Source: Fimbriimonas ginsengisoli Gsoil 348 (GTDB lineage Bacteria; Armatimonadota; Fimbriimonadia; Fimbriimonadales; Fimbriimonadaceae). Taken from it: a stretch of DNA of 55,018 nt. The position numbers were made by a program, and so were the translations under genes. The notes beneath the pieces are model-generated. The model did no database searches, was not told where the DNA came from, and saw nothing but the letters and a program-made list of their open reading frames with translations. The DNA is taken from NCBI GenBank assembly GCA_945881865.1, contig CAMCVK010000016.1:1-55018 (forward strand), in the 5' to 3' direction. The first letter of the stretch is position 1; every line of letters begins with the position of its first letter. Shown here piece by piece: positions 1 through 55,018 of this stretch.

Positions 1-1
1 T

Positions 2-748
2 TGGTCGGTGCAGGAGACGACCTATTTCGAGGACGGCGGCTACCTCTGGATCGACCGCGTCACCGCGAAGGACCCCGCGACGATCACGCCCGAGCTCGAC
101 CGGTTTGGCCACCTCACCGGGCTCACGCTGGCGCTTCCGGGAGACACCCCGGTGCCATTGTTGCGCGAAAAGTTCGTCGTCTACCGGTATCGGGGCGGCT
201 ACGATGCGCCGCGCGGACAGAGTGACTTGGACGCGGTCGTGCCACATTTCTCCGCGAAACGCTCGCTGCAAAAAAGCTGGAGCCGCCACTTGGAGAAGTT
301 CGCCTCGCCAACTCTGCTGGGCCGATTCGAGCGAACGCTCGCTGCACGCGAGCAGCAAGAGCTTTACGACGCCCTGCGGAACCTGCCCGAGAATCGCGTG
401 TTGGTGCATCCGAGCGATTGCACGGTGGAAACCCTCGACGGCGACAAGGGAGCCTCAACCGGCTTTATGGAGGCAATTGACTTTCATAACCGCGAGATCG
501 CGCGCGCAATCCTGGGCCAAACGCTGACCACCGACGAAGGCCGACGCGTGGGTTCGCTGGCGATGGGCAAGGTCCACCTGCAGGTGCTATTGCTTCAGCT
601 GGCGACGCTGCGCCGCGAGCTTGCCGACGTCGTGGTGACGGAGCAGGTCATCCGCCCATTGATGGAACTGAACTTTGGACCGGGGGAAATCCCCCGGTAT
701 GAGTTTGCGTCGACGACGCTGGAGGCCTTCACGACCGGCGTCGTTTAG
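2..748 (+). CDS. Mu gp29-like phage portal protein (DUF935), C-terminal part, 5' end outside window
   Basis: The reading frame is open to the first base of the window (W-S-V-Q-E-T-T-Y before the first possible GTG at 8), so the gene begins upstream. Mu gp29/DUF935 proteins form the dodecameric portal ring through which phage DNA is packaged. Visible family landmarks are the SVQE start of the wing region, the KFxVYRYRGGYD segment, LEKFASPTLLGRF (gp29-like LExYGxPxRVGKY) and the signature AILGQTLTTDEGRR followed by EQVIRPLMELNFG. The protein stops about 20 residues after that signature, where family members usually continue with a C-terminal arm, so it may be truncated. Its TAG stop overlaps the lysS TAA stop on the other strand. 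No other phage gene is visible to the right; whether a prophage lies to the left cannot be seen here. Confidence 0.8.
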   Translation, partial: WSVQETTYFEDGGYLWIDRVTAKDPATITPELDRFGHLTGLTLALPGDTPVPLLREKFVVYRYRGGYDAPRGQSDLDAVVPHFSAKRSLQKSWSRHLEKFASPTLLGRFERTLAAREQQELYDALRNLPENRVLVHPSDCTVETLDGDKGASTGFMEAIDFHNREIARAILGQTLTTDEGRRVGSLAMGKVHLQVLLLQLATLRRELADVVVTEQVIRPLMELNFGPGEIPRYEFASTTLEAFTTGVV

Positions 749-2256
749 GCGTCGGCTTCGGTGGATTCCGGTTTCATGAACGGGAAGAGCAGAATCTCGC
801 GGATGTGCTCCGCGCCCGTGAGCAACATGGCCATCCGGTCGAGCCCGATCCCGCAACCGCCGGTTGGCGGCATGCCGCCTTCCAGCGCATAAATGAACTC
901 TTCGTCCATCGGGTGGGCCTCGTCGTCGCCCCGCTCGCGCTCGGAGACCTGCTGCTCGAATCGCTCGCGCTGGTCGATGGGGTCGTTGATCTCGCTGAAG
1001 GCGTTGCAGACCTCTCGGCCCATGACGTACCCCTCGAACCGGCGCGTCATGCGCGGGTTGGCCGGGTCCTTCTTGGCCAGCGGCGACGTTTCGATCGGGT
1101 AGCCGACAACGAACGTCGGCTCCTGAAGCGTCGGCTCGATGAAGACTTCCAGGAGCTTTTCGATGAGGCCGCCGAGGTTGCGATCCGCATTGAGGTCGAT
1201 GAAACCTCCGGCGGCAATGGCCTTCGCCGGCACATCAAGCTCTCGCGCGCGGGCGATGGCTCGCTCCTTGTCCGTAAGGTCCTCGGCGGTGAGGCCGGTG
1301 TGCTGCTCGATCGCGCCGAGCAGATCCAGACGGTGCCACGGCTTGCCAAAGTCGATTCCCGCCAGCTCGGTGGTTCCAAAAACGCGCTGCGCGACGAAGC
1401 GGAAGCAGTCCTCCACGCGCGCCATCATCGTTTCCAGATTCACGTACGCCTCGTAAAACTCGAGAAGCGTGAATTCGGGGTTGTGCCGATTGCTAACGCC
1501 CTCGTTTCGGAACACCCGTCCGATCTCGTAGACCTTCGGCAGGTCGCCGACAATAAGCCGCTTCAGATAGAGCTCCAGCGAAATTCGCAGCTTCACGTCC
1601 TGCTCGTAGGCGTTGTAGTGCGTCGAGAACGTCCTTGCGGCCGCGCCGCCCGCGTTCAATTGAAGGAGCGGTGTCTCGACTTCGAGGTAACCGATGTCAT
1701 CAAAGAACCGGCGAACCGCGCTCACGACTTGCGCGCGCTGAATCAACCGCTTTCGGCTTTCCGGCACACACAGGAGGTCCAGGTGCCGGTGGCGATACCG
1801 GACTTCCTGGTCGGTGAGACCCGAGAAAATCTGGCCGTCCTTCTCGTGGCCATACGGAATCGGCTCCAGCGACTTGCTGAGCGGCACAAACTCTTGGACG
1901 GCAATCGACTTTTCGCCAGTTTTGGTAACGAAGAGCTTTCCACGCACACCCACGTGGTCGCCGATGTCCACCAGGTTGTAGAGTTCCCAGGCGAGGTCGC
2001 CTGCCGTGTCCTTACGAATGTAGATTTGGATCTTTTCGTCGCTGTCGGTAAGGTCTGCGAATCCGGCTTTGCCCATCACGCGCGGCGCGCGGATGCGACC
2101 GGCGAACGAAACCTCGCGATCTAACTCGAATTTCTCCTTAAGCCCCGCTGCGGTGTCCGTGATCTCCCATTTTTCGATGGAGTACGGGTCATGGCCTAGC
2201 TCGCGCATACGCGCCAGCTTCTGGAGTCGAATATCTCGGAGGGAGGTCTCGCTCAT
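745..2256 (-). CDS. lysS: lysyl-tRNA synthetase, class II
   Basis: Charges tRNA-Lys with lysine in the cytoplasm. 503 residues, normal for the class II enzyme. An N-terminal OB-fold anticodon-binding domain (about residues 50-150) is followed by the catalytic domain with motif 2 (IGRVFRNEG then HNPEFTLLEFYEAY) and motif 3 (GCGIGLDRMAMLLTG) near the C-terminus. I chose the ATG at 2256 (MSETSLRD); a GTG six codons upstream is possible but adds residues without family support. A TACACT hexamer (2266-2271, minus strand) lies 9 nt before this ATG and no Shine-Dalgarno is seen, so the leader would be only 2-3 nt. The stop codon overlaps that of the phage-type gene on the plus strand. Confidence 0.97.
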   Translation of the reverse strand: MSETSLRDIRLQKLARMRELGHDPYSIEKWEITDTAAGLKEKFELDREVSFAGRIRAPRVMGKAGFADLTDSDEKIQIYIRKDTAGDLAWELYNLVDIGDHVGVRGKLFVTKTGEKSIAVQEFVPLSKSLEPIPYGHEKDGQIFSGLTDQEVRYRHRHLDLLCVPESRKRLIQRAQVVSAVRRFFDDIGYLEVETPLLQLNAGGAAARTFSTHYNAYEQDVKLRISLELYLKRLIVGDLPKVYEIGRVFRNEGVSNRHNPEFTLLEFYEAYVNLETMMARVEDCFRFVAQRVFGTTELAGIDFGKPWHRLDLLGAIEQHTGLTAEDLTDKERAIARARELDVPAKAIAAGGFIDLNADRNLGGLIEKLLEVFIEPTLQEPTFVVGYPIETSPLAKKDPANPRMTRRFEGYVMGREVCNAFSEINDPIDQRERFEQQVSERERGDDEAHPMDEEFIYALEGGMPPTGGCGIGLDRMAMLLTGAEHIREILLFPFMKPESTEADA

Positions 2257-2317
2257 GGAGTAGAGAGTGTACACGTGACGGGATATTTCCTCCGCGTGGG
2301 TACAACGAAGACACCCG

Positions 2318-3370
2318 ATGCTGCTTGCCGCTCTTCTCGCGACCGTTCCCGAACTTAAGGTGCAAGCCCTTGATTTGCTGGATCGGGTAACCGCCTCGTA
2401 CGCAATCGAAGGCTCAGATCTGTTTCGCGAAGATATCGGCGCGGGGACTTCGTCGCAGGTTGCCTACAACTGGTCGGTGGGCGTGATGCTGTCGGCGATG
2501 GTCTCGGCGGCGGAGGTCGAACCGGCCCGAAAACCGGCGTTGGTACGGTACGCGGACGCCACGCGGGCCTATTGGAATCCGGCCGGACCGGTGCCGGGCT
2601 ATGACGTGTTGCCGATGCCGAAACCGGTAGATCGCTACTACGACGACAACGCCTGGATGGTGATGGCGCTAGTCGACGTTTATCGGCTGACTAAAGACCG
2701 GAAGTATTTGGGCTGGGCGTCGGAGGCGATGGCCTATGTGATGAGTGGTGCGGACATGAAGCTCGGCGGCGGCATCTATTGGCGAGAGAGCGACCGTGGC
2801 GCCAGCAAAAATACTTGCTCGAACGCTCCTTCTGCCGCGGCATTGCTTGCGCTTTACGAAGAGGACCGCTCGCCGGCGCGGCTTCGGTCGTCGCAGGAGC
2901 TGTACGCATGGACGTACAAGACCCTTCGCGACCCGGCCGACGGCCTGATGTGGGACAACATCGGTGCCGATGGCAGTCTTGGGAAGATGAAGTGGAGCTA
3001 CAACACTGCGCTGATGATCCGCGGGGCCACCGACCTCTATCGATTTACGAAAAAGTCATCCTATCGCGACCAGGCCTTGGCTTTTGAAGAGGCCTCCGTG
3101 CGGCACTGGGTTGCGGAGAACGGCGCGTTCCGGTGCGACGGGAAGTTCGGCCACTTGCTGCTGGACGCCTGGGCTTACCGGGCGAGGCATATTCGCCGGC
3201 CGGCAGGGCAGACACAGGCGGCAAGGCGAGTTCTTTCTGCGGTTTCGGGTCGTTTCGCAGACGCGGATGGCTGGTTTGGTTCCCGCTGGGACTCCGCACC
3301 CACCGGCTCGAAGCGCCAACTGATTGACCAAGCGGCGTTCATCCGTGCCGCGATTGTTACTTCGCGCTGA
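2318..3370 (+). CDS. glycoside hydrolase family 76 (alpha-1,6-mannanase-like), exported
   Basis: GH76 enzymes hydrolyse alpha-1,6-mannan backbones. The family's adjacent catalytic aspartates are seen in RYYDDNAWM (Asp109-Asp110), and the alpha/alpha-barrel signatures KNTCSNAPSAAALLALY, TYKTLRDPADGLMWDNI and WSYNTALMIRGATDLYR follow in the right order. Length (350 aa) fits the family. The N-terminus MLLAALLATVPE is short and hydrophobic and may be a minimal signal peptide, consistent with a secreted polysaccharide-degrading enzyme. The gene is divergent from lysS with a 61-bp gap; TACAAC is found 11 nt before the ATG but no clear ribosome-binding site. It stands alone, with the next plus-strand gene more than 2 kb away. 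Confidence 0.85.
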   Translation: MLLAALLATVPELKVQALDLLDRVTASYAIEGSDLFREDIGAGTSSQVAYNWSVGVMLSAMVSAAEVEPARKPALVRYADATRAYWNPAGPVPGYDVLPMPKPVDRYYDDNAWMVMALVDVYRLTKDRKYLGWASEAMAYVMSGADMKLGGGIYWRESDRGASKNTCSNAPSAAALLALYEEDRSPARLRSSQELYAWTYKTLRDPADGLMWDNIGADGSLGKMKWSYNTALMIRGATDLYRFTKKSSYRDQALAFEEASVRHWVAENGAFRCDGKFGHLLLDAWAYRARHIRRPAGQTQAARRVLSAVSGRFADADGWFGSRWDSAPTGSKRQLIDQAAFIRAAIVTSR

Positions 3371-3412
3371 CGTTTCAGGTTCCCCTGGGGTTCAGGGGAA
3401 CGAAATGAAAAC

Positions 3413-3664
3413 CTACTTCGGAGCGCCGGCGCCTTTCGGTGCTTCGGTGCCTCCGGCTCCGGCCATGGCCTTCTGCTCTTCGGCGTTCGGGGCTCGACCC
3501 TGCTTCACGTAGTCCGGAATGCCCTCGATATAGTTGGGCGACTTCTTGATTTCCGCCTTCACGGTATCGCCACCGCCACCCGAGGCGAAGTAAATGATGC
3601 CAATAACGGCGATGATTGCGACGATGACTCCGATGATCGCCGGGACGGGAATTTCTTTCTTCAT
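3413..3664 (-). CDS. small single-pass membrane protein downstream of pseudopilin
   Basis: 83 residues starting at the ATG at 3664 (MKKEIPVPAI). Residues about 8-28 (a run of I, V, A and G ending IIYFASGGGG) form one transmembrane helix; the rest is polar, rich in Lys, Pro, Gly and Ala (IKKSPNYIEGIPDYVKQGR, then a GGTEAPKGAGAPK tail). No family is recognised. It is the last gene of the lacI-like > pseudopilin operon, separated from the pseudopilin stop by 59 bp that contain a 10-bp perfect hairpin. The second pseudopilin in this window is also followed by a tiny membrane-anchored protein, so a role with the pseudopilin is inferred. Confidence 0.6.
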   Translation of the reverse strand: MKKEIPVPAIIGVIVAIIAVIGIIYFASGGGGDTVKAEIKKSPNYIEGIPDYVKQGRAPNAEEQKAMAGAGGTEAPKGAGAPK

Positions 3665-3679
3665 AAGCTTAAATGATAA

Positions 3680-3709
3680 CGGATGGCACCCGATAAAGAG
3701 TGCCATCCG
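3680..3709 (-). terminator. hairpin between pseudopilin and small membrane gene (attenuator or partial terminator)
   Basis: A perfect 10-bp stem (arms 3680-3689 and 3700-3709, cggatggcac/gtgccatccg) with a 10-nt loop. On the minus strand it is followed by TTATCATTT, a weak U-rich tract. It could reduce read-through from the pseudopilin gene into the small gene, or stabilise the 3' end of the pseudopilin mRNA. Confidence 0.55.
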
Positions 3710-3723
3710 TGGAGTCGGCTTCC

Positions 3724-4596
3724 TTAGTCCGGAAGCTTACAGTCTCGGCTCGTGTCCGAGCCCCACTGGTCGGCCGAGAGGCAGACGCCGGGGAATGCGG
3801 TGTTGACCGGGAAGTCGAGACCAGCGCGCTGCTGGTAGCCAGGGAAGATGTAGCCCTTCGAGTGGCTCTTCGTGTGTCCGTCAAGGAAGACGAACGTCGA
3901 GTTGCCAGCCTGGGACACGTCCACACCGCGCCAGTAGTTGTTCGAACCACCAAGCTCGGCCGGAGTCGTGTCGCCGGCGTTCGGCGTCAACAGGGTCGGG
4001 TTGTTGGCTCGGGTCGAACCAGCCGTGGTGGTCCATACCCAGTTCTCGAACCAGGTGCTCCAAACCCACCAGGTTCCGCTGTAGAGACCTTCGTTTCGCT
4101 CGTTGGTCAACATGATCGTGCCGGCCGAGTTGGCGGCAGCAGATGCGTTGATCGACGGCTTGCTAATCTCTGCCGGAGCCCACCACTTGCCGGTGAGACC
4201 GCTATAAACGTTCTGGGCGCCCTTGAACGATCGCTTGATGTTGCCGCCGGGGAACGGAACTGCCTGCGACTTGTCAAGTGGCGAGTCCATCAGCTGCCAG
4301 TTCTTAACGTACGGGTACGTAAGCTTGTCCCAGCTGGGGCAGCCAATCGTTCCGTCGCAGTAACCGGTTGCCCAAGCACCGTTGATCGTGCCGCCAAGCG
4401 GGAACACGTCGTCCGAGTCTCCGATGTACATCATCTGACCCAGGGCGAGCTGCTTTGCGTTGGAGATTTCTTGCGTCTTCTTAGCCGCAGACTTTGCCTG
4501 AGCAAAGACCGGGAAGAGGATCGCGGCAAGGATCGCGATGATCGCGATGACGACGAGGAGCTCAATGAGCGTGAATGCGCGCTGCGCTTGTTTCAT
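3724..4596 (-). CDS. DUF1559/H-X9-DG-type pseudopilin (prepilin-like secreted protein)
   Basis: Type IV pilin-like N-terminus: short basic leader MKQAQRA, then [19 protein letters not shown], with Glu at mature position 5; prepilin peptidase would cut before Phe8. The hydrophobic helix is followed by [14 protein letters not shown], a style very common in Armatimonadota. The C-terminal part has STFVFLDGHTK, matching the FxDGH element of the prepilin-processing-associated H-X9-DG family. 290 aa, in the usual range of about 250-330. It starts 7 bp after the stop of the lacI-type regulator gene; a GGAGG lies about 15 nt before the ATG, inside the regulator's last codons. The operon layout suggests that pseudopilin output is under the regulator's control. 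Function (filament, adhesion or secretion) is unknown. Confidence 0.88.
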   Translation of the reverse strand: MKQAQRAFTLIELLVVIAIIAILAAILFPVFAQAKSAAKKTQEISNAKQLALGQMMYIGDSDDVFPLGGTINGAWATGYCDGTIGCPSWDKLTYPYVKNWQLMDSPLDKSQAVPFPGGNIKRSFKGAQNVYSGLTGKWWAPAEISKPSINASAAANSAGTIMLTNERNEGLYSGTWWVWSTWFENWVWTTTAGSTRANNPTLLTPNAGDTTPAELGGSNNYWRGVDVSQAGNSTFVFLDGHTKSHSKGYIFPGYQQRAGLDFPVNTAFPGVCLSADQWGSDTSRDCKLPD

Positions 4597-4603
4597 GATT
4601 TTT

Positions 4604-5623
4604 TTATTTGTCCTCCGATGGACTGGATGTCGTGGCTCGTACCATGAGCCGGGTAGAAAATGTTCGGTTGTTGGTGGGTCGCCCTTCTCGAAGGGCTTCC
4701 AACGCCTGGATCGCGGCGGCTCCCATTTCTTCGAGGGGCTGGCGAACCGTGGTCAAGGAAGGGGTGACGCCGAAAGAAAACGGCGAGTCGTCGAAACCGA
4801 CGAGGCTGATCTGCTTCGGAATCGAAATGCCGCGGTCGGCCGCCGCTCGGAGAAAGCCGAGGGCCATTTCGTCGTTTGCGCAAAACACGGCGGTTGGCAA
4901 CTGGGAGCAGGAGAGCAGTTTCTCCGCGGCTTCGTACCCGGTGTTCTGCGTAAAGTCTCCGTCCAACATCCACTCCGGCGGAACTTCCAAGCCGTGGTCC
5001 TGCATGAATTTGCGGAACGTCTGCAACCGCAATTCGCCCTCGTCAAGCCAAAGCTTTCCGTACAGAGTCGCGATACGACGATGGCCTAGCTGATAAAGAT
5101 GATCCAGCGCGGATCGCACACCTCCGACGTTGTCGCAGGTGTAAGTAGGGACGCCGGGGTACCGCTCTGTACTTGTCACCACGTACGGAAGCTGAGCCTC
5201 CTCCAAGTGCGCGAAGATGGGGTTCTCGTTCGGCGGAGCAAGGAAGATAACGCCATCGACCCGGCCGTCGAGCAGCGTGTTTGCGAAGTGGTCGCCTTCG
5301 CGCTGGTCGAAGCCAGTGAAGATGAGAACGTCGCGGCGAAGCACCTCAGCGGCATTCAAAATGCCGTTCAAAATCAGCTGCGAATAGGGGCTTCGGGCAA
5401 GGTTAATCGAGACTTCCGTTGGAACCACGCCGTAGGTATTGGTCCGGCCCGTGATCATGGACCGCGCGATTCGGTTCGGTCGGTAACCCAGCGATTTCGC
5501 CGTTTCAAGCACGCGATCTCGGACTTCGGCAGGCACGGTTCGTGGGCCCCCGTTAAGCGCATAGCTCACGGTGCTAGTGGAAATCTTTAGCGTCCGCGCA
5601 ATATCTTTGATGGTTGCCGCCAT
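4604..5623 (-). CDS. LacI-family transcriptional regulator
   Basis: 339 aa. N-terminal LacI helix-turn-helix (IKDIARTLKISTSTVSYALNG) and hinge helix (PNRIARSMITGRTNTYGVV), then a periplasmic-binding-protein-like sugar sensor domain with the family elements DGVIFLAPP, GHRRIATLYG, CANDEMALGFLRAAADRGI, ISLVGFDDSP and LTTVRQPLEEMG. It therefore probably binds a carbohydrate ligand. It is the first gene of an operon with a pseudopilin and a small membrane protein, an unusual pairing since LacI proteins normally govern sugar transport or catabolism. A perfect palindrome (5651-5670) of the half-site type used by LacI/PurR/CcpA proteins lies 28 bp before its start, implying autoregulation. Confidence 0.95.
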   Translation of the reverse strand: MAATIKDIARTLKISTSTVSYALNGGPRTVPAEVRDRVLETAKSLGYRPNRIARSMITGRTNTYGVVPTEVSINLARSPYSQLILNGILNAAEVLRRDVLIFTGFDQREGDHFANTLLDGRVDGVIFLAPPNENPIFAHLEEAQLPYVVTSTERYPGVPTYTCDNVGGVRSALDHLYQLGHRRIATLYGKLWLDEGELRLQTFRKFMQDHGLEVPPEWMLDGDFTQNTGYEAAEKLLSCSQLPTAVFCANDEMALGFLRAAADRGISIPKQISLVGFDDSPFSFGVTPSLTTVRQPLEEMGAAAIQALEALREGRPTNNRTFSTRLMVRATTSSPSEDK

Positions 5624-5650
5624 TGGTTAACCGTTCAGCCGAAATCAGGA

Positions 5651-5670
5651 AAACGTTTCGCGAAACGTTT
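5651..5670. promoter_or_regulatory. LacI-type operator, perfect 20-bp palindrome
   Basis: AAACGTTTCGCGAAACGTTT is identical to its reverse complement and has the central CG of LacI-family operators. It lies 10 bp downstream of the TATAAT box of the regulator gene and so covers the first transcribed bases, where a bound repressor would block transcription. It is also inside the divergent region shared with the gene at 5767. Confidence 0.85.
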
Positions 5671-5679
5671 CTCAATCGA

Positions 5680-5685
5680 ATTATA
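5680..5685 (-). promoter_or_regulatory. -10 box of the lacI-like/pseudopilin operon
   Basis: Minus strand reads TATAAT, a perfect -10 hexamer. Expected transcription start is near 5673, giving a leader of about 50 nt that begins next to the palindromic operator. No good -35 hexamer is seen at 16-18 bp. Confidence 0.6.
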
Positions 5686-5766
5686 CGGATTATTTCGACA
5701 AATAGTGCGCTGAATGACCGACATGACGAAAATTATCCTCCTGGAAGATTCATCATCTTCAGAAAG

Positions 5767-6420
5767 GTGCTCTATGTCGTTGGCCTCCTCATCTTGGCGG
5801 AACTCGGAAGGCTGATCTGGCAGCGACACGAGCTTTCGGGTCTGCGACAACGCAACCAGCAATTGCGCGGTACGGGACTCGTGAGCCTATTCCTGCACCG
5901 AGACGTGCTGTCAAGTATGTGGTTGAGCCGCCGTCATCGGTGGGACCTAGACCTGGGGAAGGTGGCTGATTCCGAAGGCTGGCGGACCCACGCTCAGTTG
6001 CCGCCGGATCTACTCAAAATCGTCTTCGTTAAGCGTGGGGCAGGGACCGTAACATCGACGTCCGCTTGCATCGAGGTCTCGCTACCAGACGTACGCCTAT
6101 TCATTGGCGAGGTCAAGGAATTGTCGCCCAACCGCAGAGGCGGGGCCACGCAATCCGTGATCTGCGTTGCGGTCCATGCCTCGTCGCTCCACCCGTGCGA
6201 CCCCATTCGTGCATGGCGCGCCTTGCCAGAATCCACCGTATCACCACTTTTGGAAGGAATCGACATCGAAGTTTTTGACGATATGGTGCTGATTTCCCAG
6301 CCCGGGAGCCTCCTGCCAAGAATGGTCAGCACCTACGTTGAGGTTGCGTTTGCAGCGATCGAACTCTCTCGCTCCGCGCCTCTCGGCCCGGTTCATCGCG
6401 GACCAGCGCAATTCAGCTGA
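5767..6420 (+). CDS. membrane-anchored protein of unknown function, paralogue of next gene
   Basis: Not a family I recognise. The likely start is the GTG at 5767, directly before a hydrophobic helix (VLYVVGLLILAELGRLIW) that would anchor the protein; the frame remains open upstream to 5614, overlapping the lacI-like gene's start, so the N-terminus is uncertain. The soluble part is clearly homologous to the protein encoded immediately downstream: shared elements are EGW, LPDVRLFIGEV, the LHP turn, FDDMVLISQPG and STYVEVAFAAIELSRS. By eye the two are roughly 40 % identical over about 130 residues, which points to tandem duplication. It is divergent from the lacI-like operon and shares its intergenic operator, so co-regulation is possible. 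Confidence 0.65.
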   Translation: MLYVVGLLILAELGRLIWQRHELSGLRQRNQQLRGTGLVSLFLHRDVLSSMWLSRRHRWDLDLGKVADSEGWRTHAQLPPDLLKIVFVKRGAGTVTSTSACIEVSLPDVRLFIGEVKELSPNRRGGATQSVICVAVHASSLHPCDPIRAWRALPESTVSPLLEGIDIEVFDDMVLISQPGSLLPRMVSTYVEVAFAAIELSRSAPLGPVHRGPAQFS

Positions 6421-6457
6421 TTGCGGCCCGGCGCAACTTGCGGCAAGATAAGGGTCT

Positions 6458-7033
6458 GTGTGGGAGTATCTCGGCGGTGTAATCCTGGTGTTCCTTGCCA
6501 AAGCCCTCTTCCGGCTCGATCCTGGCCGGTGGTGGAGGCCCGTCTTCCTGCCGAAGCGTCGGCAGGAACTGCGGAAAATGGCGGCGAGTGAAGGCTGGCA
6601 GCTGTTGCGCTACTTGCCGGCCGAGGTGATGACGAGGTTTTGCCAAAAGAAAGCGACGACCCACGCCCGGGCGGCGTCGGTCGCGCTTCAAATCCAGCTT
6701 CCGGATGTCCGGGTCTACATCGGCGAGGTGGAACAGGGCACGCCGATCAGCGGCCAGCGAACGCGAACCTACACCGTTTGCATGGCAATCCCGGTCTATG
6801 GCCTTCACCCGAGTGCCGAGATTCGCGCGTTCCGGTTCCTAACTGATCCGACGCCGGACTTAAAGCTGGATGGGGTGGATGCCCAGGTTTACGATGACCT
6901 CGTGATCGTGTCGCGCCAAGGCCCGCTTCAGCCGACCATGGTGAACACGTACTTGGAGGTCGCGCTGGCGGCCGTCGAACTGTCGCGCTTCCAGTCGATC
7001 ACGCCGCTTCCAGGGCATGCAAAAAGCGAGTAG
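6458..7033 (+). CDS. membrane-anchored protein of unknown function, second tandem copy
   Basis: 191 aa from the GTG at 6458 (MWEYLGGVILVFLAKALF). An N-terminal hydrophobic helix is followed by a basic stretch (KRRQELRKMAASEGW) and a soluble domain sharing LPDVRVYIGEVEQ, GLHPSAEIRAF, YDDLVIVSRQGPLQP and NTYLEVALAAVELSR with the preceding gene. It lies 37 bp after that gene's stop, probably in the same transcript. The conserved GE, DD and STY/NTY positions would be the first to look at for function, but no catalytic motif is obvious. Confidence 0.75.
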   Translation: MWEYLGGVILVFLAKALFRLDPGRWWRPVFLPKRRQELRKMAASEGWQLLRYLPAEVMTRFCQKKATTHARAASVALQIQLPDVRVYIGEVEQGTPISGQRTRTYTVCMAIPVYGLHPSAEIRAFRFLTDPTPDLKLDGVDAQVYDDLVIVSRQGPLQPTMVNTYLEVALAAVELSRFQSITPLPGHAKSE

Positions 7034-7039
7034 GTCTGG

Positions 7040-7111
7040 AGCCGGATAGGGGAATCGAACCCCTTACCGTCCGCTTACAAGGCGGGTGCTCTACCGATGA
7101 GCTAATCCGGC
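7040..7111 (-). tRNA. tRNA-Thr (anticodon UGU)
   Basis: Cloverleaf read on the minus strand: acceptor GCCGGAT pairs with ATCCGGC, D arm GCTC/GAGC, anticodon loop CTTGTAA with TGT at positions 34-36, T arm AGGGG-TTCGATT-CCCCT. The anticodon stem has four good pairs and one C/A mismatch at 27-43. CCA is not encoded. A perfect TATAAT on the minus strand (7128-7133) lies about 17 nt upstream. Confidence 0.93.
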
Positions 7112-7127
7112 AACTCGATCCGCCCCG

Positions 7128-7133
7128 ATTATA
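7128..7133 (-). promoter_or_regulatory. -10 box of tRNA-Thr
   Basis: Minus strand TATAAT, with expected transcription start near 7121, ten bases before the mature tRNA 5' end. The -35 region is not recognisable. Confidence 0.6.
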
Positions 7134-7154
7134 GTTGATTGGCGGTCGGCGAAA

Positions 7155-7553
7155 CTACTTGCTACGGCGGACGCGGGTCTTCACCAAGCGGGCCGACCCG
7201 TCCGAACCGTAGCCAAGCTTGAACCCAGGCGGGATGTTTCGTAGGGCGCTCGCAAGCTCGTCCGGCATCTTTTCTTCCGGCTCTCGCTTCGCGCGCGGGC
7301 GTCGAATCTGGCTCAATCGCTCGAAAGCCTCGGTAGCGTCCGCTTCCTTATCCAACAATACGAGCTCGTCGCCGTTAGTCTGGAATAGCTCCGTGCTAGC
7401 CGAGTAAGAGAGGAAAAGATAGCCTTCCCCCGCGACCATGCGCAACTTGAAAGGGACAGAATATTTCTTGGTGCCGACCTTAATGGATAGGGTGGCCTCT
7501 TTCTCGGTCGCCTTAAACTTCAGGCTGTTCTTAACGTTCTGTACGGTTTTCAT
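7155..7553 (-). CDS. conserved-looking hypothetical protein, basic, soluble
   Basis: 132 aa from the ATG at 7553 (MKTVQNVKNSLKFKATEKEA). The frame is open further upstream but that part overlaps panC and looks non-coding. Predicted cytoplasmic, Lys/Arg-rich, with beta-rich first half (LSIKVGTKKYSVPFKLRMV, YLFLSYSAS) and a basic C-terminal tail ending GSARLVKTRVRRSK. No family is recognised; a small nucleic-acid-associated protein is conceivable but only on the basis of charge. It is downstream of panC on the same strand with about 105 bp between them. Confidence 0.6.
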   Translation of the reverse strand: MKTVQNVKNSLKFKATEKEATLSIKVGTKKYSVPFKLRMVAGEGYLFLSYSASTELFQTNGDELVLLDKEADATEAFERLSQIRRPRAKREPEEKMPDELASALRNIPPGFKLGYGSDGSARLVKTRVRRSK

Positions 7554-7659
7554 CTTCGTTTGCGGGCCAGTATCCCTTCTGTGACAAGCCAAGATACCTA
7601 ATCTTCTAGGCGTCAGAGTGTAACGTATTCCCGTTATCACCACCACTTTAGGCAGAATT

Positions 7660-8481
7660 TTATAGAGAGACGTTATCAATCAGGCGAGTTGTTCCAACCT
7701 TCGCCGCAACAATGACGGCGGAGGTGCCTTCTGGCCCGGGTAAATCGGTCAACGGATCCATTCCAGGGAGAGAAACTGCGGCGAAGTATTCCACAAGGAA
7801 ACCGGCTTGCTCCAGCCTTGAACGCCCGGATTCCTCGGCAGAAGCCACGTTACCTCCCGACCGTATCGCGTTGGCGGCTTCGATTAGGCAGGCGTAAAGG
7901 AGCGGTGCCTTGGCACGATGCTCCTCCGATAGATAGCGGTTCCGGCTGGACATCGCCAGCCCGTCTGCCTCGCGCACGGTCGGGTGGATCACAAGTCGCA
8001 CGGGCACGTTAAGGCCATCGACCATCTGCCGAATCACCTGGCACTGCTGCAAGTCCTTCTGGCCGAAGTAGGCAACGTCGGGCCGCACCAGGTTAAACAG
8101 CTTGAGGACAACGGTTGCCACGCCGGCAAAATGCCCCGGGCGATGCGCCCCTTCCCAGCGGTCTGTCACGCCGCGCACCACCACGTCGACAAAGTCGGTG
8201 GGATAAACGTCGTCTCGCGTCGGCGCAAAAAGGAAGTCCGCCCCGGCGCCCTCCGCCATCGCCGCATCCGCATCGAGGTCGCGCGGGTACCGGCCAAAGT
8301 CCTCGCCCGCTCCAAACTGCTTTGGGTTCACGAAAAGCGACACCACGCCGTGGTTATTTTCGGCCTTGGCGCGGCGCATGAGCGCCAGATGTCCCTCGTG
8401 AAACGCTCCCATCGTAGGGACGAACCCGACACTTCCGGTCAAGTTCCGGGGCAGGTCCGCCACGGAATGAATGATCTTCAA
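7660..8481 (-). CDS. panC: pantothenate synthetase
   Basis: Joins pantoate and beta-alanine with ATP to make pantothenate, the last step before coenzyme A synthesis. 273 aa, typical. Visible motifs are VGFVPTMGAFHEGHLALMRRA with the HxGH nucleotidyl-transfer signature, FVNPKQFG, FGQKDLQQCQVIRQMV and the KMSSRN-like loop (LAMSSRNRYL). The start codon is TTG at 8481, overlapping the panB stop by four bases (TTGA), so the two are translationally coupled. Confidence 0.97.
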   Translation of the reverse strand: MKIIHSVADLPRNLTGSVGFVPTMGAFHEGHLALMRRAKAENNHGVVSLFVNPKQFGAGEDFGRYPRDLDADAAMAEGAGADFLFAPTRDDVYPTDFVDVVVRGVTDRWEGAHRPGHFAGVATVVLKLFNLVRPDVAYFGQKDLQQCQVIRQMVDGLNVPVRLVIHPTVREADGLAMSSRNRYLSEEHRAKAPLLYACLIEAANAIRSGGNVASAEESGRSRLEQAGFLVEYFAAVSLPGMDPLTDLPGPEGTSAVIVAAKVGTTRLIDNVSL

Positions 8482-9263
8482 AAACTGTTCTCCGGCCCGG
8501 GGAATTCACCACCCCGAACTTCCTTCGCGTAGGTACCGAGGGCGTCCTTCACACGCTCGCCGATCTCGTCGTATCGCTTCGCATGCTTGAATCGCGTCGA
8601 ACCCAGCCCCAAAACGTCGTGCAAAACTTGCACTTGGCCGTCGCAATCCACGCCGCCGCCGATGCCGATAGTGACGATTTCTAGCTCCGAAGTGATCTGT
8701 TTAGCAAGTTCGCTCGGCATGAGCTCCAGCACCATGCCAAAAGCTCCGGCTGCCTGAAGTCGCCGCGCTTGTTCAAGAATGACCACCGCCTGGTCGCCCT
8801 TGCCTTGCACCCGATGTCCGCCAAATGCGTGCACCGACTGGGGCGTGAAGCCAAGGTGCCCCATAACCGGAATCCCGGCGGCGGTAATCGCACGAACCGT
8901 GTCCGGGTAGTCCCCTTCCAACTTAACGGCGTCCGCCCCGGCTTTCATCAGCGCGACGGCGGATTCCACCCCCTGCGGGACCGAAACCTGATAGCTGCCG
9001 AACGGAAGATCGGCCACCAAAAGGGCGCGCGAAACTCCGGCGCGGGTCGCGGCGGTGTGGTGGAGCATCTGCTCCATCGTCACCGGGATCGTGGTCGAGT
9101 ACCCCAGCAAAACGTTGCCAAGCGAGTCGCCAACCAGAATCAGATCGATCCCAGCCGCGTCGGCCAACGCCCCAAAACCCGCATCGTAAGCGGTAAGGCA
9201 AACGATCTTGTCTCCCTTCGCCTTCATCTGCCGAAGCCGCGGCACGGTAATGCGATCGCCCAT
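8478..9263 (-). CDS. panB: 3-methyl-2-oxobutanoate hydroxymethyltransferase
   Basis: Transfers a hydroxymethyl group from 5,10-methylene-tetrahydrofolate to alpha-ketoisovalerate, the first committed step of pantothenate synthesis. 261 aa. Family signatures: LTAYDAGFGALADAAG, LVGDSLGNVLLGYSTT, VADLPFGSY, KLEGDY and GIPVMGHLGFTPQSVH. It forms an operon with panC (4-base overlap). A TACAAT hexamer on the minus strand (9273-9278) lies 9 nt before the ATG and within the 29-bp gap to bcp, so panB can have its own promoter with almost no leader. Confidence 0.97.
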   Translation of the reverse strand: MGDRITVPRLRQMKAKGDKIVCLTAYDAGFGALADAAGIDLILVGDSLGNVLLGYSTTIPVTMEQMLHHTAATRAGVSRALLVADLPFGSYQVSVPQGVESAVALMKAGADAVKLEGDYPDTVRAITAAGIPVMGHLGFTPQSVHAFGGHRVQGKGDQAVVILEQARRLQAAGAFGMVLELMPSELAKQITSELEIVTIGIGGGVDCDGQVQVLHDVLGLGSTRFKHAKRYDEIGERVKDALGTYAKEVRGGEFPGPENSF

Positions 9264-9292
9264 TGGCTACAGATTGTACTGAGAACCGGAGT

Positions 9293-9742
9293 TCAGCTAA
9301 GCGCGGCGATGACTTCCGCGGCGTGACCGGCCGGCTTCACCTTCGGAAACACGTGGGTGATGACTCCGTGTTCGTCCAGCAGGAAGGTCGTGCGCTCGAC
9401 ACCCATGTACTTCTTGCCGTACATCGACTTCTCGACCCAGACTCCGGCGGCGTTCGAAAGTGCCTGCTCCGTATCGGCCAAAAGCGTGAAAGTCAGGCTG
9501 AACTTATCCGCAAACTTGCGGTGGCTCTTCGGCGAATCAGGGCTCACGCCGAACACGTTCGCGCCAGGAATATCGGACAACTTCTCCTGAAGGCCGCAGG
9601 CCTGGGTGGTGCAGCCCGGCGTGTCGTCCTTGGGATAGAAGTAGATGACGGCCCGCTTGCCGCGCAGGGAGTCGGAACTCACGGTTTCGCCGTCTTGGTT
9701 CAGCAGAGAAAAATCAGGAAAAGCTTGTCCAACCGTAAGCAC
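9293..9742 (-). CDS. bcp: thiol peroxidase, Bcp/PrxQ-type peroxiredoxin
   Basis: Reduces hydrogen peroxide and organic hydroperoxides through a reactive cysteine. 149 aa. The peroxidatic motif is YPKDDTPGCTTQACGLQ, with the first Cys as peroxidatic residue and the second five residues later as the PrxQ-type resolving Cys. FGVSPDSPKSHRKFADKF and ERTTFLLDEHG are also typical. The start is GTG at 9742; a TAGAAT box ends 5 nt before it, leaving no room for a ribosome-binding site, so the mRNA is probably leaderless. Confidence 0.95.
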   Translation of the reverse strand: MLTVGQAFPDFSLLNQDGETVSSDSLRGKRAVIYFYPKDDTPGCTTQACGLQEKLSDIPGANVFGVSPDSPKSHRKFADKFSLTFTLLADTEQALSNAAGVWVEKSMYGKKYMGVERTTFLLDEHGVITHVFPKVKPAGHAAEVIAALS

Positions 9743-9747
9743 GTTTT

Positions 9748-9753
9748 ATTCTA
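9748..9753 (-). promoter_or_regulatory. -10-like box giving a leaderless bcp mRNA
   Basis: Minus strand TAGAAT followed by five bases (AAAAC) and the GTG start of bcp; transcription would begin at or within a base or two of the start codon. Confidence 0.6.
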
Positions 9754-9773
9754 GCGTTCGCCGTGGCGGTTGG

Positions 9774-10175
9774 TTAGCGCGAATCGGTGGCGGCGTCCAA
9801 AATCATCGCCTGCATCAGGTCGATGCGCAGAACGATACCGGCCATCCGGTCATCCTCCATCACGGGAAGAATCGTCAGCCCGCTGCTCAACATCCGATGG
9901 TAGGCGTCGCCGATTTCGGTTTCTCCCGAGACCGTCACTGGCTCGGCCGTTGCATGCGCGATTGCCGGATCGCGGGCGATGGCGACCACGCCGTCGTTTC
10001 GTACCGCCGCCCGGCACAGGTCACCTTCGGTGACGACCGCCAACGGGCGGGCATCGTCATCCAGGATGACCAACGCCGGAAACTGATAGATGTCCATCTT
10101 ATCGACCGCGTCCCGAACCGTGCTGTCGGCAAACAGGGTGGGTATGTGGGCGTGCATCACCTCGCGGACGGTCAT
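9774..10175 (-). CDS. CBS-domain pair protein
   Basis: 133 aa made almost only of two CBS (cystathionine-beta-synthase) modules: the first around residues 1-60 (VREVMHAHIPTLFADSTVRD, PALVILDDDARPLAVVTEGD), the second about 70-125 (EPVTVSGETEIGDAYHRML, LTILPVMEDDRMAGIVLRID). Such Bateman pairs bind adenine nucleotides such as AMP, ATP, SAM or c-di-AMP and act as energy or ligand sensors. The start chosen is the ATG at 10175; the frame is open far upstream but overlaps ahcY on the other strand and is not coding there. It is divergent from ahcY with 30 bp between them and lies upstream of bcp. The partner protein is unknown. Confidence 0.9.
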   Translation of the reverse strand: MTVREVMHAHIPTLFADSTVRDAVDKMDIYQFPALVILDDDARPLAVVTEGDLCRAAVRNDGVVAIARDPAIAHATAEPVTVSGETEIGDAYHRMLSSGLTILPVMEDDRMAGIVLRIDLMQAMILDAATDSR

Positions 10176-10193
10176 CGCCCCAGAGCGTACCGG

Positions 10194-11471
<1,278 letters not shown>

Positions 11472-11474
11472 TCG

Positions 11475-11876
11475 GTGAGCCCGGTTCTCGCTTGCCTATT
11501 GATCTCCTGGGGGCCAAAATCGGCCGGGATCGCTGGGGAGTGGACGGGGCGCTTCGAGGTTCGGTCGGTCCCGCAGGCGGCATCGCCAGCGGGACAGCAG
11601 GCCGTCAACAAAGTTTTCGCGGAGATCAAATCCGCAAAGTTGACGTTATCGCTTCGCAAGCAAGGCACCTACCTTCTGAAAATCCCGCGGCTTGTGGTTC
11701 AGCCGGCCATCCGCGAAGAAGGCAAGTGGCTTCGAGTAGGCGGCACGCTTTTGCTGGTGCCGTCGAACGGGAAACCTTCGCGAACCCTCGAGGTCCGTTC
11801 GAGCAAAGTGCTCACCTTGCCGGCACCCAAACAAGAGCCGAGCTTAGGCGAAACCGTGTTTCGCAAGAACCCGTAA
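11475..11876 (+). CDS. small exported protein of unknown function
   Basis: 133 aa from the GTG at 11475, only 3 bp after the ahcY stop and therefore probably co-transcribed. The first 17 residues (MSPVLACLLISWGPKSA) resemble a short signal peptide and are followed by GIAGEWTGRFEV, a style often seen at the start of small secreted beta-barrel proteins. The rest alternates hydrophobic and basic residues (KLTLSLRKQGTYLLKIP, KWLRVGGTLLLVPSNGK). No family recognised; a lipocalin-like fold is only a guess. Confidence 0.6.
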   Translation: MSPVLACLLISWGPKSAGIAGEWTGRFEVRSVPQAASPAGQQAVNKVFAEIKSAKLTLSLRKQGTYLLKIPRLVVQPAIREEGKWLRVGGTLLLVPSNGKPSRTLEVRSSKVLTLPAPKQEPSLGETVFRKNP

Positions 11877-11981
11877 GCGCAGCCTGTAACGCGATAGGGC
11901 GACCGGGTTTCCGGCAACGGCTCCGCGTGACCCACGCACCGGTGACTTTGCCATTTCATCTTTACCCAGCATGCTTACTAC

Positions 11982-12302
11982 GTGTTAGATCCCAAGGCCT
12001 GGAAATTAGATTCGTCGCTACGTCCTCAAGATGGCCCACGTGTCAATCAGTTCTTACTATCTGATTCCCTTCGCCTTCTGATTCAAACCGATGCCGGTGG
12101 CCATCGCCTCTCCATCTGGCGCGACTCCGAAGAACTGGGTTACTGCCTGATCCCCGACCTGGGTCGATTGCTCAAGCGCCCCGGCACGGTGGTTGCGGCC
12201 TCGCCGTTTGAATTCCGGAATGAGCAACGGAGCATCGTCGTGCGGTTCCAGGGCCGCGTCTTGGGTTCGGTGGCGAAGCATTACATCGTAGCCGCTCTCT
12301 AA
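11982..12302 (+). CDS. hypothetical protein, 106 aa
   Basis: Starts at GTG 11982 (MLDPKAWKLDSSLRPQDG). Soluble, with short alternating segments (SLRLLIQTDAGGHRLSIW, RSIVVRFQGRVLGSVAKHY) that suggest a small beta-rich domain. No signal peptide, no motif I know and no ribosome-binding site, so the start is uncertain. It lies between the small exported protein and the SIMPL gene on the same strand. Coding nature is supported by frame length and amino-acid composition only. Confidence 0.45.
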   Translation: MLDPKAWKLDSSLRPQDGPRVNQFLLSDSLRLLIQTDAGGHRLSIWRDSEELGYCLIPDLGRLLKRPGTVVAASPFEFRNEQRSIVVRFQGRVLGSVAKHYIVAAL

Positions 12303-12343
12303 ACATGCACGTACCGGTCCGGGCTAGGTAACGTCCAACTAGC

Positions 12344-13096
12344 GTGGAAAAACCCAACCTCTTTGGTCTAGGCTCGGCCGTCGTCATCGGTCTCGCCGTC
12401 GTCCTTGCCATGTCCAGCCTGTCTGGAGCGATTGTTCGCGCCAGGGGCGGCCAAGAGGTTATTCGCGTTACCGGCTCGGCACGAAAGGACATCAACTCGG
12501 ACTTCATCATCTGGAACGGCCAGGTTGCCGTTCGGGCCGAGACCGTTGGTGCCGCGTATGAGGCGGTGAAGAAGAGCACGAAGCAGGTTCAGGAATACCT
12601 CACTAAGAAGGGCATCAAGCCGGAAGAAGTGGCGACGCAGGCCATCACGACTGCACCGGTTTACGCTACGGTGAAGACTTCGATCGGGAACGGTCAGACC
12701 AACGAAGTTCAGAAAATCGTTGCCTATGAGCTGTCCCAGACGCTTGAGGTGCAGTCGTCCAATGTGGACCTCCTAGACAAAGTTTCCCGCGAAGTCACCG
12801 ACCTCATCGCGTCCGGCGTTAACTTCGTTTCGAACCCGCCGCAGTTCATCTACACCAAGATCAGCGAGGAAAAGGTTGCCATCTTGGGCGATGCCGCAAA
12901 GGACGCCCGACAGCGCGCTGAAACCATCGCAAAGAGTGCCGGTGCCACCCTCGGCGAAGTCCGCTCCGCCCGAATGAGCCCGCTGCAGATCACGCCAAAG
13001 TACAGCAACACGGTGAGCTACGACGGCGAAAACGACCGCACGTCGCGCGAGAAGGCGATCACCGCCATCGTCTCGCTTGAGTTCAGCGTTCGCTAA
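12344..13096 (+). CDS. SIMPL-domain (DUF541) membrane-anchored protein
   Basis: 250 aa from the GTG at 12344. Residues about 8-28 (LGSAVVIGLAVVLAMSSLSGA) form an N-terminal anchor; the rest is a SIMPL domain, recognised by VIRVTGSARKDINSDFIIWNGQV at the start, KKSTKQVQEYLTKKGIKPEEV, and the C-terminal half with VTDLIASGVNFVSNPPQFIY, AAKDARQRAETIAKSAGATL and GEVRSARMSP. SIMPL proteins are envelope-located and oligomeric in some bacteria, with loosely defined stress roles. Its TAA stop overlaps the accB stop on the opposite strand. Confidence 0.88.
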   Translation: MEKPNLFGLGSAVVIGLAVVLAMSSLSGAIVRARGGQEVIRVTGSARKDINSDFIIWNGQVAVRAETVGAAYEAVKKSTKQVQEYLTKKGIKPEEVATQAITTAPVYATVKTSIGNGQTNEVQKIVAYELSQTLEVQSSNVDLLDKVSREVTDLIASGVNFVSNPPQFIYTKISEEKVAILGDAAKDARQRAETIAKSAGATLGEVRSARMSPLQITPKYSNTVSYDGENDRTSREKAITAIVSLEFSVR

Positions 13097-13536
13097 GCAA
13101 CGTACAGAATGACGTCGCCGGGGTGAACGATCTCCCCGGTTTGCGGAATAATCCGCAGCACGGTGCCTGCTATCGGGCTCGGCACTTCGTTAAAAACCTT
13201 CATCGCCTCGACTAGGCCGATGACGTCGCCGGCCTCGATCACGTCGCCTTCCTTTACGTACGCGGGGGTGGCCGGATTTGCCGATCGGTAGAAGATTCCG
13301 TTCATCGGGGAGGTCACCGGCGTACCGGTCGGAGCCGCCGGGGCAATCGCGACGGCCGCAAGCGGCACGAAGCTGTCCTCAACGAACGATTCGCCAGCCA
13401 CCGGCGCCATTTGAGCACTCCGCGCGCGGCGCGAGAAGCGAATCGTGAAGCCATCCGACGTCAAGGACGCCTCGGAAAGGCCGAACTCTTCCATCAGAGC
13501 CGACAGCTCGTCTACCTGCTCTAAGCGATCGCTCAC
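13093..13536 (-). CDS. accB: biotin carboxyl carrier protein of acetyl-CoA carboxylase
   Basis: 147 aa. The C-terminal biotinyl domain (about 70-147) contains VTSPMNGIFYRS, GDVIEAGDVIGLVEAMKVFNEV with the biotinylated lysine in EAMKV, and GEIVHPGDVILYV; the N-terminal part is a variable linker. It carries CO2 on biotin for fatty-acid synthesis. The start is GTG at 13536, overlapping the surE stop by four bases (GTGA), which decides against a longer frame reaching 13590. accC is not adjacent, unlike the common accBC arrangement; instead the gene ends the gcvT > pyrF > surE > accB operon. Confidence 0.93.
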   Translation of the reverse strand: MSDRLEQVDELSALMEEFGLSEASLTSDGFTIRFSRRARSAQMAPVAGESFVEDSFVPLAAVAIAPAAPTGTPVTSPMNGIFYRSANPATPAYVKEGDVIEAGDVIGLVEAMKVFNEVPSPIAGTVLRIIPQTGEIVHPGDVILYVA

Positions 13537-14297
13537 GTCAGCGAGTTTACTCGCTCGGCCAGTTTCGCCAAAACGCGATGGTCGGTCCAATCCAGCGTCA
13601 TCGGCGTGATGCTAACGAAGCCGTCCCCGATGGCTTCAAAGTCGGTGCCGGGTTGTTTGCGGTCCAAAACATACACGCCGCCTTGCCAGTAATACGGGCG
13701 GCCCCAAGGGTCCTCGCGCACTTCCACCCGCTCTTCGTAAACCCGCTGCCCCATCGGCACCAACCGAAATCCGACCGGACCGGTGGCTTCGTTTGGCACG
13801 TTCACGTTGATGAACGTTTCGTTCGTAATCGGCAGGGTCGTCAGCCAAGACCAGTGCTCGCGCAGCCAGTTCCCGCTGATCTCGTACCTAATCGGCTCCC
13901 CGTGCCGAAGGCCCGCCATGCTGAAGGCGATGCTGCGGATGCCGTTGATCGCCCCTTCCATCGCTCCGGCGACGGTTCCGCTGTAGGTTGTGTCGTAGCC
14001 CAGGTTCGGCCCGTTGTTCACGCCGCTCAGAACCAAGTCGCAGCCATCGGGGTACGGCACGGTCAGGCCTACGTTCACGCAATCGACCGGCAAACCATTG
14101 ACCGCGAAGGCTCGGCCCACCGGGTAGTCGACTTCGGTCACGCGCAGGGGCTCGCGCATGGTCATGGCATGGCCGCAACAGCTTCGCTCGCGATCGGGCG
14201 CGACGACCACGACTTCGCCAAACTCGGCGGCGACCGTCGCCAAGGTGAGTAGGCCGGGCGCAAAAATGCCGTCGTCGTTCGTTACAAGAATTCTCAA
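13533..14297 (-). CDS. surE: 5'/3'-nucleotidase SurE
   Basis: 254 aa. SurE proteins are metal-dependent nucleoside monophosphatases. The signature RILVTNDDGIFAPGL at the N-terminus carries the metal-binding Asp-Asp, and VLSGVNNGPNLGYDTTYSGTVAGAMEG is the second family block. The start is TTG at 14297, placing the signature at residue 2 as usual; longer upstream frames overlap pyrF. It begins 4 bp after the pyrF stop and overlaps accB by four bases. Confidence 0.95.
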   Translation of the reverse strand: MRILVTNDDGIFAPGLLTLATVAAEFGEVVVVAPDRERSCCGHAMTMREPLRVTEVDYPVGRAFAVNGLPVDCVNVGLTVPYPDGCDLVLSGVNNGPNLGYDTTYSGTVAGAMEGAINGIRSIAFSMAGLRHGEPIRYEISGNWLREHWSWLTTLPITNETFINVNVPNEATGPVGFRLVPMGQRVYEERVEVREDPWGRPYYWQGGVYVLDRKQPGTDFEAIGDGFVSITPMTLDWTDHRVLAKLAERVNSLT

Positions 14298-14301
14298 TGT
14301 T

Positions 14302-14994
14302 TTATGCCAGCAAGGCGTCGAGGGCCGCGATGGGGTCCGGCGCAGAGGTGAGGGCGCGGCCAACCACCACATAGTCGGCTCCGTCTGCGAGGGCCGTCTT
14401 GGCGTCGCCGCTGCGCTGCTGGTCCGGATTGTTGGCGAGGTTTGGCATCTTGATTCCCGGCGTGACCAAGACCGCCCCGTGCCCGAGCGTCGTACGCAAA
14501 CTTGCGACTTCGTGCGGACTGCAGATCATGCCGTCGAGTTCGCTTTGCATGGCCAGCTTTCCAAGTTCCAGAACCTGCTCGTCGAGTGGCCGCGGAATCC
14601 CGACTTCGTTCAGCATCGTTTGGTCGAGCGAGGTCAGCACCGCGACGCCCATGAGGATGGGGCGCGACTCGGCAGGAAACATGGCCGCTTCCTCGGCGGC
14701 GGCGGTCATCATGGCCCGCCCACCCGTTACGTGCATCGTGACCATCCACGCGCCGCGGCGACCGGCCTCGCGAACCGCGAGCGCCACCACGTTCGGAATG
14801 TCGTGGAACTTCAGGTCGACAAAAATCCGTTGCGCCCCGGCGTCCTGCAGGCGCGAAATGACGTCCAAACCGTGGTTCAGCGTGAGTCCATGCCCAACCT
14901 TGAAGCCGCCGATGTGCGGGGAGAGCTTCTTGGTGATGCTCACCGCTTCGTCCAGGCTTCCGGTATCCAGCGCGCAAAGAATGTGTCGGGTCAT
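14302..14994 (-). CDS. pyrF: orotidine 5'-phosphate decarboxylase
   Basis: Last step of UMP synthesis. 230 aa, type I. Catalytic and binding elements: ILCALDTGSLDEA, GFKVGHGLTLNHG, the catalytic FVDLKFHDIPNVV with Asp/Lys/Asp, MVTMHVTGG, LVTPGIKMP and DYVVVGRALTSAPDPIAA. The ATG overlaps the gcvT stop by four bases (ATGA). Confidence 0.96.
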   Translation of the reverse strand: MTRHILCALDTGSLDEAVSITKKLSPHIGGFKVGHGLTLNHGLDVISRLQDAGAQRIFVDLKFHDIPNVVALAVREAGRRGAWMVTMHVTGGRAMMTAAAEEAAMFPAESRPILMGVAVLTSLDQTMLNEVGIPRPLDEQVLELGKLAMQSELDGMICSPHEVASLRTTLGHGAVLVTPGIKMPNLANNPDQQRSGDAKTALADGADYVVVGRALTSAPDPIAALDALLA

Positions 14995-16073
14995 TTGTTT
15001 TTGAGGAACCTCTTGCTAACGACCGTCGCGGGTTCGGCCTGGCCGCGAATGTCCACCGTCACTTCGGTCTTCAGCTTCACGTCGCTTCGAAGGTAGGCAA
15101 ATCCGATCCCGCAATCGAGCACCGGCGAGTAGACGCCGCTGCAAATCTCGCCGATGGTTTCGCCGTCCAACTGCACGGCCATGCCGGGCATCAGGAGCCG
15201 CTTCGTGCCGAGCCGAATGCCCTGCAACTTGGTCGGCGTTCCGCTTTCTCGCGCCGACTGGATGGCATCCCACCCAATGAACGGTCTCTCTTTGCGGATT
15301 ACCCAACCGAGGCCGGCGGCAATCGGGTTCAGGTCGTCCGTCAGCTCGTGACCGTAGAGCGGAAGCCCGGCCTCCACCCGCAGGGTGTCTCGACTCGCGA
15401 GGCCACAAGGCTTTACTCCGGCGGCAACCAGCGCATCCCAAAGGGCGACGGCATGCTCGTTCGCCACCACAAGTTCGAATCCGTCTTCGCCGGTGTAGCC
15501 GCTGCGGGCGGCGAGGGTCTCGATTCCCGCGACCGAAGCCACCGCGTAGCCAAAGAGCGGTGCATCGCGGAAAAACTCGGCGGGAGCACCCAGCGCGGCC
15601 AGCGTCTCAGCGGCCTTTGGCCCCTGCACGGCGATCATCGACGTTTCGGCGGTGGTGTCCGTCAGAGTGATGTCGGCGGGAAGCGAAGCAAGCAACCAAG
15701 CGACGTCCTTCTCATGGTTCGAAGCGTTCACCACCATGTGGAACTCATCCGCCGTCACCCGGTAGATGATGATGTCGTCGACCACGCCGCCGGTCGGATT
15801 CGGCAAAAACGAATAGTGACCGCGACCGTCCTCTAGCTTCGCGACGTCGTTTACGGAAACCTTTTCCAGAAACTCGACGAGGTTCGGCCCACGAAATTGC
15901 AATCGCGCCATGTGGCTTACGTCGAACATTCCGACCGCCTCGCGAACCGATTTCGCCTCGGCGATGACGCTCTGGTACTGCACCGGCATGTCGTAGCCGG
16001 CAAACGGAACCATACGGGCACCGAGCCCAACGTGCGACCCGTGAAGCGCGGTGACTTTCAATGCGTCGGCCAT
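14991..16073 (-). CDS. gcvT: glycine cleavage system T protein (aminomethyltransferase)
   Basis: Transfers the methylene carbon of glycine from the H protein lipoyl arm to tetrahydrofolate. 360 aa from the ATG at 16073. Signatures: MVPFAGYDMPVQYQSVIAEA, VGMFDVSHMARLQFRGP, SVNDVAKLEDGRGHYSFL, ARSGYTGEDGFELVV and GLASRDTLRVEAGLPLYGHE, ending with the FAYLRS/VDIRGQ C-terminal barrel. A TACTCT box ends 6 nt before the ATG, so transcription is probably leaderless. gcvH and gcvP are not adjacent; the gene instead heads an operon with pyrF, surE and accB. Confidence 0.96.
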   Translation of the reverse strand: MADALKVTALHGSHVGLGARMVPFAGYDMPVQYQSVIAEAKSVREAVGMFDVSHMARLQFRGPNLVEFLEKVSVNDVAKLEDGRGHYSFLPNPTGGVVDDIIIYRVTADEFHMVVNASNHEKDVAWLLASLPADITLTDTTAETSMIAVQGPKAAETLAALGAPAEFFRDAPLFGYAVASVAGIETLAARSGYTGEDGFELVVANEHAVALWDALVAAGVKPCGLASRDTLRVEAGLPLYGHELTDDLNPIAAGLGWVIRKERPFIGWDAIQSARESGTPTKLQGIRLGTKRLLMPGMAVQLDGETIGEICSGVYSPVLDCGIGFAYLRSDVKLKTEVTVDIRGQAEPATVVSKRFLKNK

Positions 16074-16079
16074 CGCAAA

Positions 16080-16085
16080 AGAGTA
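16080..16085 (-). promoter_or_regulatory. -10-like box giving a leaderless gcvT operon mRNA
   Basis: Minus strand TACTCT, six bases (TTTGCG), then the gcvT ATG. No Shine-Dalgarno sequence. Confidence 0.6.
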
Positions 16086-16154
16086 CCGGTTTTCCGGCAC
16101 GTTTAGGTTCCCGGGTGCGATTCGAAAAAGTTCAATCCCCGCACGTTCGCCGGG

Positions 16155-16185
16155 TTGACGGAAACCGACATCGGGTCAGTAATAT
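16155..16185 (+). promoter_or_regulatory. probable promoter of the sigma-like regulator gene
   Basis: TTGACG (16155-16160) and TAATAT (16180-16185) with a 19-bp spacer; TATAGT (16183-16188) is an alternative -10. The repeats at 16186-16214 begin directly downstream, so a bound protein could block this promoter. Confidence 0.45.
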
Positions 16186-16214
16186 AGTAGACGGTTATCT
16201 ACTAGTAGACCGTT
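16186..16214. repeat. direct repeats with internal palindrome in a promoter leader (candidate operator)
   Basis: The 11-bp element AGTAGACSGTT occurs at 16186-16196 and 16204-16214, 18 bp apart. Between and overlapping them is the perfect 12-bp palindrome TCTACTAGTAGA (16198-16209), so each repeat also pairs with an inverted copy. The array separates the promoter from the ribosome-binding site of the regulator at 16225. Confidence 0.6.
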
Positions 16215-16224
16215 GGAGTACCGG

Positions 16225-16653
16225 ATGTTGACGCAAGATATTAATTTTATCGCGGAGGCGCTTCTCGCAATTTGCGAGAGCGATGCGAACCGCCCTTTTT
16301 TCGATGATGCAACCCTAGAGCGCAAACTCAAGGACGCAAAAACGCGCGAGCCGCTGTGGATGCAGTTCACCGTGCGGCGACCGGAAGACCCGCTGATGCA
16401 CAACGAGTGCCAGGCGATGATCGAAAGAGCCAATCTTACGCCGCGTCAGAACGACGTTATGACCCAACGCTTAGCTGGTGACACCTTCGAAATGATCGGT
16501 CGGCGGCGGGGAAGCACCAAGCAGGGGGCGCAGAAAATTTTTCTGCAAGCGCTTAAGAAAATAAAGCGCGCCTGCCACGTCTATCCCTATACCGGACTCT
16601 CGGACGTCTACCAATGGGAGACACGCCGCGGTAGGCCGTTCGGATCACGCTAA
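16225..16653 (+). CDS. helix-turn-helix regulator resembling sigma-70 region 4
   Basis: 142 aa. The start ATG at 16225 is supported by GGAG 6-9 bases upstream. The C-terminal half (about 75-120) reads LTPRQNDVMTQRLAGDTF, MIGRRRGSTKQGAQKIF and QALKKIKRA, the pattern of sigma region 4 or LuxR-type helix-turn-helix domains (LTPRQREV then a recognition helix followed by ALKKLRRA). The N-terminal 70 residues are not recognised and no sigma region 2 is present, so it is more likely a regulator than a complete sigma factor. Repeats just upstream suggest it controls its own expression. Confidence 0.75.
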   Translation: MLTQDINFIAEALLAICESDANRPFFDDATLERKLKDAKTREPLWMQFTVRRPEDPLMHNECQAMIERANLTPRQNDVMTQRLAGDTFEMIGRRRGSTKQGAQKIFLQALKKIKRACHVYPYTGLSDVYQWETRRGRPFGSR

Positions 16654-16691
16654 AAGGTATATCCTATAGTGTCTCGGAGGAAAATCGCAAA

Positions 16692-17969
16692 ATGCTCCCC
16701 TGTAAGCAATGCAGCACGTTAAACACCCTGGACAGCATGTTCTGCAGAAAATGCGGCGTCTCTCTTGAGATCGTTGCGCTTCACGAAGCGCAGGTCAAGC
16801 TGGACAAACTCGTCGCCGAAGGGGTCGTTTCGCTCAACGAAGCCCGTGTAGATGAAGCCCTCGAGATCGCCGAGACCGCGCTTCGGTCCAATCCGACCAT
16901 GATTCCGGCGCTGTCGCTCCTTAGCGACTCGCTGGCCCGGAAGGGCCAACTTGCCGACGCGCTGTCGGCGGCGGAGAAGATCGTGGAGCTAAGCCCAGAC
17001 TCCGAGCTAGACAAGATCAAGCGCAACCAGTTGCGCGTCCGACTGCAGGATTCCCTCCGGGTTCCGGAGGGGGCCGACCGCCGGACCGCAATTCTGGCCG
17101 CGATTTCGGCCGTAGTTTTGGTCGTTTGCCTCGGGGCGTTTGCCGCAAAGATGACGGCCGACGCGCGGACCGCCTCGATCACGTCGAAGGAACCCGCTTC
17201 CGAGATCGTTGCCGGTAACTATCCGACGGCCGGCCAAGTCGACCAGGCGTTGACGAACCCTGGCCAAGGAAGCGTTGTCCAAACCAACCCGGCTCAGACA
17301 AACTCCGCCCAAACAAATACGGCTGAAGCCAGCCCGCAAGACAATGGCGCGAGCGCCGATCCCGCTCCCCGACCTCGGGCCAGCACCGGGCTGCCTCGGT
17401 TTAACGGCGGCACCCTCCCCGGTACAACAGGCGGTCCGATTGGTGACATCGACGTAGTTCCCATCAACCCCGGGGGGCCGCCGAACGGCGGCGGTACAAA
17501 TTCCAATTCGGGAGCTAAGAAGGGCGGCGATCCGGAGCCGGAGATGCCTCAGGACCCGGAGACTCCGGTCGTAGATCCGGGCGAGATTTCCATCATTGTG
17601 AAAACGCCCGCCAAGGCGACGGAAACCCCAAATAAGGTCGGCGGTAGCACCCAAATTCCGGTGACGAACCCATCGGAATCGGGAACCTTCAACCGGGTCG
17701 GTAACGAGCAGTTCCAGACGCGCAACTTCGAAGGCGCGGCGAAATCTTTCGAGCGGGCCTCCAACGGCGGCAACTCGGTAAAGATGCTGCAACGAAAGGC
17801 CCAGGCCCTGCAAAACGCAAATAAGCCCCGCGAAGCCATCGCCGCCTATGAAGCCGCGATCGTCGCCGGAGAAGCCGCCCTGAAGGCGAGCCCGGCGAAC
17901 GCAAGTTCGATCCAAGCCGTGATCAACACGTCGCGGCAAGCAATCAACGCCCTCAAGGCTGGCTCGTGA
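16692..17969 (+). CDS. zinc-ribbon, transmembrane and TPR protein
   Basis: 425 aa. Residues 4-22 carry a double CxxC zinc ribbon (CKQC, then CRKCG), followed by a first TPR-like helical region (about 30-115), a transmembrane helix (ILAAISAVVLVVCLGAFAA, about 137-155), a long Pro/Asn/Thr/Gly-rich linker to about residue 320, and C-terminal TPR repeats (FNRVGNEQFQTRNFEGAAK, QRKAQALQNANKPREAIAAY). The predicted topology is a cytoplasmic zinc ribbon and TPR and an extracytoplasmic TPR arm. A TATAGT box and GGAGG occur upstream (about 16665-16682), with the GGAGG 12 nt from the ATG. Its stop overlaps the next gene's start (GTGA). Function unknown; a scaffold is inferred. Confidence 0.75.
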   Translation: MLPCKQCSTLNTLDSMFCRKCGVSLEIVALHEAQVKLDKLVAEGVVSLNEARVDEALEIAETALRSNPTMIPALSLLSDSLARKGQLADALSAAEKIVELSPDSELDKIKRNQLRVRLQDSLRVPEGADRRTAILAAISAVVLVVCLGAFAAKMTADARTASITSKEPASEIVAGNYPTAGQVDQALTNPGQGSVVQTNPAQTNSAQTNTAEASPQDNGASADPAPRPRASTGLPRFNGGTLPGTTGGPIGDIDVVPINPGGPPNGGGTNSNSGAKKGGDPEPEMPQDPETPVVDPGEISIIVKTPAKATETPNKVGGSTQIPVTNPSESGTFNRVGNEQFQTRNFEGAAKSFERASNGGNSVKMLQRKAQALQNANKPREAIAAYEAAIVAGEAALKASPANASSIQAVINTSRQAINALKAGS

Positions 17970-19465
17970 CGGCGGCAGTTTTCGCGCTTCTCCTCGCGGC
18001 GGTTCCGGCCGAATCGCCGAAACTCCTTATCTACTACCGCACGAAAACCGCCGCCGCCGAGGACCCGCACGCCGGGCTGCCCAACTTCCTCGCTGCGGCG
18101 TGCGACGAAACCCGAAAAGTGCAGAGCGTCGTATGGGGCCTCAGCGACCCAGTTTTCCGCGACGCCGTCGTCTCGGGGCGCGTCAAGGACGTGCCGGATT
18201 CGCCGACCGATGCGCAAGTACAGTCCATCGCCCGCATCTTGGGCTGCGAGTATGCGGCCTTCATCAAAGTCACTCCGCTTGGCTCGCGCCTGAGTGGCGA
18301 GATCGCGCTGGTTCGTGGAGGGCGGCAGGTCTGGAAAGACGCCATCGCGTTGGGCATAAAGCTAGACGGCGGAAACGCGGACGATAGCCTGGTGCGCAGC
18401 ATGGCCAACACCTGGGCGCAAAAACTCGCCTTCGGGCCGTTCAAAAAAGAGGAAGCCGCATCGAACGCGGGCAAGCCGGTTCCCGAAGCCGGTGCCATTC
18501 CTCCCACCGCAGTTACTCCCGAACCGGTGACCCCGAAACCGAATCCCGTCAGTGACGCCGAAGCATTCGTCGGCCTTCAACGATCGGTGCGTGAACTCGC
18601 GACGGCCGGCCGCATGAGCGAAGCCGTCCTACAGGCGAAGGAAGCGGTGGACATTGTGCCGCTCGATATCGACCGCAGGATGCTCTTTTTGGAGGTCCTA
18701 CAGCGAGCCGGGAAGTTCGACCTCGCCGCAAGCGAAGCCGCCCGCGCTTCGGAGCTTTTCCCCACCGAAGACAAAGCCGCCGCCGAGCTTCGGCTGGTTT
18801 CGGCGCGTTGCTTTCTGGCGACCGGGAACATCGATGCGGCAAAGGAACTGCTGAACGAGGCGGCGACGCGGCAACCGAATTCCGTGCCGGTTCGAAACCT
18901 GATGGCCGAGTTGGCCCTGCGGGCCCTACAACCCGGGAAGGCGCTGGAAAGCCTCACGATCTCCCTCAAAGAAGCCCCGTCCGCCGAGGGCAGCTACCTC
19001 CGAGCGGTGACGCGGGCAGTTCTGGGCGGCGAAGAAGGTTCCATTGCGGATCTGGAAGCAGCTGTAAAGGAAGCCCCGGACCTACCGGCGACTCGGTTCG
19101 AACTGACGTTCAACGTTCTCAACGCCTCGCTATCGCAGGAGCTGTTGAAGCTGCGGGAAAACATCGCGGCGTTCACGGTGAACCGGAAGAGCTCCGTTGC
19201 CGCCGAAACGCTGGCCGACATCTCGCGAAAGAACCGCGCACGGTTGGGGTTCGCCACGAAGTATCCGGCGGTGGCAACGCACGACAAGTCTTGGAACCTC
19301 TACCTGCTGGCCGAGAATCTGATGGCCCAGGTCGTGGAGAGCCTTAACGGCTACAGCGCGAGTGGTGGAGAGGAGAATCTTACGGACGCGCGGATCGACG
19401 TCGGCGAGGCCATGAAATCGGCCTCGGCGGCCATGCAGGCCTACCGGAACGAGACCGAGAAGTAA
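17966..19465 (+). CDS. exported TPR-repeat protein
   Basis: 499 aa from a GTG that overlaps the previous stop by four bases. N-terminus VFALLLAAVPAESPK resembles a short signal peptide. Residues about 18-155 form an alpha/beta domain (LLIYYRTKTAAAEDPHAGL, ARILGCEYAAFIKVTPLGS, GEIALVRGGRQVWKDA) that looks like the nucleotide-independent sensor domains found before TPRs. After a Pro-rich linker (about 160-190), helical repeats run to the end. No catalytic motif is apparent. Translational coupling with the zinc-ribbon TPR protein indicates that the two act together. Confidence 0.75.
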   Translation: MTAAVFALLLAAVPAESPKLLIYYRTKTAAAEDPHAGLPNFLAAACDETRKVQSVVWGLSDPVFRDAVVSGRVKDVPDSPTDAQVQSIARILGCEYAAFIKVTPLGSRLSGEIALVRGGRQVWKDAIALGIKLDGGNADDSLVRSMANTWAQKLAFGPFKKEEAASNAGKPVPEAGAIPPTAVTPEPVTPKPNPVSDAEAFVGLQRSVRELATAGRMSEAVLQAKEAVDIVPLDIDRRMLFLEVLQRAGKFDLAASEAARASELFPTEDKAAAELRLVSARCFLATGNIDAAKELLNEAATRQPNSVPVRNLMAELALRALQPGKALESLTISLKEAPSAEGSYLRAVTRAVLGGEEGSIADLEAAVKEAPDLPATRFELTFNVLNASLSQELLKLRENIAAFTVNRKSSVAAETLADISRKNRARLGFATKYPAVATHDKSWNLYLLAENLMAQVVESLNGYSASGGEENLTDARIDVGEAMKSASAAMQAYRNETEK

Positions 19466-19641
19466 GAAGGGGCCGCCCCCGGAGAGGGAATCGGGAGCGG
19501 GACGTTAGGTCCAAGAGTTTCGGGCCGAAGCCTTGTCTCACTGACCATCCTTAGGGGGAAGGAGGTTTCGCGTCACTGTTTCCAACGCGCAACCCCGGCG
19601 TCCCGTTCCGGTCAATAGGACCTTCGCGGGACCCGGATTCT
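19466..19641. other. 176-bp convergent intergenic region, GC-rich with hairpins
   Basis: Lies between the ends of the TPR gene (+) and the lipoprotein gene (-). It contains gggg-ccg-cccc just after the TPR stop, GGTC-AATAG-GACC near 19612, and a long-range complement gcgggacg/cgtcccg. No U-tract or known RNA motif was recognised; probably termination signals for both sides. Confidence 0.35.
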
Positions 19642-19815
19642 TTACTTGGCTTCGTCGAAGTCGGCAGCGCCCTTCTTGCCGCCTTCGGCAGCGTTTGCTG
19701 CCTTCGACTTTTCATTTACTGCCGGGCCGGTGTCTGCGCTCCCGATCTGTTCCTGGCACCCGGCCAGGAAGAGAGCGAGCAGACCCAACGGGAGAAGGAT
19801 TAGCTTTGCCTTCAT
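19642..19815 (-). CDS. small lipoprotein downstream of pseudopilin
   Basis: 57 aa from the ATG at 19815 ([20 protein letters not shown]). The lipobox LFLAGC places the acylated Cys at residue 20, followed by a short hydrophilic, Ala/Lys/Gly-rich chain ([15 protein letters not shown] and so on). The start codon overlaps the pseudopilin stop by four bases (ATGA), so the two proteins are made together. The first pseudopilin operon has a comparable small membrane protein in the same place. No family recognised. Confidence 0.75.
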
Positions 19816-20699
19816 GCGCCGCCGAGGTAACCATCGTAGTACTCGGAGTCCAGGTTCCAAAGATACTTCGATCTGTCCGTGATCGTGGCACCCTCTGCGG
19901 AGTTGGCAGAAGTTGCGCTGCCGTAGTCTGTGCCGGCGGTCAGGGCTCCGTCGTTCAGGTACTTGCTGTGCCCGTCTAGGAAGGTCACGTTCGAACCTGC
20001 GCCACCATCGAGGTAGGTCGATGCCGAGATTTTCTTCGGAGAAGTCGGGTTGTTGCCCGACCAGTTACCCGATCCAACAGTACCGTCAAAGAAGATGCAG
20101 TACACCGGATGCGGGGAGACGATCGGCCACATGCCCGGGGCATTTACGTTGTAGAAACCACGTGTCTTGTCCACGGTGAACTGCTGCGACACGGTCAGGT
20201 AGACCGTACCGGCGCTGTCCTCGGCCTGGGTGTAAGATTTGGATTCCGACTTCACGCAATCTGGGAACGGCGAAAGGAACAGGTAGTTCACGCCATACAT
20301 TGGGAAGCGGCCCTTGTTTCGGATGTCTCCGACCTGCGCGGGAGTTCCAAGTGAGCTACCGGTGTTGAAGTAGCCGCGGGAATCGCCTCGGATCGGGTCG
20401 GCGTAGATGCCCCAGCTCTTGACGTAGGGGAAGATCAGCTCCGGCCAAAACTGGGTTCGGGTTCCGTCGATCGCGTTTCGGTTGGCATACTCGCCGCCAA
20501 AGGCGATTGGGATTTGGTCGTCGGCGTCGCCGCTGTAGATCAGAGCACCAAGGCCGATTTGCTTTGCGTTGCTGAGCGACGTTGTCTTCTTTGCCGCTGC
20601 TTTCGCCTGAGCGAAAACCGGGAACAGGATGGCGGCGAGAATGGCGATGATGGCGATAACCACCAGAAGTTCGATAAGGGTAAATGCTTTTCTCTGCAT
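19812..20699 (-). CDS. DUF1559/H-X9-DG-type pseudopilin, second copy
   Basis: 295 aa from the ATG at 20699 ([18 protein letters not shown]). Prepilin leader MQRKA, Glu5 of the mature protein, hydrophobic helix, then [22 protein letters not shown], nearly identical in style to the pseudopilin at 3724. C-terminal [12 protein letters not shown] provides the FxDGH element; YFNTGSSLG and [14 protein letters not shown] belong to the variable extracellular domain. Coupled to a small lipoprotein. The leader has a perfect 18-bp palindrome and an adjacent hairpin. Confidence 0.88.
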
Positions 20700-20709
20700 A
20701 ATGACTCGT

Positions 20710-20748
20710 GGGCCTTTCGGCCCAGCCAATTGGCTGGGTTTTATCGTA
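20710..20748 (-). promoter_or_regulatory. pseudopilin promoter/leader with perfect 18-bp palindrome
   Basis: Minus-strand TACGAT (20743-20748) is a plausible -10. Directly downstream is CCCAGCCAATTGGCTGGG (20721-20738), identical to its reverse complement, and next to it the hairpin GGGCC-TTTC-GGCCC (20710-20723), which shares three bases and so competes with it. The placement matches the LacI operator of the other pseudopilin operon; either a DNA operator or a 5' mRNA hairpin is possible. Confidence 0.5.
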
Positions 20749-20887
20749 AGCCAGAGTTTGCGCGCTGGGTCGGATTTTCTTGGTCTGTTTGGTTTGTTGC
20801 CGTAAATATCGCAATTTATTGGTCAACAAGGTTGCCGGTTTGCTCCTTAATGAGTTGTTAACGCGAATACCTTGTTCGCTCGCCGCA

Positions 20888-20929
20888 GGGCAAGCAGAGC
20901 TTGCCCCAAAAAAGCGGCGGCAGAGCCGC
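20888..20929 (-). terminator. terminator hairpins after the MacB-type permease
   Basis: On the minus strand, GCGGC-TCTGCC-GCCGC is followed by TTTTTT (20908-20913), a classical intrinsic terminator. A second hairpin, GGGCAAGC-tct-GCTTGCCC (20888-20906), follows. The AGA/TCT loop and CAAGC/GCTTG stem recur in the repeat patch at 27169-27185. Confidence 0.7.
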
Positions 20930-20944
20930 ACGCACTCCAAATCC

Positions 20945-22153
20945 TTACTCGTTACGCAAGGCCGCGACCGGGTCCTTCCGCGCGGCGTGCATCGCCGGAA
21001 GCAGACCAAAGATCACCCCGACCCCCAAACAAACTCCGAACGCTAACCCAACAATCGGGCCGGTGATCATCGGCTTCACCGGTGTAAACGCCGCCAGCGC
21101 GCTGCAAACCGCCGTGCTGAATAGCAGCCCGACGATGCCCCCCGACATGGAGAGAACAATCGCCTCAATAATGAACTGCTGGAAGATGTCGGCTCGACGC
21201 GCGCCGGTCGTTTTGCGGATGCCAATCTCGATCGACCGCTCGTTCACCGACATCAGCATGACGGTCATGATTCCGACCCCGCCGACGAACAGCGCAATCG
21301 ACGTCAGCCCGGTGAGCAGCCACGTCAGGATGCTGAGGAGCTTATAGACCAGTCCGAGCAGGTCCTCTTGAGTAAGAACTTGGAACTGCATGCGGTCCAG
21401 CCGCTCTGCCAGAACCGCGTCCAGTGCCTTAATCAGCGCCTTCGGTTCGGCGCTTGGCTCAATCTGAATCATGATTCGGTCGGTTTGCATGTCCGGCTCC
21501 AATTGCTTCAGCCGCGAATATGGGATGTACACCAAGTTCTCGAACCCACCCATCGAGAACAGACTCGTCTCAGACTTTTTGTCCTTCGTTACGCCGACCA
21601 CGGTATAGGGCCGCTTGTTGATCTGCACTTTTTGGCCGAGGGCGGTCCCGGTGCCGAACAGCTCCTTCCGGGCAAGTGAGCCAATAACGCAATGCTGGGC
21701 GTCACCAGGTTCAAGCGGCCGACCTTCGGCAAACACCGCGTTTCGCATTTTGAACCAGGCCGGCTGGGTGGCCACCAGAAGGCTGCTCGCGGTCTTTTTG
21801 CCGTTCCGAATGCCTCCGCCGACGAACGTGAACGGGGCCGTCGCCACCACGCCCGGCACCTTCGCCAGGTTGGTGGCGTCGGATTCCTTTAGGTAGCTCA
21901 TGCCCCCGATGTTGGGGTTGAACGTGCCGCTCGCCACGTTGCCGGGGATCACCACCAGCACGTTCACGCCGATGCTCTCGACCTGGCCCTTCACGTCGGC
22001 CTGGACTCCGGTGGCGATGCTCACCAGCAACACGATCGCGCTCGCGCCCACCATGATGCCGGTGGCACTCAGCACGGCGCGCTGCCACTGCTCCCGAAGG
22101 CTTCGGAGCGCGGCAACAAGATTGGTGGGGATGGCAGACACGATTAGATTCAA
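20945..22153 (-). CDS. MacB/FtsX-type ABC transporter permease
   Basis: 402 aa from a TTG at 22153. Four transmembrane helices in the MacB/FtsX arrangement: one N-terminal (AVLSATGIMVGASAIVLLVSIA), a large periplasmic MacB_PCD domain (about 50-275), then three C-terminal helices (IALFVGGVGIMTVMLMSV with NERSIEIGIRKTTGARR, IIEAIVLSMSGGIVGLLF, VGLAFGVCLGVGVIFGLLPA). It ends AARKDPVAALRNE as usual. These permeases transmit mechanical force to export peptides or lipoproteins rather than channelling substrate. No ATPase or membrane-fusion gene is adjacent. The gene starts 22 bp after the DUF1772-like membrane gene. Confidence 0.92.
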   Translation of the reverse strand: MNLIVSAIPTNLVAALRSLREQWQRAVLSATGIMVGASAIVLLVSIATGVQADVKGQVESIGVNVLVVIPGNVASGTFNPNIGGMSYLKESDATNLAKVPGVVATAPFTFVGGGIRNGKKTASSLLVATQPAWFKMRNAVFAEGRPLEPGDAQHCVIGSLARKELFGTGTALGQKVQINKRPYTVVGVTKDKKSETSLFSMGGFENLVYIPYSRLKQLEPDMQTDRIMIQIEPSAEPKALIKALDAVLAERLDRMQFQVLTQEDLLGLVYKLLSILTWLLTGLTSIALFVGGVGIMTVMLMSVNERSIEIGIRKTTGARRADIFQQFIIEAIVLSMSGGIVGLLFSTAVCSALAAFTPVKPMITGPIVGLAFGVCLGVGVIFGLLPAMHAARKDPVAALRNE

Positions 22154-22175
22154 CGTTGTTTCCGCGCCTGCCGTT

Positions 22176-22598
22176 CTACCCTGGCGAAATCAGCGCCAGC
22201 AGACACACCACGGCGTGGGCGGTCCAGGCGAGGGTGCGCGGGAGGTTCGTGCGGATCAGGCGGGTGATGAGGCCAAGATCGTGACCGGAGGCGAGGCGGC
22301 CGTGAAGCGGAGCCGAAATCGCGAAGGTCCAGCCGAAGGCGAATAGGCAGAGGACCAGACCGAACAACGACAACCCAGACGGCAAAACCCAAACCAAAAA
22401 AGCCGACCCGGCTAGCTCGACGAGCATGAGCGGCACGACGATGATTCCAATGCCCCAACAATGCCGCCGGTGGAACGAACGAAACGCTTCTGGCGTTACG
22501 TCTAGAAGTCCTGGGTAAGCAACGAGTTGCACGAACCAGCAGATGACGGACATTCCGACGGAGCCGGTGAGGGCAAGGACCCAGCCAATGTGTTCCAA
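22176..22598 (-). CDS. four-helix integral membrane protein (DUF1772-like)
   Basis: 140 aa, possibly from TTG at 22598. Four hydrophobic helices are visible (HIGWVLALTGSVGMSVICW, GIGIIVVPLMLVELAGSAF, LSLFGLVLCLFAFGWTFAI, and LAWTAHAVVCLLALI), with the polar pattern QLVAYPG, FHRRHCW and HGRLASGHDLGLITRLIRTN between them, reminiscent of DUF1772-type proteins. Function is unknown. Upstream on the same strand as the MacB-type permease, probably one transcript. Confidence 0.7.
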   Translation of the reverse strand: MEHIGWVLALTGSVGMSVICWFVQLVAYPGLLDVTPEAFRSFHRRHCWGIGIIVVPLMLVELAGSAFLVWVLPSGLSLFGLVLCLFAFGWTFAISAPLHGRLASGHDLGLITRLIRTNLPRTLAWTAHAVVCLLALISPG

Positions 22599-22710
22599 CG
22601 AATTGTTCTTCGGTACGAATCGTCTATTCGTTGCAGCACTTTTGGCCTACACGAAAGGATCTTTCGGAATATTCGGAAACGTGTGAACGCATTCGAAGCG
22701 TAGAGCCGTC

Positions 22711-22839
22711 TACACTATAGAAAGGTTTATTGACCGCAAGGCGCAGATGAGCATATGCATCAACTGGCCGCAAAATCGCCTACGCAAGTAGGAAGTGGCA
22801 TGGCTGTCGGGACGAAGCATCCTGGCAGCCTGTTTTTTT
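22711..22839 (+). ncRNA. candidate structured RNA or riboswitch with intrinsic terminator
   Basis: A 281-bp gap between divergent genes holds TACACT (22711-22716) as a possible -10, then a segment with several helices: GGT-TTATTG-ACC, GGCG/CGCC enclosing a GATG/CATC hairpin, the GNRA hairpin CCTAC-GCAA-GTAGG (22779-22792), and a strong terminator (GGCTGTCGGGA 22802-22812 pairing with TCCTGGCAGCC 22820-22830) followed by seven T. CGCAA occurs three times (22735, 22769, 22783). It ends 40 bp before the ATG at 22880. No known riboswitch class could be matched by eye. Confidence 0.55.
22802..22839 (+). terminator. intrinsic terminator in the leader of the gene at 22880
   Basis: 11-bp stem with two wobble pairs, 7-nt loop and TGTTTTTTT tail. 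No coding sequence precedes it on this strand, so it ends a short RNA or acts as the expression platform of a leader. Confidence 0.85.
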
Positions 22840-22879
22840 ACAACCCGAGCCTGCCGCCTGCCTGCGGTACCTTCAATTT

Positions 22880-23239
22880 ATGAATTGGCTTAAGGCAACC
22901 CTCATCGGCTACGCCGTCCTCACCGCCGTGATTGGCACGTTGGGCTACGTCGGCCCGATGATCGGCCTGGCGAACCCGGGCGGAAAGACAAGCCCGATCA
23001 GCATGATCGCGGGCGTGGTTTTGGCGGGCGTGGTGTTCGGTGGACTGAAACTCGCCGAGAAGAAGCCAACCGTGGGCTACATCATCGTCGCGTTGGCCCC
23101 GCTCGCGGCACTGGGTCAGTTCGCCAAGAAGGCGTTTTCCGAGCAGATCATCTGGCCGGCCGGCGTCATGACCGCACTATCCATCGCCGCACTACTTGCC
23201 CTCGGCGTTGGCCACTTCCTCGACCGCAAGACGGTGTGA
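22880..23239 (+). CDS. small four-helix membrane protein (TMEM14-like appearance)
   Basis: 119 aa. Four hydrophobic helices: LKATLIGYAVLTAVIGTLGY, SMIAGVVLAGVVFGGLKLAE, VGYIIVALAPLAALGQFA and VMTALSIAALLALGVGHFL, joined by short Gly/Pro/Lys loops. The Gly-rich first pair and the GGKTSPISMIAG loop resemble TMEM14-family proteins, which is only a fold-level suggestion. It follows the candidate RNA leader, and the start codon lies in the loop of a 5-bp hairpin (CAATT-TATG-AATTG). Its 3' end overlaps the EamA gene tail-to-tail by 48 bp. Confidence 0.75.
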   Translation: MNWLKATLIGYAVLTAVIGTLGYVGPMIGLANPGGKTSPISMIAGVVLAGVVFGGLKLAEKKPTVGYIIVALAPLAALGQFAKKAFSEQIIWPAGVMTALSIAALLALGVGHFLDRKTV

Positions 23240-24115
23240 GTCTTTCTGGAAGACGCCTACCACCAAAGCGACCATCACGAGCAGCGCACCGATGCCGACG
23301 GACGGCGTGATGGTCTCATTCCGGAAGGCAACTCCCAGCGCGGCGGCGAGCGGGTTCTGCAACAGCAAGGTTAAGACCAAGAACGAGAGCGGAACCTTCT
23401 CGGCCACCACGTACCAAACCGAAAAGTTGAAGATCCCCGAGAAAAGAATCAAGTAGCCGAGGCAAAGCAAGGTCGGCAAGCCGACCGAGTCGAACTGGAA
23501 CGGAAACGTCTGCGGCGAAAGGCTCGTGAGTAGCGTGAGGCCGATCGCCCCGCCCATGAGCTGGAGGAACAGCGACGTGATGCCGGACGAGCGCCGCGCC
23601 GACTGGATGACGAATACACCGCCGATGCACTCCATGATCACTGCAGTGAGATAGAGCAGGTTTCCCCACGTGTGACCGCCATCGAGGCGGGGAAGTTGGA
23701 ACCCGACGCTGACAATGTAGGCACCAATCGTGCCCAGCACAAACGCAACCCACCGCCACGCGCCAATCTTCTCGCCCAGCAGCAAAAAGGCCATCAAGCC
23801 AGACCAGATCGGAGCCGTGGTGTTGAGGGTTACGCCTTCGTACGTGCTGGTCTTGCCAAGCGCAAAGTAATAGAGCGCGTGCGACGGCCCGAAGAAGACC
23901 ACGCCCATGCCGAGGCACATCCAAACGTCGCGCCGACTCGGCCACTTTGCCCCGGTGAAGGTTCGAAACCTCGGAATCGCCAACAAGAGCCCAAGCAAAA
24001 CCGCCGTGATGGACCAGCGGGTAAGCGCCAACGCAACCGGCGACGTGCCATCGGCGGTGGCGATTTGCACCAATAGGTTGACCGGTGCCCAAAAAACGTT
24101 GATCAGCACCAGCAA
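23192..24115 (-). CDS. EamA/DMT-family permease
   Basis: 307 aa, ten predicted transmembrane helices in two EamA repeats, as in drug/metabolite exporters. Typical elements: NVFWAPVNLLVQIA, ALTRWSITAVLLGLLLA, ALYYFALGKTSTYEGVTLNTTAPIWSGLMAF, ILFSGIFNFSVWYVVAEKVP and LQNPLAAALGVAFRNE. Substrate cannot be told. The likely start is TTG at 24115, 23 bp after the ygfZ stop, so the two may be co-transcribed. Coding ends inside the tail of the plus-strand gene at 22880. Confidence 0.88.
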   Translation of the reverse strand: MLVLINVFWAPVNLLVQIATADGTSPVALALTRWSITAVLLGLLLAIPRFRTFTGAKWPSRRDVWMCLGMGVVFFGPSHALYYFALGKTSTYEGVTLNTTAPIWSGLMAFLLLGEKIGAWRWVAFVLGTIGAYIVSVGFQLPRLDGGHTWGNLLYLTAVIMECIGGVFVIQSARRSSGITSLFLQLMGGAIGLTLLTSLSPQTFPFQFDSVGLPTLLCLGYLILFSGIFNFSVWYVVAEKVPLSFLVLTLLLQNPLAAALGVAFRNETITPSVGIGALLVMVALVVGVFQKDSHRLAVEEVANAEGK

Positions 24116-24138
24116 CGGAAAGAGTTGCTTGCGGTCGA

Positions 24139-25134
24139 TTATTCCAGCCGGAGAATCGGCATCAGCCGAACTTCCGCCTCCACCGTCCCGGATTGCGTTC
24201 GAACGTTCACGATTTCACGCTCAAACGCGGCGTCGGTTTTCACGATGGCGGCGGCGATGTGGCCGTAGTCGGGCGAGAATCCCGCACTCGTCACGGTGCC
24301 AACGTCGCCCTTTCGAGAATGGATGACGGTATCGCCGATTGTGAGCGGCGACTTCGCCACCAGGCCCACCCATTGGCGCGCGCTTTGGCCGCGGCTGTGC
24401 ATCCGCATCAGCACTTCTTGGCCGGTATAGCAGCCTTTGTTGTGGCTGATGTGGCGGCTGGAGAACGCATTTCCCATCTCGGGTGGCCAGTTCTTTTGTG
24501 TCATGTCTTGGCCAAATATCGGCACGCCGGCCTCGAGCCGCGCCACATCGTAGGCCGCTGCCGACACTGCCGTAAACGATTCCTTTAGCGCGGAAAGGGC
24601 CTTGCGCTTCGCGCCGGGAACCCAAACATCCCATCCGCCCATCCCGGTTCGGTTCGATCGCAGAACGTAAACTTCAGCTCCTTCAAACTCGGCAGTCGCG
24701 GCGTCGAGCTTGGGCAGGGTGAGGAGCGCGCCGAGCTGCGACGTCGCGCGCGGACCTTGGACGCTGAGCAAGCGGTAGGTCTTGGAGAGATCGACCGCCG
24801 TCACGTCTTCCATGATCACCATTTGCTGGGTTCGCAAAATCACTGCCGGAATCGTGCTGGCGGCGAGGGTTGCGACCATCCGCATCGGCAAAGACCACAC
24901 GTCGAGCACCGAGATGGTGTGGCCGGTCGGCTCGCAGAAACAGAAAGCGGTCGAGGCACCGGTGTCGAAGTTGCGCAGGTTATTGGTGACCTGCCCCTGA
25001 AGCCAGCCCTTCCGGTCGTCGCCTTCGAACGCGAGCAAGCCAAGATGCGGGAGGTCGACCAGGCCGCAGTCTTCGCGAAGTCGGTCGTAGTCGGCAATCA
25101 CCGCCTCGGTCGTAAATTGAAGAAGGTCGGACAT
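24139..25134 (-). CDS. ygfZ: YgfZ/GcvT-like folate-binding protein
   Basis: 331 aa. GcvT-fold protein with the family signature NKGCYTGQE (Lys233, Cys235), which distinguishes YgfZ/IBA57 proteins from true aminomethyltransferases. These bind tetrahydrofolate and support maturation or repair of certain Fe-S enzymes. Other blocks: RKGWLQGQVTNNLRN, LSVQGPRA and RLEAGVPIFGQDMT. Divergent from the DUF2993 gene. Confidence 0.92.
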   Translation of the reverse strand: MSDLLQFTTEAVIADYDRLREDCGLVDLPHLGLLAFEGDDRKGWLQGQVTNNLRNFDTGASTAFCFCEPTGHTISVLDVWSLPMRMVATLAASTIPAVILRTQQMVIMEDVTAVDLSKTYRLLSVQGPRATSQLGALLTLPKLDAATAEFEGAEVYVLRSNRTGMGGWDVWVPGAKRKALSALKESFTAVSAAAYDVARLEAGVPIFGQDMTQKNWPPEMGNAFSSRHISHNKGCYTGQEVLMRMHSRGQSARQWVGLVAKSPLTIGDTVIHSRKGDVGTVTSAGFSPDYGHIAAAIVKTDAAFEREIVNVRTQSGTVEAEVRLMPILRLE

Positions 25135-25209
25135 ACAGAGTTTCGAACCGGAGAGTTTGTGCGCGACAATACAACTGTGGGTCGCACACCTAACCCATTG
25201 GATTCAATT

Positions 25210-25266
25210 ATGAATGACCCGTCCGTCCCATTGCGACCTTTCTTAACTTTGCGGGGCTTCCGGTGA
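25210..25266 (+). CDS. 18-codon upstream ORF coupled to the DUF2993 gene
   Basis: ATG at 25210 opens an 18-codon frame (MNDPSVPLRPFLTLRGFR) ending in a TGA that overlaps the GTG of the next gene (GTGA, 25263-25266). The overlap has the same geometry as real gene junctions in this window, which suggests translational coupling. There is no protein-level evidence, so this could be chance. Confidence 0.35.
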   Translation: MNDPSVPLRPFLTLRGFR

Positions 25267-26126
25267 ACCCTTGGCTACTTGGCCTGGCTGGCGGACTGCT
25301 TTTTGGCGGCGAGCTAGTGCGCGATTTCGAGAGGGCCGCCGCGCGCGACGTCCGATCAAAGCTCGTGGCTGAATCTGGCCGCGAGATCAAAGTGAAGGTG
25401 ACGGCGAAGACGTCACTTGGGTCGGCGTTTGGCAACGTCGGAAGCGTTCGCATCGCGGCGGGTCAGTTTACGACGCCCGGTTTGCCGCTGTTCACCGAAC
25501 CGGAGCGGAGCCAAAAAGGCCGCCTCGGTCGCCTGTTTCTGGACCTTTCCGACTTTCGGCTGGGTGAACTTCGGGTGGAGTCGTTGACGGCCGAGATCCC
25601 GAATTGCCGGTTTGACTTCTCGCTTGCCGTTTCGAAAAAGCAGTTCCGGCTGAGCAAGAGCGGACTTGGGACCGGCGAGGTTCGGCTGCGGGCCGAGGAC
25701 CTTGCGGCGTTCATTCTGAAAAAATATTCTGAGGTCAAAACGTGCACGGTTCAGTTTGCGGGCGGCAAGGCGATCGTGGAGGGCGACGGCGAATTCTTGC
25801 TTCTGCAGACGAAGTTTCGGGTGGAGGCACGGCTGACGCCCACCTCGCCGACCCAGCTCAGCCTGACCGACGCAACGATGACCTTCGACGGCCGCCCGGC
25901 CGACGATGCCTCGCGACAAGTTCTGCTGGAAACGCTCAATCCGGTGGTCGATCTCGATAAAGACTTGGGCCTTCTCGATGCCATGGCGATTGAGTCTGTA
26001 ACGGCCGAGAACAACGAGTTGACGGTGCGCGGAAAGACCAAAATTCCCCTGCAGCCCGCCGTTTCCCCAGGCGGTACGCTAAATGTATGGAACCGGAATC
26101 GGGAAATCCGGTTGAAACTACGGTGA
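25263..26126 (+). CDS. DUF2993/LmeA-like lipid-binding protein
   Basis: 287 aa from GTG 25263. The N-terminus (MNPWLLGLAGGLLFGGELV) can serve as a short membrane anchor or signal. The rest is a beta-rich DUF2993-type domain: RLFLDLSDFRLGELRVESL, KSGLGTGEVRLRAEDLAAFI (the characteristic A-x-I-T/R-x-EDL segment), then GEFLLLQTKFRVEARLTP. LmeA, the best-known member, binds phosphatidylinositides in the mycobacterial envelope, so a lipid-related envelope role is inferred. It overlaps the downstream glycosyltransferase by 40 bp. Confidence 0.75.
   Translation: MNPWLLGLAGGLLFGGELVRDFERAAARDVRSKLVAESGREIKVKVTAKTSLGSAFGNVGSVRIAAGQFTTPGLPLFTEPERSQKGRLGRLFLDLSDFRLGELRVESLTAEIPNCRFDFSLAVSKKQFRLSKSGLGTGEVRLRAEDLAAFILKKYSEVKTCTVQFAGGKAIVEGDGEFLLLQTKFRVEARLTPTSPTQLSLTDATMTFDGRPADDASRQVLLETLNPVVDLDKDLGLLDAMAIESVTAENNELTVRGKTKIPLQPAVSPGGTLNVWNRNREIRLKLR
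26075..26080 (+). promoter_or_regulatory. -10-like box giving a leaderless glycosyltransferase mRNA
   Basis: TACGCT, six bases (aaatgt), then ATG. The box is inside the 3' end of the DUF2993 coding sequence. Confidence 0.5.
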
Positions 26127-26821
26127 CGCCTGCGTATGAAGTCACCGTGATTGTTCCGGCCCTCAACGAAGAGGCCACCATTGCCGAGGTCATCGAGCGC
26201 GTCCTCGCGATTCCTTTTCGGGTTCAGATGATCGTCGTGAACGACGGCTCGACCGACCGTACGCCCGAGATTTTGGCCGGCTACGGCGACCGGATTCTGG
26301 TGCTGCACAACCCCACGCGCGGCGGCAAAGGCAACGCGATCCGCAAGGCGGTGCCCCATGCGACCGGCCGCGCGACGATTATTCAGGACGCCGACCTGGA
26401 GTACTTCCCGGAGGAAATTGGCACCGTGATCGGCCCGATTCTGAAGGGCGAGGCAAACGCGGTCTATGGCAGCCGATTCCACCAGGGCCTGCCGAAGACG
26501 ATGGCCCTGCCAAACAAGATCGTGAACCGGCTTCTGGCGTTGTGCGTTCGGGTGGTCTATCAGCGCCCGATGACCGACGAGGCGACCTGCTATAAGGCGT
26601 TTCGAACTGATCTTCTGGTGAAAATGGACCTTCAGTGCGAGCGGTTTGAGTTCTGCCCGGAGGTCACGGCGAAGGCGATCCGGCTGGGCGAGACGATCCT
26701 AGAGGTGCCGATTCGGTATGTCGCGCGGAGTAAGGAAGCGGGGAAGAAGATCCGCTGGACCGACGCCCCCGAAGCGTTCTGGACGCTGTTCCGCTACCGC
26801 AACTGGCGCCCAAAGGGATAG
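26087..26821 (+). CDS. family 2 glycosyltransferase (polyprenyl-phosphate sugar transferase type)
   Basis: 244 aa, GT-A fold. Nucleotide-sugar binding: VTVIVPALNEEATIAEVI and VVNDGSTDRT; the metal-binding aspartates in IIQDADLEYFPEE; acceptor-side elements YGSRFHQG and CYKAFRTDLL. No transmembrane segment is present, similar to DPM1-like dolichyl/undecaprenyl-phosphate mannose or glucose synthases. The stop TAG lies in the first bases of the hairpin repeat patch that follows. Own promoter inside the previous gene. Confidence 0.92.
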   Translation: MEPESGNPVETTVTPAYEVTVIVPALNEEATIAEVIERVLAIPFRVQMIVVNDGSTDRTPEILAGYGDRILVLHNPTRGGKGNAIRKAVPHATGRATIIQDADLEYFPEEIGTVIGPILKGEANAVYGSRFHQGLPKTMALPNKIVNRLLALCVRVVYQRPMTDEATCYKAFRTDLLVKMDLQCERFEFCPEVTAKAIRLGETILEVPIRYVARSKEAGKKIRWTDAPEAFWTLFRYRNWRPKG

Positions 26822-27050
26822 GTTGAACCCGACGCGAAGCGTAGAGCCCCAGCCTCTGTGGCTGGGCATAATTGCGCGACGGCACTACAGCCCTTCGGGC
26901 TAGGTCGAACCCAACGCGAAGCGTAGAGCCCCAGCCTCTCTGGCTGGGCATAATTGCGCGACGGCACGGAGCCGCTGGCTACAGCCCTTCGGGCTAGGTC
27001 GAACCCAACGCGAAGCGTGTAGCCCCAGCCTCTGTGGCTGGGCAAATCCG
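26821..27050. repeat. three tandem copies of an 82-94 bp hairpin-bearing repeat unit
   Basis: Units start at 26821, 26903 and 26997 with GGTYGAACCC then ACGCGAAGCGT; each carries the hairpin CCCAGCC-tctSt-GGCTGGG, and units 1 and 2 continue through TAATTGCGCGACGGCAC to AGCCC-ttc-GGGCT. Unit 2 has a 12-bp insertion and unit 3 is cut short. The first unit begins with the last base of the glycosyltransferase stop codon, as if the repeat had been added right at the gene end. Confidence 0.8.
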
Positions 27051-27057
27051 TCCACGA

Positions 27058-27210
27058 TCGATCCTGGAGGGATCGCAGACGGTAGCCCCGGGTCGAAGAC
27101 CCGGGGAATAGGCACGTAAGTTCCCCGACGCTGGAGGCGTCGCAGAACCTAAGGTCCCGTTTCCATCAGGCAAGCTCTGCTTGCCATCGCCGGTGAAAAC
27201 CAACCGGCGT
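27058..27210. repeat. array of five further hairpin repeats
   Basis: In order: GATCC-tggag-GGATC (27060-27074), CCCCGGGTC-gaa-GACCCGGGG (27086-27106), GACGC-tggag-GCGTC (27127-27141), GGCAAGC-tct-GCTTGCC (27169-27185) and CGCCGGT/ACCGGCG (27189-27209). The first and third share the loop TGGAG and the flank CGCAGA, so they are versions of one element. They look like interspersed palindromic repeats, not coding sequence. Confidence 0.75.
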
Positions 27211-27295
27211 CTCCCTAACACGCGTCGCGGTCGGCCTGACGGGTGCCGCGCAATGGGGCGCGGATTCAAGTAACTCGCGGCGGAGCGGGAGCCCG
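27211..27295. other. intergenic stretch before the dGTPase-like gene
   Basis: No coding frame. It contains a purine-rich ribosome-binding region (gcggagcgggag) just before the GTG at 27296. No promoter hexamers stand out. Confidence 0.4.
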
Positions 27296-28291
27296 GTGCG
27301 TCTGTTCCTTGTGCCTCACCACGTCCGAGAAGAAACCGAGCGGCGAGAGCAGGACCAACTCTCCCCCTTCGCCGCCGTTGCGGTGGCTTCGGTCGGCCGT
27401 GCCTACCCTGAGCCGCAAGACCCGGTGCGCACCTGTTACCAGCGCGACCGCGACCGAATCCTCCACTCGAAAAGCTTCCGCCGCCTGAAGCACAAAACCC
27501 AGGTCTTCATCGACCCGGACGGCGACCACTACCGAACCCGCCTCACCCACACCCTCGAGGTCGCCCAAATCGCCCGCACCATCGGCCGCGCCCTCCGCCT
27601 CAACGAAGACCTGATCGAGGCGATCGCGCTCGCCCACGACCTCGGCCATCCGCCGTTTGGCCACGCGGGAGAGGCCGCTCTGCACGACGCCCGGCAGCAC
27701 TTCGGAGACGGCGAGTTCCGCCACGACCTACAATCCATTCGCATCGTCGACATCCTGGAGCCGCTCAATCTCACCGAGGAAACCCGCCTGGGAATCGGCG
27801 GCCACAGCAAGGGCCGGAAGGACCTGGCCGACGACGACGGGATGCCCGTCAGCACGCTCGAAGCCGCCGTCGTGCGCATCAGCGACCGCATCGCTTACTT
27901 GAACCATGACCTGGACGACGCCGTCCGAAGCGGCCTCATCCCGGGCATCCCGAACTTCGTCCTGCCGTTCGGTGCGAGCCACGGCGACCGAATCGGCACG
28001 ATGGTGGAAGATGTCATCCAGCAGAGCCTCGGCCAGCCTGCGATCCGGCTGTCGCCCGAGCATCGGGAAGCCTCGAACCACCTCAAGGAGTGGCTGTTCG
28101 AAAACGTGTACCTGCGGTATCCGCAGGCCTTCCCGGATATCCGCAAGGCGAAGGGAATCGTCGCCGAGCTCTACGCTTTCCACCGAGAAAACGGCCCGCA
28201 AGAGGCGCTGGATTACGTAGCCGGGATGACGGACCGGTTTGCGATCGAAGCGTTCACCGCGCTTCGCATCCCGGCCCGCTGGCGTGTCTAA
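27296..28291 (+). CDS. deoxyguanosinetriphosphate triphosphohydrolase-like HD protein
   Basis: 331 aa from GTG 27296. Hydrolyses dNTPs to nucleoside and triphosphate. The Dgt pattern is clear: DRDRILHSKSFRRLKHKTQVF, HYRTRLTHTLEVAQIARTI with the first metal His, IALAHDLGHPPFGHAGE with the HD pair, and RISDRIAYLNHDLDDA with the last Asp. Length about 330 fits the short dGTPase-like subfamily rather than the 500-residue enterobacterial Dgt. It converges on the phosphatase gene with only 3 bp between the stops. Confidence 0.92.
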   Translation: MRLFLVPHHVREETERREQDQLSPFAAVAVASVGRAYPEPQDPVRTCYQRDRDRILHSKSFRRLKHKTQVFIDPDGDHYRTRLTHTLEVAQIARTIGRALRLNEDLIEAIALAHDLGHPPFGHAGEAALHDARQHFGDGEFRHDLQSIRIVDILEPLNLTEETRLGIGGHSKGRKDLADDDGMPVSTLEAAVVRISDRIAYLNHDLDDAVRSGLIPGIPNFVLPFGASHGDRIGTMVEDVIQQSLGQPAIRLSPEHREASNHLKEWLFENVYLRYPQAFPDIRKAKGIVAELYAFHRENGPQEALDYVAGMTDRFAIEAFTALRIPARWRV

Positions 28292-28294
28292 CGT

Positions 28295-30133
28295 CTATTT
28301 TCGAAGCTCAAACGAGTCGAAAAGGCGGCGATCGATGTCGTAAGCCCGGAACTCGAGCCGGGTGCGGTCGGCCCAAACCATGCCGTAGTGATGCCCGGTC
28401 CGAACCGTGTGGCTGAAGGTGTGATGGGTTGGCGCAAACTGCTCCGGGCCCCCTCCCCCTCCGCCAACCACCAGGTACACCGTCCCGGAAGGGTCATATT
28501 TGCCGTCGCGCAGGGGCTGAGTCCGCTCGTAAGAGTGGATATGGCCTGAGAAGCAAAGGTCCACGCCGTACTTGTCGTACAGTTTGGTGAGCGGCCGAAC
28601 TGATAGGTCGCCGCCTAGAATCGGGCCACGGGCGGCGTTGCCGTAGTCGTCCAAATCGGAGGAATAGGGCGGGTAGTGGTGCGCAACGATTTTCCATATC
28701 GCCTTGCTCGCGGCCAGCTCTTTCTCGAGCCACTTGTACTGGACAGACCCCGGCGATACATCGTGCTCCGTGTCAACCACCCAAATTTGGACGTCCCCAG
28801 TTTGGTAAGTGTAATAGTATTCGGGTTCTGGCAAGGCGAAGTGGTCGTAATACAACCGGGCATTTCGCTCGTGGTTGCCAAGAACCGGCAGTAGGGGAAC
28901 GTGCGAAAGCATCGGCCGCATGCTTCCAAAGAAGGCATCCGTCCAGTCCGACTTAAGCCAGCCGGTGCCCACCAAGTCGCCGACGATCAAGGCGAAGTCC
29001 GGCCGGGCGGCAAACATGCCGTCGCCGATCTGGCGATTGATGGTTGGCTGGTCCTGCGTGTCGCCAACGACGGCAAACTTCACCGGCGCACCCGGCAACG
29101 AGGCGGTCCGAAAGCTACTCCACTCGCTTACGGCTTTCTCGCCGCCCAGCGACGAATCGACGCGAACGAAATACGTTGTCGCCGGGGCCAAGTTCTTCAG
29201 CTCGACTTCATGCAGTCTTCCGGCGTTACCGGTGACTTCCATCGTACGTTGCGTGCTGGGCCCAAACGAAACTTTGGATGGAGAACTTCGCGTGGTCTCC
29301 CACATCACCGTCACCGACTCAGCGGTTGGATACACGAAGTAAGGGGCAACTGTGAATCGCTGGGGACCGCTATCTGCATTGGGCATCGGCTTTGGCACCA
29401 GCGCCGCCGCAGAAGTTACGACTTCGTCGGGCGTTGCCGCCCGGTCAAAAAGCGACGCCTGACTTACAAACCCTTCGAAGCGGTAAGAGCGCGGCCCTTC
29501 CCACCAGCCGCCGAAGCACACGCCCGCGCGCCCGTTGTAGACGATCTCCCCAAACTCGGCTGGCTGCTGGCCAACCTCCTTGCCGTCAATGTAAAAGCGA
29601 ATCTGGCGACCGTCATAGCTCGCGACTGCGGAGTGCACGGTATTCGGGGCTAAGGTAGCCGCCGACCGAATCGTCGCCTCGGCATTGGCGGCTTTCTCGC
29701 CTCGGCTGGCAAGGGTGAACTCCGGCTTTCCGTCCCGGGTGACGATGCGCCATCCGGTCAGGCCGGTCTCAGGCTGGAAAATGCAGCCGACAACGCCTTG
29801 AACACCCTTTGTGGAATTCAGCGCAAAGTTGACCGAGACGGTGAAATCGCGCTTCGGCATCTTTGGCCAGGCCGCCCGCTCGTTCCAAAAGAGGGTGAGC
29901 TCGTCGCCTTGGCCGTCTAGCGTGAGGCCGCCGACTCCGTCGAGCTTCGCGTCTTTGGGAAAGCCGGAGACGTAGAGATCGGGACCAACGGAAGAGTGAA
30001 GCTTGCCGTCTTGGTATCTCGCATTGGTCATCTCCCAGTGGGCGACCGGAGGAATTTGCGCAGAAGCCGAGCCAAGCATCATCAGCGTAAGGAGGAGCAC
30101 GCGCCTATTTTGGCCCACGATGGCAACAACCAT
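28295..30133 (-). CDS. secreted LamG - purple-acid-phosphatase-like metallophosphoesterase
   Basis: 612 aa. Signal peptide (RRVLLLTLMMLGSASAQ), LamG/concanavalin-like domain (about 30-245, with DFTVSVNFALNSTKG and RIRFYIDGKEVG-like strands), fibronectin-like purple acid phosphatase N-domain (about 255-345), and a calcineurin-type phosphoesterase with metal ligands in FAVVGDTQD, LIVGDLVGTG, VLGNHERN, VAHHYPPYS and FSGHIHSYERT. Probably an extracellular phosphatase. Starts at 30133, 30118 and 30100 are all possible; the first lies inside a strong hairpin, and the last would follow CAAAAT by 6 nt as in leaderless genes here but loses the Arg pair of the signal peptide. Confidence 0.88.
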   Translation of the reverse strand: MVVAIVGQNRRVLLLTLMMLGSASAQIPPVAHWEMTNARYQDGKLHSSVGPDLYVSGFPKDAKLDGVGGLTLDGQGDELTLFWNERAAWPKMPKRDFTVSVNFALNSTKGVQGVVGCIFQPETGLTGWRIVTRDGKPEFTLASRGEKAANAEATIRSAATLAPNTVHSAVASYDGRQIRFYIDGKEVGQQPAEFGEIVYNGRAGVCFGGWWEGPRSYRFEGFVSQASLFDRAATPDEVVTSAAALVPKPMPNADSGPQRFTVAPYFVYPTAESVTVMWETTRSSPSKVSFGPSTQRTMEVTGNAGRLHEVELKNLAPATTYFVRVDSSLGGEKAVSEWSSFRTASLPGAPVKFAVVGDTQDQPTINRQIGDGMFAARPDFALIVGDLVGTGWLKSDWTDAFFGSMRPMLSHVPLLPVLGNHERNARLYYDHFALPEPEYYYTYQTGDVQIWVVDTEHDVSPGSVQYKWLEKELAASKAIWKIVAHHYPPYSSDLDDYGNAARGPILGGDLSVRPLTKLYDKYGVDLCFSGHIHSYERTQPLRDGKYDPSGTVYLVVGGGGGGPEQFAPTHHTFSHTVRTGHHYGMVWADRTRLEFRAYDIDRRLFDSFELRK

Positions 30134-30144
30134 CGCGGGCCAAA
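30109..30144. terminator. strong hairpin between the flotillin-like and phosphatase genes
   Basis: TTTGGCCC-a-CGATGG pairs with CCATCG-c-GGGCCAAA around a 6-nt loop, 14 pairs with one mismatch. It follows the flotillin stop on the minus strand by a few bases but lacks a U-tract on that side. It contains two of the three possible phosphatase start codons. Confidence 0.5.
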
Positions 30145-30151
30145 GGGATCC

Positions 30152-31489
30152 TTACTGCTTGATTTGCGGCGGGCGAACCTGGCTCTGTCGCGGCAGTGGA
30201 TCAGCGGCGGTCGAAACCGTCGGCGCGGCCGGAGCCGGTGTCACCACGGTCGGTGCCGGGGTCGGTACCGGCGGATCGTTCCGCAGGGAAGTCTGCACCA
30301 ACTGCGCTGCCATCACGGTCTGGATGACGCTGCTGATCTGCTCGGCGGTGCTGTTCGAAGCTCCGCCGTTCTCTCCGCCCGAGATCGTGACCATGCGAGC
30401 CTGGGCTAGCGCGTTCGCGATCACGGGTGCGATCAGCGGCAGCATTTCAAGTTGCCGAAGCGCAAGGTACGCGTCGCCGCCTTCGGCGATGGCGTTGTTG
30501 ACTTCGCGGATGGCTTGCGCCTGAGCGATGGCAACCGTTCGAAGTCGGATGGCTTCGGCTTCGGCCTGAGCCTCGGCGTTCACCTTCAAACGCTCGGCGT
30601 CGGCAACCGCCTGGGCGATCTGCGTGGCGCGAAGCTCGGCCTCGCGCAGTTGACCAAGGGCCGATTGCTTCTGCGCTTCGGCGGTGGCGATCACCGCCGC
30701 GTTCTGGGCGCGTCGCTCTTCAAGGTCGCGCTGCTTGTCGTTGACGGCCTGCTCGGCGGCAAGTTGGGCTTCTTTCGCGCGGCGCTCTTGGTCTGCCTGA
30801 ACGATGTCGGCGTTGGCCTTCGCCTCCACGGCTGACTGGCGTCGTCGGGCTTCGGCGACTTCGCTCTGAACTTCCTTAATGTTGAGCGAGTTGAACACCA
30901 AACCGAGGTCCTGAAGCTCGCGCGAGCAAGCACTCTTGATGATGATCGCCAGGCGGTCGTCGTCCTCCACCGTGCTCAGGGCCGAGACCGGTTTGGCTAG
31001 CTCGGCCGCTTGGCCAGAGAACGAGACCTTCGCGTTAAACAACTCGTCGTGGTGCAGAAGGTTGATCGCGCGGCGTCCGGTCGAGGTCAACAGGTCAGTA
31101 AGCGTGGAATTCTGAACCGGGAGCGGCATCGCGAAAAACCGGTTGGCGGCGGTGCGAATCGTCTCGTTGGAATCTCCGACGGAAACGATGGCGCTGGCCA
31201 ACACGCGAACCTTGATCGGTCGTGGGTTACCCTGGCGGTCGACGTCCGCCGTCTGGTCGGCGATGTCCAAGTCGATGTTGATGGCCTTGCTAGGCAGGGT
31301 TGTTCCCGTTGTCAGCAACGGAATCTCCATCGACTTACCGGGGCCGCGGTACACGTGGGTTTTCCCGGTGATCCAGCTTACGATGCGAATGGTTCCCGCG
31401 TCCACCGTCCGCAGAATGCGGCTGATGAGCAGCGGTACCACGAAGACGAGGGCGACCAGAAGTGTCGCCCAGATGATGGTTTGTTGCAT
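30152..31489 (-). CDS. SPFH/flotillin-like membrane protein
   Basis: 445 aa. N-terminal transmembrane helix (about 5-24), SPFH/band-7 domain (about 30-215; DAGTIRIVSWITGKTHVYRG, PIKVRVLASAIVSVGDS, DLGLVFNSLNIKEVQ), a long Ala/Glu/Gln-rich flotillin coiled coil (about 215-345) and a Pro/Thr-rich tail. Flotillins organise membrane microdomains. The gene directly follows an NfeD-like partner, the common nfeD-flotillin arrangement. TAAGAT lies 6 nt before its ATG, so it can also be transcribed alone as a leaderless mRNA. Confidence 0.9.
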   Translation of the reverse strand: MQQTIIWATLLVALVFVVPLLISRILRTVDAGTIRIVSWITGKTHVYRGPGKSMEIPLLTTGTTLPSKAINIDLDIADQTADVDRQGNPRPIKVRVLASAIVSVGDSNETIRTAANRFFAMPLPVQNSTLTDLLTSTGRRAINLLHHDELFNAKVSFSGQAAELAKPVSALSTVEDDDRLAIIIKSACSRELQDLGLVFNSLNIKEVQSEVAEARRRQSAVEAKANADIVQADQERRAKEAQLAAEQAVNDKQRDLEERRAQNAAVIATAEAQKQSALGQLREAELRATQIAQAVADAERLKVNAEAQAEAEAIRLRTVAIAQAQAIREVNNAIAEGGDAYLALRQLEMLPLIAPVIANALAQARMVTISGGENGGASNSTAEQISSVIQTVMAAQLVQTSLRNDPPVPTPAPTVVTPAPAAPTVSTAADPLPRQSQVRPPQIKQ

Positions 31490-31495
31490 AGGGTT

Positions 31496-31501
31496 ATCTT
31501 A
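31496..31501 (-). promoter_or_regulatory. -10-like box giving a leaderless flotillin-like mRNA
   Basis: Minus strand TAAGAT, six bases (AACCCT), then ATG, in the gap after the NfeD-like gene. Confidence 0.55.
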
Positions 31502-31543
31502 CGAGAGTCGTTGCCTTGGGTTGATTCCGGCGTCGTGGGCAAA

Positions 31544-32308
31544 TCACGACGCCATCTCCTTGCTCACCTGGCACGTGTTACGTACCGGGTCAATGTCGAT
31601 GACCAAAAGTGTGTCGCCGCTTTGGACAGTGACGCCCTGTGCGACCTCCGCCGGGTCTAGGTGCGCGAGTACCTGAAAAATCTCGCCGTCAAGATTCAGC
31701 TTCAGCAATCCGCGACCGTTCGCGTCGAAGCGCATGGTCGCTTGACCGGTCGTCGCGAGTGCGCCGGCGAGACCGTCGATGGGTTTGCTGGCAAAGCTCA
31801 ACAAAAACCCCATCATTGGCCGGATCAGGGCGTAGTTGAAAACGATTCCGCCCAGGATGGCCAGCATAAGCAGGAGCGGCTCGGCGAACCGACCCGCCGC
31901 GAGTAGCCCGGCCGAGCCCGCGCCCAGCGCCAAGCTGAAGATGTCTAGCGGCGAGATGAGCAACCAAGAAGGGAAGTTCCGACCGTCGGTCGCCTTCGCG
32001 CCGGCGACTTTCACGCCCCGGGCGGCCACCGTTCGCACATGCAGCGGGCTAGATCCCGCGCCTTGGCTTACGCCGGTGTGATCGTGCGCCACCCCGTGGT
32101 TTCCTGTGTGCGCCGGTGTCGAAGGGCCGTGGGCAGCATGCCCCGCGCCAACATGACCATGACCGGCGTGACTGTGTCCGGCATGGCCGTGGCCCGAATC
32201 CAGCGTGTGGTTGCCGTGTCCGTGTTGATGACCATGACCGCCGACGAGAGAGAGGGCGGCCATGCTGACAAAGCCGATTAGGCCAACGAGAAAGAGAAGA
32301 AGGTACAC
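31544..32308 (-). CDS. NfeD-like membrane protein with histidine-rich loop
   Basis: 254 aa from GTG 32308, chosen because GGAAAG lies 6 nt upstream and the longer frame runs into trpF. First helix VYLLLFLVGLIGFVSMAAL, then an extraordinary loop of about 57 residues with 17 His, mostly as GH/HGH (for example GHGHQHGHGNH and AGHSHAGHGHVGAGH). Two or three more helices follow (DIFSLALGAGSAGLLAAG, LLLMLAILGGIVFNYALI), and a C-terminal OB-fold-like domain (ANGRGLLKLNLDGEIFQVLA, VQSGDTLLVIDID) as in NfeD. The His-rich loop suggests Zn, Ni or Cu binding outside the membrane, which is inference. Confidence 0.75.
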   Translation of the reverse strand: MYLLLFLVGLIGFVSMAALSLVGGHGHQHGHGNHTLDSGHGHAGHSHAGHGHVGAGHAAHGPSTPAHTGNHGVAHDHTGVSQGAGSSPLHVRTVAARGVKVAGAKATDGRNFPSWLLISPLDIFSLALGAGSAGLLAAGRFAEPLLLMLAILGGIVFNYALIRPMMGFLLSFASKPIDGLAGALATTGQATMRFDANGRGLLKLNLDGEIFQVLAHLDPAEVAQGVTVQSGDTLLVIDIDPVRNTCQVSKEMAS

Positions 32309-32357
32309 GGCTAACTTTCCATATCCAGAACGGACGGGTACCGTGCGAGGTTGCAGC

Positions 32358-32951
32358 CTAGGCAGACTTTGCGAGCTCGATGAACTCGCGCATCTTTTCC
32401 CAATCTTTGATGCCCGCCGCACGCTCTACGCCGCTACTCACATCCACGGCGTACGGACGAACCCGTCGCACCGCCTCTTGTACGTTACTCGCATTCAGCC
32501 CTCCGGCGAGGATAACCGGCCTAACCGAGCGTTGAACGATCTCCGCCGCGAGGTCCCAATCCACTGTGTGTCCGGTCCCGCCGTAAGCTTCCTCCCGAAA
32601 GGCGTCCAGCAATAGCGCCCCGGAGTTCACGGTTTGCATCACGAAGTCGTTCGCCTTTTGGCCCTTTCGGAGCCGCAAGACATGGATGCGCTTCGGCGCG
32701 GCTTCCGGCAGCACGTCCCACTCGACGCCCTGCGTGAAGTCGTAGAACGACTTCGCCGGGGCACGATCGACGCGGCCAAAGACGGCGACCTTGATCACGA
32801 ACGGGGGCAGGTCGCCGATCCATTTCGCGGCCTCGTCTTCCAGGGCGCGCGGGCTGCTCAGCTCGTGCACGAAGCCGAGGGCGTCCGCGCCGTACTCGAT
32901 GGCCATCCGGGCGTCCTCGGCGCGGGTGATGCCGCAGATCTTGACCTTCAA
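32358..32951 (-). CDS. trpF: phosphoribosylanthranilate isomerase
   Basis: Third specific step of tryptophan synthesis. 197 aa TIM barrel with KVKICGITRAEDARMAIEYGADALGFV at the N-terminus (catalytic Cys), FGRVDRAP, LLLDAF and VILAGGLNASNV with DVSSGVERAAGIKD at the phosphate site. The ATG overlaps the trpC stop by four bases. Last gene of the trpD > trpC > trpF unit. Confidence 0.96.
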   Translation of the reverse strand: MKVKICGITRAEDARMAIEYGADALGFVHELSSPRALEDEAAKWIGDLPPFVIKVAVFGRVDRAPAKSFYDFTQGVEWDVLPEAAPKRIHVLRLRKGQKANDFVMQTVNSGALLLDAFREEAYGGTGHTVDWDLAAEIVQRSVRPVILAGGLNASNVQEAVRRVRPYAVDVSSGVERAAGIKDWEKMREFIELAKSA

Positions 32952-33724
32952 CCCATCACTTCCAAGACCTTCGCGCCGATATCGGCGGCGGCGGTGAAGG
33001 TCGTTCCGATCAGCACGGCGCGGGCACCGGCGGCCCGTACCCGAAGCACGTCTTCGTGGGTTTCGATGGCGCTTTCGCTTACCGGGAAGGCCTGGGTGGC
33101 AATCATGGGAATCAGTCGTTCGCTGACTTCGAGGCCAGTTTTGAAGCTGCTGAGGTCGCGGTTGTTGACGCCGATCAGCGGGAAGGCAAGATTAAGGGCG
33201 CGCGCCGCTTCCTCTTCGGTGTGGACTTCCACCAGAACATCAAGCCCAAGCTCTTTTGCGGTGTCCGAAAGTTGGGCGAGTTGGTCGTCGGTAAGGGAAG
33301 CCGCAATTAGCAGGATCGCATCGGCATCCCAGGCGCGGGCTTCGACGACCTGGTACGGATCGAAGATGAAATCCTTGCGGAGGGCCGGGAGCGAAACGGC
33401 GTTCCGGGCGTTGGTGAGGAACTCGGGCGCGCCCTGAAAGTAAGGCGTGTCGGTGAGGATAGAAAGGCAGGTCGCCCCGGCCGTTTCGTAAATCTTCGCA
33501 ATCTCGACCGCATCAAAATCCGCGCGGATGAGCCCTTTTGAAGGGCTCGCTTTCTTGACTTCCGAGATCAGCCCGGCGTTTCCGGCGCGAAGCAAAGCGT
33601 GCAAAAAGCCGCGCGTGGGTGGCCGGTCGTTCGCTCGTGCCCGCAGTTCGCTCAAAGGCAACGCCGACTGAGCCGCCGCGACTTCCTCGCGCTTCGTCGC
33701 GAAGATGGTTTCCAGAATCGACAT
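32948..33724 (-). CDS. trpC: indole-3-glycerol phosphate synthase
   Basis: 258 aa from the ATG at 33724, whose A is also the first base read of the trpD stop region (TAATG junction). Signatures: IFATKREEVAAAQSALPL, LISEVKKASPSKGLI with the catalytic Lys, ILTDTPYFQGAPEFL, ALRKDFIFDPYQV, DVLVEVHTEEEAARAL and IGVNNRDLSSFKT. Stand-alone, not fused to trpF. Confidence 0.96.
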   Translation of the reverse strand: MSILETIFATKREEVAAAQSALPLSELRARANDRPPTRGFLHALLRAGNAGLISEVKKASPSKGLIRADFDAVEIAKIYETAGATCLSILTDTPYFQGAPEFLTNARNAVSLPALRKDFIFDPYQVVEARAWDADAILLIAASLTDDQLAQLSDTAKELGLDVLVEVHTEEEAARALNLAFPLIGVNNRDLSSFKTGLEVSERLIPMIATQAFPVSESAIETHEDVLRVRAAGARAVLIGTTFTAAADIGAKVLEVMG

Positions 33725-34734
33725 TACTCGGGCGTTCCTTGCAGGGCCAGTAGCTTCGTGCGGGCCGCGCCGCTTGCGATAGCCTCGTAAGCAAGCGTAG
33801 CCGCTTCGACCAAAGACTCCGCCCGGCCGCCAAGCCATAGTGCCGCCGCCGCATTGGGCAGGAGAGCCTTCGAACGAGGTGAACCGGCATCTGAAATCGC
33901 TTCCTCCAAAATCGCCGCGCTCTCGGCGATGGTTTCTCCCGGCAGCAAGGCTTCCGGCGGGATTGGATCAAGCTCAAAGTCGGCCGGGGTCAGCGTTCCG
34001 GAATTCACCCGGCCTTCCCAAACCTTCACGTATTCGGTCGGGCCGCAGGGGGAAATCTCGTCGAGGCCCTCGTTGCCGTGAACCAGCAATGCTCGCTCCG
34101 AACCCAGCAGGTTCAAAGCCTCACCCATGCTCCGCATGAGCTCCGGCGCGTACACGCCGATGAGTTGGCGTTGGGCTCCGGCCGGATTCGCCAAAGGCCC
34201 AAGCTGATTGAACACCGTTCGAACGCCGAGGTCGCGGCGTGCCTTGCCCACAAACCGCATCACCGGGTGATGCGCGACCGCAAAAAGAAAAACGATGCCC
34301 TGGGTTTCCAGCCGGTGCGAGAGCGTCTCCGCGTCGCCGTGAATCGGCACCCCGAGCGCTTCCAGCACGTCCGCACTCCCGCATGTACTCGTGACGGCTC
34401 GGTTTCCGTGCTTCGCGATGCGTGCGCCCGCCGCCGCCGCGACGATGGCCGCGCCGGTCGAAATGTTAAAAGAGGGCGAGCCGCCGCCCGTCCCGCAGGT
34501 ATCAACGAGGTCGGAGTAGGAGTGGTGCACCTGAGCGGATCGCTCGCGAAGCACCGAGGCGAACGCGGCCAATTCGCGGGTGGTGCATCCCTTCACGCGA
34601 AGGGCAAGCAAAGCACCGCCAATCTGCGCATCCGAGGCTTCGCCGCTCACAAGAAACTCCATCAGCCCCCGGGCGGCTTCCGGGGAGAGGTCCCGCCGTT
34701 CGAGAATCGGCTGGACCAGCGTGGCAAAATTCAT
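33724..34734 (-). CDS. trpD: anthranilate phosphoribosyltransferase
   Basis: 336 aa. PRPP-binding DTCGTGGGSPSFNISTGAA, KHGNRAVTSTCGSADVLEALG, and the metal site GNEGLDEISPCGPT. First of the three trp genes; trpE, trpG, trpB and trpA are not in the window. A TAATCT box ends 6 nt before the ATG and its first three bases are the TAA stop of nuoE, so the trp transcript probably starts leaderless right after nuoE. Confidence 0.96.
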   Translation of the reverse strand: MNFATLVQPILERRDLSPEAARGLMEFLVSGEASDAQIGGALLALRVKGCTTRELAAFASVLRERSAQVHHSYSDLVDTCGTGGGSPSFNISTGAAIVAAAAGARIAKHGNRAVTSTCGSADVLEALGVPIHGDAETLSHRLETQGIVFLFAVAHHPVMRFVGKARRDLGVRTVFNQLGPLANPAGAQRQLIGVYAPELMRSMGEALNLLGSERALLVHGNEGLDEISPCGPTEYVKVWEGRVNSGTLTPADFELDPIPPEALLPGETIAESAAILEEAISDAGSPRSKALLPNAAAALWLGGRAESLVEAATLAYEAIASGAARTKLLALQGTPE

Positions 34735-34740
34735 GCCGCT

Positions 34741-34746
34741 AGATTA
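34741..34746 (-). promoter_or_regulatory. -10-like box giving a leaderless trpDCF mRNA
   Basis: Minus strand TAATCT, six bases (AGCGGC), then ATG of trpD. The TAA is also the stop codon of nuoE. Confidence 0.6.
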
Positions 34747-35367
34747 CTTCGGCGTGGCTTCAACGTCGCGCAACTGGGTTCGAACGACGGAGTTCGCGTA
34801 CTCAACCACGGTTGAATCGGGATCGTTCCGCAGCTTCTCGAGCAGTTCATCCACGCTCTCTTTCGTCATCGGGCCGTAGTACTGGTCACCGACCTGCATA
34901 CAGACCGCACGGTCGCAGGCATTCAGGCACTCGACTTCCTCAAAAGTGAACACGCCATCGGCGGTGGTCTCGCCATGACGAACGCCGAGCTTGGCGCAGA
35001 TGTGGTCGCGCAGTTCGTAGCCGCCGTTCACCATGCAGCTGAGGCAGGTGCAGAGCTCCAGCTTGTGGCGGCCCGGCTCGTGGGCGGTGTTGTACAGCGT
35101 GTAGAACGTGGCAACGCCCTCAACTTCGGCATACGGTCGGTTCAGGCGGAATGCCACCTCGGCGATGGCTTCTCCGTTCAGGTAGCCGCCATATTCGCGC
35201 TGGGCCAGCCAGAGCCCGGGCAGAATGACCGCCTTTTTGTTCGGATAGTGAGAAATCAGGGCTTCAAGTTCGGCAATCCCTTGTTCGCTGAAGTTCAGCT
35301 TGACTTCGCCCGCTTTCGGAGCACGCGGACGCTCGTTGGGAGCACCGAGTTGAAGGAGTTCACTCAC
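34744..35367 (-). CDS. nuoE: NADH-quinone oxidoreductase subunit E-like 2Fe-2S protein
   Basis: 207 aa, longer than the usual 160-170 because of an N-terminal extension and a C-terminal tail. Thioredoxin-fold ferredoxin: AVILPGLWLAQREYGGYLN, VEGVATFYTLYNTAHEPGRH, and four 2Fe-2S cysteines in CTCLSCM and ECLNACDRAVCMQVGD. No nuoF, nuoG or other complex I gene is next to it, so it may serve complex I from a distance or an NAD-dependent hydrogenase/formate dehydrogenase. GTG start overlaps the preceding stop by four bases; a TAAATT box lies 7 nt upstream. Confidence 0.88.
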   Translation of the reverse strand: MSELLQLGAPNERPRAPKAGEVKLNFSEQGIAELEALISHYPNKKAVILPGLWLAQREYGGYLNGEAIAEVAFRLNRPYAEVEGVATFYTLYNTAHEPGRHKLELCTCLSCMVNGGYELRDHICAKLGVRHGETTADGVFTFEEVECLNACDRAVCMQVGDQYYGPMTKESVDELLEKLRNDPDSTVVEYANSVVRTQLRDVEATPK

Positions 35368-36335
35368 GCCCTAAAATTTACCCGCCTTCGCCGGAGTCGA
35401 TGCCGAAGAGAACTTGCTGCGAGCGCGAAAGCAAAGCCGACGAGAAGGCCGTATGCGGCGACAAACGTTGCGACGAGCACGGGAATCATTAGGAATTCGG
35501 GCAGCAATCGGAGCTTTTCGAACGGCGAAGCGGTCAGACCGGCTCGCATCTTCTCCGCGCTTTGGTCAAGGCGGCGCTGCCTCTCGGCGAAGTATTTCTC
35601 CGCGTCCGGCACGGCGCGCTGCCAGGCGACGCGAGTCGATTCTAGGGTTGGGAATGCCCGCCACGACTCGGTGGCACCTCCGGACTTCCATTCATAAACG
35701 GGGACTCGTCCGGCCCCAGGGTTCGCTAGGAACGTTGCATGGAACGTTTGCACTCGCGCGGCCCGGGCTTCCAGGTCGGCTCGGCGCTTTGGCACATTGC
35801 GAAGCGCGTTTTCGTTCCAGGATCGGGGAACGAGCACCTCTGCGCCGGGCGAAATCGCCGTCCCGACGAAAGCAAACAAGGTCGAGGCAGCGGCGCTGGT
35901 CAGAACCGCGTCGCGAACCACCGCGAAGGGTGTCTTTCGCAAGCGAAAACCCAGCACCGCCATTACCAGTAACCCCAGCGATGTTATTGCGAAAGGGAGC
36001 AGACTGGCGTTGAAGGAAAGGAGCATGTACGGAAGGGAGCAGAGACCCGCGATCACGGCGCAGATCGTTTGCGTTCGCTTGGAAGGTGCCTTGGCCGCGA
36101 TTTCATCTTGATACATGCCGAGGATCATCGGCCAGACTCGGCCGAACGCCTTCGCCGCCGCGCGGTCGGCGTCCTTTGGTGTGGCATGCAGCTCTTCGCG
36201 GGCTTGCGTGCTGGCCAGCAGATGCGAAGCAACCTCATCCTTCAGGGCCGACCGAACGTCATCGGCGAGCACGCCCTTGCTGAGCAGCTCGATCCGGTTG
36301 AGAAGGCGCCGTGCGTGTGGCCCGAGCTCAGACAT
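35364..36335 (-). CDS. membrane protein paired with PadR regulator (DUF1700/HAAS-like N-terminus)
   Basis: 323 aa. N-terminal helical region (ARRLLNRIELLSKGVLADDVRS, LKDEVASHLLASTQAREEL, AAAKAFGRVWPMI) resembles the HAAS/DUF1700 segments that accompany PadR regulators. Four transmembrane helices follow (about 90-110, 112-128, 140-160 and 285-310), with an extracytoplasmic segment of about 110 residues between the third and fourth. Overlaps padR by 8 bp and nuoE by 4 bp. In other bacteria the HAAS protein is thought to signal to its cognate PadR repressor; that link is inferred here. Confidence 0.7.
   Translation of the reverse strand: MSELGPHARRLLNRIELLSKGVLADDVRSALKDEVASHLLASTQAREELHATPKDADRAAAKAFGRVWPMILGMYQDEIAAKAPSKRTQTICAVIAGLCSLPYMLLSFNASLLPFAITSLGLLVMAVLGFRLRKTPFAVVRDAVLTSAAASTLFAFVGTAISPGAEVLVPRSWNENALRNVPKRRADLEARAARVQTFHATFLANPGAGRVPVYEWKSGGATESWRAFPTLESTRVAWQRAVPDAEKYFAERQRRLDQSAEKMRAGLTASPFEKLRLLPEFLMIPVLVATFVAAYGLLVGFAFALAASSLRHRLRRRRVNFRA
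35375..35380 (-). promoter_or_regulatory. -10-like box upstream of nuoE
   Basis: Minus strand TAAATT, seven bases, then the GTG of nuoE; located in the 3' end of the preceding gene. Confidence 0.4.
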
Positions 36336-36654
36336 TCTCGACTCCCGCCCGCAAAATCGGCCCGATCGAATTCACAAACTGCTCCCATTCCAAGCGCTTC
36401 TTCGCCAGCAAGGCGCTCCCTTCCGGCGTGAGGGAGTACGTCTTTCTGGCCGGGCGACCCGTTTGGTTCTCCCAACTTGCGGTTACCGCACCGGAGGATT
36501 CCAGCCGGTGCAGAAGCGGATAGAGCTGGCTTTCACCTAGCCGCAACGCATCGCTGGATCGCAGCTGAATCCGCGCCGTGATTTCGTATCCGTGCGCCGG
36601 ACGTTCTTCCAGCACGCTCAATATCAGACCTTCGAGGTCGGGTCGGTTTGCCAC
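36328..36654 (-). CDS. PadR-family transcriptional regulator
   Basis: 108 aa winged helix: ANRPDLEGLILSVLEERPAHGYEI, QLYPLLHRLESSGAVTASWE, and ARKTYSLTPEGSALLAKKRLEW. A compact PadR-s2 protein. GTG start at 36654, with TATAGT ending 5 nt upstream and no ribosome-binding site. First gene of padR > membrane protein > nuoE. Confidence 0.93.
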   Translation of the reverse strand: MANRPDLEGLILSVLEERPAHGYEITARIQLRSSDALRLGESQLYPLLHRLESSGAVTASWENQTGRPARKTYSLTPEGSALLAKKRLEWEQFVNSIGPILRAGVENV

Positions 36655-36659
36655 GATTT

Positions 36660-36665
36660 ACTATA
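36660..36665 (-). promoter_or_regulatory. -10-like box giving a leaderless padR mRNA
   Basis: Minus strand TATAGT, five bases (AAATC), then GTG. Squeezed into the 25-bp gap after the epimerase gene. Confidence 0.6.
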
Positions 36666-36679
36666 CATCAAACTTTATC

Positions 36680-37693
36680 TTATGGTGAGGTGTGATATCT
36701 CGCAACCATGTCTTCGGTTAGCTGCTCCCAACGCTCAATCGTGCGGTCATAGTCCGGGTCGGGCTCGGCGCCGGTTTTGCCGTTCGCTTCCATCCACGCC
36801 AACACCCTCTTGGCCCCGGTTCGAAAGTCGATGGAGTATCTGTAGCCTAGGTCCTCCATCGCCGACCGGTTGTCAAACAGGTTGGCGTACATGAAGTTGC
36901 TTGGCAGCACCCCACCGCGTCCCGGATGCACCGCCGCGAGTAGCCGAGACGGAATGTGAACCAGGTTGGGCTTTGGCGCCCCGGCGACCTCTGCGACGAT
37001 TTCATGGAAAACATCCCACGGAATCCATTCCTCGCCCGCCGCGTTGTATTCGCGTCCGTAGGCAACCTCGTTGCCGGTAGCGCCTGTGAAAGCCCCGGCC
37101 ACGTCTTCCGCGTGAGCGAAGCACCAAGGCGTCGTCCCGTCGCCGTGAACGATGATCTTCTGCCCCGTCCGGAGGCGATCCAGGTACCCCTTCGGCCAAA
37201 GGGTTGGCCAGAAGCCGCGACCCTCGCCGTAGGTCAACGCGGGCCGAATCGTGGTCAACGCAAACGCGCCGTCGCGGGCCGCCTTCCGCAAGGTCGCCTC
37301 GATGACAACCTTCTTCTCGGCGTAGTCGCCAAAACCCCGATGCGGCGCATCGGGCGGAATTGGGTAGGCGTCCGGGAACTTCCGGTAGACGTCCACCGTG
37401 CTGCAGAAAATGAACTGCTTGGTTCGCCCGGCAAACGCCCGAACGACCGAGTTCGCGTCCTCCGGCTGGTAGCCGACCATGTCGATCACCACATCCCAGT
37501 CGGCTTCGGCGGCCATCGCCGCTTCAAACGCTTCATATTGGGTGCGGTCTCCGCGCAGAACCACTACCCCAGCCGGAACCGGAACGTCCGTCTCGCCGCG
37601 ATTGAAGATCGTCACGGCGTCGCCGCGCTCCACAAGCTGCCGCACGAGGTAGGTGGAGATAAGGCCGGTGCCCCCAATGATGAGAACGCGCAT
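36680..37693 (-). CDS. NAD-dependent epimerase/dehydratase family protein
   Basis: 337 aa extended short-chain dehydrogenase. Rossmann motif VLIIGGTGLIS at the N-terminus, IFNRGETDVP, DVVIDMVGYQPED, IFCSTVDVYRK, and the lysine of the YxxxK-like DYAEKKVVIEATL; substrate-side elements TTIRPALTYGEGRG and WCFAHAEDVAGAF. It belongs to the group of nucleotide-sugar epimerase/reductase-like proteins; the substrate is unknown. TAAGCT ends 6 nt before the ATG. Confidence 0.88.
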   Translation of the reverse strand: MRVLIIGGTGLISTYLVRQLVERGDAVTIFNRGETDVPVPAGVVVLRGDRTQYEAFEAAMAAEADWDVVIDMVGYQPEDANSVVRAFAGRTKQFIFCSTVDVYRKFPDAYPIPPDAPHRGFGDYAEKKVVIEATLRKAARDGAFALTTIRPALTYGEGRGFWPTLWPKGYLDRLRTGQKIIVHGDGTTPWCFAHAEDVAGAFTGATGNEVAYGREYNAAGEEWIPWDVFHEIVAEVAGAPKPNLVHIPSRLLAAVHPGRGGVLPSNFMYANLFDNRSAMEDLGYRYSIDFRTGAKRVLAWMEANGKTGAEPDPDYDRTIERWEQLTEDMVARYHTSP

Positions 37694-37699
37694 CGCGAA

Positions 37700-37705
37700 A
37701 GCTTA
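37700..37705 (-). promoter_or_regulatory. -10-like box giving a leaderless epimerase mRNA
   Basis: Minus strand TAAGCT, six bases (TTCGCG), then ATG, in the 14-bp gap after the DUF948-like gene. Confidence 0.5.
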
Positions 37706-37707
37706 AA

Positions 37708-38094
37708 CTATCCCGCGCGTCGGAAGCTGGTGATGAATCGGAAAATCTTCATCGCAGCCATGCCGTAGCGAACGTAGGGCATAAACTTCATGAGCGAAGG
37801 TGTCGTGGCTTTCGAAACCATTTCGGCCGTGCCGGAGATCCGCTGCGCCGAGCCACCGACCACATTTACGGTTGTCTTGAGGCTTCCCGCCACGTCGTCC
37901 AGCTTAACCGCGACATCTTGAAGGGTTCCGACCAAACCGTTCACCTTCACAGTTAGGTCCTCGACCTTCGGTTGCAACTCCTGCATGATCTTCACGATCT
38001 TGTACAAAGCGACCGTGAGGCCGATGAAGAAAATCGTGTTAACGATAAAAAACAGGCCGGATATGGCCACCCACCAAATTGGAATGTCTGTCAT
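37708..38094 (-). CDS. DUF948-like single-pass membrane protein
   Basis: 128 aa. One N-terminal transmembrane helix (WWVAISGLFFIVNTIFFIGLTV) followed by a heptad-rich amphipathic stretch (KIMQELQPKVEDLTVKVNGL, LQDVAVKLDDVAGSLKTTVN), the pattern of DUF948 proteins. AGAGG lies 5 nt before the ATG. Start overlaps the stop of the 876-aa protein gene (ATGA). Confidence 0.7.
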   Translation of the reverse strand: MTDIPIWWVAISGLFFIVNTIFFIGLTVALYKIVKIMQELQPKVEDLTVKVNGLVGTLQDVAVKLDDVAGSLKTTVNVVGGSAQRISGTAEMVSKATTPSLMKFMPYVRYGMAAMKIFRFITSFRRAG

Positions 38095-40721
38095 ATTGCC
38101 TCTATTTCTATAAGACGCTCACTTTGAGCTGCAAGTTCGACCCGAATCGAGAGCCGCCCGTCAAATCCTGGGACCTCTTTGCCGTCCACAAGGAAGCGGC
38201 TGCCCCAAAGGCCGCGAACGACCACGTCGGTAGACCCGCCGTAAAGGGTTGGCGATCCAATTTTCAGGCTCAGATTTCGCTTTGTTGTGTCGAACCGGGC
38301 TTCTTTGATCTGGCCGGACGTCGTTTCGATCTCTAGCCCAAGCTGGCGAACCCAAATGCGACGGCCCACGCCGTCCCACGGCCGAATCGTGATGACTTCG
38401 CGAGTTCCAAGGTTCTCGTACTCGAAGTGCGCCCCCAGCGCGATGCCGGATTGCTGGGTCGAGAACACGACGTAGGTGGTCGCGTGCCGCAGATACAGCG
38501 AAAGCGAAAGCCCGAGGTCGCCCGCGCTCCAGTGCGCGCCGAACGACTGGGACGAGGAGTCTGGAGTATAGCCAAGGGCCCCGGCGCCATCCGGCCGAAC
38601 CAAAACCCACGGCGAGAGCATCCCCGCAAACCCGGCGGTGAGGAAGGCGTTCGGTACCTCCGGCTCATCGAACTCTAGGCCATCGAGCAGCACCACGGAG
38701 TTGGCGACGGTTGCTGGTCCCCCGGCAATTCGCGCCCGGTCGGGCATGGCAGGGGTTGCTTCGGTCTGCTCGCGCCAGCGCATCTCGGTGCCGTAGCTCC
38801 ACCAACTTGGGCCCATCGACCGGGCCGCCATCAGGATGTCGCGGCACCGCTCCATGAGCTCGATGTTGCCGGTTGCTTTGGCGGCGGAATAGACTTCGGC
38901 CGTTCCGTCGAGTTGAAACGCGCTGTCGCCGACGAATGGATACTGCCGGCCGGCTAGGGCTTCGAGGCGCGCCTCGCGCAGTTCCAGGGCGCGGGCGGCC
39001 AAGTGGCGGACAAGATCGCCAAACTCGCCTTCGTCGTCGTTCGCCTCCAATTGGCGTAGCTGCTTTTGAACCTCGGCTTCCAGCAACAGCGGAGTGCCCA
39101 GCCAAACGGACGGGTGAATCCGCCGAGCGGCTGTGGTGGCGATTCGCAGGCCGGTGAGCACGAACTCCTCGGCGCGCTTCGATCTTGCGGCGGCGGTGAA
39201 CGCGCCAATCTTCAGCAGCGAATTCGAGCCGTTCGGCCCGCTTAACAGCTCGGCCAGGTTGAAGTAGAGCAGCGCGGCGAGCGGGTAGATCGGCGCATGC
39301 CCGTAGCTGTAGGCCACGCCAAATGCGGACATCCGCGACCCGACTTCGCCGCTGGCGACGTTAACCACCCGCGGCTCCAGGAACCGCTCGACGTAGCTGA
39401 GCAGGGTCACGATCTCGCTCGGCACCGGATAACGCAGGTTCTTCTCGGAGAGAAACAGAGCGTCGCTGAGGGACGACATCAAGCCGAACGGTGTTTCAAA
39501 CAGCCCGAGTTCGGGCTCGGCAGGTGCCTCGGTCCAGCGATTGTCGCCGGGAACGATCGCGCACTGCCACGGGCCGGGCGTCGAGATCACCTGATTCGTC
39601 GTGATCCATTGTGCCCGCCGGAAGATGAGCTGCTCGATGGGCTCGGTGAAAACAAGGTGAACCTGGCTGGTGCGATCCAACGTGTCGGTAAAGGCCACCG
39701 TCATCGGCCCGGCTTGACCGGGCTTAACGAAGCAGAATCCGCCCTCGTCGTCCGCATCGGTCTCGAGCTCGGCGTCAACGTCGGTCGAAAATCGAACCGG
39801 CGTTGCGCCGCCGACTTCCAAGGCAATGCCGACGTCCGCCGGCACAACCGCCCCCGGCAACAACCTCACAATCGGTCGCCCCGCCATCACCAACGCATGA
39901 CCGACCGGATCGGGATGATCGCGCTCGGTGGGATAGAACCGAATTTGATACTTTCGGGTTTCGCGCGGCTCCAGAATAACGGCCGAGTGTCCGTTCACCC
40001 ATTCGGGCCATTCCTCGCGCTCGATGGTAGCGCGGCTGTGGGCGTAAACGATCGGCACGCCTTCCCACCGAAACGGCGACTGGAGCGATGGCCGAGCCGA
40101 GTTGTAGAACTCCCACTGGGTGCCTTCGCCGGGCGTGATGAGGAGGCCCGGGGGCCGCCGGACGAGTCTCGACGCGTGCAAGTAGCTGGCCGCTCCGCCG
40201 ATGAACGGATGGACGTGAACACGGTCGTGGAACAGCTCGCGTACGCCTTCGTCGGTGCGGCCGTAGCCCTCCAAGATGTTGTTCAGCGCGAACGGGAAGC
40301 CAAGCTCGCCGATCTCGATGCTGCGGCGGCTCTTGTTCCGAATCTCGACGTCCCACACCAGATGCGGCATTGGGGTCAGGACTTCATAAAACTGGCCGAC
40401 CGCGTCGAGCTCCTCAAGAATTCCAAAGTCGTAGCTGAAGCCCACGCCCCAGTCGGAGTCCCTTTGGGTGGCGGCGTATGTTCGGCTGGAAATCCAGGGC
40501 TCGTCGGGAGAAACGCGCGCGGCAATGAGAATTGAACCGGGCAGGTAGTCCTCGGTGAGCTCCTCGCCCATCGGCATGATTGGGGCCACAAATTGGAACT
40601 CCTCGCCGTCCGGGTGGAGGGGGTCGGCAAGCCAAAGCTGGTGGATGCGCCCGGCGGATCCAAATTCGACGCTAAAGAGAGAGCCGTCGATTTCCGGTCG
40701 GTCCAACGGAAACTCGTCCAT
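38091..40721 (-). CDS. large six-hairpin-glycosidase-like protein (DUF5695-type)
   Basis: 876 aa, no signal peptide. The N-terminal half is beta-rich (GRIHQLWLADPLHPDGEEF, WGVGFSYDFG, EIGELGFPFALNNILEGYG), the middle is helical with ASGEVGSRMSAFGVAYSYGHAPIYPLAALLYF resembling an alpha/alpha toroid, and the C-terminus returns to beta structure. This organisation and the GEVGSR..SYGHAPIYP block resemble DUF5695/six-hairpin glycosidases, so carbohydrate binding or cleavage is likely but the catalytic residues cannot be assigned. TAAAGT lies 9 nt before the ATG. Coupled to a DUF948-like gene. Confidence 0.6.
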   Translation of the reverse strand: MDEFPLDRPEIDGSLFSVEFGSAGRIHQLWLADPLHPDGEEFQFVAPIMPMGEELTEDYLPGSILIAARVSPDEPWISSRTYAATQRDSDWGVGFSYDFGILEELDAVGQFYEVLTPMPHLVWDVEIRNKSRRSIEIGELGFPFALNNILEGYGRTDEGVRELFHDRVHVHPFIGGAASYLHASRLVRRPPGLLITPGEGTQWEFYNSARPSLQSPFRWEGVPIVYAHSRATIEREEWPEWVNGHSAVILEPRETRKYQIRFYPTERDHPDPVGHALVMAGRPIVRLLPGAVVPADVGIALEVGGATPVRFSTDVDAELETDADDEGGFCFVKPGQAGPMTVAFTDTLDRTSQVHLVFTEPIEQLIFRRAQWITTNQVISTPGPWQCAIVPGDNRWTEAPAEPELGLFETPFGLMSSLSDALFLSEKNLRYPVPSEIVTLLSYVERFLEPRVVNVASGEVGSRMSAFGVAYSYGHAPIYPLAALLYFNLAELLSGPNGSNSLLKIGAFTAAARSKRAEEFVLTGLRIATTAARRIHPSVWLGTPLLLEAEVQKQLRQLEANDDEGEFGDLVRHLAARALELREARLEALAGRQYPFVGDSAFQLDGTAEVYSAAKATGNIELMERCRDILMAARSMGPSWWSYGTEMRWREQTEATPAMPDRARIAGGPATVANSVVLLDGLEFDEPEVPNAFLTAGFAGMLSPWVLVRPDGAGALGYTPDSSSQSFGAHWSAGDLGLSLSLYLRHATTYVVFSTQQSGIALGAHFEYENLGTREVITIRPWDGVGRRIWVRQLGLEIETTSGQIKEARFDTTKRNLSLKIGSPTLYGGSTDVVVRGLWGSRFLVDGKEVPGFDGRLSIRVELAAQSERLIEIEAI

Positions 40722-40740
40722 GAACTACCGACTTTACATG

Positions 40741-40774
40741 AAAACGCCGTCCCGGCGGTTAGGCCAGGACGGCG
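40741..40774 (-). terminator. intrinsic terminator after the PEP-CTERM gene
   Basis: Minus strand CGCCGTCC pairs with GGACGGCG around a 14-nt loop and is followed by TTTT. It separates the PEP-CTERM gene from the 876-aa protein gene. Confidence 0.8.
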
Positions 40775-40781
40775 GGGTGAA

Positions 40782-41474
40782 TTACGACTTCTTGCGGCGG
40801 CGAAGAAGGCCGAGGGCACCCAGGGTGAGCACGGCCAAAGATGCGGGCTCCGGAACCGGCTGGTAGCCGTACTGAAGGTGGTCAACTTCCCAGTCGGTCG
40901 AGAACTTTGATGTCAACGAGATCTTTGCGATCCCGGCGGCGTGATTCGCGCCAAAGAAGATGTCCTCGGCCGTTTCACCGGTGGTGTTGCCGTCGCCGAC
41001 CAGCGTCCAGCCGCTGGTGCCGATCGAAACGCCGGCTCCGTCGAACGCCTCAAAGATCACTTGATCAAAACCCAGCGCCAGGTCGGAGAATCCAACGTCC
41101 GTCCAAGCGAATCCAGCATGAGTCGGGAGCCAGCCGAGAACGCTCTTGTCGAAGGTGAACTCGACCTTGTTGCCGCTGACGTAATAGCTGTGGCCGGCCG
41201 AACCAAGTCCGTTCAGAATTCCATCATCCTCGTCAACGGAGTCGGTCTGGACGCCGGGCGAGAGAACCGCACCGCCGCTGCCGATCACGCCGGGAGCGTT
41301 GAACGCGCCATCTTCGAAGTTCTCCAGGTGCGAGTAGCCGCCGGAATAATCGACGAACGAAAGTGGTCCGTCCGAAAACTTTTGATATTGCGACGGGGAG
41401 TAAATGCCCTGTGCCGAGGCAAAGGCGGCCCCGCAGAGCGTCAGTGCAAGAACAACGGTTCGGCGCAAATACAT
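40782..41474 (-). CDS. PEP-CTERM exported protein
   Basis: 230 aa from the ATG at 41474. Signal peptide MYLRRTVVLALTLCGAAFASA; mature part Gly/Ser/Asp-rich with strands typical of small surface proteins (VEFTFDKSVLGWLPTHAGFA, DQVIFEAFDGAGVSIGTSG). C-terminal sorting tail PVPEPASLAVLTLGALGLLR then RRKKS is a textbook PEP-CTERM signal recognised by an exosortase, which is not in the window. TATTCT ends 6 nt before the ATG. Confidence 0.92.
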   Translation of the reverse strand: MYLRRTVVLALTLCGAAFASAQGIYSPSQYQKFSDGPLSFVDYSGGYSHLENFEDGAFNAPGVIGSGGAVLSPGVQTDSVDEDDGILNGLGSAGHSYYVSGNKVEFTFDKSVLGWLPTHAGFAWTDVGFSDLALGFDQVIFEAFDGAGVSIGTSGWTLVGDGNTTGETAEDIFFGANHAAGIAKISLTSKFSTDWEVDHLQYGYQPVPEPASLAVLTLGALGLLRRRKKS

Positions 41475-41480
41475 GGCGCA

Positions 41481-41486
41481 AGAATA
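41481..41486 (-). promoter_or_regulatory. -10-like box giving a leaderless PEP-CTERM gene mRNA
   Basis: Minus strand TATTCT, six bases (TGCGCC), then ATG. Confidence 0.6.
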
Positions 41487-41558
41487 ACGCAGCGGCACCA
41501 CCAACGTGGTACACGCGTTTCGGTGTCACGCAAAAGAGGTACTAGGGACTGATCTAGG

Positions 41559-41564
41559 TAGGCT
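41559..41564 (+). promoter_or_regulatory. -10-like box giving a leaderless DUF4380 gene mRNA
   Basis: TAGGCT, six bases (tgcgac), then ATG. Confidence 0.55.
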
Positions 41565-41570
41565 TGCGAC

Positions 41571-42428
41571 ATGGTTTTGGCGGCACTATTCGTCATGGCA
41601 CCGGCACCCCTTCGGATCGAAGTGAAGCCCTACGGAATGTGGTCAAAAGCCATTCATTCTGTCTCGGAAGAACTCGAGATTGTTTTCGTGCCGGAAGTTG
41701 GCCGCTTGATGCATTTGGCGCCACCCGGTGGGAAGAATTGGCTGTGGGAGTCGCCGCGTACCGACGGAAAGCCCTTAAACACCGGCGGCTGGCAAAACTG
41801 GGGCGGAGACAAACTCTGGCCCGCGCCGCAATCGCGTTGGGGTTGGCCTCCCGACCCGGCGCTGGACGGCTCGCCGATGACGTACCAAATCAACGCGGAT
41901 GGCTTCAGCGTCTTCGGAAAGCCGAGCGCCAAATCTGGCCTTGTGTTTGAGCGGACGTTCCAAGTCGTTCCGGGAACCGCGCGCGTGCAGATCGTCAACC
42001 GCATGAGGAACACGGGCACAAAAGCACAGAAGCTTGCCGTCTGGCAAATTTGCCAGCTAGACGCTCCGGATCGCGTATGGATCTCGTCAACGAAGTTCCG
42101 GCCATATCCTGGAAAGGCGACGCCGACGGTTTACTTCTCACCGGTGCCGGGGAAAGACCAGGTCGAAATTCTGCGGGATCCGTACGATGGGCGCAAGTAC
42201 GGCGCGAAGGGACTCGCGGGCGAGCTCGTAGCCTTTCGCGGCGCCGAGCGGCTTGTCATGCGACACGAGGTGGACGTCAACCGGGAGTACCCGGACAGCG
42301 ATCGAGCCCAGCAGGTTTACACGAACCCCGAGCCGCATCACTACGTGGAGCTTGAACTCAACTCGCCGCTGAAGACCCTCTTGCCGGGCGAAACCCAGAC
42401 CCTGAAAACGGCACTGGAATTTCGCTAG
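41571..42428 (+). CDS. DUF4380 family protein, probably exported
   Basis: 285 aa. A short hydrophobic N-terminus (MVLAALFVMAPAPLR) may be a signal peptide. The DUF4380 signature GGWQNWGGDKLWPAPQSRWGW is intact, with FVPEVGRLMHLAPPGGKNWLW before it and beta-rich sequence after (RVQIVNRMRNTGTKAQKLAVW). These proteins look like galactose-mutarotase-fold sugar-binding domains; the biochemical role is not known. Next to glycosidase-like and PEP-CTERM genes. Confidence 0.85.
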   Translation: MVLAALFVMAPAPLRIEVKPYGMWSKAIHSVSEELEIVFVPEVGRLMHLAPPGGKNWLWESPRTDGKPLNTGGWQNWGGDKLWPAPQSRWGWPPDPALDGSPMTYQINADGFSVFGKPSAKSGLVFERTFQVVPGTARVQIVNRMRNTGTKAQKLAVWQICQLDAPDRVWISSTKFRPYPGKATPTVYFSPVPGKDQVEILRDPYDGRKYGAKGLAGELVAFRGAERLVMRHEVDVNREYPDSDRAQQVYTNPEPHHYVELELNSPLKTLLPGETQTLKTALEFR

Positions 42429-42442
42429 AACCGGCGAAAAGG

Positions 42443-42486
42443 AAAAAATGCGGAGACGTAGAAAGGAGAGCGAAACACGCCTCCGC
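42443..42486 (-). terminator. intrinsic terminator of the candidate small RNA
   Basis: Ten-pair stem, 17-nt loop, AT then TTTTTT on the minus strand only. Confidence 0.8.
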
Positions 42487-42547
42487 GAGGCTCTTGCTAG
42501 AAGCGGGGCCCTTCAATAAGTTCGAGGACCACTCGTGATTCCTAACA
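42443..42547 (-). ncRNA. candidate small RNA, about 105 nt
   Basis: Minus-strand TATACT (42554-42559) predicts transcription from about 42547. The transcript begins with the hairpin GTGAT-GTTAGGA-ATCAC and ends with a 10-bp terminator stem (GCGGAGGCGT with ACGTCTCCGC, one G-U pair, 42486-42450) followed by six T (42443-42448). No coding sequence lies upstream on this strand, so the terminator needs a short non-coding transcript to explain it. It does not show the SRP RNA tetraloop core or another family core that I know. Confidence 0.55.
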
Positions 42548-42694
42548 TCACTAAGTATAGCGGAGCTTCTTCGAAACGGGGAAGTTCTTTTTGCCAATGC
42601 GCGGGCCAGAAAATTACGTCACACTGCATTGTTTGCGCCTGATCGCAACTTCCGGGAACCGAAGCCCGGTGAGGTCGGTTAGGCATGCCGTAGG

Positions 42695-42700
42695 TATAAT
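42695..42700 (+). promoter_or_regulatory. -10 box of the ABC export operon
   Basis: Perfect TATAAT; expected start near 42707 gives a 30-nt leader that contains the ribosome-binding site. No clear -35 at 16-18 bp. Confidence 0.6.
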
Positions 42701-42721
42701 CCTGCGGCTAATATCCTTAGG

Positions 42722-42728
42722 GGAGGTG
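42722..42728 (+). promoter_or_regulatory. strong Shine-Dalgarno site of the ABC ATPase gene
   Basis: GGAGGTGA-type sequence about 8 nt before the ATG at 42737. It contrasts with the many genes here that have none and shows that this genome uses both modes of initiation. Confidence 0.8.
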
Positions 42729-42736
42729 AGCTGCCA

Positions 42737-43702
42737 ATGGCCGCCGCCATAGAAACAACGAAGCTCACAAAAGGTTACAAATCACGAATTCACGGGACCG
42801 TCAACGTCGTTGACAAGCTCGATCTTCACGTCGAAGAAGGAGAGATCTTTGGATTCCTCGGGCCCAACGGAGCCGGAAAGACCACGACGATTAAGATGCT
42901 GCTGGGCATCATTTACCCGACCTCGGGCGAAGGCTATGTCCTTGGCAAAGAGATCGGTGACATGGATGTCCACCGTCTTATCAGCTACGTGCCGGAACGC
43001 CCGTACTACTACGAGTACATGACGGGTATGGAACTTCTGAAGTTCTACGGCTCGCTGTTTGGCATCACGGATGTTAAGAAGTTCGAAGCACTTCTCGAGA
43101 AGGTCAACCTTCACCGAGACGCTAGCAAGACGATTTCTCAGTATTCGAAAGGTATGCAGCAGCGCGTTGGCCTCGCCCAGAGCTTGCTCAACGATCCAAA
43201 GCTTCTTTTCCTCGACGAGCCAACCGGTGGTCTCGACCCGATCGCGCACCGCGAAATCCGGGACTTGATCCTGAGCTTCCGCGATGAAGGACGAACCGTT
43301 TTCATCTCGAGCCACGAGCTCAGCGAAGTCGAGTTGATCTGCGACCGCGTCGCCATTATCAACCGCGGCGTCATCGAGCGACAAGGCAAGCTCAGCGACC
43401 TGCTTAGCGGCGGTCGCGTCGAGATCTCGGCCGAAGGCGTCCCGACGCAGTTCATCAGCGATATGAAAATCAACGATGCAAACGTGCGGGCCATCCCAGG
43501 CGGCGTCCTTTTGGACATGCCGGAAGAAGCTGACATCACCGCCGTTATCGACGCCGTTCGTGCGCAGAAGGGCAAGCTGCTCAGCATCGTCCCGCGCAAA
43601 AAGCGACTCGAAGACCTGTTCGTCGAAACCGTTAGAGACAAGTCGGTGGCTCCAGCTGCCGCCAAGAAAACGCTCACCGTTGAGAGCGGAGACAAACCTT
43701 GA
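42737..43702 (+). CDS. ABC transporter ATP-binding protein (ABC-2 export type)
   Basis: 321 aa. Walker A GPNGAGKTTT, Q-loop replaced by the YVPERPYYYEYMTG variant common in this export subfamily, signature YSKGMQQRVGLAQ, Walker B LLFLDEPTGGLDP and H-loop SSHELSEVE, followed by a C-terminal regulatory extension of about 100 residues. Energises the ABC-2 permease encoded next, whose TTG start overlaps the stop (TTGA). Substrate unknown. Confidence 0.95.
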   Translation: MAAAIETTKLTKGYKSRIHGTVNVVDKLDLHVEEGEIFGFLGPNGAGKTTTIKMLLGIIYPTSGEGYVLGKEIGDMDVHRLISYVPERPYYYEYMTGMELLKFYGSLFGITDVKKFEALLEKVNLHRDASKTISQYSKGMQQRVGLAQSLLNDPKLLFLDEPTGGLDPIAHREIRDLILSFRDEGRTVFISSHELSEVELICDRVAIINRGVIERQGKLSDLLSGGRVEISAEGVPTQFISDMKINDANVRAIPGGVLLDMPEEADITAVIDAVRAQKGKLLSIVPRKKRLEDLFVETVRDKSVAPAAAKKTLTVESGDKP

Positions 43703-44484
43703 GACCGATTATTTCCATCGCGAGCACGACCCTCGGCGAAGCCATTCGCCGTAAGGTCCTTCTCATCATCTTGTTGATTGGGATTCTCTTCCTCGTCATC
43801 GCCCCTGGCCTTGGTGTACTTTCCGCCCGATCCGAAACGACGGTTCTGCGCGGAATGCTCCTCGGCGTCATCCAGCTCACCAGCGCGGTCATCGCGGTCG
43901 TTCTTACGGTCTACATGATTCCGAACGAGATCGAGCGACGCACCATCTACACGATCCTCAGCAAGCCGGTTCAACGCTGGCAGTTCCTGGTCGGCAAGTA
44001 TCTGGGCGCCGTCCTCTCGCTGGGACTAATGATGGTCCTCATGACGACGGTCATGGCCTTCACGTTCTATCTTCAGCAGAGAGACTTTACGGCCGTTCCT
44101 GAGCTTGTGAAGGCTCCGGTGATGTACTTCGTGCAGATGAGTCTGCTCGCAGCGCTCGCCGTGTTCTTCTCGACGTTCGTCGCACCGCTGGTGAACTTCT
44201 TCCTTTCGGGCGGAATGTACATCCTTGGTTCGTTGTTCAATCCGTTCTTCCAGACCCTGGACCAAAGCCCGACGACGCCGATTGGCGCGAAGGTCGCGGC
44301 CAAGCTGGTGAACGTGATTCTTCCGAACTTCGCAAACTACAACGTCCAGAACCCGATCATCAACCCCGGACAGTCGATTGCCAACGAAGGTGCCTACTAC
44401 TTCCAGGTCTCGATCTACGGCTTGTTCTACATCGGCATCCTGCTCGTCGGCGGAATTCTTGTCTTCGATCGCAGAGAGGTCTAA
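43699..44484 (+). CDS. ABC-2 type permease
   Basis: 261 aa, six hydrophobic helices: VLLIILLIGILFLVIAPGLG, LGVIQLTSAVIAVVLTVYMI, GAVLSLGLMMVLMTTVMAF, MSLLAALAVFFSTFVAPLV, a short FFLSGGMYILGSLF, and a final ISIYGLFYIGILLVGGILVF-like helix. The NEIERRTIYTILSKPVQRWQFLVGKY segment is the ABC-2 coupling region. Middle gene of the operon. Confidence 0.93.
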   Translation: MRPIISIASTTLGEAIRRKVLLIILLIGILFLVIAPGLGVLSARSETTVLRGMLLGVIQLTSAVIAVVLTVYMIPNEIERRTIYTILSKPVQRWQFLVGKYLGAVLSLGLMMVLMTTVMAFTFYLQQRDFTAVPELVKAPVMYFVQMSLLAALAVFFSTFVAPLVNFFLSGGMYILGSLFNPFFQTLDQSPTTPIGAKVAAKLVNVILPNFANYNVQNPIINPGQSIANEGAYYFQVSIYGLFYIGILLVGGILVFDRREV

Positions 44485-44487
44485 ACC

Positions 44488-45978
44488 ATGAAAACAGGCG
44501 TCAAAATCAGCAACGCGGTTGGCATCATGGCCGCCTGCTTTGTGGGGCAAGGCGTCCTTCAAGGTGGCATCGGCCCGCAGCCGTCTTCGACCGATTACGA
44601 GGTGAAGCGGGTCGTTATCACCAACGAGATCAGCCGGACGGTCAAGACCCTGAAGAAGGGAACTCCCGCTCCGACGTTCCAGGGAATCACGAGCCTCTGG
44701 CAGCGCGACTTCAGTGCGGGTAAGGGACAGATCTCCGGTGGACTTTCGCCCGACCAGATGCTCTTCGCCCTTGCAGGTTTCCGAGAGCTCGTCGCGGGAA
44801 TCCTATGGGTTCGCGCCGACTCGTTCTTCGACAGCGGCAACTACGATGCCATCTTGCCGATCATCCGCCTCGTGACGCTGCTTGACCCGAAGCAGATCGA
44901 CGTCTACGCCACCGGTATGTGGCATATTGGTTACAACTTCACGGACGAAGAGCAACGCTCCGACCGACGGTACATCCCGTCTGCGCTGGCGCTCGGCAAA
45001 GAAGGCACGAAGAACAATCCGGAAACATACGAGATGTTCTTCGAAACCGGCTGGATGTGGTACCACAAGATCGACGACGACTACTCGAACGCAGTGAAGT
45101 GGTTCGAGCAGGCGGCGGAGAAGCCGGACATGCTCGCGGCCCGAAAGAACCTTCTTTCGAACGCTTACGAGCGGAACGGCGAAGTGGATAAGTCGCTCGG
45201 CGTCCTCTACAAGCTGTACAACGACGCCGCAAAGGCATATGGTGCCGACAAAGAGTCCTACGGAAACCGGCAGAACCGAGACACCCTCGAGAACAAGCTC
45301 GACACCCATCTTGTGCGAATGACCCAGCGCGGTTGGTTCGCCAAGAAGGCGGGTCGCCCGCTCACCGGCTACGACGTGAACCCGCCCTACAACGTCGGTT
45401 TCAGCTGTAAGGTCACCGTCATCGATCCGTACGTGCTGCGGTTCGAAGGCACCTGGAACGTCAAGCCGGTTGGAACGCGAATCCGAGCCGTCATCAAGGA
45501 CGTCGACTTCCCGAACGCCGAGCCGGCGGGAATGAAGTGGGACGCCAGCAACGATGTCAATCTCGATCCACCCCGCGACAAGACGTTCATGCAAGAGCAG
45601 TTGTTCGTTAAGAACCAGCGGTTCAACCGAAAGGTCGACATGAGCAAGGACCCGACCATGTATCCGTTCGACTCGAAGGACTACATTGTCGAGTTCTACT
45701 ACAACCCGCGCTCGGCCCCGCCGCACATCCAGGACAAGTTCTCTTGGGACGGCGACGGTATGACGGATGCGAACTTCTTGGATACCAAGATTCGCGACGG
45801 CCAGCGGGTGATGTATACGTCCCTGCGGATCACCCGGGATCAGATCCTGCGGAAAGGCGAATGGCAGGACAAGACTCCGGTCATTCGAACGTCGAACTAT
45901 AAGGAAACCCTTGGCAAGAGCTACAACTCTTCCGATAAGGTGATCCTCGACCTTCCTTCGCTCCGTTCGGGCAACTAA
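44488..45978 (+). CDS. TPR-like protein linked to ABC-2 exporter
   Basis: 496 aa, three bases after the permease stop. N-terminal hydrophobic stretch (AVGIMAACFVGQGVLQGGIG) may be an anchor. The segment FRELVAGILWVRADSFFDSG then DAILPIIRLVTLLDPKQIDV and YATGMWHIGYNF is a helical-repeat block seen in ABC-associated TPR proteins of Armatimonadota and Planctomycetota; further TPR-like helices run to about residue 250 and the C-terminal half is beta-rich (VTVIDPYVLRFEGTWNVKP). Likely an accessory part of the exporter; this is inference from operon position. Confidence 0.75.
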   Translation: MKTGVKISNAVGIMAACFVGQGVLQGGIGPQPSSTDYEVKRVVITNEISRTVKTLKKGTPAPTFQGITSLWQRDFSAGKGQISGGLSPDQMLFALAGFRELVAGILWVRADSFFDSGNYDAILPIIRLVTLLDPKQIDVYATGMWHIGYNFTDEEQRSDRRYIPSALALGKEGTKNNPETYEMFFETGWMWYHKIDDDYSNAVKWFEQAAEKPDMLAARKNLLSNAYERNGEVDKSLGVLYKLYNDAAKAYGADKESYGNRQNRDTLENKLDTHLVRMTQRGWFAKKAGRPLTGYDVNPPYNVGFSCKVTVIDPYVLRFEGTWNVKPVGTRIRAVIKDVDFPNAEPAGMKWDASNDVNLDPPRDKTFMQEQLFVKNQRFNRKVDMSKDPTMYPFDSKDYIVEFYYNPRSAPPHIQDKFSWDGDGMTDANFLDTKIRDGQRVMYTSLRITRDQILRKGEWQDKTPVIRTSNYKETLGKSYNSSDKVILDLPSLRSGN

Positions 45979-45982
45979 CTTC

Positions 45983-46019
45983 CCCAGTCCGCCCAACCGA
46001 CCAGGTTGGGCGGACTGGG
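45983..46019 (+). terminator. terminator after the ABC operon, abutting the larA promoter
   Basis: Perfect 16-bp stem CCCAGTCCGCCCAACC/GGTTGGGCGGACTGGG with a 5-nt loop, followed by CTATTCTTC. The TATTCT of that tail doubles as the -10-like box of larA. Confidence 0.85.
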
Positions 46020-46020
46020 C

Positions 46021-46026
46021 TATTCT
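46021..46026 (+). promoter_or_regulatory. -10-like box giving a leaderless larA operon mRNA
   Basis: TATTCT, six bases (tcaact), then ATG of larA. The upstream promoter region coincides with the terminator hairpin of the ABC operon. Confidence 0.6.
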
Positions 46027-46032
46027 TCAACT

Positions 46033-47316
46033 ATGCGCGTTGCGTTGGAGTACGGCCGTTCCGGCCTGATCGTCGATCTTCCCGATGACAACGTCGCGGC
46101 CGTGATGACCCTTCGCGAAGCCGAGGCGGCTGAACACCCGGCGGCCGCCGTGGCCCAAGCCCTTCGTGAACCCATCGGAACTCCGCCGTTGCGCGAGTTA
46201 GCCCAGGGGCGCAAAAACGCCTGCATCGTGGTTTGCGACATCACGCGGCCGGTCCCGAACCCAATCATCCTTCCCGAGATCCTCTCCGTGTTGGCGAGCG
46301 AGGGCATGGCCCCGTCGGAGGTTACGATTCTCATCGCCACCGGCACCCACCGCCCCAACGACGAAGCGGAGCTTTTGCAGATGCTGGGTGAGGAAGCCGC
46401 TTCCAACTGCAAAGTCGTCAACCACGTTTGCACGGACGACGCGGCGATGGAGAGCTTCGGCGACAGCCCGAACGGCGTGCCGATCTTCCTCAATCGCCAC
46501 TACACGCAGGCAGATTTTAAGATCACGGTCGGCATGATCGAGCCGCACTTCATGGCCGGTTACGCCGGCGGCCGGAAAATGGTGATGCCCGGAATCGCCG
46601 GGCTGGAGTCGGTGCAGGCCTGGCATTCGCCGAAGTTCTTGGAGCATCCGCGCGCAACGAACGGGGCGGTGGAAGGGAACCCAGTCCACGAGGAAGCCCT
46701 TTGGATCGCCAATCGCTGTCGGCCGGATTTCATCATCGACGTCGCGCTGGATAAGAATAAGAAAATCGCCGCCGTCTTTGCGGGCGACATGGAAGCCGCC
46801 TGGAACGCCGGCGTGGCGTTCGTCGCCAAGAACAACACGGTCGAAATCCCGGAGATGGTCGACGTCGCGATCACGACCTGCGGCGGCTATCCGCTGGACC
46901 TCACCTATTACCAAGCGGTGAAGGGAATGGTCGGCGTGGTCCCGATCGTCAAGCCGGGCGGAACGATCATCATTGCCGCCCAATGCGCCGAGGGCATCGG
47001 CAACGAACACTTTAGGGACGCCCTGTTCCGGGTTGGCGACATTTCGACTTGGCTTGAGCGGGCCGAAAGCGGCGAGTGGGAGCGAGTGCCCGATCAATGG
47101 CAGATTGAAGAACTCGCGAAGGCGGTCCGGAATCATCGAGTTCTGCTCAAGTGCGATGGGATTCCGCCCGAGGTTGTCGAACGGCTGTTCGTGACCCCAA
47201 TTTCCCGCATTGAGGACGCCGTGCGCGAGCTGGGGCCAAGCGCCCGGATCGCCGTCCTGCCGAAGGGCCCGTACGTCATTCCCGTTGTCACGCCGCCGCC
47301 GTCGAATACCCCGTGA
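46033..47316 (+). CDS. larA: LarA-family (DUF2088) nickel-pincer racemase/epimerase
   Basis: 427 aa from the ATG at 46033; a longer frame to 46006 would start inside the terminator stem. LarA catalyses 2-hydroxyacid racemisation with a nickel-pincer cofactor. Visible: CDITRPVPNPIILPEIL, ILIATGTHRPNDEAE, HFMAGYAGGRKMVMPGIAG with the lysine that carries the cofactor in LarA, and the C-terminal domain with ITTCGGYPLDLTYYQAVKGM. Other LarA homologues act on malate, phenyllactate or sugar acids, so the substrate is open. larB, larC and larE are not adjacent. Its stop overlaps the kinase start (GTGA). Confidence 0.88.
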   Translation: MRVALEYGRSGLIVDLPDDNVAAVMTLREAEAAEHPAAAVAQALREPIGTPPLRELAQGRKNACIVVCDITRPVPNPIILPEILSVLASEGMAPSEVTILIATGTHRPNDEAELLQMLGEEAASNCKVVNHVCTDDAAMESFGDSPNGVPIFLNRHYTQADFKITVGMIEPHFMAGYAGGRKMVMPGIAGLESVQAWHSPKFLEHPRATNGAVEGNPVHEEALWIANRCRPDFIIDVALDKNKKIAAVFAGDMEAAWNAGVAFVAKNNTVEIPEMVDVAITTCGGYPLDLTYYQAVKGMVGVVPIVKPGGTIIIAAQCAEGIGNEHFRDALFRVGDISTWLERAESGEWERVPDQWQIEELAKAVRNHRVLLKCDGIPPEVVERLFVTPISRIEDAVRELGPSARIAVLPKGPYVIPVVTPPPSNTP

Positions 47317-49199
47317 AGCCCATCAAGAAGATCGAGCTGCGTAGCCTACGCCTGCAGCTCTTGGGTTCACACCTTTCGTTGGTCGTGCTGGTGGGAATCG
47401 TGCTCAGCGGCGCCGTGCTCAGCTTCTTCTCGCTCTCTCGGTCGATCGACGGTGTTCTCGCGCAAAACTTTCCTACCGTGCTCGAGGCGCAATCGTTCGA
47501 AGCTGCCGTCGCGCGGCAACGACTCGCGTTCGAGCTTTACGCCGGGGGAGACGTCCCGCAAGCCCAGCCCCTGCTGGTGGAAGCGCTTCAAAGCGGCGAC
47601 CGAGCGATTCGGCGGCTGGAGAACTTGGTCACCGACCCGGCCGAGGTCACCCGTTTTCGGAATCTGCGTCAACTATGGGATCGGCAAACGGTCGATGCGG
47701 CGGCCCTCGCCAACGCCAACTCGCTTTCGCCCCAGCAGGGCCTCCCGGCGGTTTTGCGCAGCCGCGTGGCCCCGCGCATGAATGAGATGGTGAGCCTCGC
47801 TAGGGAGATCTCGGCGCTTAACGAGGTTTCCATCATCTCGGAGAATGAGCGGACCCGCCAAGAGTCGCTGCGGTTTTCGTACATCGGCATCGCGGTGACG
47901 ATCAGTGCGCTGGTGATCGCGCTCATCCTTGCCTTTCGCATGATGGACCTTTCGCTGAAACCGCTGGCGATCATCGCCAAAGCGGCGGAGGCGATCGGTA
48001 GCGGCGATCTGGACCAAAAGCTCGAGTTCCCGCGACGCGACGAAATCGGGGCATTGGCCGATAGCGTGAACGAGATGGCGTCCCGGTTGGCCGAGCTTCG
48101 AAGCGCGGCGAAACGCCGCTTGGAGCGCGCCCAGCGGATGTCGGACCTCGCCCTGAACTCGCTCTACGACCCCGTCATTGTCACCGATGCGCAGTTCCGC
48201 ATCGTTCACCTCAATCGGGCGGCGGTTCACGTGTTTGGCGAGCCGGAAACGCCGAAGATGCTCGTGAGCGAGCACATTCCGGACACCCGGATCTGGAAGG
48301 CGATCGACCACGCGATCGGCACGAAAGCCGCGATGGCGACCGAAGACGAGCAGAGTCAGATGACGCTGCGAGACGGCGGCGTCACCCGCATCTACCGGTT
48401 ACGGGCGACGCCGATGAACGACGAGGAAGGGAAGTGCCTTGGCGCGGTCGTTGTGATGGAAGACATCACCTACCTGCGGGACCTGGACCGAATGAAGACG
48501 GAGTTCATCGGCGTGGCCGCTCATGAGCTCCGCACCCCGGTTGCGTCGCTGCTGCTCTCGGCGCAATTGCTGGACGAAGGGGCGGCGGGCGACCTCACCG
48601 CCGCGCAAAAAGAGCTGGTTTCCGTGCAGCGGCAAGATCTGGAGCGGCTGGAAAAGCTGACCCACGATCTTCTGGACGTCACCAAATTGGAGGCGGGCAC
48701 GTTGGCACCGCGCCTGGAGTCGGTGCCCGTAAGCGAACTATTCCGAACGTTTGAGCGCACAATCCGGCCAACCGCCGCGGAACATTCCATCAATCTGGAA
48801 ATCCACGGTGCGGACGATGTCCCCGCCCTTTTCATCGACCGGGTACAGATCGGCCGCGTGCTGATCAATCTGGCCAACAACGCCATTCGCCACACGCCGC
48901 CGGGGGGACGCGTAACCGTTACGGCGCGGCGCGATGAGAATCAAGTATCTTTTGCCGTGGAAGACACGGGCGAAGGCATTCCGGCCGAATACCGCGAGCG
49001 GATATTCGAACGGTTTGTGCAAGTCCCCGGGGCAACCCAAGGCGGCGCGGGCCTAGGCCTAAGCATCGCAAAGAAGATCATTCACAATCATGGCGGCAAA
49101 ATGTCGGTAGTAAGTGAAGTAGGCAAAGGATCGGTGTTCGAATTCACCCTTCCGTTGCCCGGGCAATTACGAACGCCCACCCCAGGAGAAATCGCTTGA
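47313..49199 (+). CDS. membrane sensor histidine kinase (HAMP-PAS-HisKA-HATPase)
   Basis: 628 aa. TM1 about 20-42, extracytoplasmic helical sensor (about 43-188), TM2 about 189-209, HAMP (about 210-264), PAS (about 272-390; YDPVIVTDAQFRIVHLNRAA), HisKA with His404 in FIGVAAHELRTPV, and HATPase with N box NLANNAIRH (519-527), G1 DTGEGI and G2 GGAGLGL. It is unlike the KdpD kinase module, which lacks HAMP-PAS. The response regulator gene overlaps by four bases (TTGA), making a cognate pair. Confidence 0.93.
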   Translation: MKPIKKIELRSLRLQLLGSHLSLVVLVGIVLSGAVLSFFSLSRSIDGVLAQNFPTVLEAQSFEAAVARQRLAFELYAGGDVPQAQPLLVEALQSGDRAIRRLENLVTDPAEVTRFRNLRQLWDRQTVDAAALANANSLSPQQGLPAVLRSRVAPRMNEMVSLAREISALNEVSIISENERTRQESLRFSYIGIAVTISALVIALILAFRMMDLSLKPLAIIAKAAEAIGSGDLDQKLEFPRRDEIGALADSVNEMASRLAELRSAAKRRLERAQRMSDLALNSLYDPVIVTDAQFRIVHLNRAAVHVFGEPETPKMLVSEHIPDTRIWKAIDHAIGTKAAMATEDEQSQMTLRDGGVTRIYRLRATPMNDEEGKCLGAVVVMEDITYLRDLDRMKTEFIGVAAHELRTPVASLLLSAQLLDEGAAGDLTAAQKELVSVQRQDLERLEKLTHDLLDVTKLEAGTLAPRLESVPVSELFRTFERTIRPTAAEHSINLEIHGADDVPALFIDRVQIGRVLINLANNAIRHTPPGGRVTVTARRDENQVSFAVEDTGEGIPAEYRERIFERFVQVPGATQGGAGLGLSIAKKIIHNHGGKMSVVSEVGKGSVFEFTLPLPGQLRTPTPGEIA

Positions 49200-49996
49200 A
49201 CCACGAATCGCAACCCGCGCGAATTCTCATCATCGACGACGAGTCGAACATCCGCGCCATGATGCGCCTCGCGCTTGAGCACACCGGCTACCAAGTGCAG
49301 GTTGCGGCAGATGGTGTCGAAGGCCTACAGATTTTTGGTGCCGGGGCCGACTTCGATCTCGTGCTGCTGGATCAGCGCATGCCGACGATGCCCGGAATCG
49401 AAGTCCTTCGCGAGATCTTCGAGCGTCGCGCTGAAACCAAGGTGATCCTCATCACCGCTTTTGGCACCATGGATCTTGCCTTGGAGGCGATTCAGGCCGG
49501 GGCGCAAGACTTTTTGCGAAAGCCGTTCACGGCTGAAACCCTCCGAACCGCGGTTCAGTCGGCCCTCGAGCGCCCCGTAAGACGCGTCTCCGCGGTCCCG
49601 GTGAGCCTCATTTGCCGCGAGTTCACGAAATCGACGATCAACGGATTCTCATTTGAATTGGCCGACGGGCACGAAGACCATAAAGCCGGCGGCGATTTGA
49701 TGCTGGATTACGAGGTGCATCGTGGCGACCAAACAACGCGCGTCCGCGTGATGCTTCCGGGATACGTGCAGGAACTCGTTCGCGCTCATGCCGATACCGA
49801 AGTGTTGCCGGGCGGCGAGCGGTTTTGGCAGGCGATGTGCGAGGATGCGCTCTCAAGCGCGCTCTGGCAAGAGGCCGCGCTTCCGCCGAACAACCAGCTT
49901 AGAATCGACGACCTGACGCCTTCCACGAAAAAGTGGCTAGACTCGGTCCTCACAATCTCGCTCCAGGATGCTGGAGCGATGGAAACTCATGCCTGA
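49196..49996 (+). CDS. response regulator with unrecognised C-terminal domain
   Basis: 266 aa from TTG 49196. Receiver domain about 8-125 with acidic pair Asp14-Asp15, phosphoacceptor Asp59 (LLDQRMP), Thr87 and Lys109 (RKPF). The remaining 140 residues show no helix-turn-helix, GGDEF, sigma-54 or other output domain I know; there are strands (LMLDYEVHRGDQTTRVRVM) and a helical end (RFWQAMCEDALSSALWQEA). The output may be protein-protein signalling to the next two gene products. Overlaps the KdpD-like gene by 8 bp. Confidence 0.88.
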   Translation: MNHESQPARILIIDDESNIRAMMRLALEHTGYQVQVAADGVEGLQIFGAGADFDLVLLDQRMPTMPGIEVLREIFERRAETKVILITAFGTMDLALEAIQAGAQDFLRKPFTAETLRTAVQSALERPVRRVSAVPVSLICREFTKSTINGFSFELADGHEDHKAGGDLMLDYEVHRGDQTTRVRVMLPGYVQELVRAHADTEVLPGGERFWQAMCEDALSSALWQEAALPPNNQLRIDDLTPSTKKWLDSVLTISLQDAGAMETHA

Positions 49997-51095
49997 CAAA
50001 GCTCCCTTCGGCGTCATACACAAAATATTCCTCGGCTACGCGCCCGGGGTCGGCAAGACCTTCGCTCTCCTCGATGAGGCACAGCGCCGCCGCGCGCGAG
50101 GTCAAGAAGTCGTCATCGGCGCGCTCGACGCCTACGGCCGGAAACCCACCGAGGAAGTTGCCGCCGGAATCGAAGTGATTCCCGTGCTAGAAGGCACCGT
50201 GGATGGCAAGACGTACCGCGACTTGGACGTAGAGCAGATTCTCTCCCGCAAGCCGGACCTCGTCATCGTGGATGATGTCGCCCACTCCAATGCTCCGGGC
50301 GGGCCAAGGGCCAAGCGTTGGCAGGATATTGAAGTGCTGCTGAACGCCGGCATCAACGTTCTTTCGACCCTAAACGTTTATCACCTGGAATCGTTAAACG
50401 ATCAGATCGCCGACATCACCGGTGTCCGCATCCTTGAAACGGTGCCGGACCACATCTTGCATGAGGCAGATGAGGTCGAAATCATCGACCTAACGCCGAC
50501 CGCCCTTCTGAACCGAATCAAGCGCGGCGACGTGGACCCGGGCGAAGAGGTTGGCTCCTTCATTACGAAGATTTCAAACGAGGCGACGTTGAGTGCGTTG
50601 CGTGAGATCGCCTTGCGGGAAGCCGCCGGCCGAGTGGACGAAGATCTCGAAGAGTATCGAAAAGAAAAGCGGATTGAGAAGCCATGGGCGACTCGCGACC
50701 GCGTCATGATCTGCATCAGCCCGACCCGCTCCGCCATGCGACTGATTCGGCGCGGCTGGCGAATGGGCCAACGCATGAAGGCAGAGGTTTTTGCCGTGCA
50801 CGTGAAGGACCACGGCCACGAGAGCGAGGCTGCGAAGAAAGTTTTGGCCGACGACTTCGCTTTGGCGGCACGGCTTGGAATTGAGACCGTCATGCTGGAA
50901 GGCCCGCTCGGCCAAACACTGGTGAAGTTCGCCAAGGAGCGAAACGTGACGGCGGTCATCCTTGGTCACCCGGATCGGTCTCGACTTCAAGAGGTGCTCC
51001 GTCCCTCGATTCTTTCTGAACTGGCGCGCGACCTCCGCACGGTGGATATCATCGTCGTTTCAACCGAAACCACGCCGCCGGTTGATACGCATTAA
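49989..51095 (+). CDS. stand-alone KdpD N-terminal domain plus USP domain
   Basis: 368 aa from ATG 49989. KdpD N-terminal part with Walker A GYAPGVGKT (16-24), the KdpD block DDVAHSNAPGGPRAKRWQDI and TLNVYHLESLNDQIADITGV, followed by a universal-stress domain (about 225-360) with VMICISPTRSAMRLIRRG and VILGHPDRSRLQEVLRPSI. The four transmembrane helices, GAF and kinase domains of full KdpD are absent and the gene stops cleanly, so it is a genuine short form rather than a fragment. In KdpD this region senses K+ stress and, in Staphylococcus, binds c-di-AMP through the USP domain. Situated between a two-component pair and a K+ transporter. Confidence 0.9.
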   Translation: MPDKAPFGVIHKIFLGYAPGVGKTFALLDEAQRRRARGQEVVIGALDAYGRKPTEEVAAGIEVIPVLEGTVDGKTYRDLDVEQILSRKPDLVIVDDVAHSNAPGGPRAKRWQDIEVLLNAGINVLSTLNVYHLESLNDQIADITGVRILETVPDHILHEADEVEIIDLTPTALLNRIKRGDVDPGEEVGSFITKISNEATLSALREIALREAAGRVDEDLEEYRKEKRIEKPWATRDRVMICISPTRSAMRLIRRGWRMGQRMKAEVFAVHVKDHGHESEAAKKVLADDFALAARLGIETVMLEGPLGQTLVKFAKERNVTAVILGHPDRSRLQEVLRPSILSELARDLRTVDIIVVSTETTPPVDTH

Positions 51096-51101
51096 TCGAG
51101 C

Positions 51102-52973
51102 ATGAGCGACTCCCAACCTCCAGGCTTTTTTTCGCGTTTACGTCGGACCCTGATGGGTGCGCCGATCGCAAGTTCGAAGGCGCACCACGAGAAGTTGTCC
51201 CCGGGCGTCGGCCTGGCGGTTTTTGCCTCTGACTCTCTGAGCTCGGTTGCCTACGCGACCGAGGCCATTTTGGCGGTCTTGGTCCTGCTAGGTGCCCAAT
51301 ATCTTGGGCTCCAGATTCAGATTTCGCTGGCGATCATCGCCCTCATTGCGATCATTGCCTTCAGCTACCGGCAAACGATTCGCGCCTATCCAATGGGCGG
51401 CGGAAGCTACGTCGTTGCTTCCGATAATCTTGGGCCCAAAGTCGGGGTGATTGCCGGCTCAGCGCTACTCATCGACTACGTGCTCACGGTGGCCGTCTCG
51501 GTAGCGGCCGGTGTTGCGGCCATCACTTCGGCCCTGCCCCAGCTTCATCCGTATCTGATTCAACTCTGCGTGCTGTTCATCGCCTTGCTGGCATGGGCGA
51601 ACCTTCGGGGCATGAAGGAGTCGGGCGCCATTTTCGCGTTTCCCACCTACGGCTTCGTCGTGGTCATGTACATCATGATTGCGGTTGGACTATACAAAGT
51701 TTGGGGCACGCCTCCCGCGACGCCGATCGTGCTCACCGAGCCAGGCAAGATGGGGTCCGAAGCGAACTTCCCGATCTGGTTCGTGCTGGCCCGAGCGTTT
51801 GCCGCCGGATGCACTGCCCTTACCGGAATTGAGGCCGTGAGTGACGGAACCCAATCCTTCCGGAAACCGGAAGTCAAGAACGCCTCAAACACGCTCGTCC
51901 GCATGGCGGTGATCCTCAGCACGATGTTCATCGGGATGGGCTACATCATCTGGCACATGCCGCAGCTTGGGTTGTATTCGGCAAAGAACCCGGCGTTTCG
52001 AACCGTTTCCTCCCAAGTGGCCACGTTTGTTTTTGGCAACGGATCGCGGATGTTCTTCGCGGTGCAAATCTTCACCGCCCTGATTCTGCTTCTCGCCGCC
52101 AACACCGCGTTTGCCGACTTTCCGCGCGTTTGTAGCTTCCTGGCGCGCGACAACTTTCTACCGCGGTACATGGCTCGCCTTGGGGACCGGCTTGTATTCC
52201 ACAACGGCATCATCTTGTTGGCCGTTTCCGCGGTGGCACTGGTCGTCATTTTCCACGGCGAGCTTGATACGCTTCTTCCGCTTTACGCCGTCGGCGTTTT
52301 CACCGCGTTCACGCTGTCCCAGTCCGGCATGGTTGCCCACTGGCTCAAGAGCAAGGAAGCAGGCTGGCGCACCAGCGTGGCGATCAACGGGACCGGTGCC
52401 TTCCTCTGTTTCATCGTCCTTCTCATCATTCTCATCACAAAATTTAAGGAAGGCGCCTGGATCATCTCGATCATCCTGCCGGTTCTCTACTTTGTGCTGA
52501 TGGGGATTCACCGCCGGTACGACTCGATCGCCAAGCAATTGGAGCAATCGTTCACGGAGCCGGAGCCGTTCTCCGGTCACGTCGTTTTGCTCCTGGTCCC
52601 GCGTGTGAATCGGGGCATCTTGGACGCGCTGCAATACGCTCAGAACCTTAAGGGCGACGTTCAGGCCGTTCACGTGACGATCAATGAGAAGACCCTGCCC
52701 GACTTGCAGCGGCAGTGGCAGAAGTATGGCGACGAGGTTCCGTTGGTGGTCCTGCAATCCCCTTATCGGTCGTTCATTGAGCCGGTCCTCGGCTACGTGG
52801 ATGAACTTCGCGAGCAAGACCCCAACACGCTCATCACCGTCATCGTGTCCGAGGCCGTAAGCACGAAGTGGTACCAGCGGCTACTCTCCGAGAACGTTGC
52901 CCTCCAACTGCGGCAAGCGTTGGCCAAGCGGGCAAACGTGGTGGTTGCAAATCCTCGCTACTTCCTTAACTAG
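51102..52973 (+). CDS. kimA: KimA-type potassium/proton symporter (APC superfamily)
   Basis: 623 aa, 12 predicted transmembrane helices and a cytoplasmic C-terminal domain (about 470-620). Strong family matches: LAVFASDSLSSVAYATEAIL, SYRQTIRAYPMGGGSYVVAS, DYVLTVAVSVAAG, GCTALTGIEAVSDGTQSFRKP, LAANTAFADFPRVCSFLARD and LYAVGVFTAFTLSQSGMVAHW, the last being in the K+/H+ symporter KimA (YdaO) of Bacillus. The C-terminal domain reads VLLLVPRVNRGILDALQYA then AVHVTINEK, USP-like, as in KimA, where c-di-AMP inhibits transport. Starts 6 bp after the KdpD-like gene. Confidence 0.9.
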   Translation: MSDSQPPGFFSRLRRTLMGAPIASSKAHHEKLSPGVGLAVFASDSLSSVAYATEAILAVLVLLGAQYLGLQIQISLAIIALIAIIAFSYRQTIRAYPMGGGSYVVASDNLGPKVGVIAGSALLIDYVLTVAVSVAAGVAAITSALPQLHPYLIQLCVLFIALLAWANLRGMKESGAIFAFPTYGFVVVMYIMIAVGLYKVWGTPPATPIVLTEPGKMGSEANFPIWFVLARAFAAGCTALTGIEAVSDGTQSFRKPEVKNASNTLVRMAVILSTMFIGMGYIIWHMPQLGLYSAKNPAFRTVSSQVATFVFGNGSRMFFAVQIFTALILLLAANTAFADFPRVCSFLARDNFLPRYMARLGDRLVFHNGIILLAVSAVALVVIFHGELDTLLPLYAVGVFTAFTLSQSGMVAHWLKSKEAGWRTSVAINGTGAFLCFIVLLIILITKFKEGAWIISIILPVLYFVLMGIHRRYDSIAKQLEQSFTEPEPFSGHVVLLLVPRVNRGILDALQYAQNLKGDVQAVHVTINEKTLPDLQRQWQKYGDEVPLVVLQSPYRSFIEPVLGYVDELREQDPNTLITVIVSEAVSTKWYQRLLSENVALQLRQALAKRANVVVANPRYFLN

Positions 52974-53003
52974 CGAGGGTGAACGGTGGCGGCGCAGAAC
53001 GGA

Positions 53004-53009
53004 TATTCT
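53004..53009 (+). promoter_or_regulatory. -10-like box of the aldolase/dehydrogenase gene
   Basis: TATTCT with eight bases to the ATG, so the leader would be about 2 nt. Confidence 0.45.
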
Positions 53010-53017
53010 AGGCCGTT

Positions 53018-55018
53018 ATGAGTCAGCGCGTGCCTTCGCAGTGGAATCGAGAGCTTGCTCCCGCCGATCCGGTTGACCTGTTGGTCTACGCTTCCAATCT
53101 GCTCGGCTCAGACGTTCGCATCACCAACTTTGGTGGCGGCAACACCAGCTCGAAACTTTCCATGACCGACCCGCTGACCGGCGATCCGGCGGAAGTGCTT
53201 TGGGTGAAGGCTTCGGGCGGCGATCTAGGCAGTGCGAAGCGCGCCGGATTTGCTTCGCTCTATCAAGACAAGGTTCTTGCGCTGGAGGCGCGCTACCGAG
53301 AGACGGGAATGCCGGAAGACGAGGTCGTTCCACTGTATCCGCAGTGCGCCTTTAACCTAAACCTGGCTGCGCCATCCATCGACACGCCGTTGCACGCCTA
53401 CGTGCCGTTCGCGGCGGTGAGCCACATGCACAGCGACGCGGTGATCTCGATTGCCGCGGCCGAGAACGGCGAAGAACTCACGCGCGAGGTGTACGGCGAC
53501 GACGTGTTCTGGCTTCCGTGGAAGCGACCGGGGTTTGAGCTCGGCCTCATGCTTCGGGACGGCATCCTGGCTAACCCGAAAGCGCGCGGCGCAATGATGG
53601 GCTCGCACGGCTTCATCTGCTGGACGAACGACTGGGAGTCGGCCTACGAACTCACGCTGGAACTCATCAACAAGGCGGTCGACTTCATCGAGTCGAAGCC
53701 GAACGGCGCGAAACTCGCGCCCCATCCGAGCTTGCGCCTGGAGAACTCGGAGGCGCTGCTGATTGACTTGCTGCCGCGTTTGCGCGGCAAGGTCGCGTTC
53801 AACGGCCAAAGATTGGTCGCCCACGTCGATACGGGAGATGACGTACTAGCGTTCTTCGAGCGACCGGATTTCGAGCACTTGGTGAGCCTTGGCACGAGCT
53901 GCCCGGACCACTTCCTCCGCACGAAGATTCGACCGCTGGTGCTTTCGCCGACGGCCGACGACGCCGAGATCGATGCGAGACTGGCCGAGTTCCGCGAGGC
54001 GTATGCCGCCTACTACAACCGCTGCAAGCGGGACGATTCGCCGGCAATGCGGAACCCCAACCCGAGCGTCGTACTGCTCCCGGGCGTCGGCATGGTGAGC
54101 TTCAACAAGAACGCCCGCGAGGCCCGAGTGACCGGCGAGTTCTACCGAAACGCCATCGAAGTGATGCGCGGCGCGCAGGCGATCGGCAAGTATGCCGCCC
54201 TGCCGGAACAGGAAGCCTTCAACATCGAGTATTGGCAGCTGGAAGAAGCGAAGCTGAAGCGACAGCCGCCCGAGAAGGAGCTTGCCAGACGCGTTGTGTT
54301 GCTCATCGGTGCCGGACCCGGAATCGGAGCCGCCGTCGCCGAGCGACTGCTCGCCCAAGATGCCGCGCTGGTGCTTGCGGACATCAATCTGGACCTCGCG
54401 ATCGAGCTCCGGGACCGGTTGCGCGGGACTTACGGGGCCGACAATGTCGAAGCGATTTCGCTGAACATCACCGACCGCGAATCCGTTTGCCGCGCGATGG
54501 AGTTCGCGACGCTGCGCTACGGTGGCCTCGACGTGTTGGTGAATATCGCGGCCGTGTTCTTTGCGCCGGACCAAAGCGGTCGCTTGGACGACGCGAAGTG
54601 GATGAAGACCTACGAGATCAACCTGGTTGGCTCCTACATCGTGGCCGACGAAGCCGCGCGCGTGATGAAGCTCCAGAAGACGCCGGGAAGCATCGTGCTG
54701 GTCAGCAGTGCCAACGCGGTGGTCGCCAAGAAGGGAAGCGTGGCCTACGACACCAGCAAGGCGGCGATGAACCACCTGGTACACGAGCTCGCCGTCGAAT
54801 ACGCCCCTCACATCCGGGTCAATGCCGTCGCCCCGGCGACAGTCGTATCCGGTTCGCAGATGTTTCCGCGCGACCGAGTTTTGGCTTCGCTGGCGAAGTA
54901 CGACATCGCGTTCGACGAGTCGATGGACGACGAAACTTTGCGGGCCCGCCTTGCCGAGTTCTACGCGCAGCGCACGCTGCTGAAGCAAGCAGTTACGCCG
55001 GCCAAGGTGGCGGACGCG
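53018..55018 (+). CDS. bifunctional class II aldolase / short-chain dehydrogenase (RhaD/RhaE-like), 3' end outside window
   Basis: 667 codons are visible; family members are about 690-700 aa, so little is missing. N-terminal aldolase/adducin domain (about 1-400) with NFGGGNTSSK, VKASGGDLG, the zinc ligands of SHMHSDAV and GSHGFICW. C-terminal short-chain dehydrogenase (about 425-end) with VVLLIGAGPGIGAAVAERL, NIAAVFF, SSANAVV and catalytic YDTSK. Such fusions cleave L-rhamnulose-1-phosphate and oxidise the resulting L-lactaldehyde; related ones act on other deoxy sugars. Oxidation of lactaldehyde would give lactate, which may link it to the LarA-type racemase nearby (inference). Confidence 0.92.
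   Translation, partial: MSQRVPSQWNRELAPADPVDLLVYASNLLGSDVRITNFGGGNTSSKLSMTDPLTGDPAEVLWVKASGGDLGSAKRAGFASLYQDKVLALEARYRETGMPEDEVVPLYPQCAFNLNLAAPSIDTPLHAYVPFAAVSHMHSDAVISIAAAENGEELTREVYGDDVFWLPWKRPGFELGLMLRDGILANPKARGAMMGSHGFICWTNDWESAYELTLELINKAVDFIESKPNGAKLAPHPSLRLENSEALLIDLLPRLRGKVAFNGQRLVAHVDTGDDVLAFFERPDFEHLVSLGTSCPDHFLRTKIRPLVLSPTADDAEIDARLAEFREAYAAYYNRCKRDDSPAMRNPNPSVVLLPGVGMVSFNKNAREARVTGEFYRNAIEVMRGAQAIGKYAALPEQEAFNIEYWQLEEAKLKRQPPEKELARRVVLLIGAGPGIGAAVAERLLAQDAALVLADINLDLAIELRDRLRGTYGADNVEAISLNITDRESVCRAMEFATLRYGGLDVLVNIAAVFFAPDQSGRLDDAKWMKTYEINLVGSYIVADEAARVMKLQKTPGSIVLVSSANAVVAKKGSVAYDTSKAAMNHLVHELAVEYAPHIRVNAVAPATVVSGSQMFPRDRVLASLAKYDIAFDESMDDETLRARLAEFYAQRTLLKQAVTPAKVADA

What the first reader, a model, noticed from the sequence alone, without database searches (positions are those of the whole stretch)
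46033..52973. Potassium-uptake operon combining LarA, a two-component pair, a kinase-less KdpD sensor domain and a KimA-type transporter
Five genes overlap or nearly touch (4-, 4- and 8-base overlaps, then a 6-bp gap), so they are one transcript. The KdpD N-terminal/USP protein lacks any kinase, while a separate HAMP-PAS kinase and a regulator without DNA-binding domain sit directly before it. In known systems the KdpD USP region and KimA both respond to c-di-AMP. The arrangement suggests a post-translational circuit in which the kinase/regulator pair acts on the KdpD-like ATPase or on KimA rather than on transcription. The lead gene, a LarA-type racemase, has no known link to potassium.
Basis: partly seen in the sequence, partly recalled or inferred. 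Interest (0 to 1): 0.72.

Follow-up and report, generated by a model that had tools for sequence, protein, structure and literature searches.

The report
Split-KdpD module beside potassium importer KimA
A bacterium of the little-studied phylum Armatimonadota carries, next to a potassium importer, a conserved three-gene control module (a sensor kinase, a response regulator with a new kind of output domain, and the front half of the potassium sensor KdpD), which probably adjusts the importer directly rather than through gene expression.

Summary
The five genes and their overlaps are exactly as described, but the unit is cut in the wrong places. LarA is not part of it: relatives either lack LarA or keep it elsewhere. 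The real unit is HK-RR-KdpDN. It recurs in Armatimonadota: the RR's unique C-terminal domain occurs in 53 of 291 genomes, and KdpDN follows directly in 47. At least 25 loci also carry a K+ importer in the same run: KdpABC in 12, KimA in 15 (two have both), with KimA in several different positions. So the link to K+ uptake is solid. 'Kinase-less' is misleading: the KdpD domain belongs to a family shown to be an atypical serine kinase that inhibits KdpB, c-di-AMP-stimulated in the short Deinococcus form. The window copy keeps Walker A and Arg190, but its catalytic Glu110 is Asp. The RR output domain is strongly acidic and matches no Pfam domain, so DNA binding is unlikely. The genome has a diadenylate cyclase and a c-di-AMP riboswitch, but known c-di-AMP pockets are only partly conserved in KdpDN and KimA. 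Best reading: a split-KdpD system in which phospho-RR and c-di-AMP act on KdpDN, which controls the co-encoded importer post-translationally. KimA as target is inferred.

The parts
47313..49199 (+). HK: membrane histidine kinase (2 TM, HAMP, PAS, HisKA with HELRTP box, HATPase)
   Evidence: Pfam; TM peaks and H-box; conserved first gene of the core in relatives
49196..49996 (+). RR: response regulator, 266 aa, TTG start
   Evidence: Receiver PF00072; D14, D15, D59, K109 identical in 50 of 50 family members
49586..49993 (+). RR C-terminal output domain (b-b-b-a-a-b-a), acidic, no Pfam match
   Evidence: present in 53 of 291 genomes of the phylum
49989..51095 (+). KdpDN: KdpD domain + USP domain, no histidine kinase
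   Evidence: PF02702 251 bits, PF00582 36 bits; follows RR directly in 47 of 53 genomes
50019..50636 (+). KdpD domain: Walker A GYAPGVGKT kept, Arg190 kept, Walker B Asp-Asp instead of Asp-Glu
50697..51032 (+). USP domain: C-x-S-x-T-x2-A at the c-di-AMP motif site
   Evidence: motif from PMC8214093
51102..52973 (+). KimA: KUP-family K+/H+ importer
   Evidence: 6s3k E 8e-130; K+ site intact
46033..47316 (+). LarA-type racemase: flanking gene in the same run, not part of the module
   Evidence: PDB 9eid E 2e-133; in relatives absent or elsewhere in the genome
45983..46019 (+). Perfect 16-bp hairpin before LarA, terminator-like with a weak U tract

Best explanation
HK-RR-KdpDN is a split form of the KdpD/KdpE potassium control system that serves whichever K+ importer is co-encoded (KdpABC or KimA). 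The membrane HK senses an outside signal and phosphorylates Asp59 of the RR (residues shown, reaction inferred). The RR's acidic C-terminal domain does not bind DNA but contacts KdpDN (inferred from fixed pairing). KdpDN, whose USP domain may also read c-di-AMP, then inhibits the importer when K+ is high, by serine phosphorylation through its Walker A/B site, as its relatives do to KdpB. In the window the importer is KimA. Shown: the anatomy, the conserved core, its repeated link to K+ importers, the use of c-di-AMP in this genome. Inferred: RR-KdpDN contact, kinase activity of this copy, and KimA as target.
For: RR C-domain in 53 of 291 Armatimonadota genomes, 27 genera; KdpDN directly downstream in 47 genomes. 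Same-run importer in at least 25 genomes: Kdp 12, KimA 15, both in G100 and G101, with KimA after KdpDN, after an MpsC gene, between HK and RR, before HK, or directly after RR, i.e. several separate recruitments or rearrangements. The KdpD N-domain is a proven atypical Ser kinase for KdpB and the short Deinococcus form is c-di-AMP-stimulated (PMC11018627). All 13 Kdp-linked KdpDN copies have the Walker B Glu. G013 has module + KimA, an intact Walker site and no KdpA at 98% completeness, so KdpB cannot be its target there. RR phosphorylation residues conserved in 50/50. C-domain mean pI 4.7, net charge -10, against pI 9.2 for the same genome's KdpE DNA-binding half. Diadenylate cyclase in 98 of 101 genomes incl. 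own; own c-di-AMP riboswitch at 85 bits. Natural HK-RR fusion in G011.
Against: The window's Walker B is Asp-Asp; E110A kills E. coli KdpD kinase activity and E110D is untested, so this copy may be inactive. A clade of 8 genomes keeps RR-KdpDN with Walker A GKA and Walker B DN, no adjacent HK and no KimA, so the pair has some role without kinase activity. Four genomes have the RR family without an adjacent KdpDN (G090, G126, G128, G132), and G090 has no KdpD domain at all. c-di-AMP motif only partly met in KdpDN and KimA. No Ser/Thr in KimA is specific to module-linked copies. Tree-corrected tests of motif against context have too few independent events to be significant.
Confidence: 0.45

Rival explanations
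1. KdpDN is the detached sensory half of the HK: it binds ATP and c-di-AMP and tunes the HK's kinase/phosphatase balance or scaffolds HK and RR, as the N-terminal half of full-length KdpD does, without acting on the importer.
For: HK, RR and KdpDN are adjacent in most genomes; Walker A Lys and Arg190 (ATP binding) are universal while the catalytic Glu varies in one family; split KdpD systems with a separate sensor kinase are known in Deinococcus (PMC5716572).
Against: 8 genomes keep RR-KdpDN with no adjacent HK; the catalytic Glu is kept in all Kdp-linked copies, which a mere sensor would not need.
Confidence: 0.25
2. The system is transcriptional: the RR C-domain is an unrecognised DNA- or polymerase-binding domain that switches the importer operon on at low K+, as the D. 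radiodurans RR does.
For: Most RRs are transcription factors (general knowledge); the D. radiodurans RR of a split kdp system binds the kdp promoter (PMC5716572); the C-domain can occur without KdpDN (G090).
Against: No helix-turn-helix or other Pfam match in 28 members above chance, predicted b-b-b-a-a-b-a fold with no confident PDB match, strongly acidic.
Confidence: 0.2
3. The neighbourhood is accidental.
For: LarA and the RhaEW-type gene show that unrelated genes can sit in this run.
Against: The core recurs in 47 genomes and meets K+ importers in at least 25.
Confidence: 0.02

Closest known systems
Split kdp system of Deinococcus radiodurans (KdpD-N, separate sensor kinase and RR; PMC5716572)
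   Same: KdpD N-terminal half as a separate protein beside a K+ importer, with a separate HK and RR
   Different: There the RR is a DNA-binding protein encoded in an opposite operon and the importer is Kdp; here the RR has a new acidic output domain, sits between HK and KdpDN, and the importer can be KimA
Short KdpD/Usp serine kinase of Deinococcus geothermalis (PMC11018627)
   Same: Same two domains, Walker A G-x5-GKT and Arg190 kept
   Different: Known target is KdpB; the window copy has Asp for the catalytic Glu and lies beside KimA
Bacillus subtilis KimA (PDB 6s3k; PMC10284832)
   Same: Full-length homologue, K+ site and Arg337 identical
   Different: His579-Asn580-Gln581-Ser582 of the c-di-AMP pocket replaced by Ser-Glu-Asn-Val; no KdpD-like or two-component partner was found described for it
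NCBIfam NF038185 KdpD-like non-kinase potassium sensor
   Same: Best NCBIfam match, whole length (331 bits)
   Different: Below the curated cut-off of 550 bits

Membership tests
KimA (KUP-type K+ importer) | Full-length similarity to B. subtilis KimA incl. cytosolic domain | tested here: met
   6s3k, E 8e-130, residues 11-620
KimA (KUP-type K+ importer) | K+-site residues D36, Y43, S125, T230, Y377 | tested here: met
   all identical
KimA inhibited by c-di-AMP | Pocket residues Arg337 and His579-Asn580-Gln581-Ser582 | tested here: inconclusive
   Arg337 kept, other four changed; the same changes occur in module-less genomes
KdpD-domain atypical serine kinase | Walker A G-x5-GKT | tested here: met
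   GYAPGVGKT
KdpD-domain atypical serine kinase | Adenine pair Trp39/Arg190 | tested here: inconclusive
   Arg190 kept, position 39 is Phe; Phe/Tyr also in other KdpDs
KdpD-domain atypical serine kinase | Walker B Asp109-Glu110 | tested here: not met
   Asp-Asp in the window; Asp-Glu in its sister copies G013, G014, G007
KdpD-domain atypical serine kinase | Phosphorylates a transporter serine | not testable with these tools
   needs purified proteins
Firmicute-type c-di-AMP-binding USP domain | (A/G/C)xSxSx2N plus Tyr/Phe at 271 | tested here: not met
   Cys242 and Ser244 kept, Thr246 conservative, Ala249, His271; two Deinococcus KdpDNs lack the motif too although a Deinococcus one responds to c-di-AMP, so absence of binding does not follow
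KdpE-type response regulator | DNA-binding output domain | tested here: inconclusive
   no Pfam match, acidic, but a new DNA-binding fold cannot be excluded
NF038185 KdpD_non_kinase | Curated cut-off 550 bits | tested here: not met
   331 bits
DUF1488 | Fold and sequence of PF07369 | tested here: inconclusive
   VIA-align Z 6.7, rmsd 3.7, to 2gpi over 85 residues; no Pfam match; profile comparison with one DUF1488 sequence negative

The most novel reading that the evidence does not exclude
A two-component system with a non-DNA-binding regulator switches a stand-alone KdpD serine kinase, which also reads c-di-AMP, and this kinase phosphorylates and closes a KUP-family importer (KimA): two-component, serine-kinase and second-messenger signalling joined on one transporter.
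Probability: 0.22. Interest if true: 0.78.

Novelty: new variant of a known kind. Interest (0 to 1): 0.55.

Why it matters
It widens KdpD from a regulator of the Kdp pump to a regulator module that can be attached to another importer, and it offers a response regulator whose output is probably a protein, not a promoter. KimA is known to be controlled by c-di-AMP; a kinase acting on it would be a new layer of K+ control. The set of natural variants (Kdp-linked, KimA-linked, both, and a clade with a decayed kinase site) makes the question directly testable.

Tried and rejected
(1) LarA as a functional part: no fetched relative has it beside the module; G006, G007 and G012 have it elsewhere. (2) 'KimA lost its own c-di-AMP pocket because KdpDN took over': the changed pocket (x-E-N-V) also occurs in KimA of genomes without the module, so rejected. 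(3) Loss of the Walker B Glu caused by absence of Kdp: suggestive in raw counts (13/13 Kdp-linked with Glu, 16/36 others) but confined to one family and not significant on the tree. (4) A KimA serine special to module-linked copies: none found. (5) c-di-AMP riboswitch before the operon: no Rfam match in the window except a tRNA. (6) RR C-domain in PDB sequences, Pfam or plasmids: nothing convincing; Foldseek no match at E <= 0.001. (8) The contig ends at the window end, so the RhaEW-type gene could not be completed.

Full report
What is there. The five genes are present exactly as described: LarA 46033-47316, HK 47313-49199, RR 49196-49996, KdpDN 49989-51095, KimA 51102-52973, with 4-, 4- and 8-base overlaps and a 6-bp gap. 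The permease is a real KimA: it matches B. subtilis KimA (6s3k) end to end at E 8e-130 and keeps all five compared K+-site residues. The window is a whole contig of an Armatimonadota genome; the nearest named relatives are Fimbriimonadaceae and Chthonomonadales.

Where the unit begins and ends. LarA does not belong. Of 20 relatives searched, G006, G007 and G012 and two more distant genomes have a LarA relative; in the three close ones it lies on a different contig or far from the module, and no fetched neighbourhood of the module contains LarA. A perfect 16-bp hairpin (-36.9 kcal/mol, z -8.2) lies between the preceding gene and LarA. Behind KimA, after 44 bp, a gene for a class II aldolase/short-chain dehydrogenase of the RhaEW type runs off the contig; in G007 the same gene follows KdpDN directly. 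LarA and this gene may both belong to lactate/rhamnose metabolism, but that is a guess.

The conserved core. The RR with its C-terminal domain occurs in all 20 genomes of the genus and in 53 of 291 genomes of the phylum. A scan of 84,980 species with receiver-based patterns gave full-length relatives only in Armatimonadota (or in unnamed MAGs that group with them), and none is on plasmids. In 47 of the 53 genomes KdpDN follows the RR directly on the same strand, and the HK precedes it in most; in G011 HK and RR are one 869-residue protein. In at least 25 of the 53 a K+ importer is in the same gene run: KdpABC before the HK in 12, KimA in 15, both in G100 and G101 (KdpA and KdpC confirmed by Pfam, and KdpB is a P-type ATPase by Pfam lying between them). 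KimA sits after KdpDN, behind an MpsC gene after KdpDN, between HK and RR, before the HK, or after the RR, so the link arose or was rearranged several times. This is the strongest result: HK-RR-KdpDN is a K+-uptake control module that accepts two unrelated importers.

KdpDN is not kinase-less in kind. Silberberg et al. 2024 (PMC11018627) showed that the KdpD domain is an atypical serine kinase that phosphorylates Ser162 of KdpB and shuts the pump at high K+, that it needs Walker A, Asp109, Glu110 and the Trp39/Arg190 pair, and that the short KdpD/Usp form of Deinococcus geothermalis is stimulated by c-di-AMP. In the Armatimonadota set the Walker A Gly-Lys and Arg190 are kept in all copies; the Thr of Walker A is Thr or Ser except for Ala in one clade. 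Walker B is Asp-Glu in all 13 Kdp-linked copies, Asp-Glu or Asp-Asp in KimA-linked copies, and Asp-Asn in the clade with GKA. The window copy has Asp-Asp; its sister copies in G013, G014 and G007 have Asp-Glu. Whether Asp can replace Glu110 has not been tested. G013 is useful: module, KimA and an intact site, no KdpA, 98% complete, so the target there cannot be KdpB.

A natural experiment with a caution. Eight genomes of the genus have RR-KdpDN but no adjacent HK, no KimA, and a decayed Walker site (GKA, Asp-Asn); five of them also lack KdpA. They form one clade, so this is one event. In them the RR phosphorylation residues are intact, as in all 50 members aligned, so RR and KdpDN seem to have a joint role that outlives the kinase site. 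Tree-corrected tests of motif against context are not significant because there are too few independent changes.

The regulator's output. The C-terminal domain (about 135 residues) has no convincing Pfam match in 28 members and no significant PDB sequence match. AlphaFold gives b-b-b-a-a-b-a with mean pLDDT 80. Foldseek finds nothing at E <= 0.001; the second look gives DUF1488 (2gpi) at Z 6.7 over 85 residues, best by more than 2 but still in the range of chance, and a profile comparison with one DUF1488 sequence is negative. It is strongly acidic (mean pI 4.7, mean charge -10), against pI 9.2 for the DNA-binding half of the KdpE-like protein in the same genome. DNA binding is therefore unlikely but not excluded.

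c-di-AMP. The genome has a diadenylate cyclase and a c-di-AMP riboswitch at 85 bits, so the messenger is in use. The Firmicute USP motif (PMC8214093) is partly met in KdpDN: Cys242 and Ser244 kept, Thr at 246, Ala at 249, His at 271. Two Deinococcus KdpDNs lack it altogether, although a Deinococcus short KdpD responds to c-di-AMP, so the motif is not decisive outside Firmicutes. In KimA (pocket residues from PMC10284832) Arg337 is kept and residues 579-582 are changed. The same change is found in KimA of genomes without the module, so I dropped the idea that KdpDN took over c-di-AMP sensing from KimA.

How it most likely works. HK phosphorylates the RR; the RR acts on KdpDN; KdpDN, perhaps with c-di-AMP, restrains the importer by serine phosphorylation. 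Anatomy, pairing and the link to importers are shown; contact, activity and target are inferred. The nearest rival is that KdpDN is the detached sensory half of the HK; the second is a transcriptional RR as in D. radiodurans (PMC5716572). The only paper in the library that holds the terms KimA, serine kinase, phosphorylation and potassium uptake together is PMC11018627, which names KimA once.

Verdict.

Noticed in passing
45983-46019: Perfect 16-bp stem hairpin (-36.9 kcal/mol) ending 13 nt before the LarA start, with a weak U tract; unclear where LarA transcription starts.
   Followed up: partly
53018-55018: RhaEW-type class II aldolase/short-chain dehydrogenase ORF 44 bp after KimA, cut by the contig end; the same gene follows KdpDN in G007 (L130).
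   Followed up: partly
L132, L136-L141, L024: Clade of eight genomes with RR-KdpDN but no adjacent HK and a decayed Walker site (GKA, DN); in G002 and G003 a 403-415 aa membrane protein without Pfam match sits in place of the HK.
   Followed up: partly
L133 9778-10152; L114 7131-7499; L037-L039: MpsC/DUF2294 (PF10057) proteins recur beside the module and beside kdpABC; possible further part.
   Followed up: no
L134 (G090): Two HK-RR copies of this family in a genome with no KdpD domain and three tandem KimA genes on another contig.
   Followed up: no
L262-L281, L174-L202: Two KimA subfamilies in the phylum, with x-E-N-V or H-N-N-A at the c-di-AMP pocket positions 579-582.
   Followed up: partly
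G000:C1:136394-136538: c-di-AMP riboswitch (RF00379) in the window's own genome; the gene it controls was not looked at.
   Followed up: no
42737-45978: ABC transporter ATPase, permease and a TPR-like protein upstream, same strand, overlapping or nearly touching each other.
   Followed up: no
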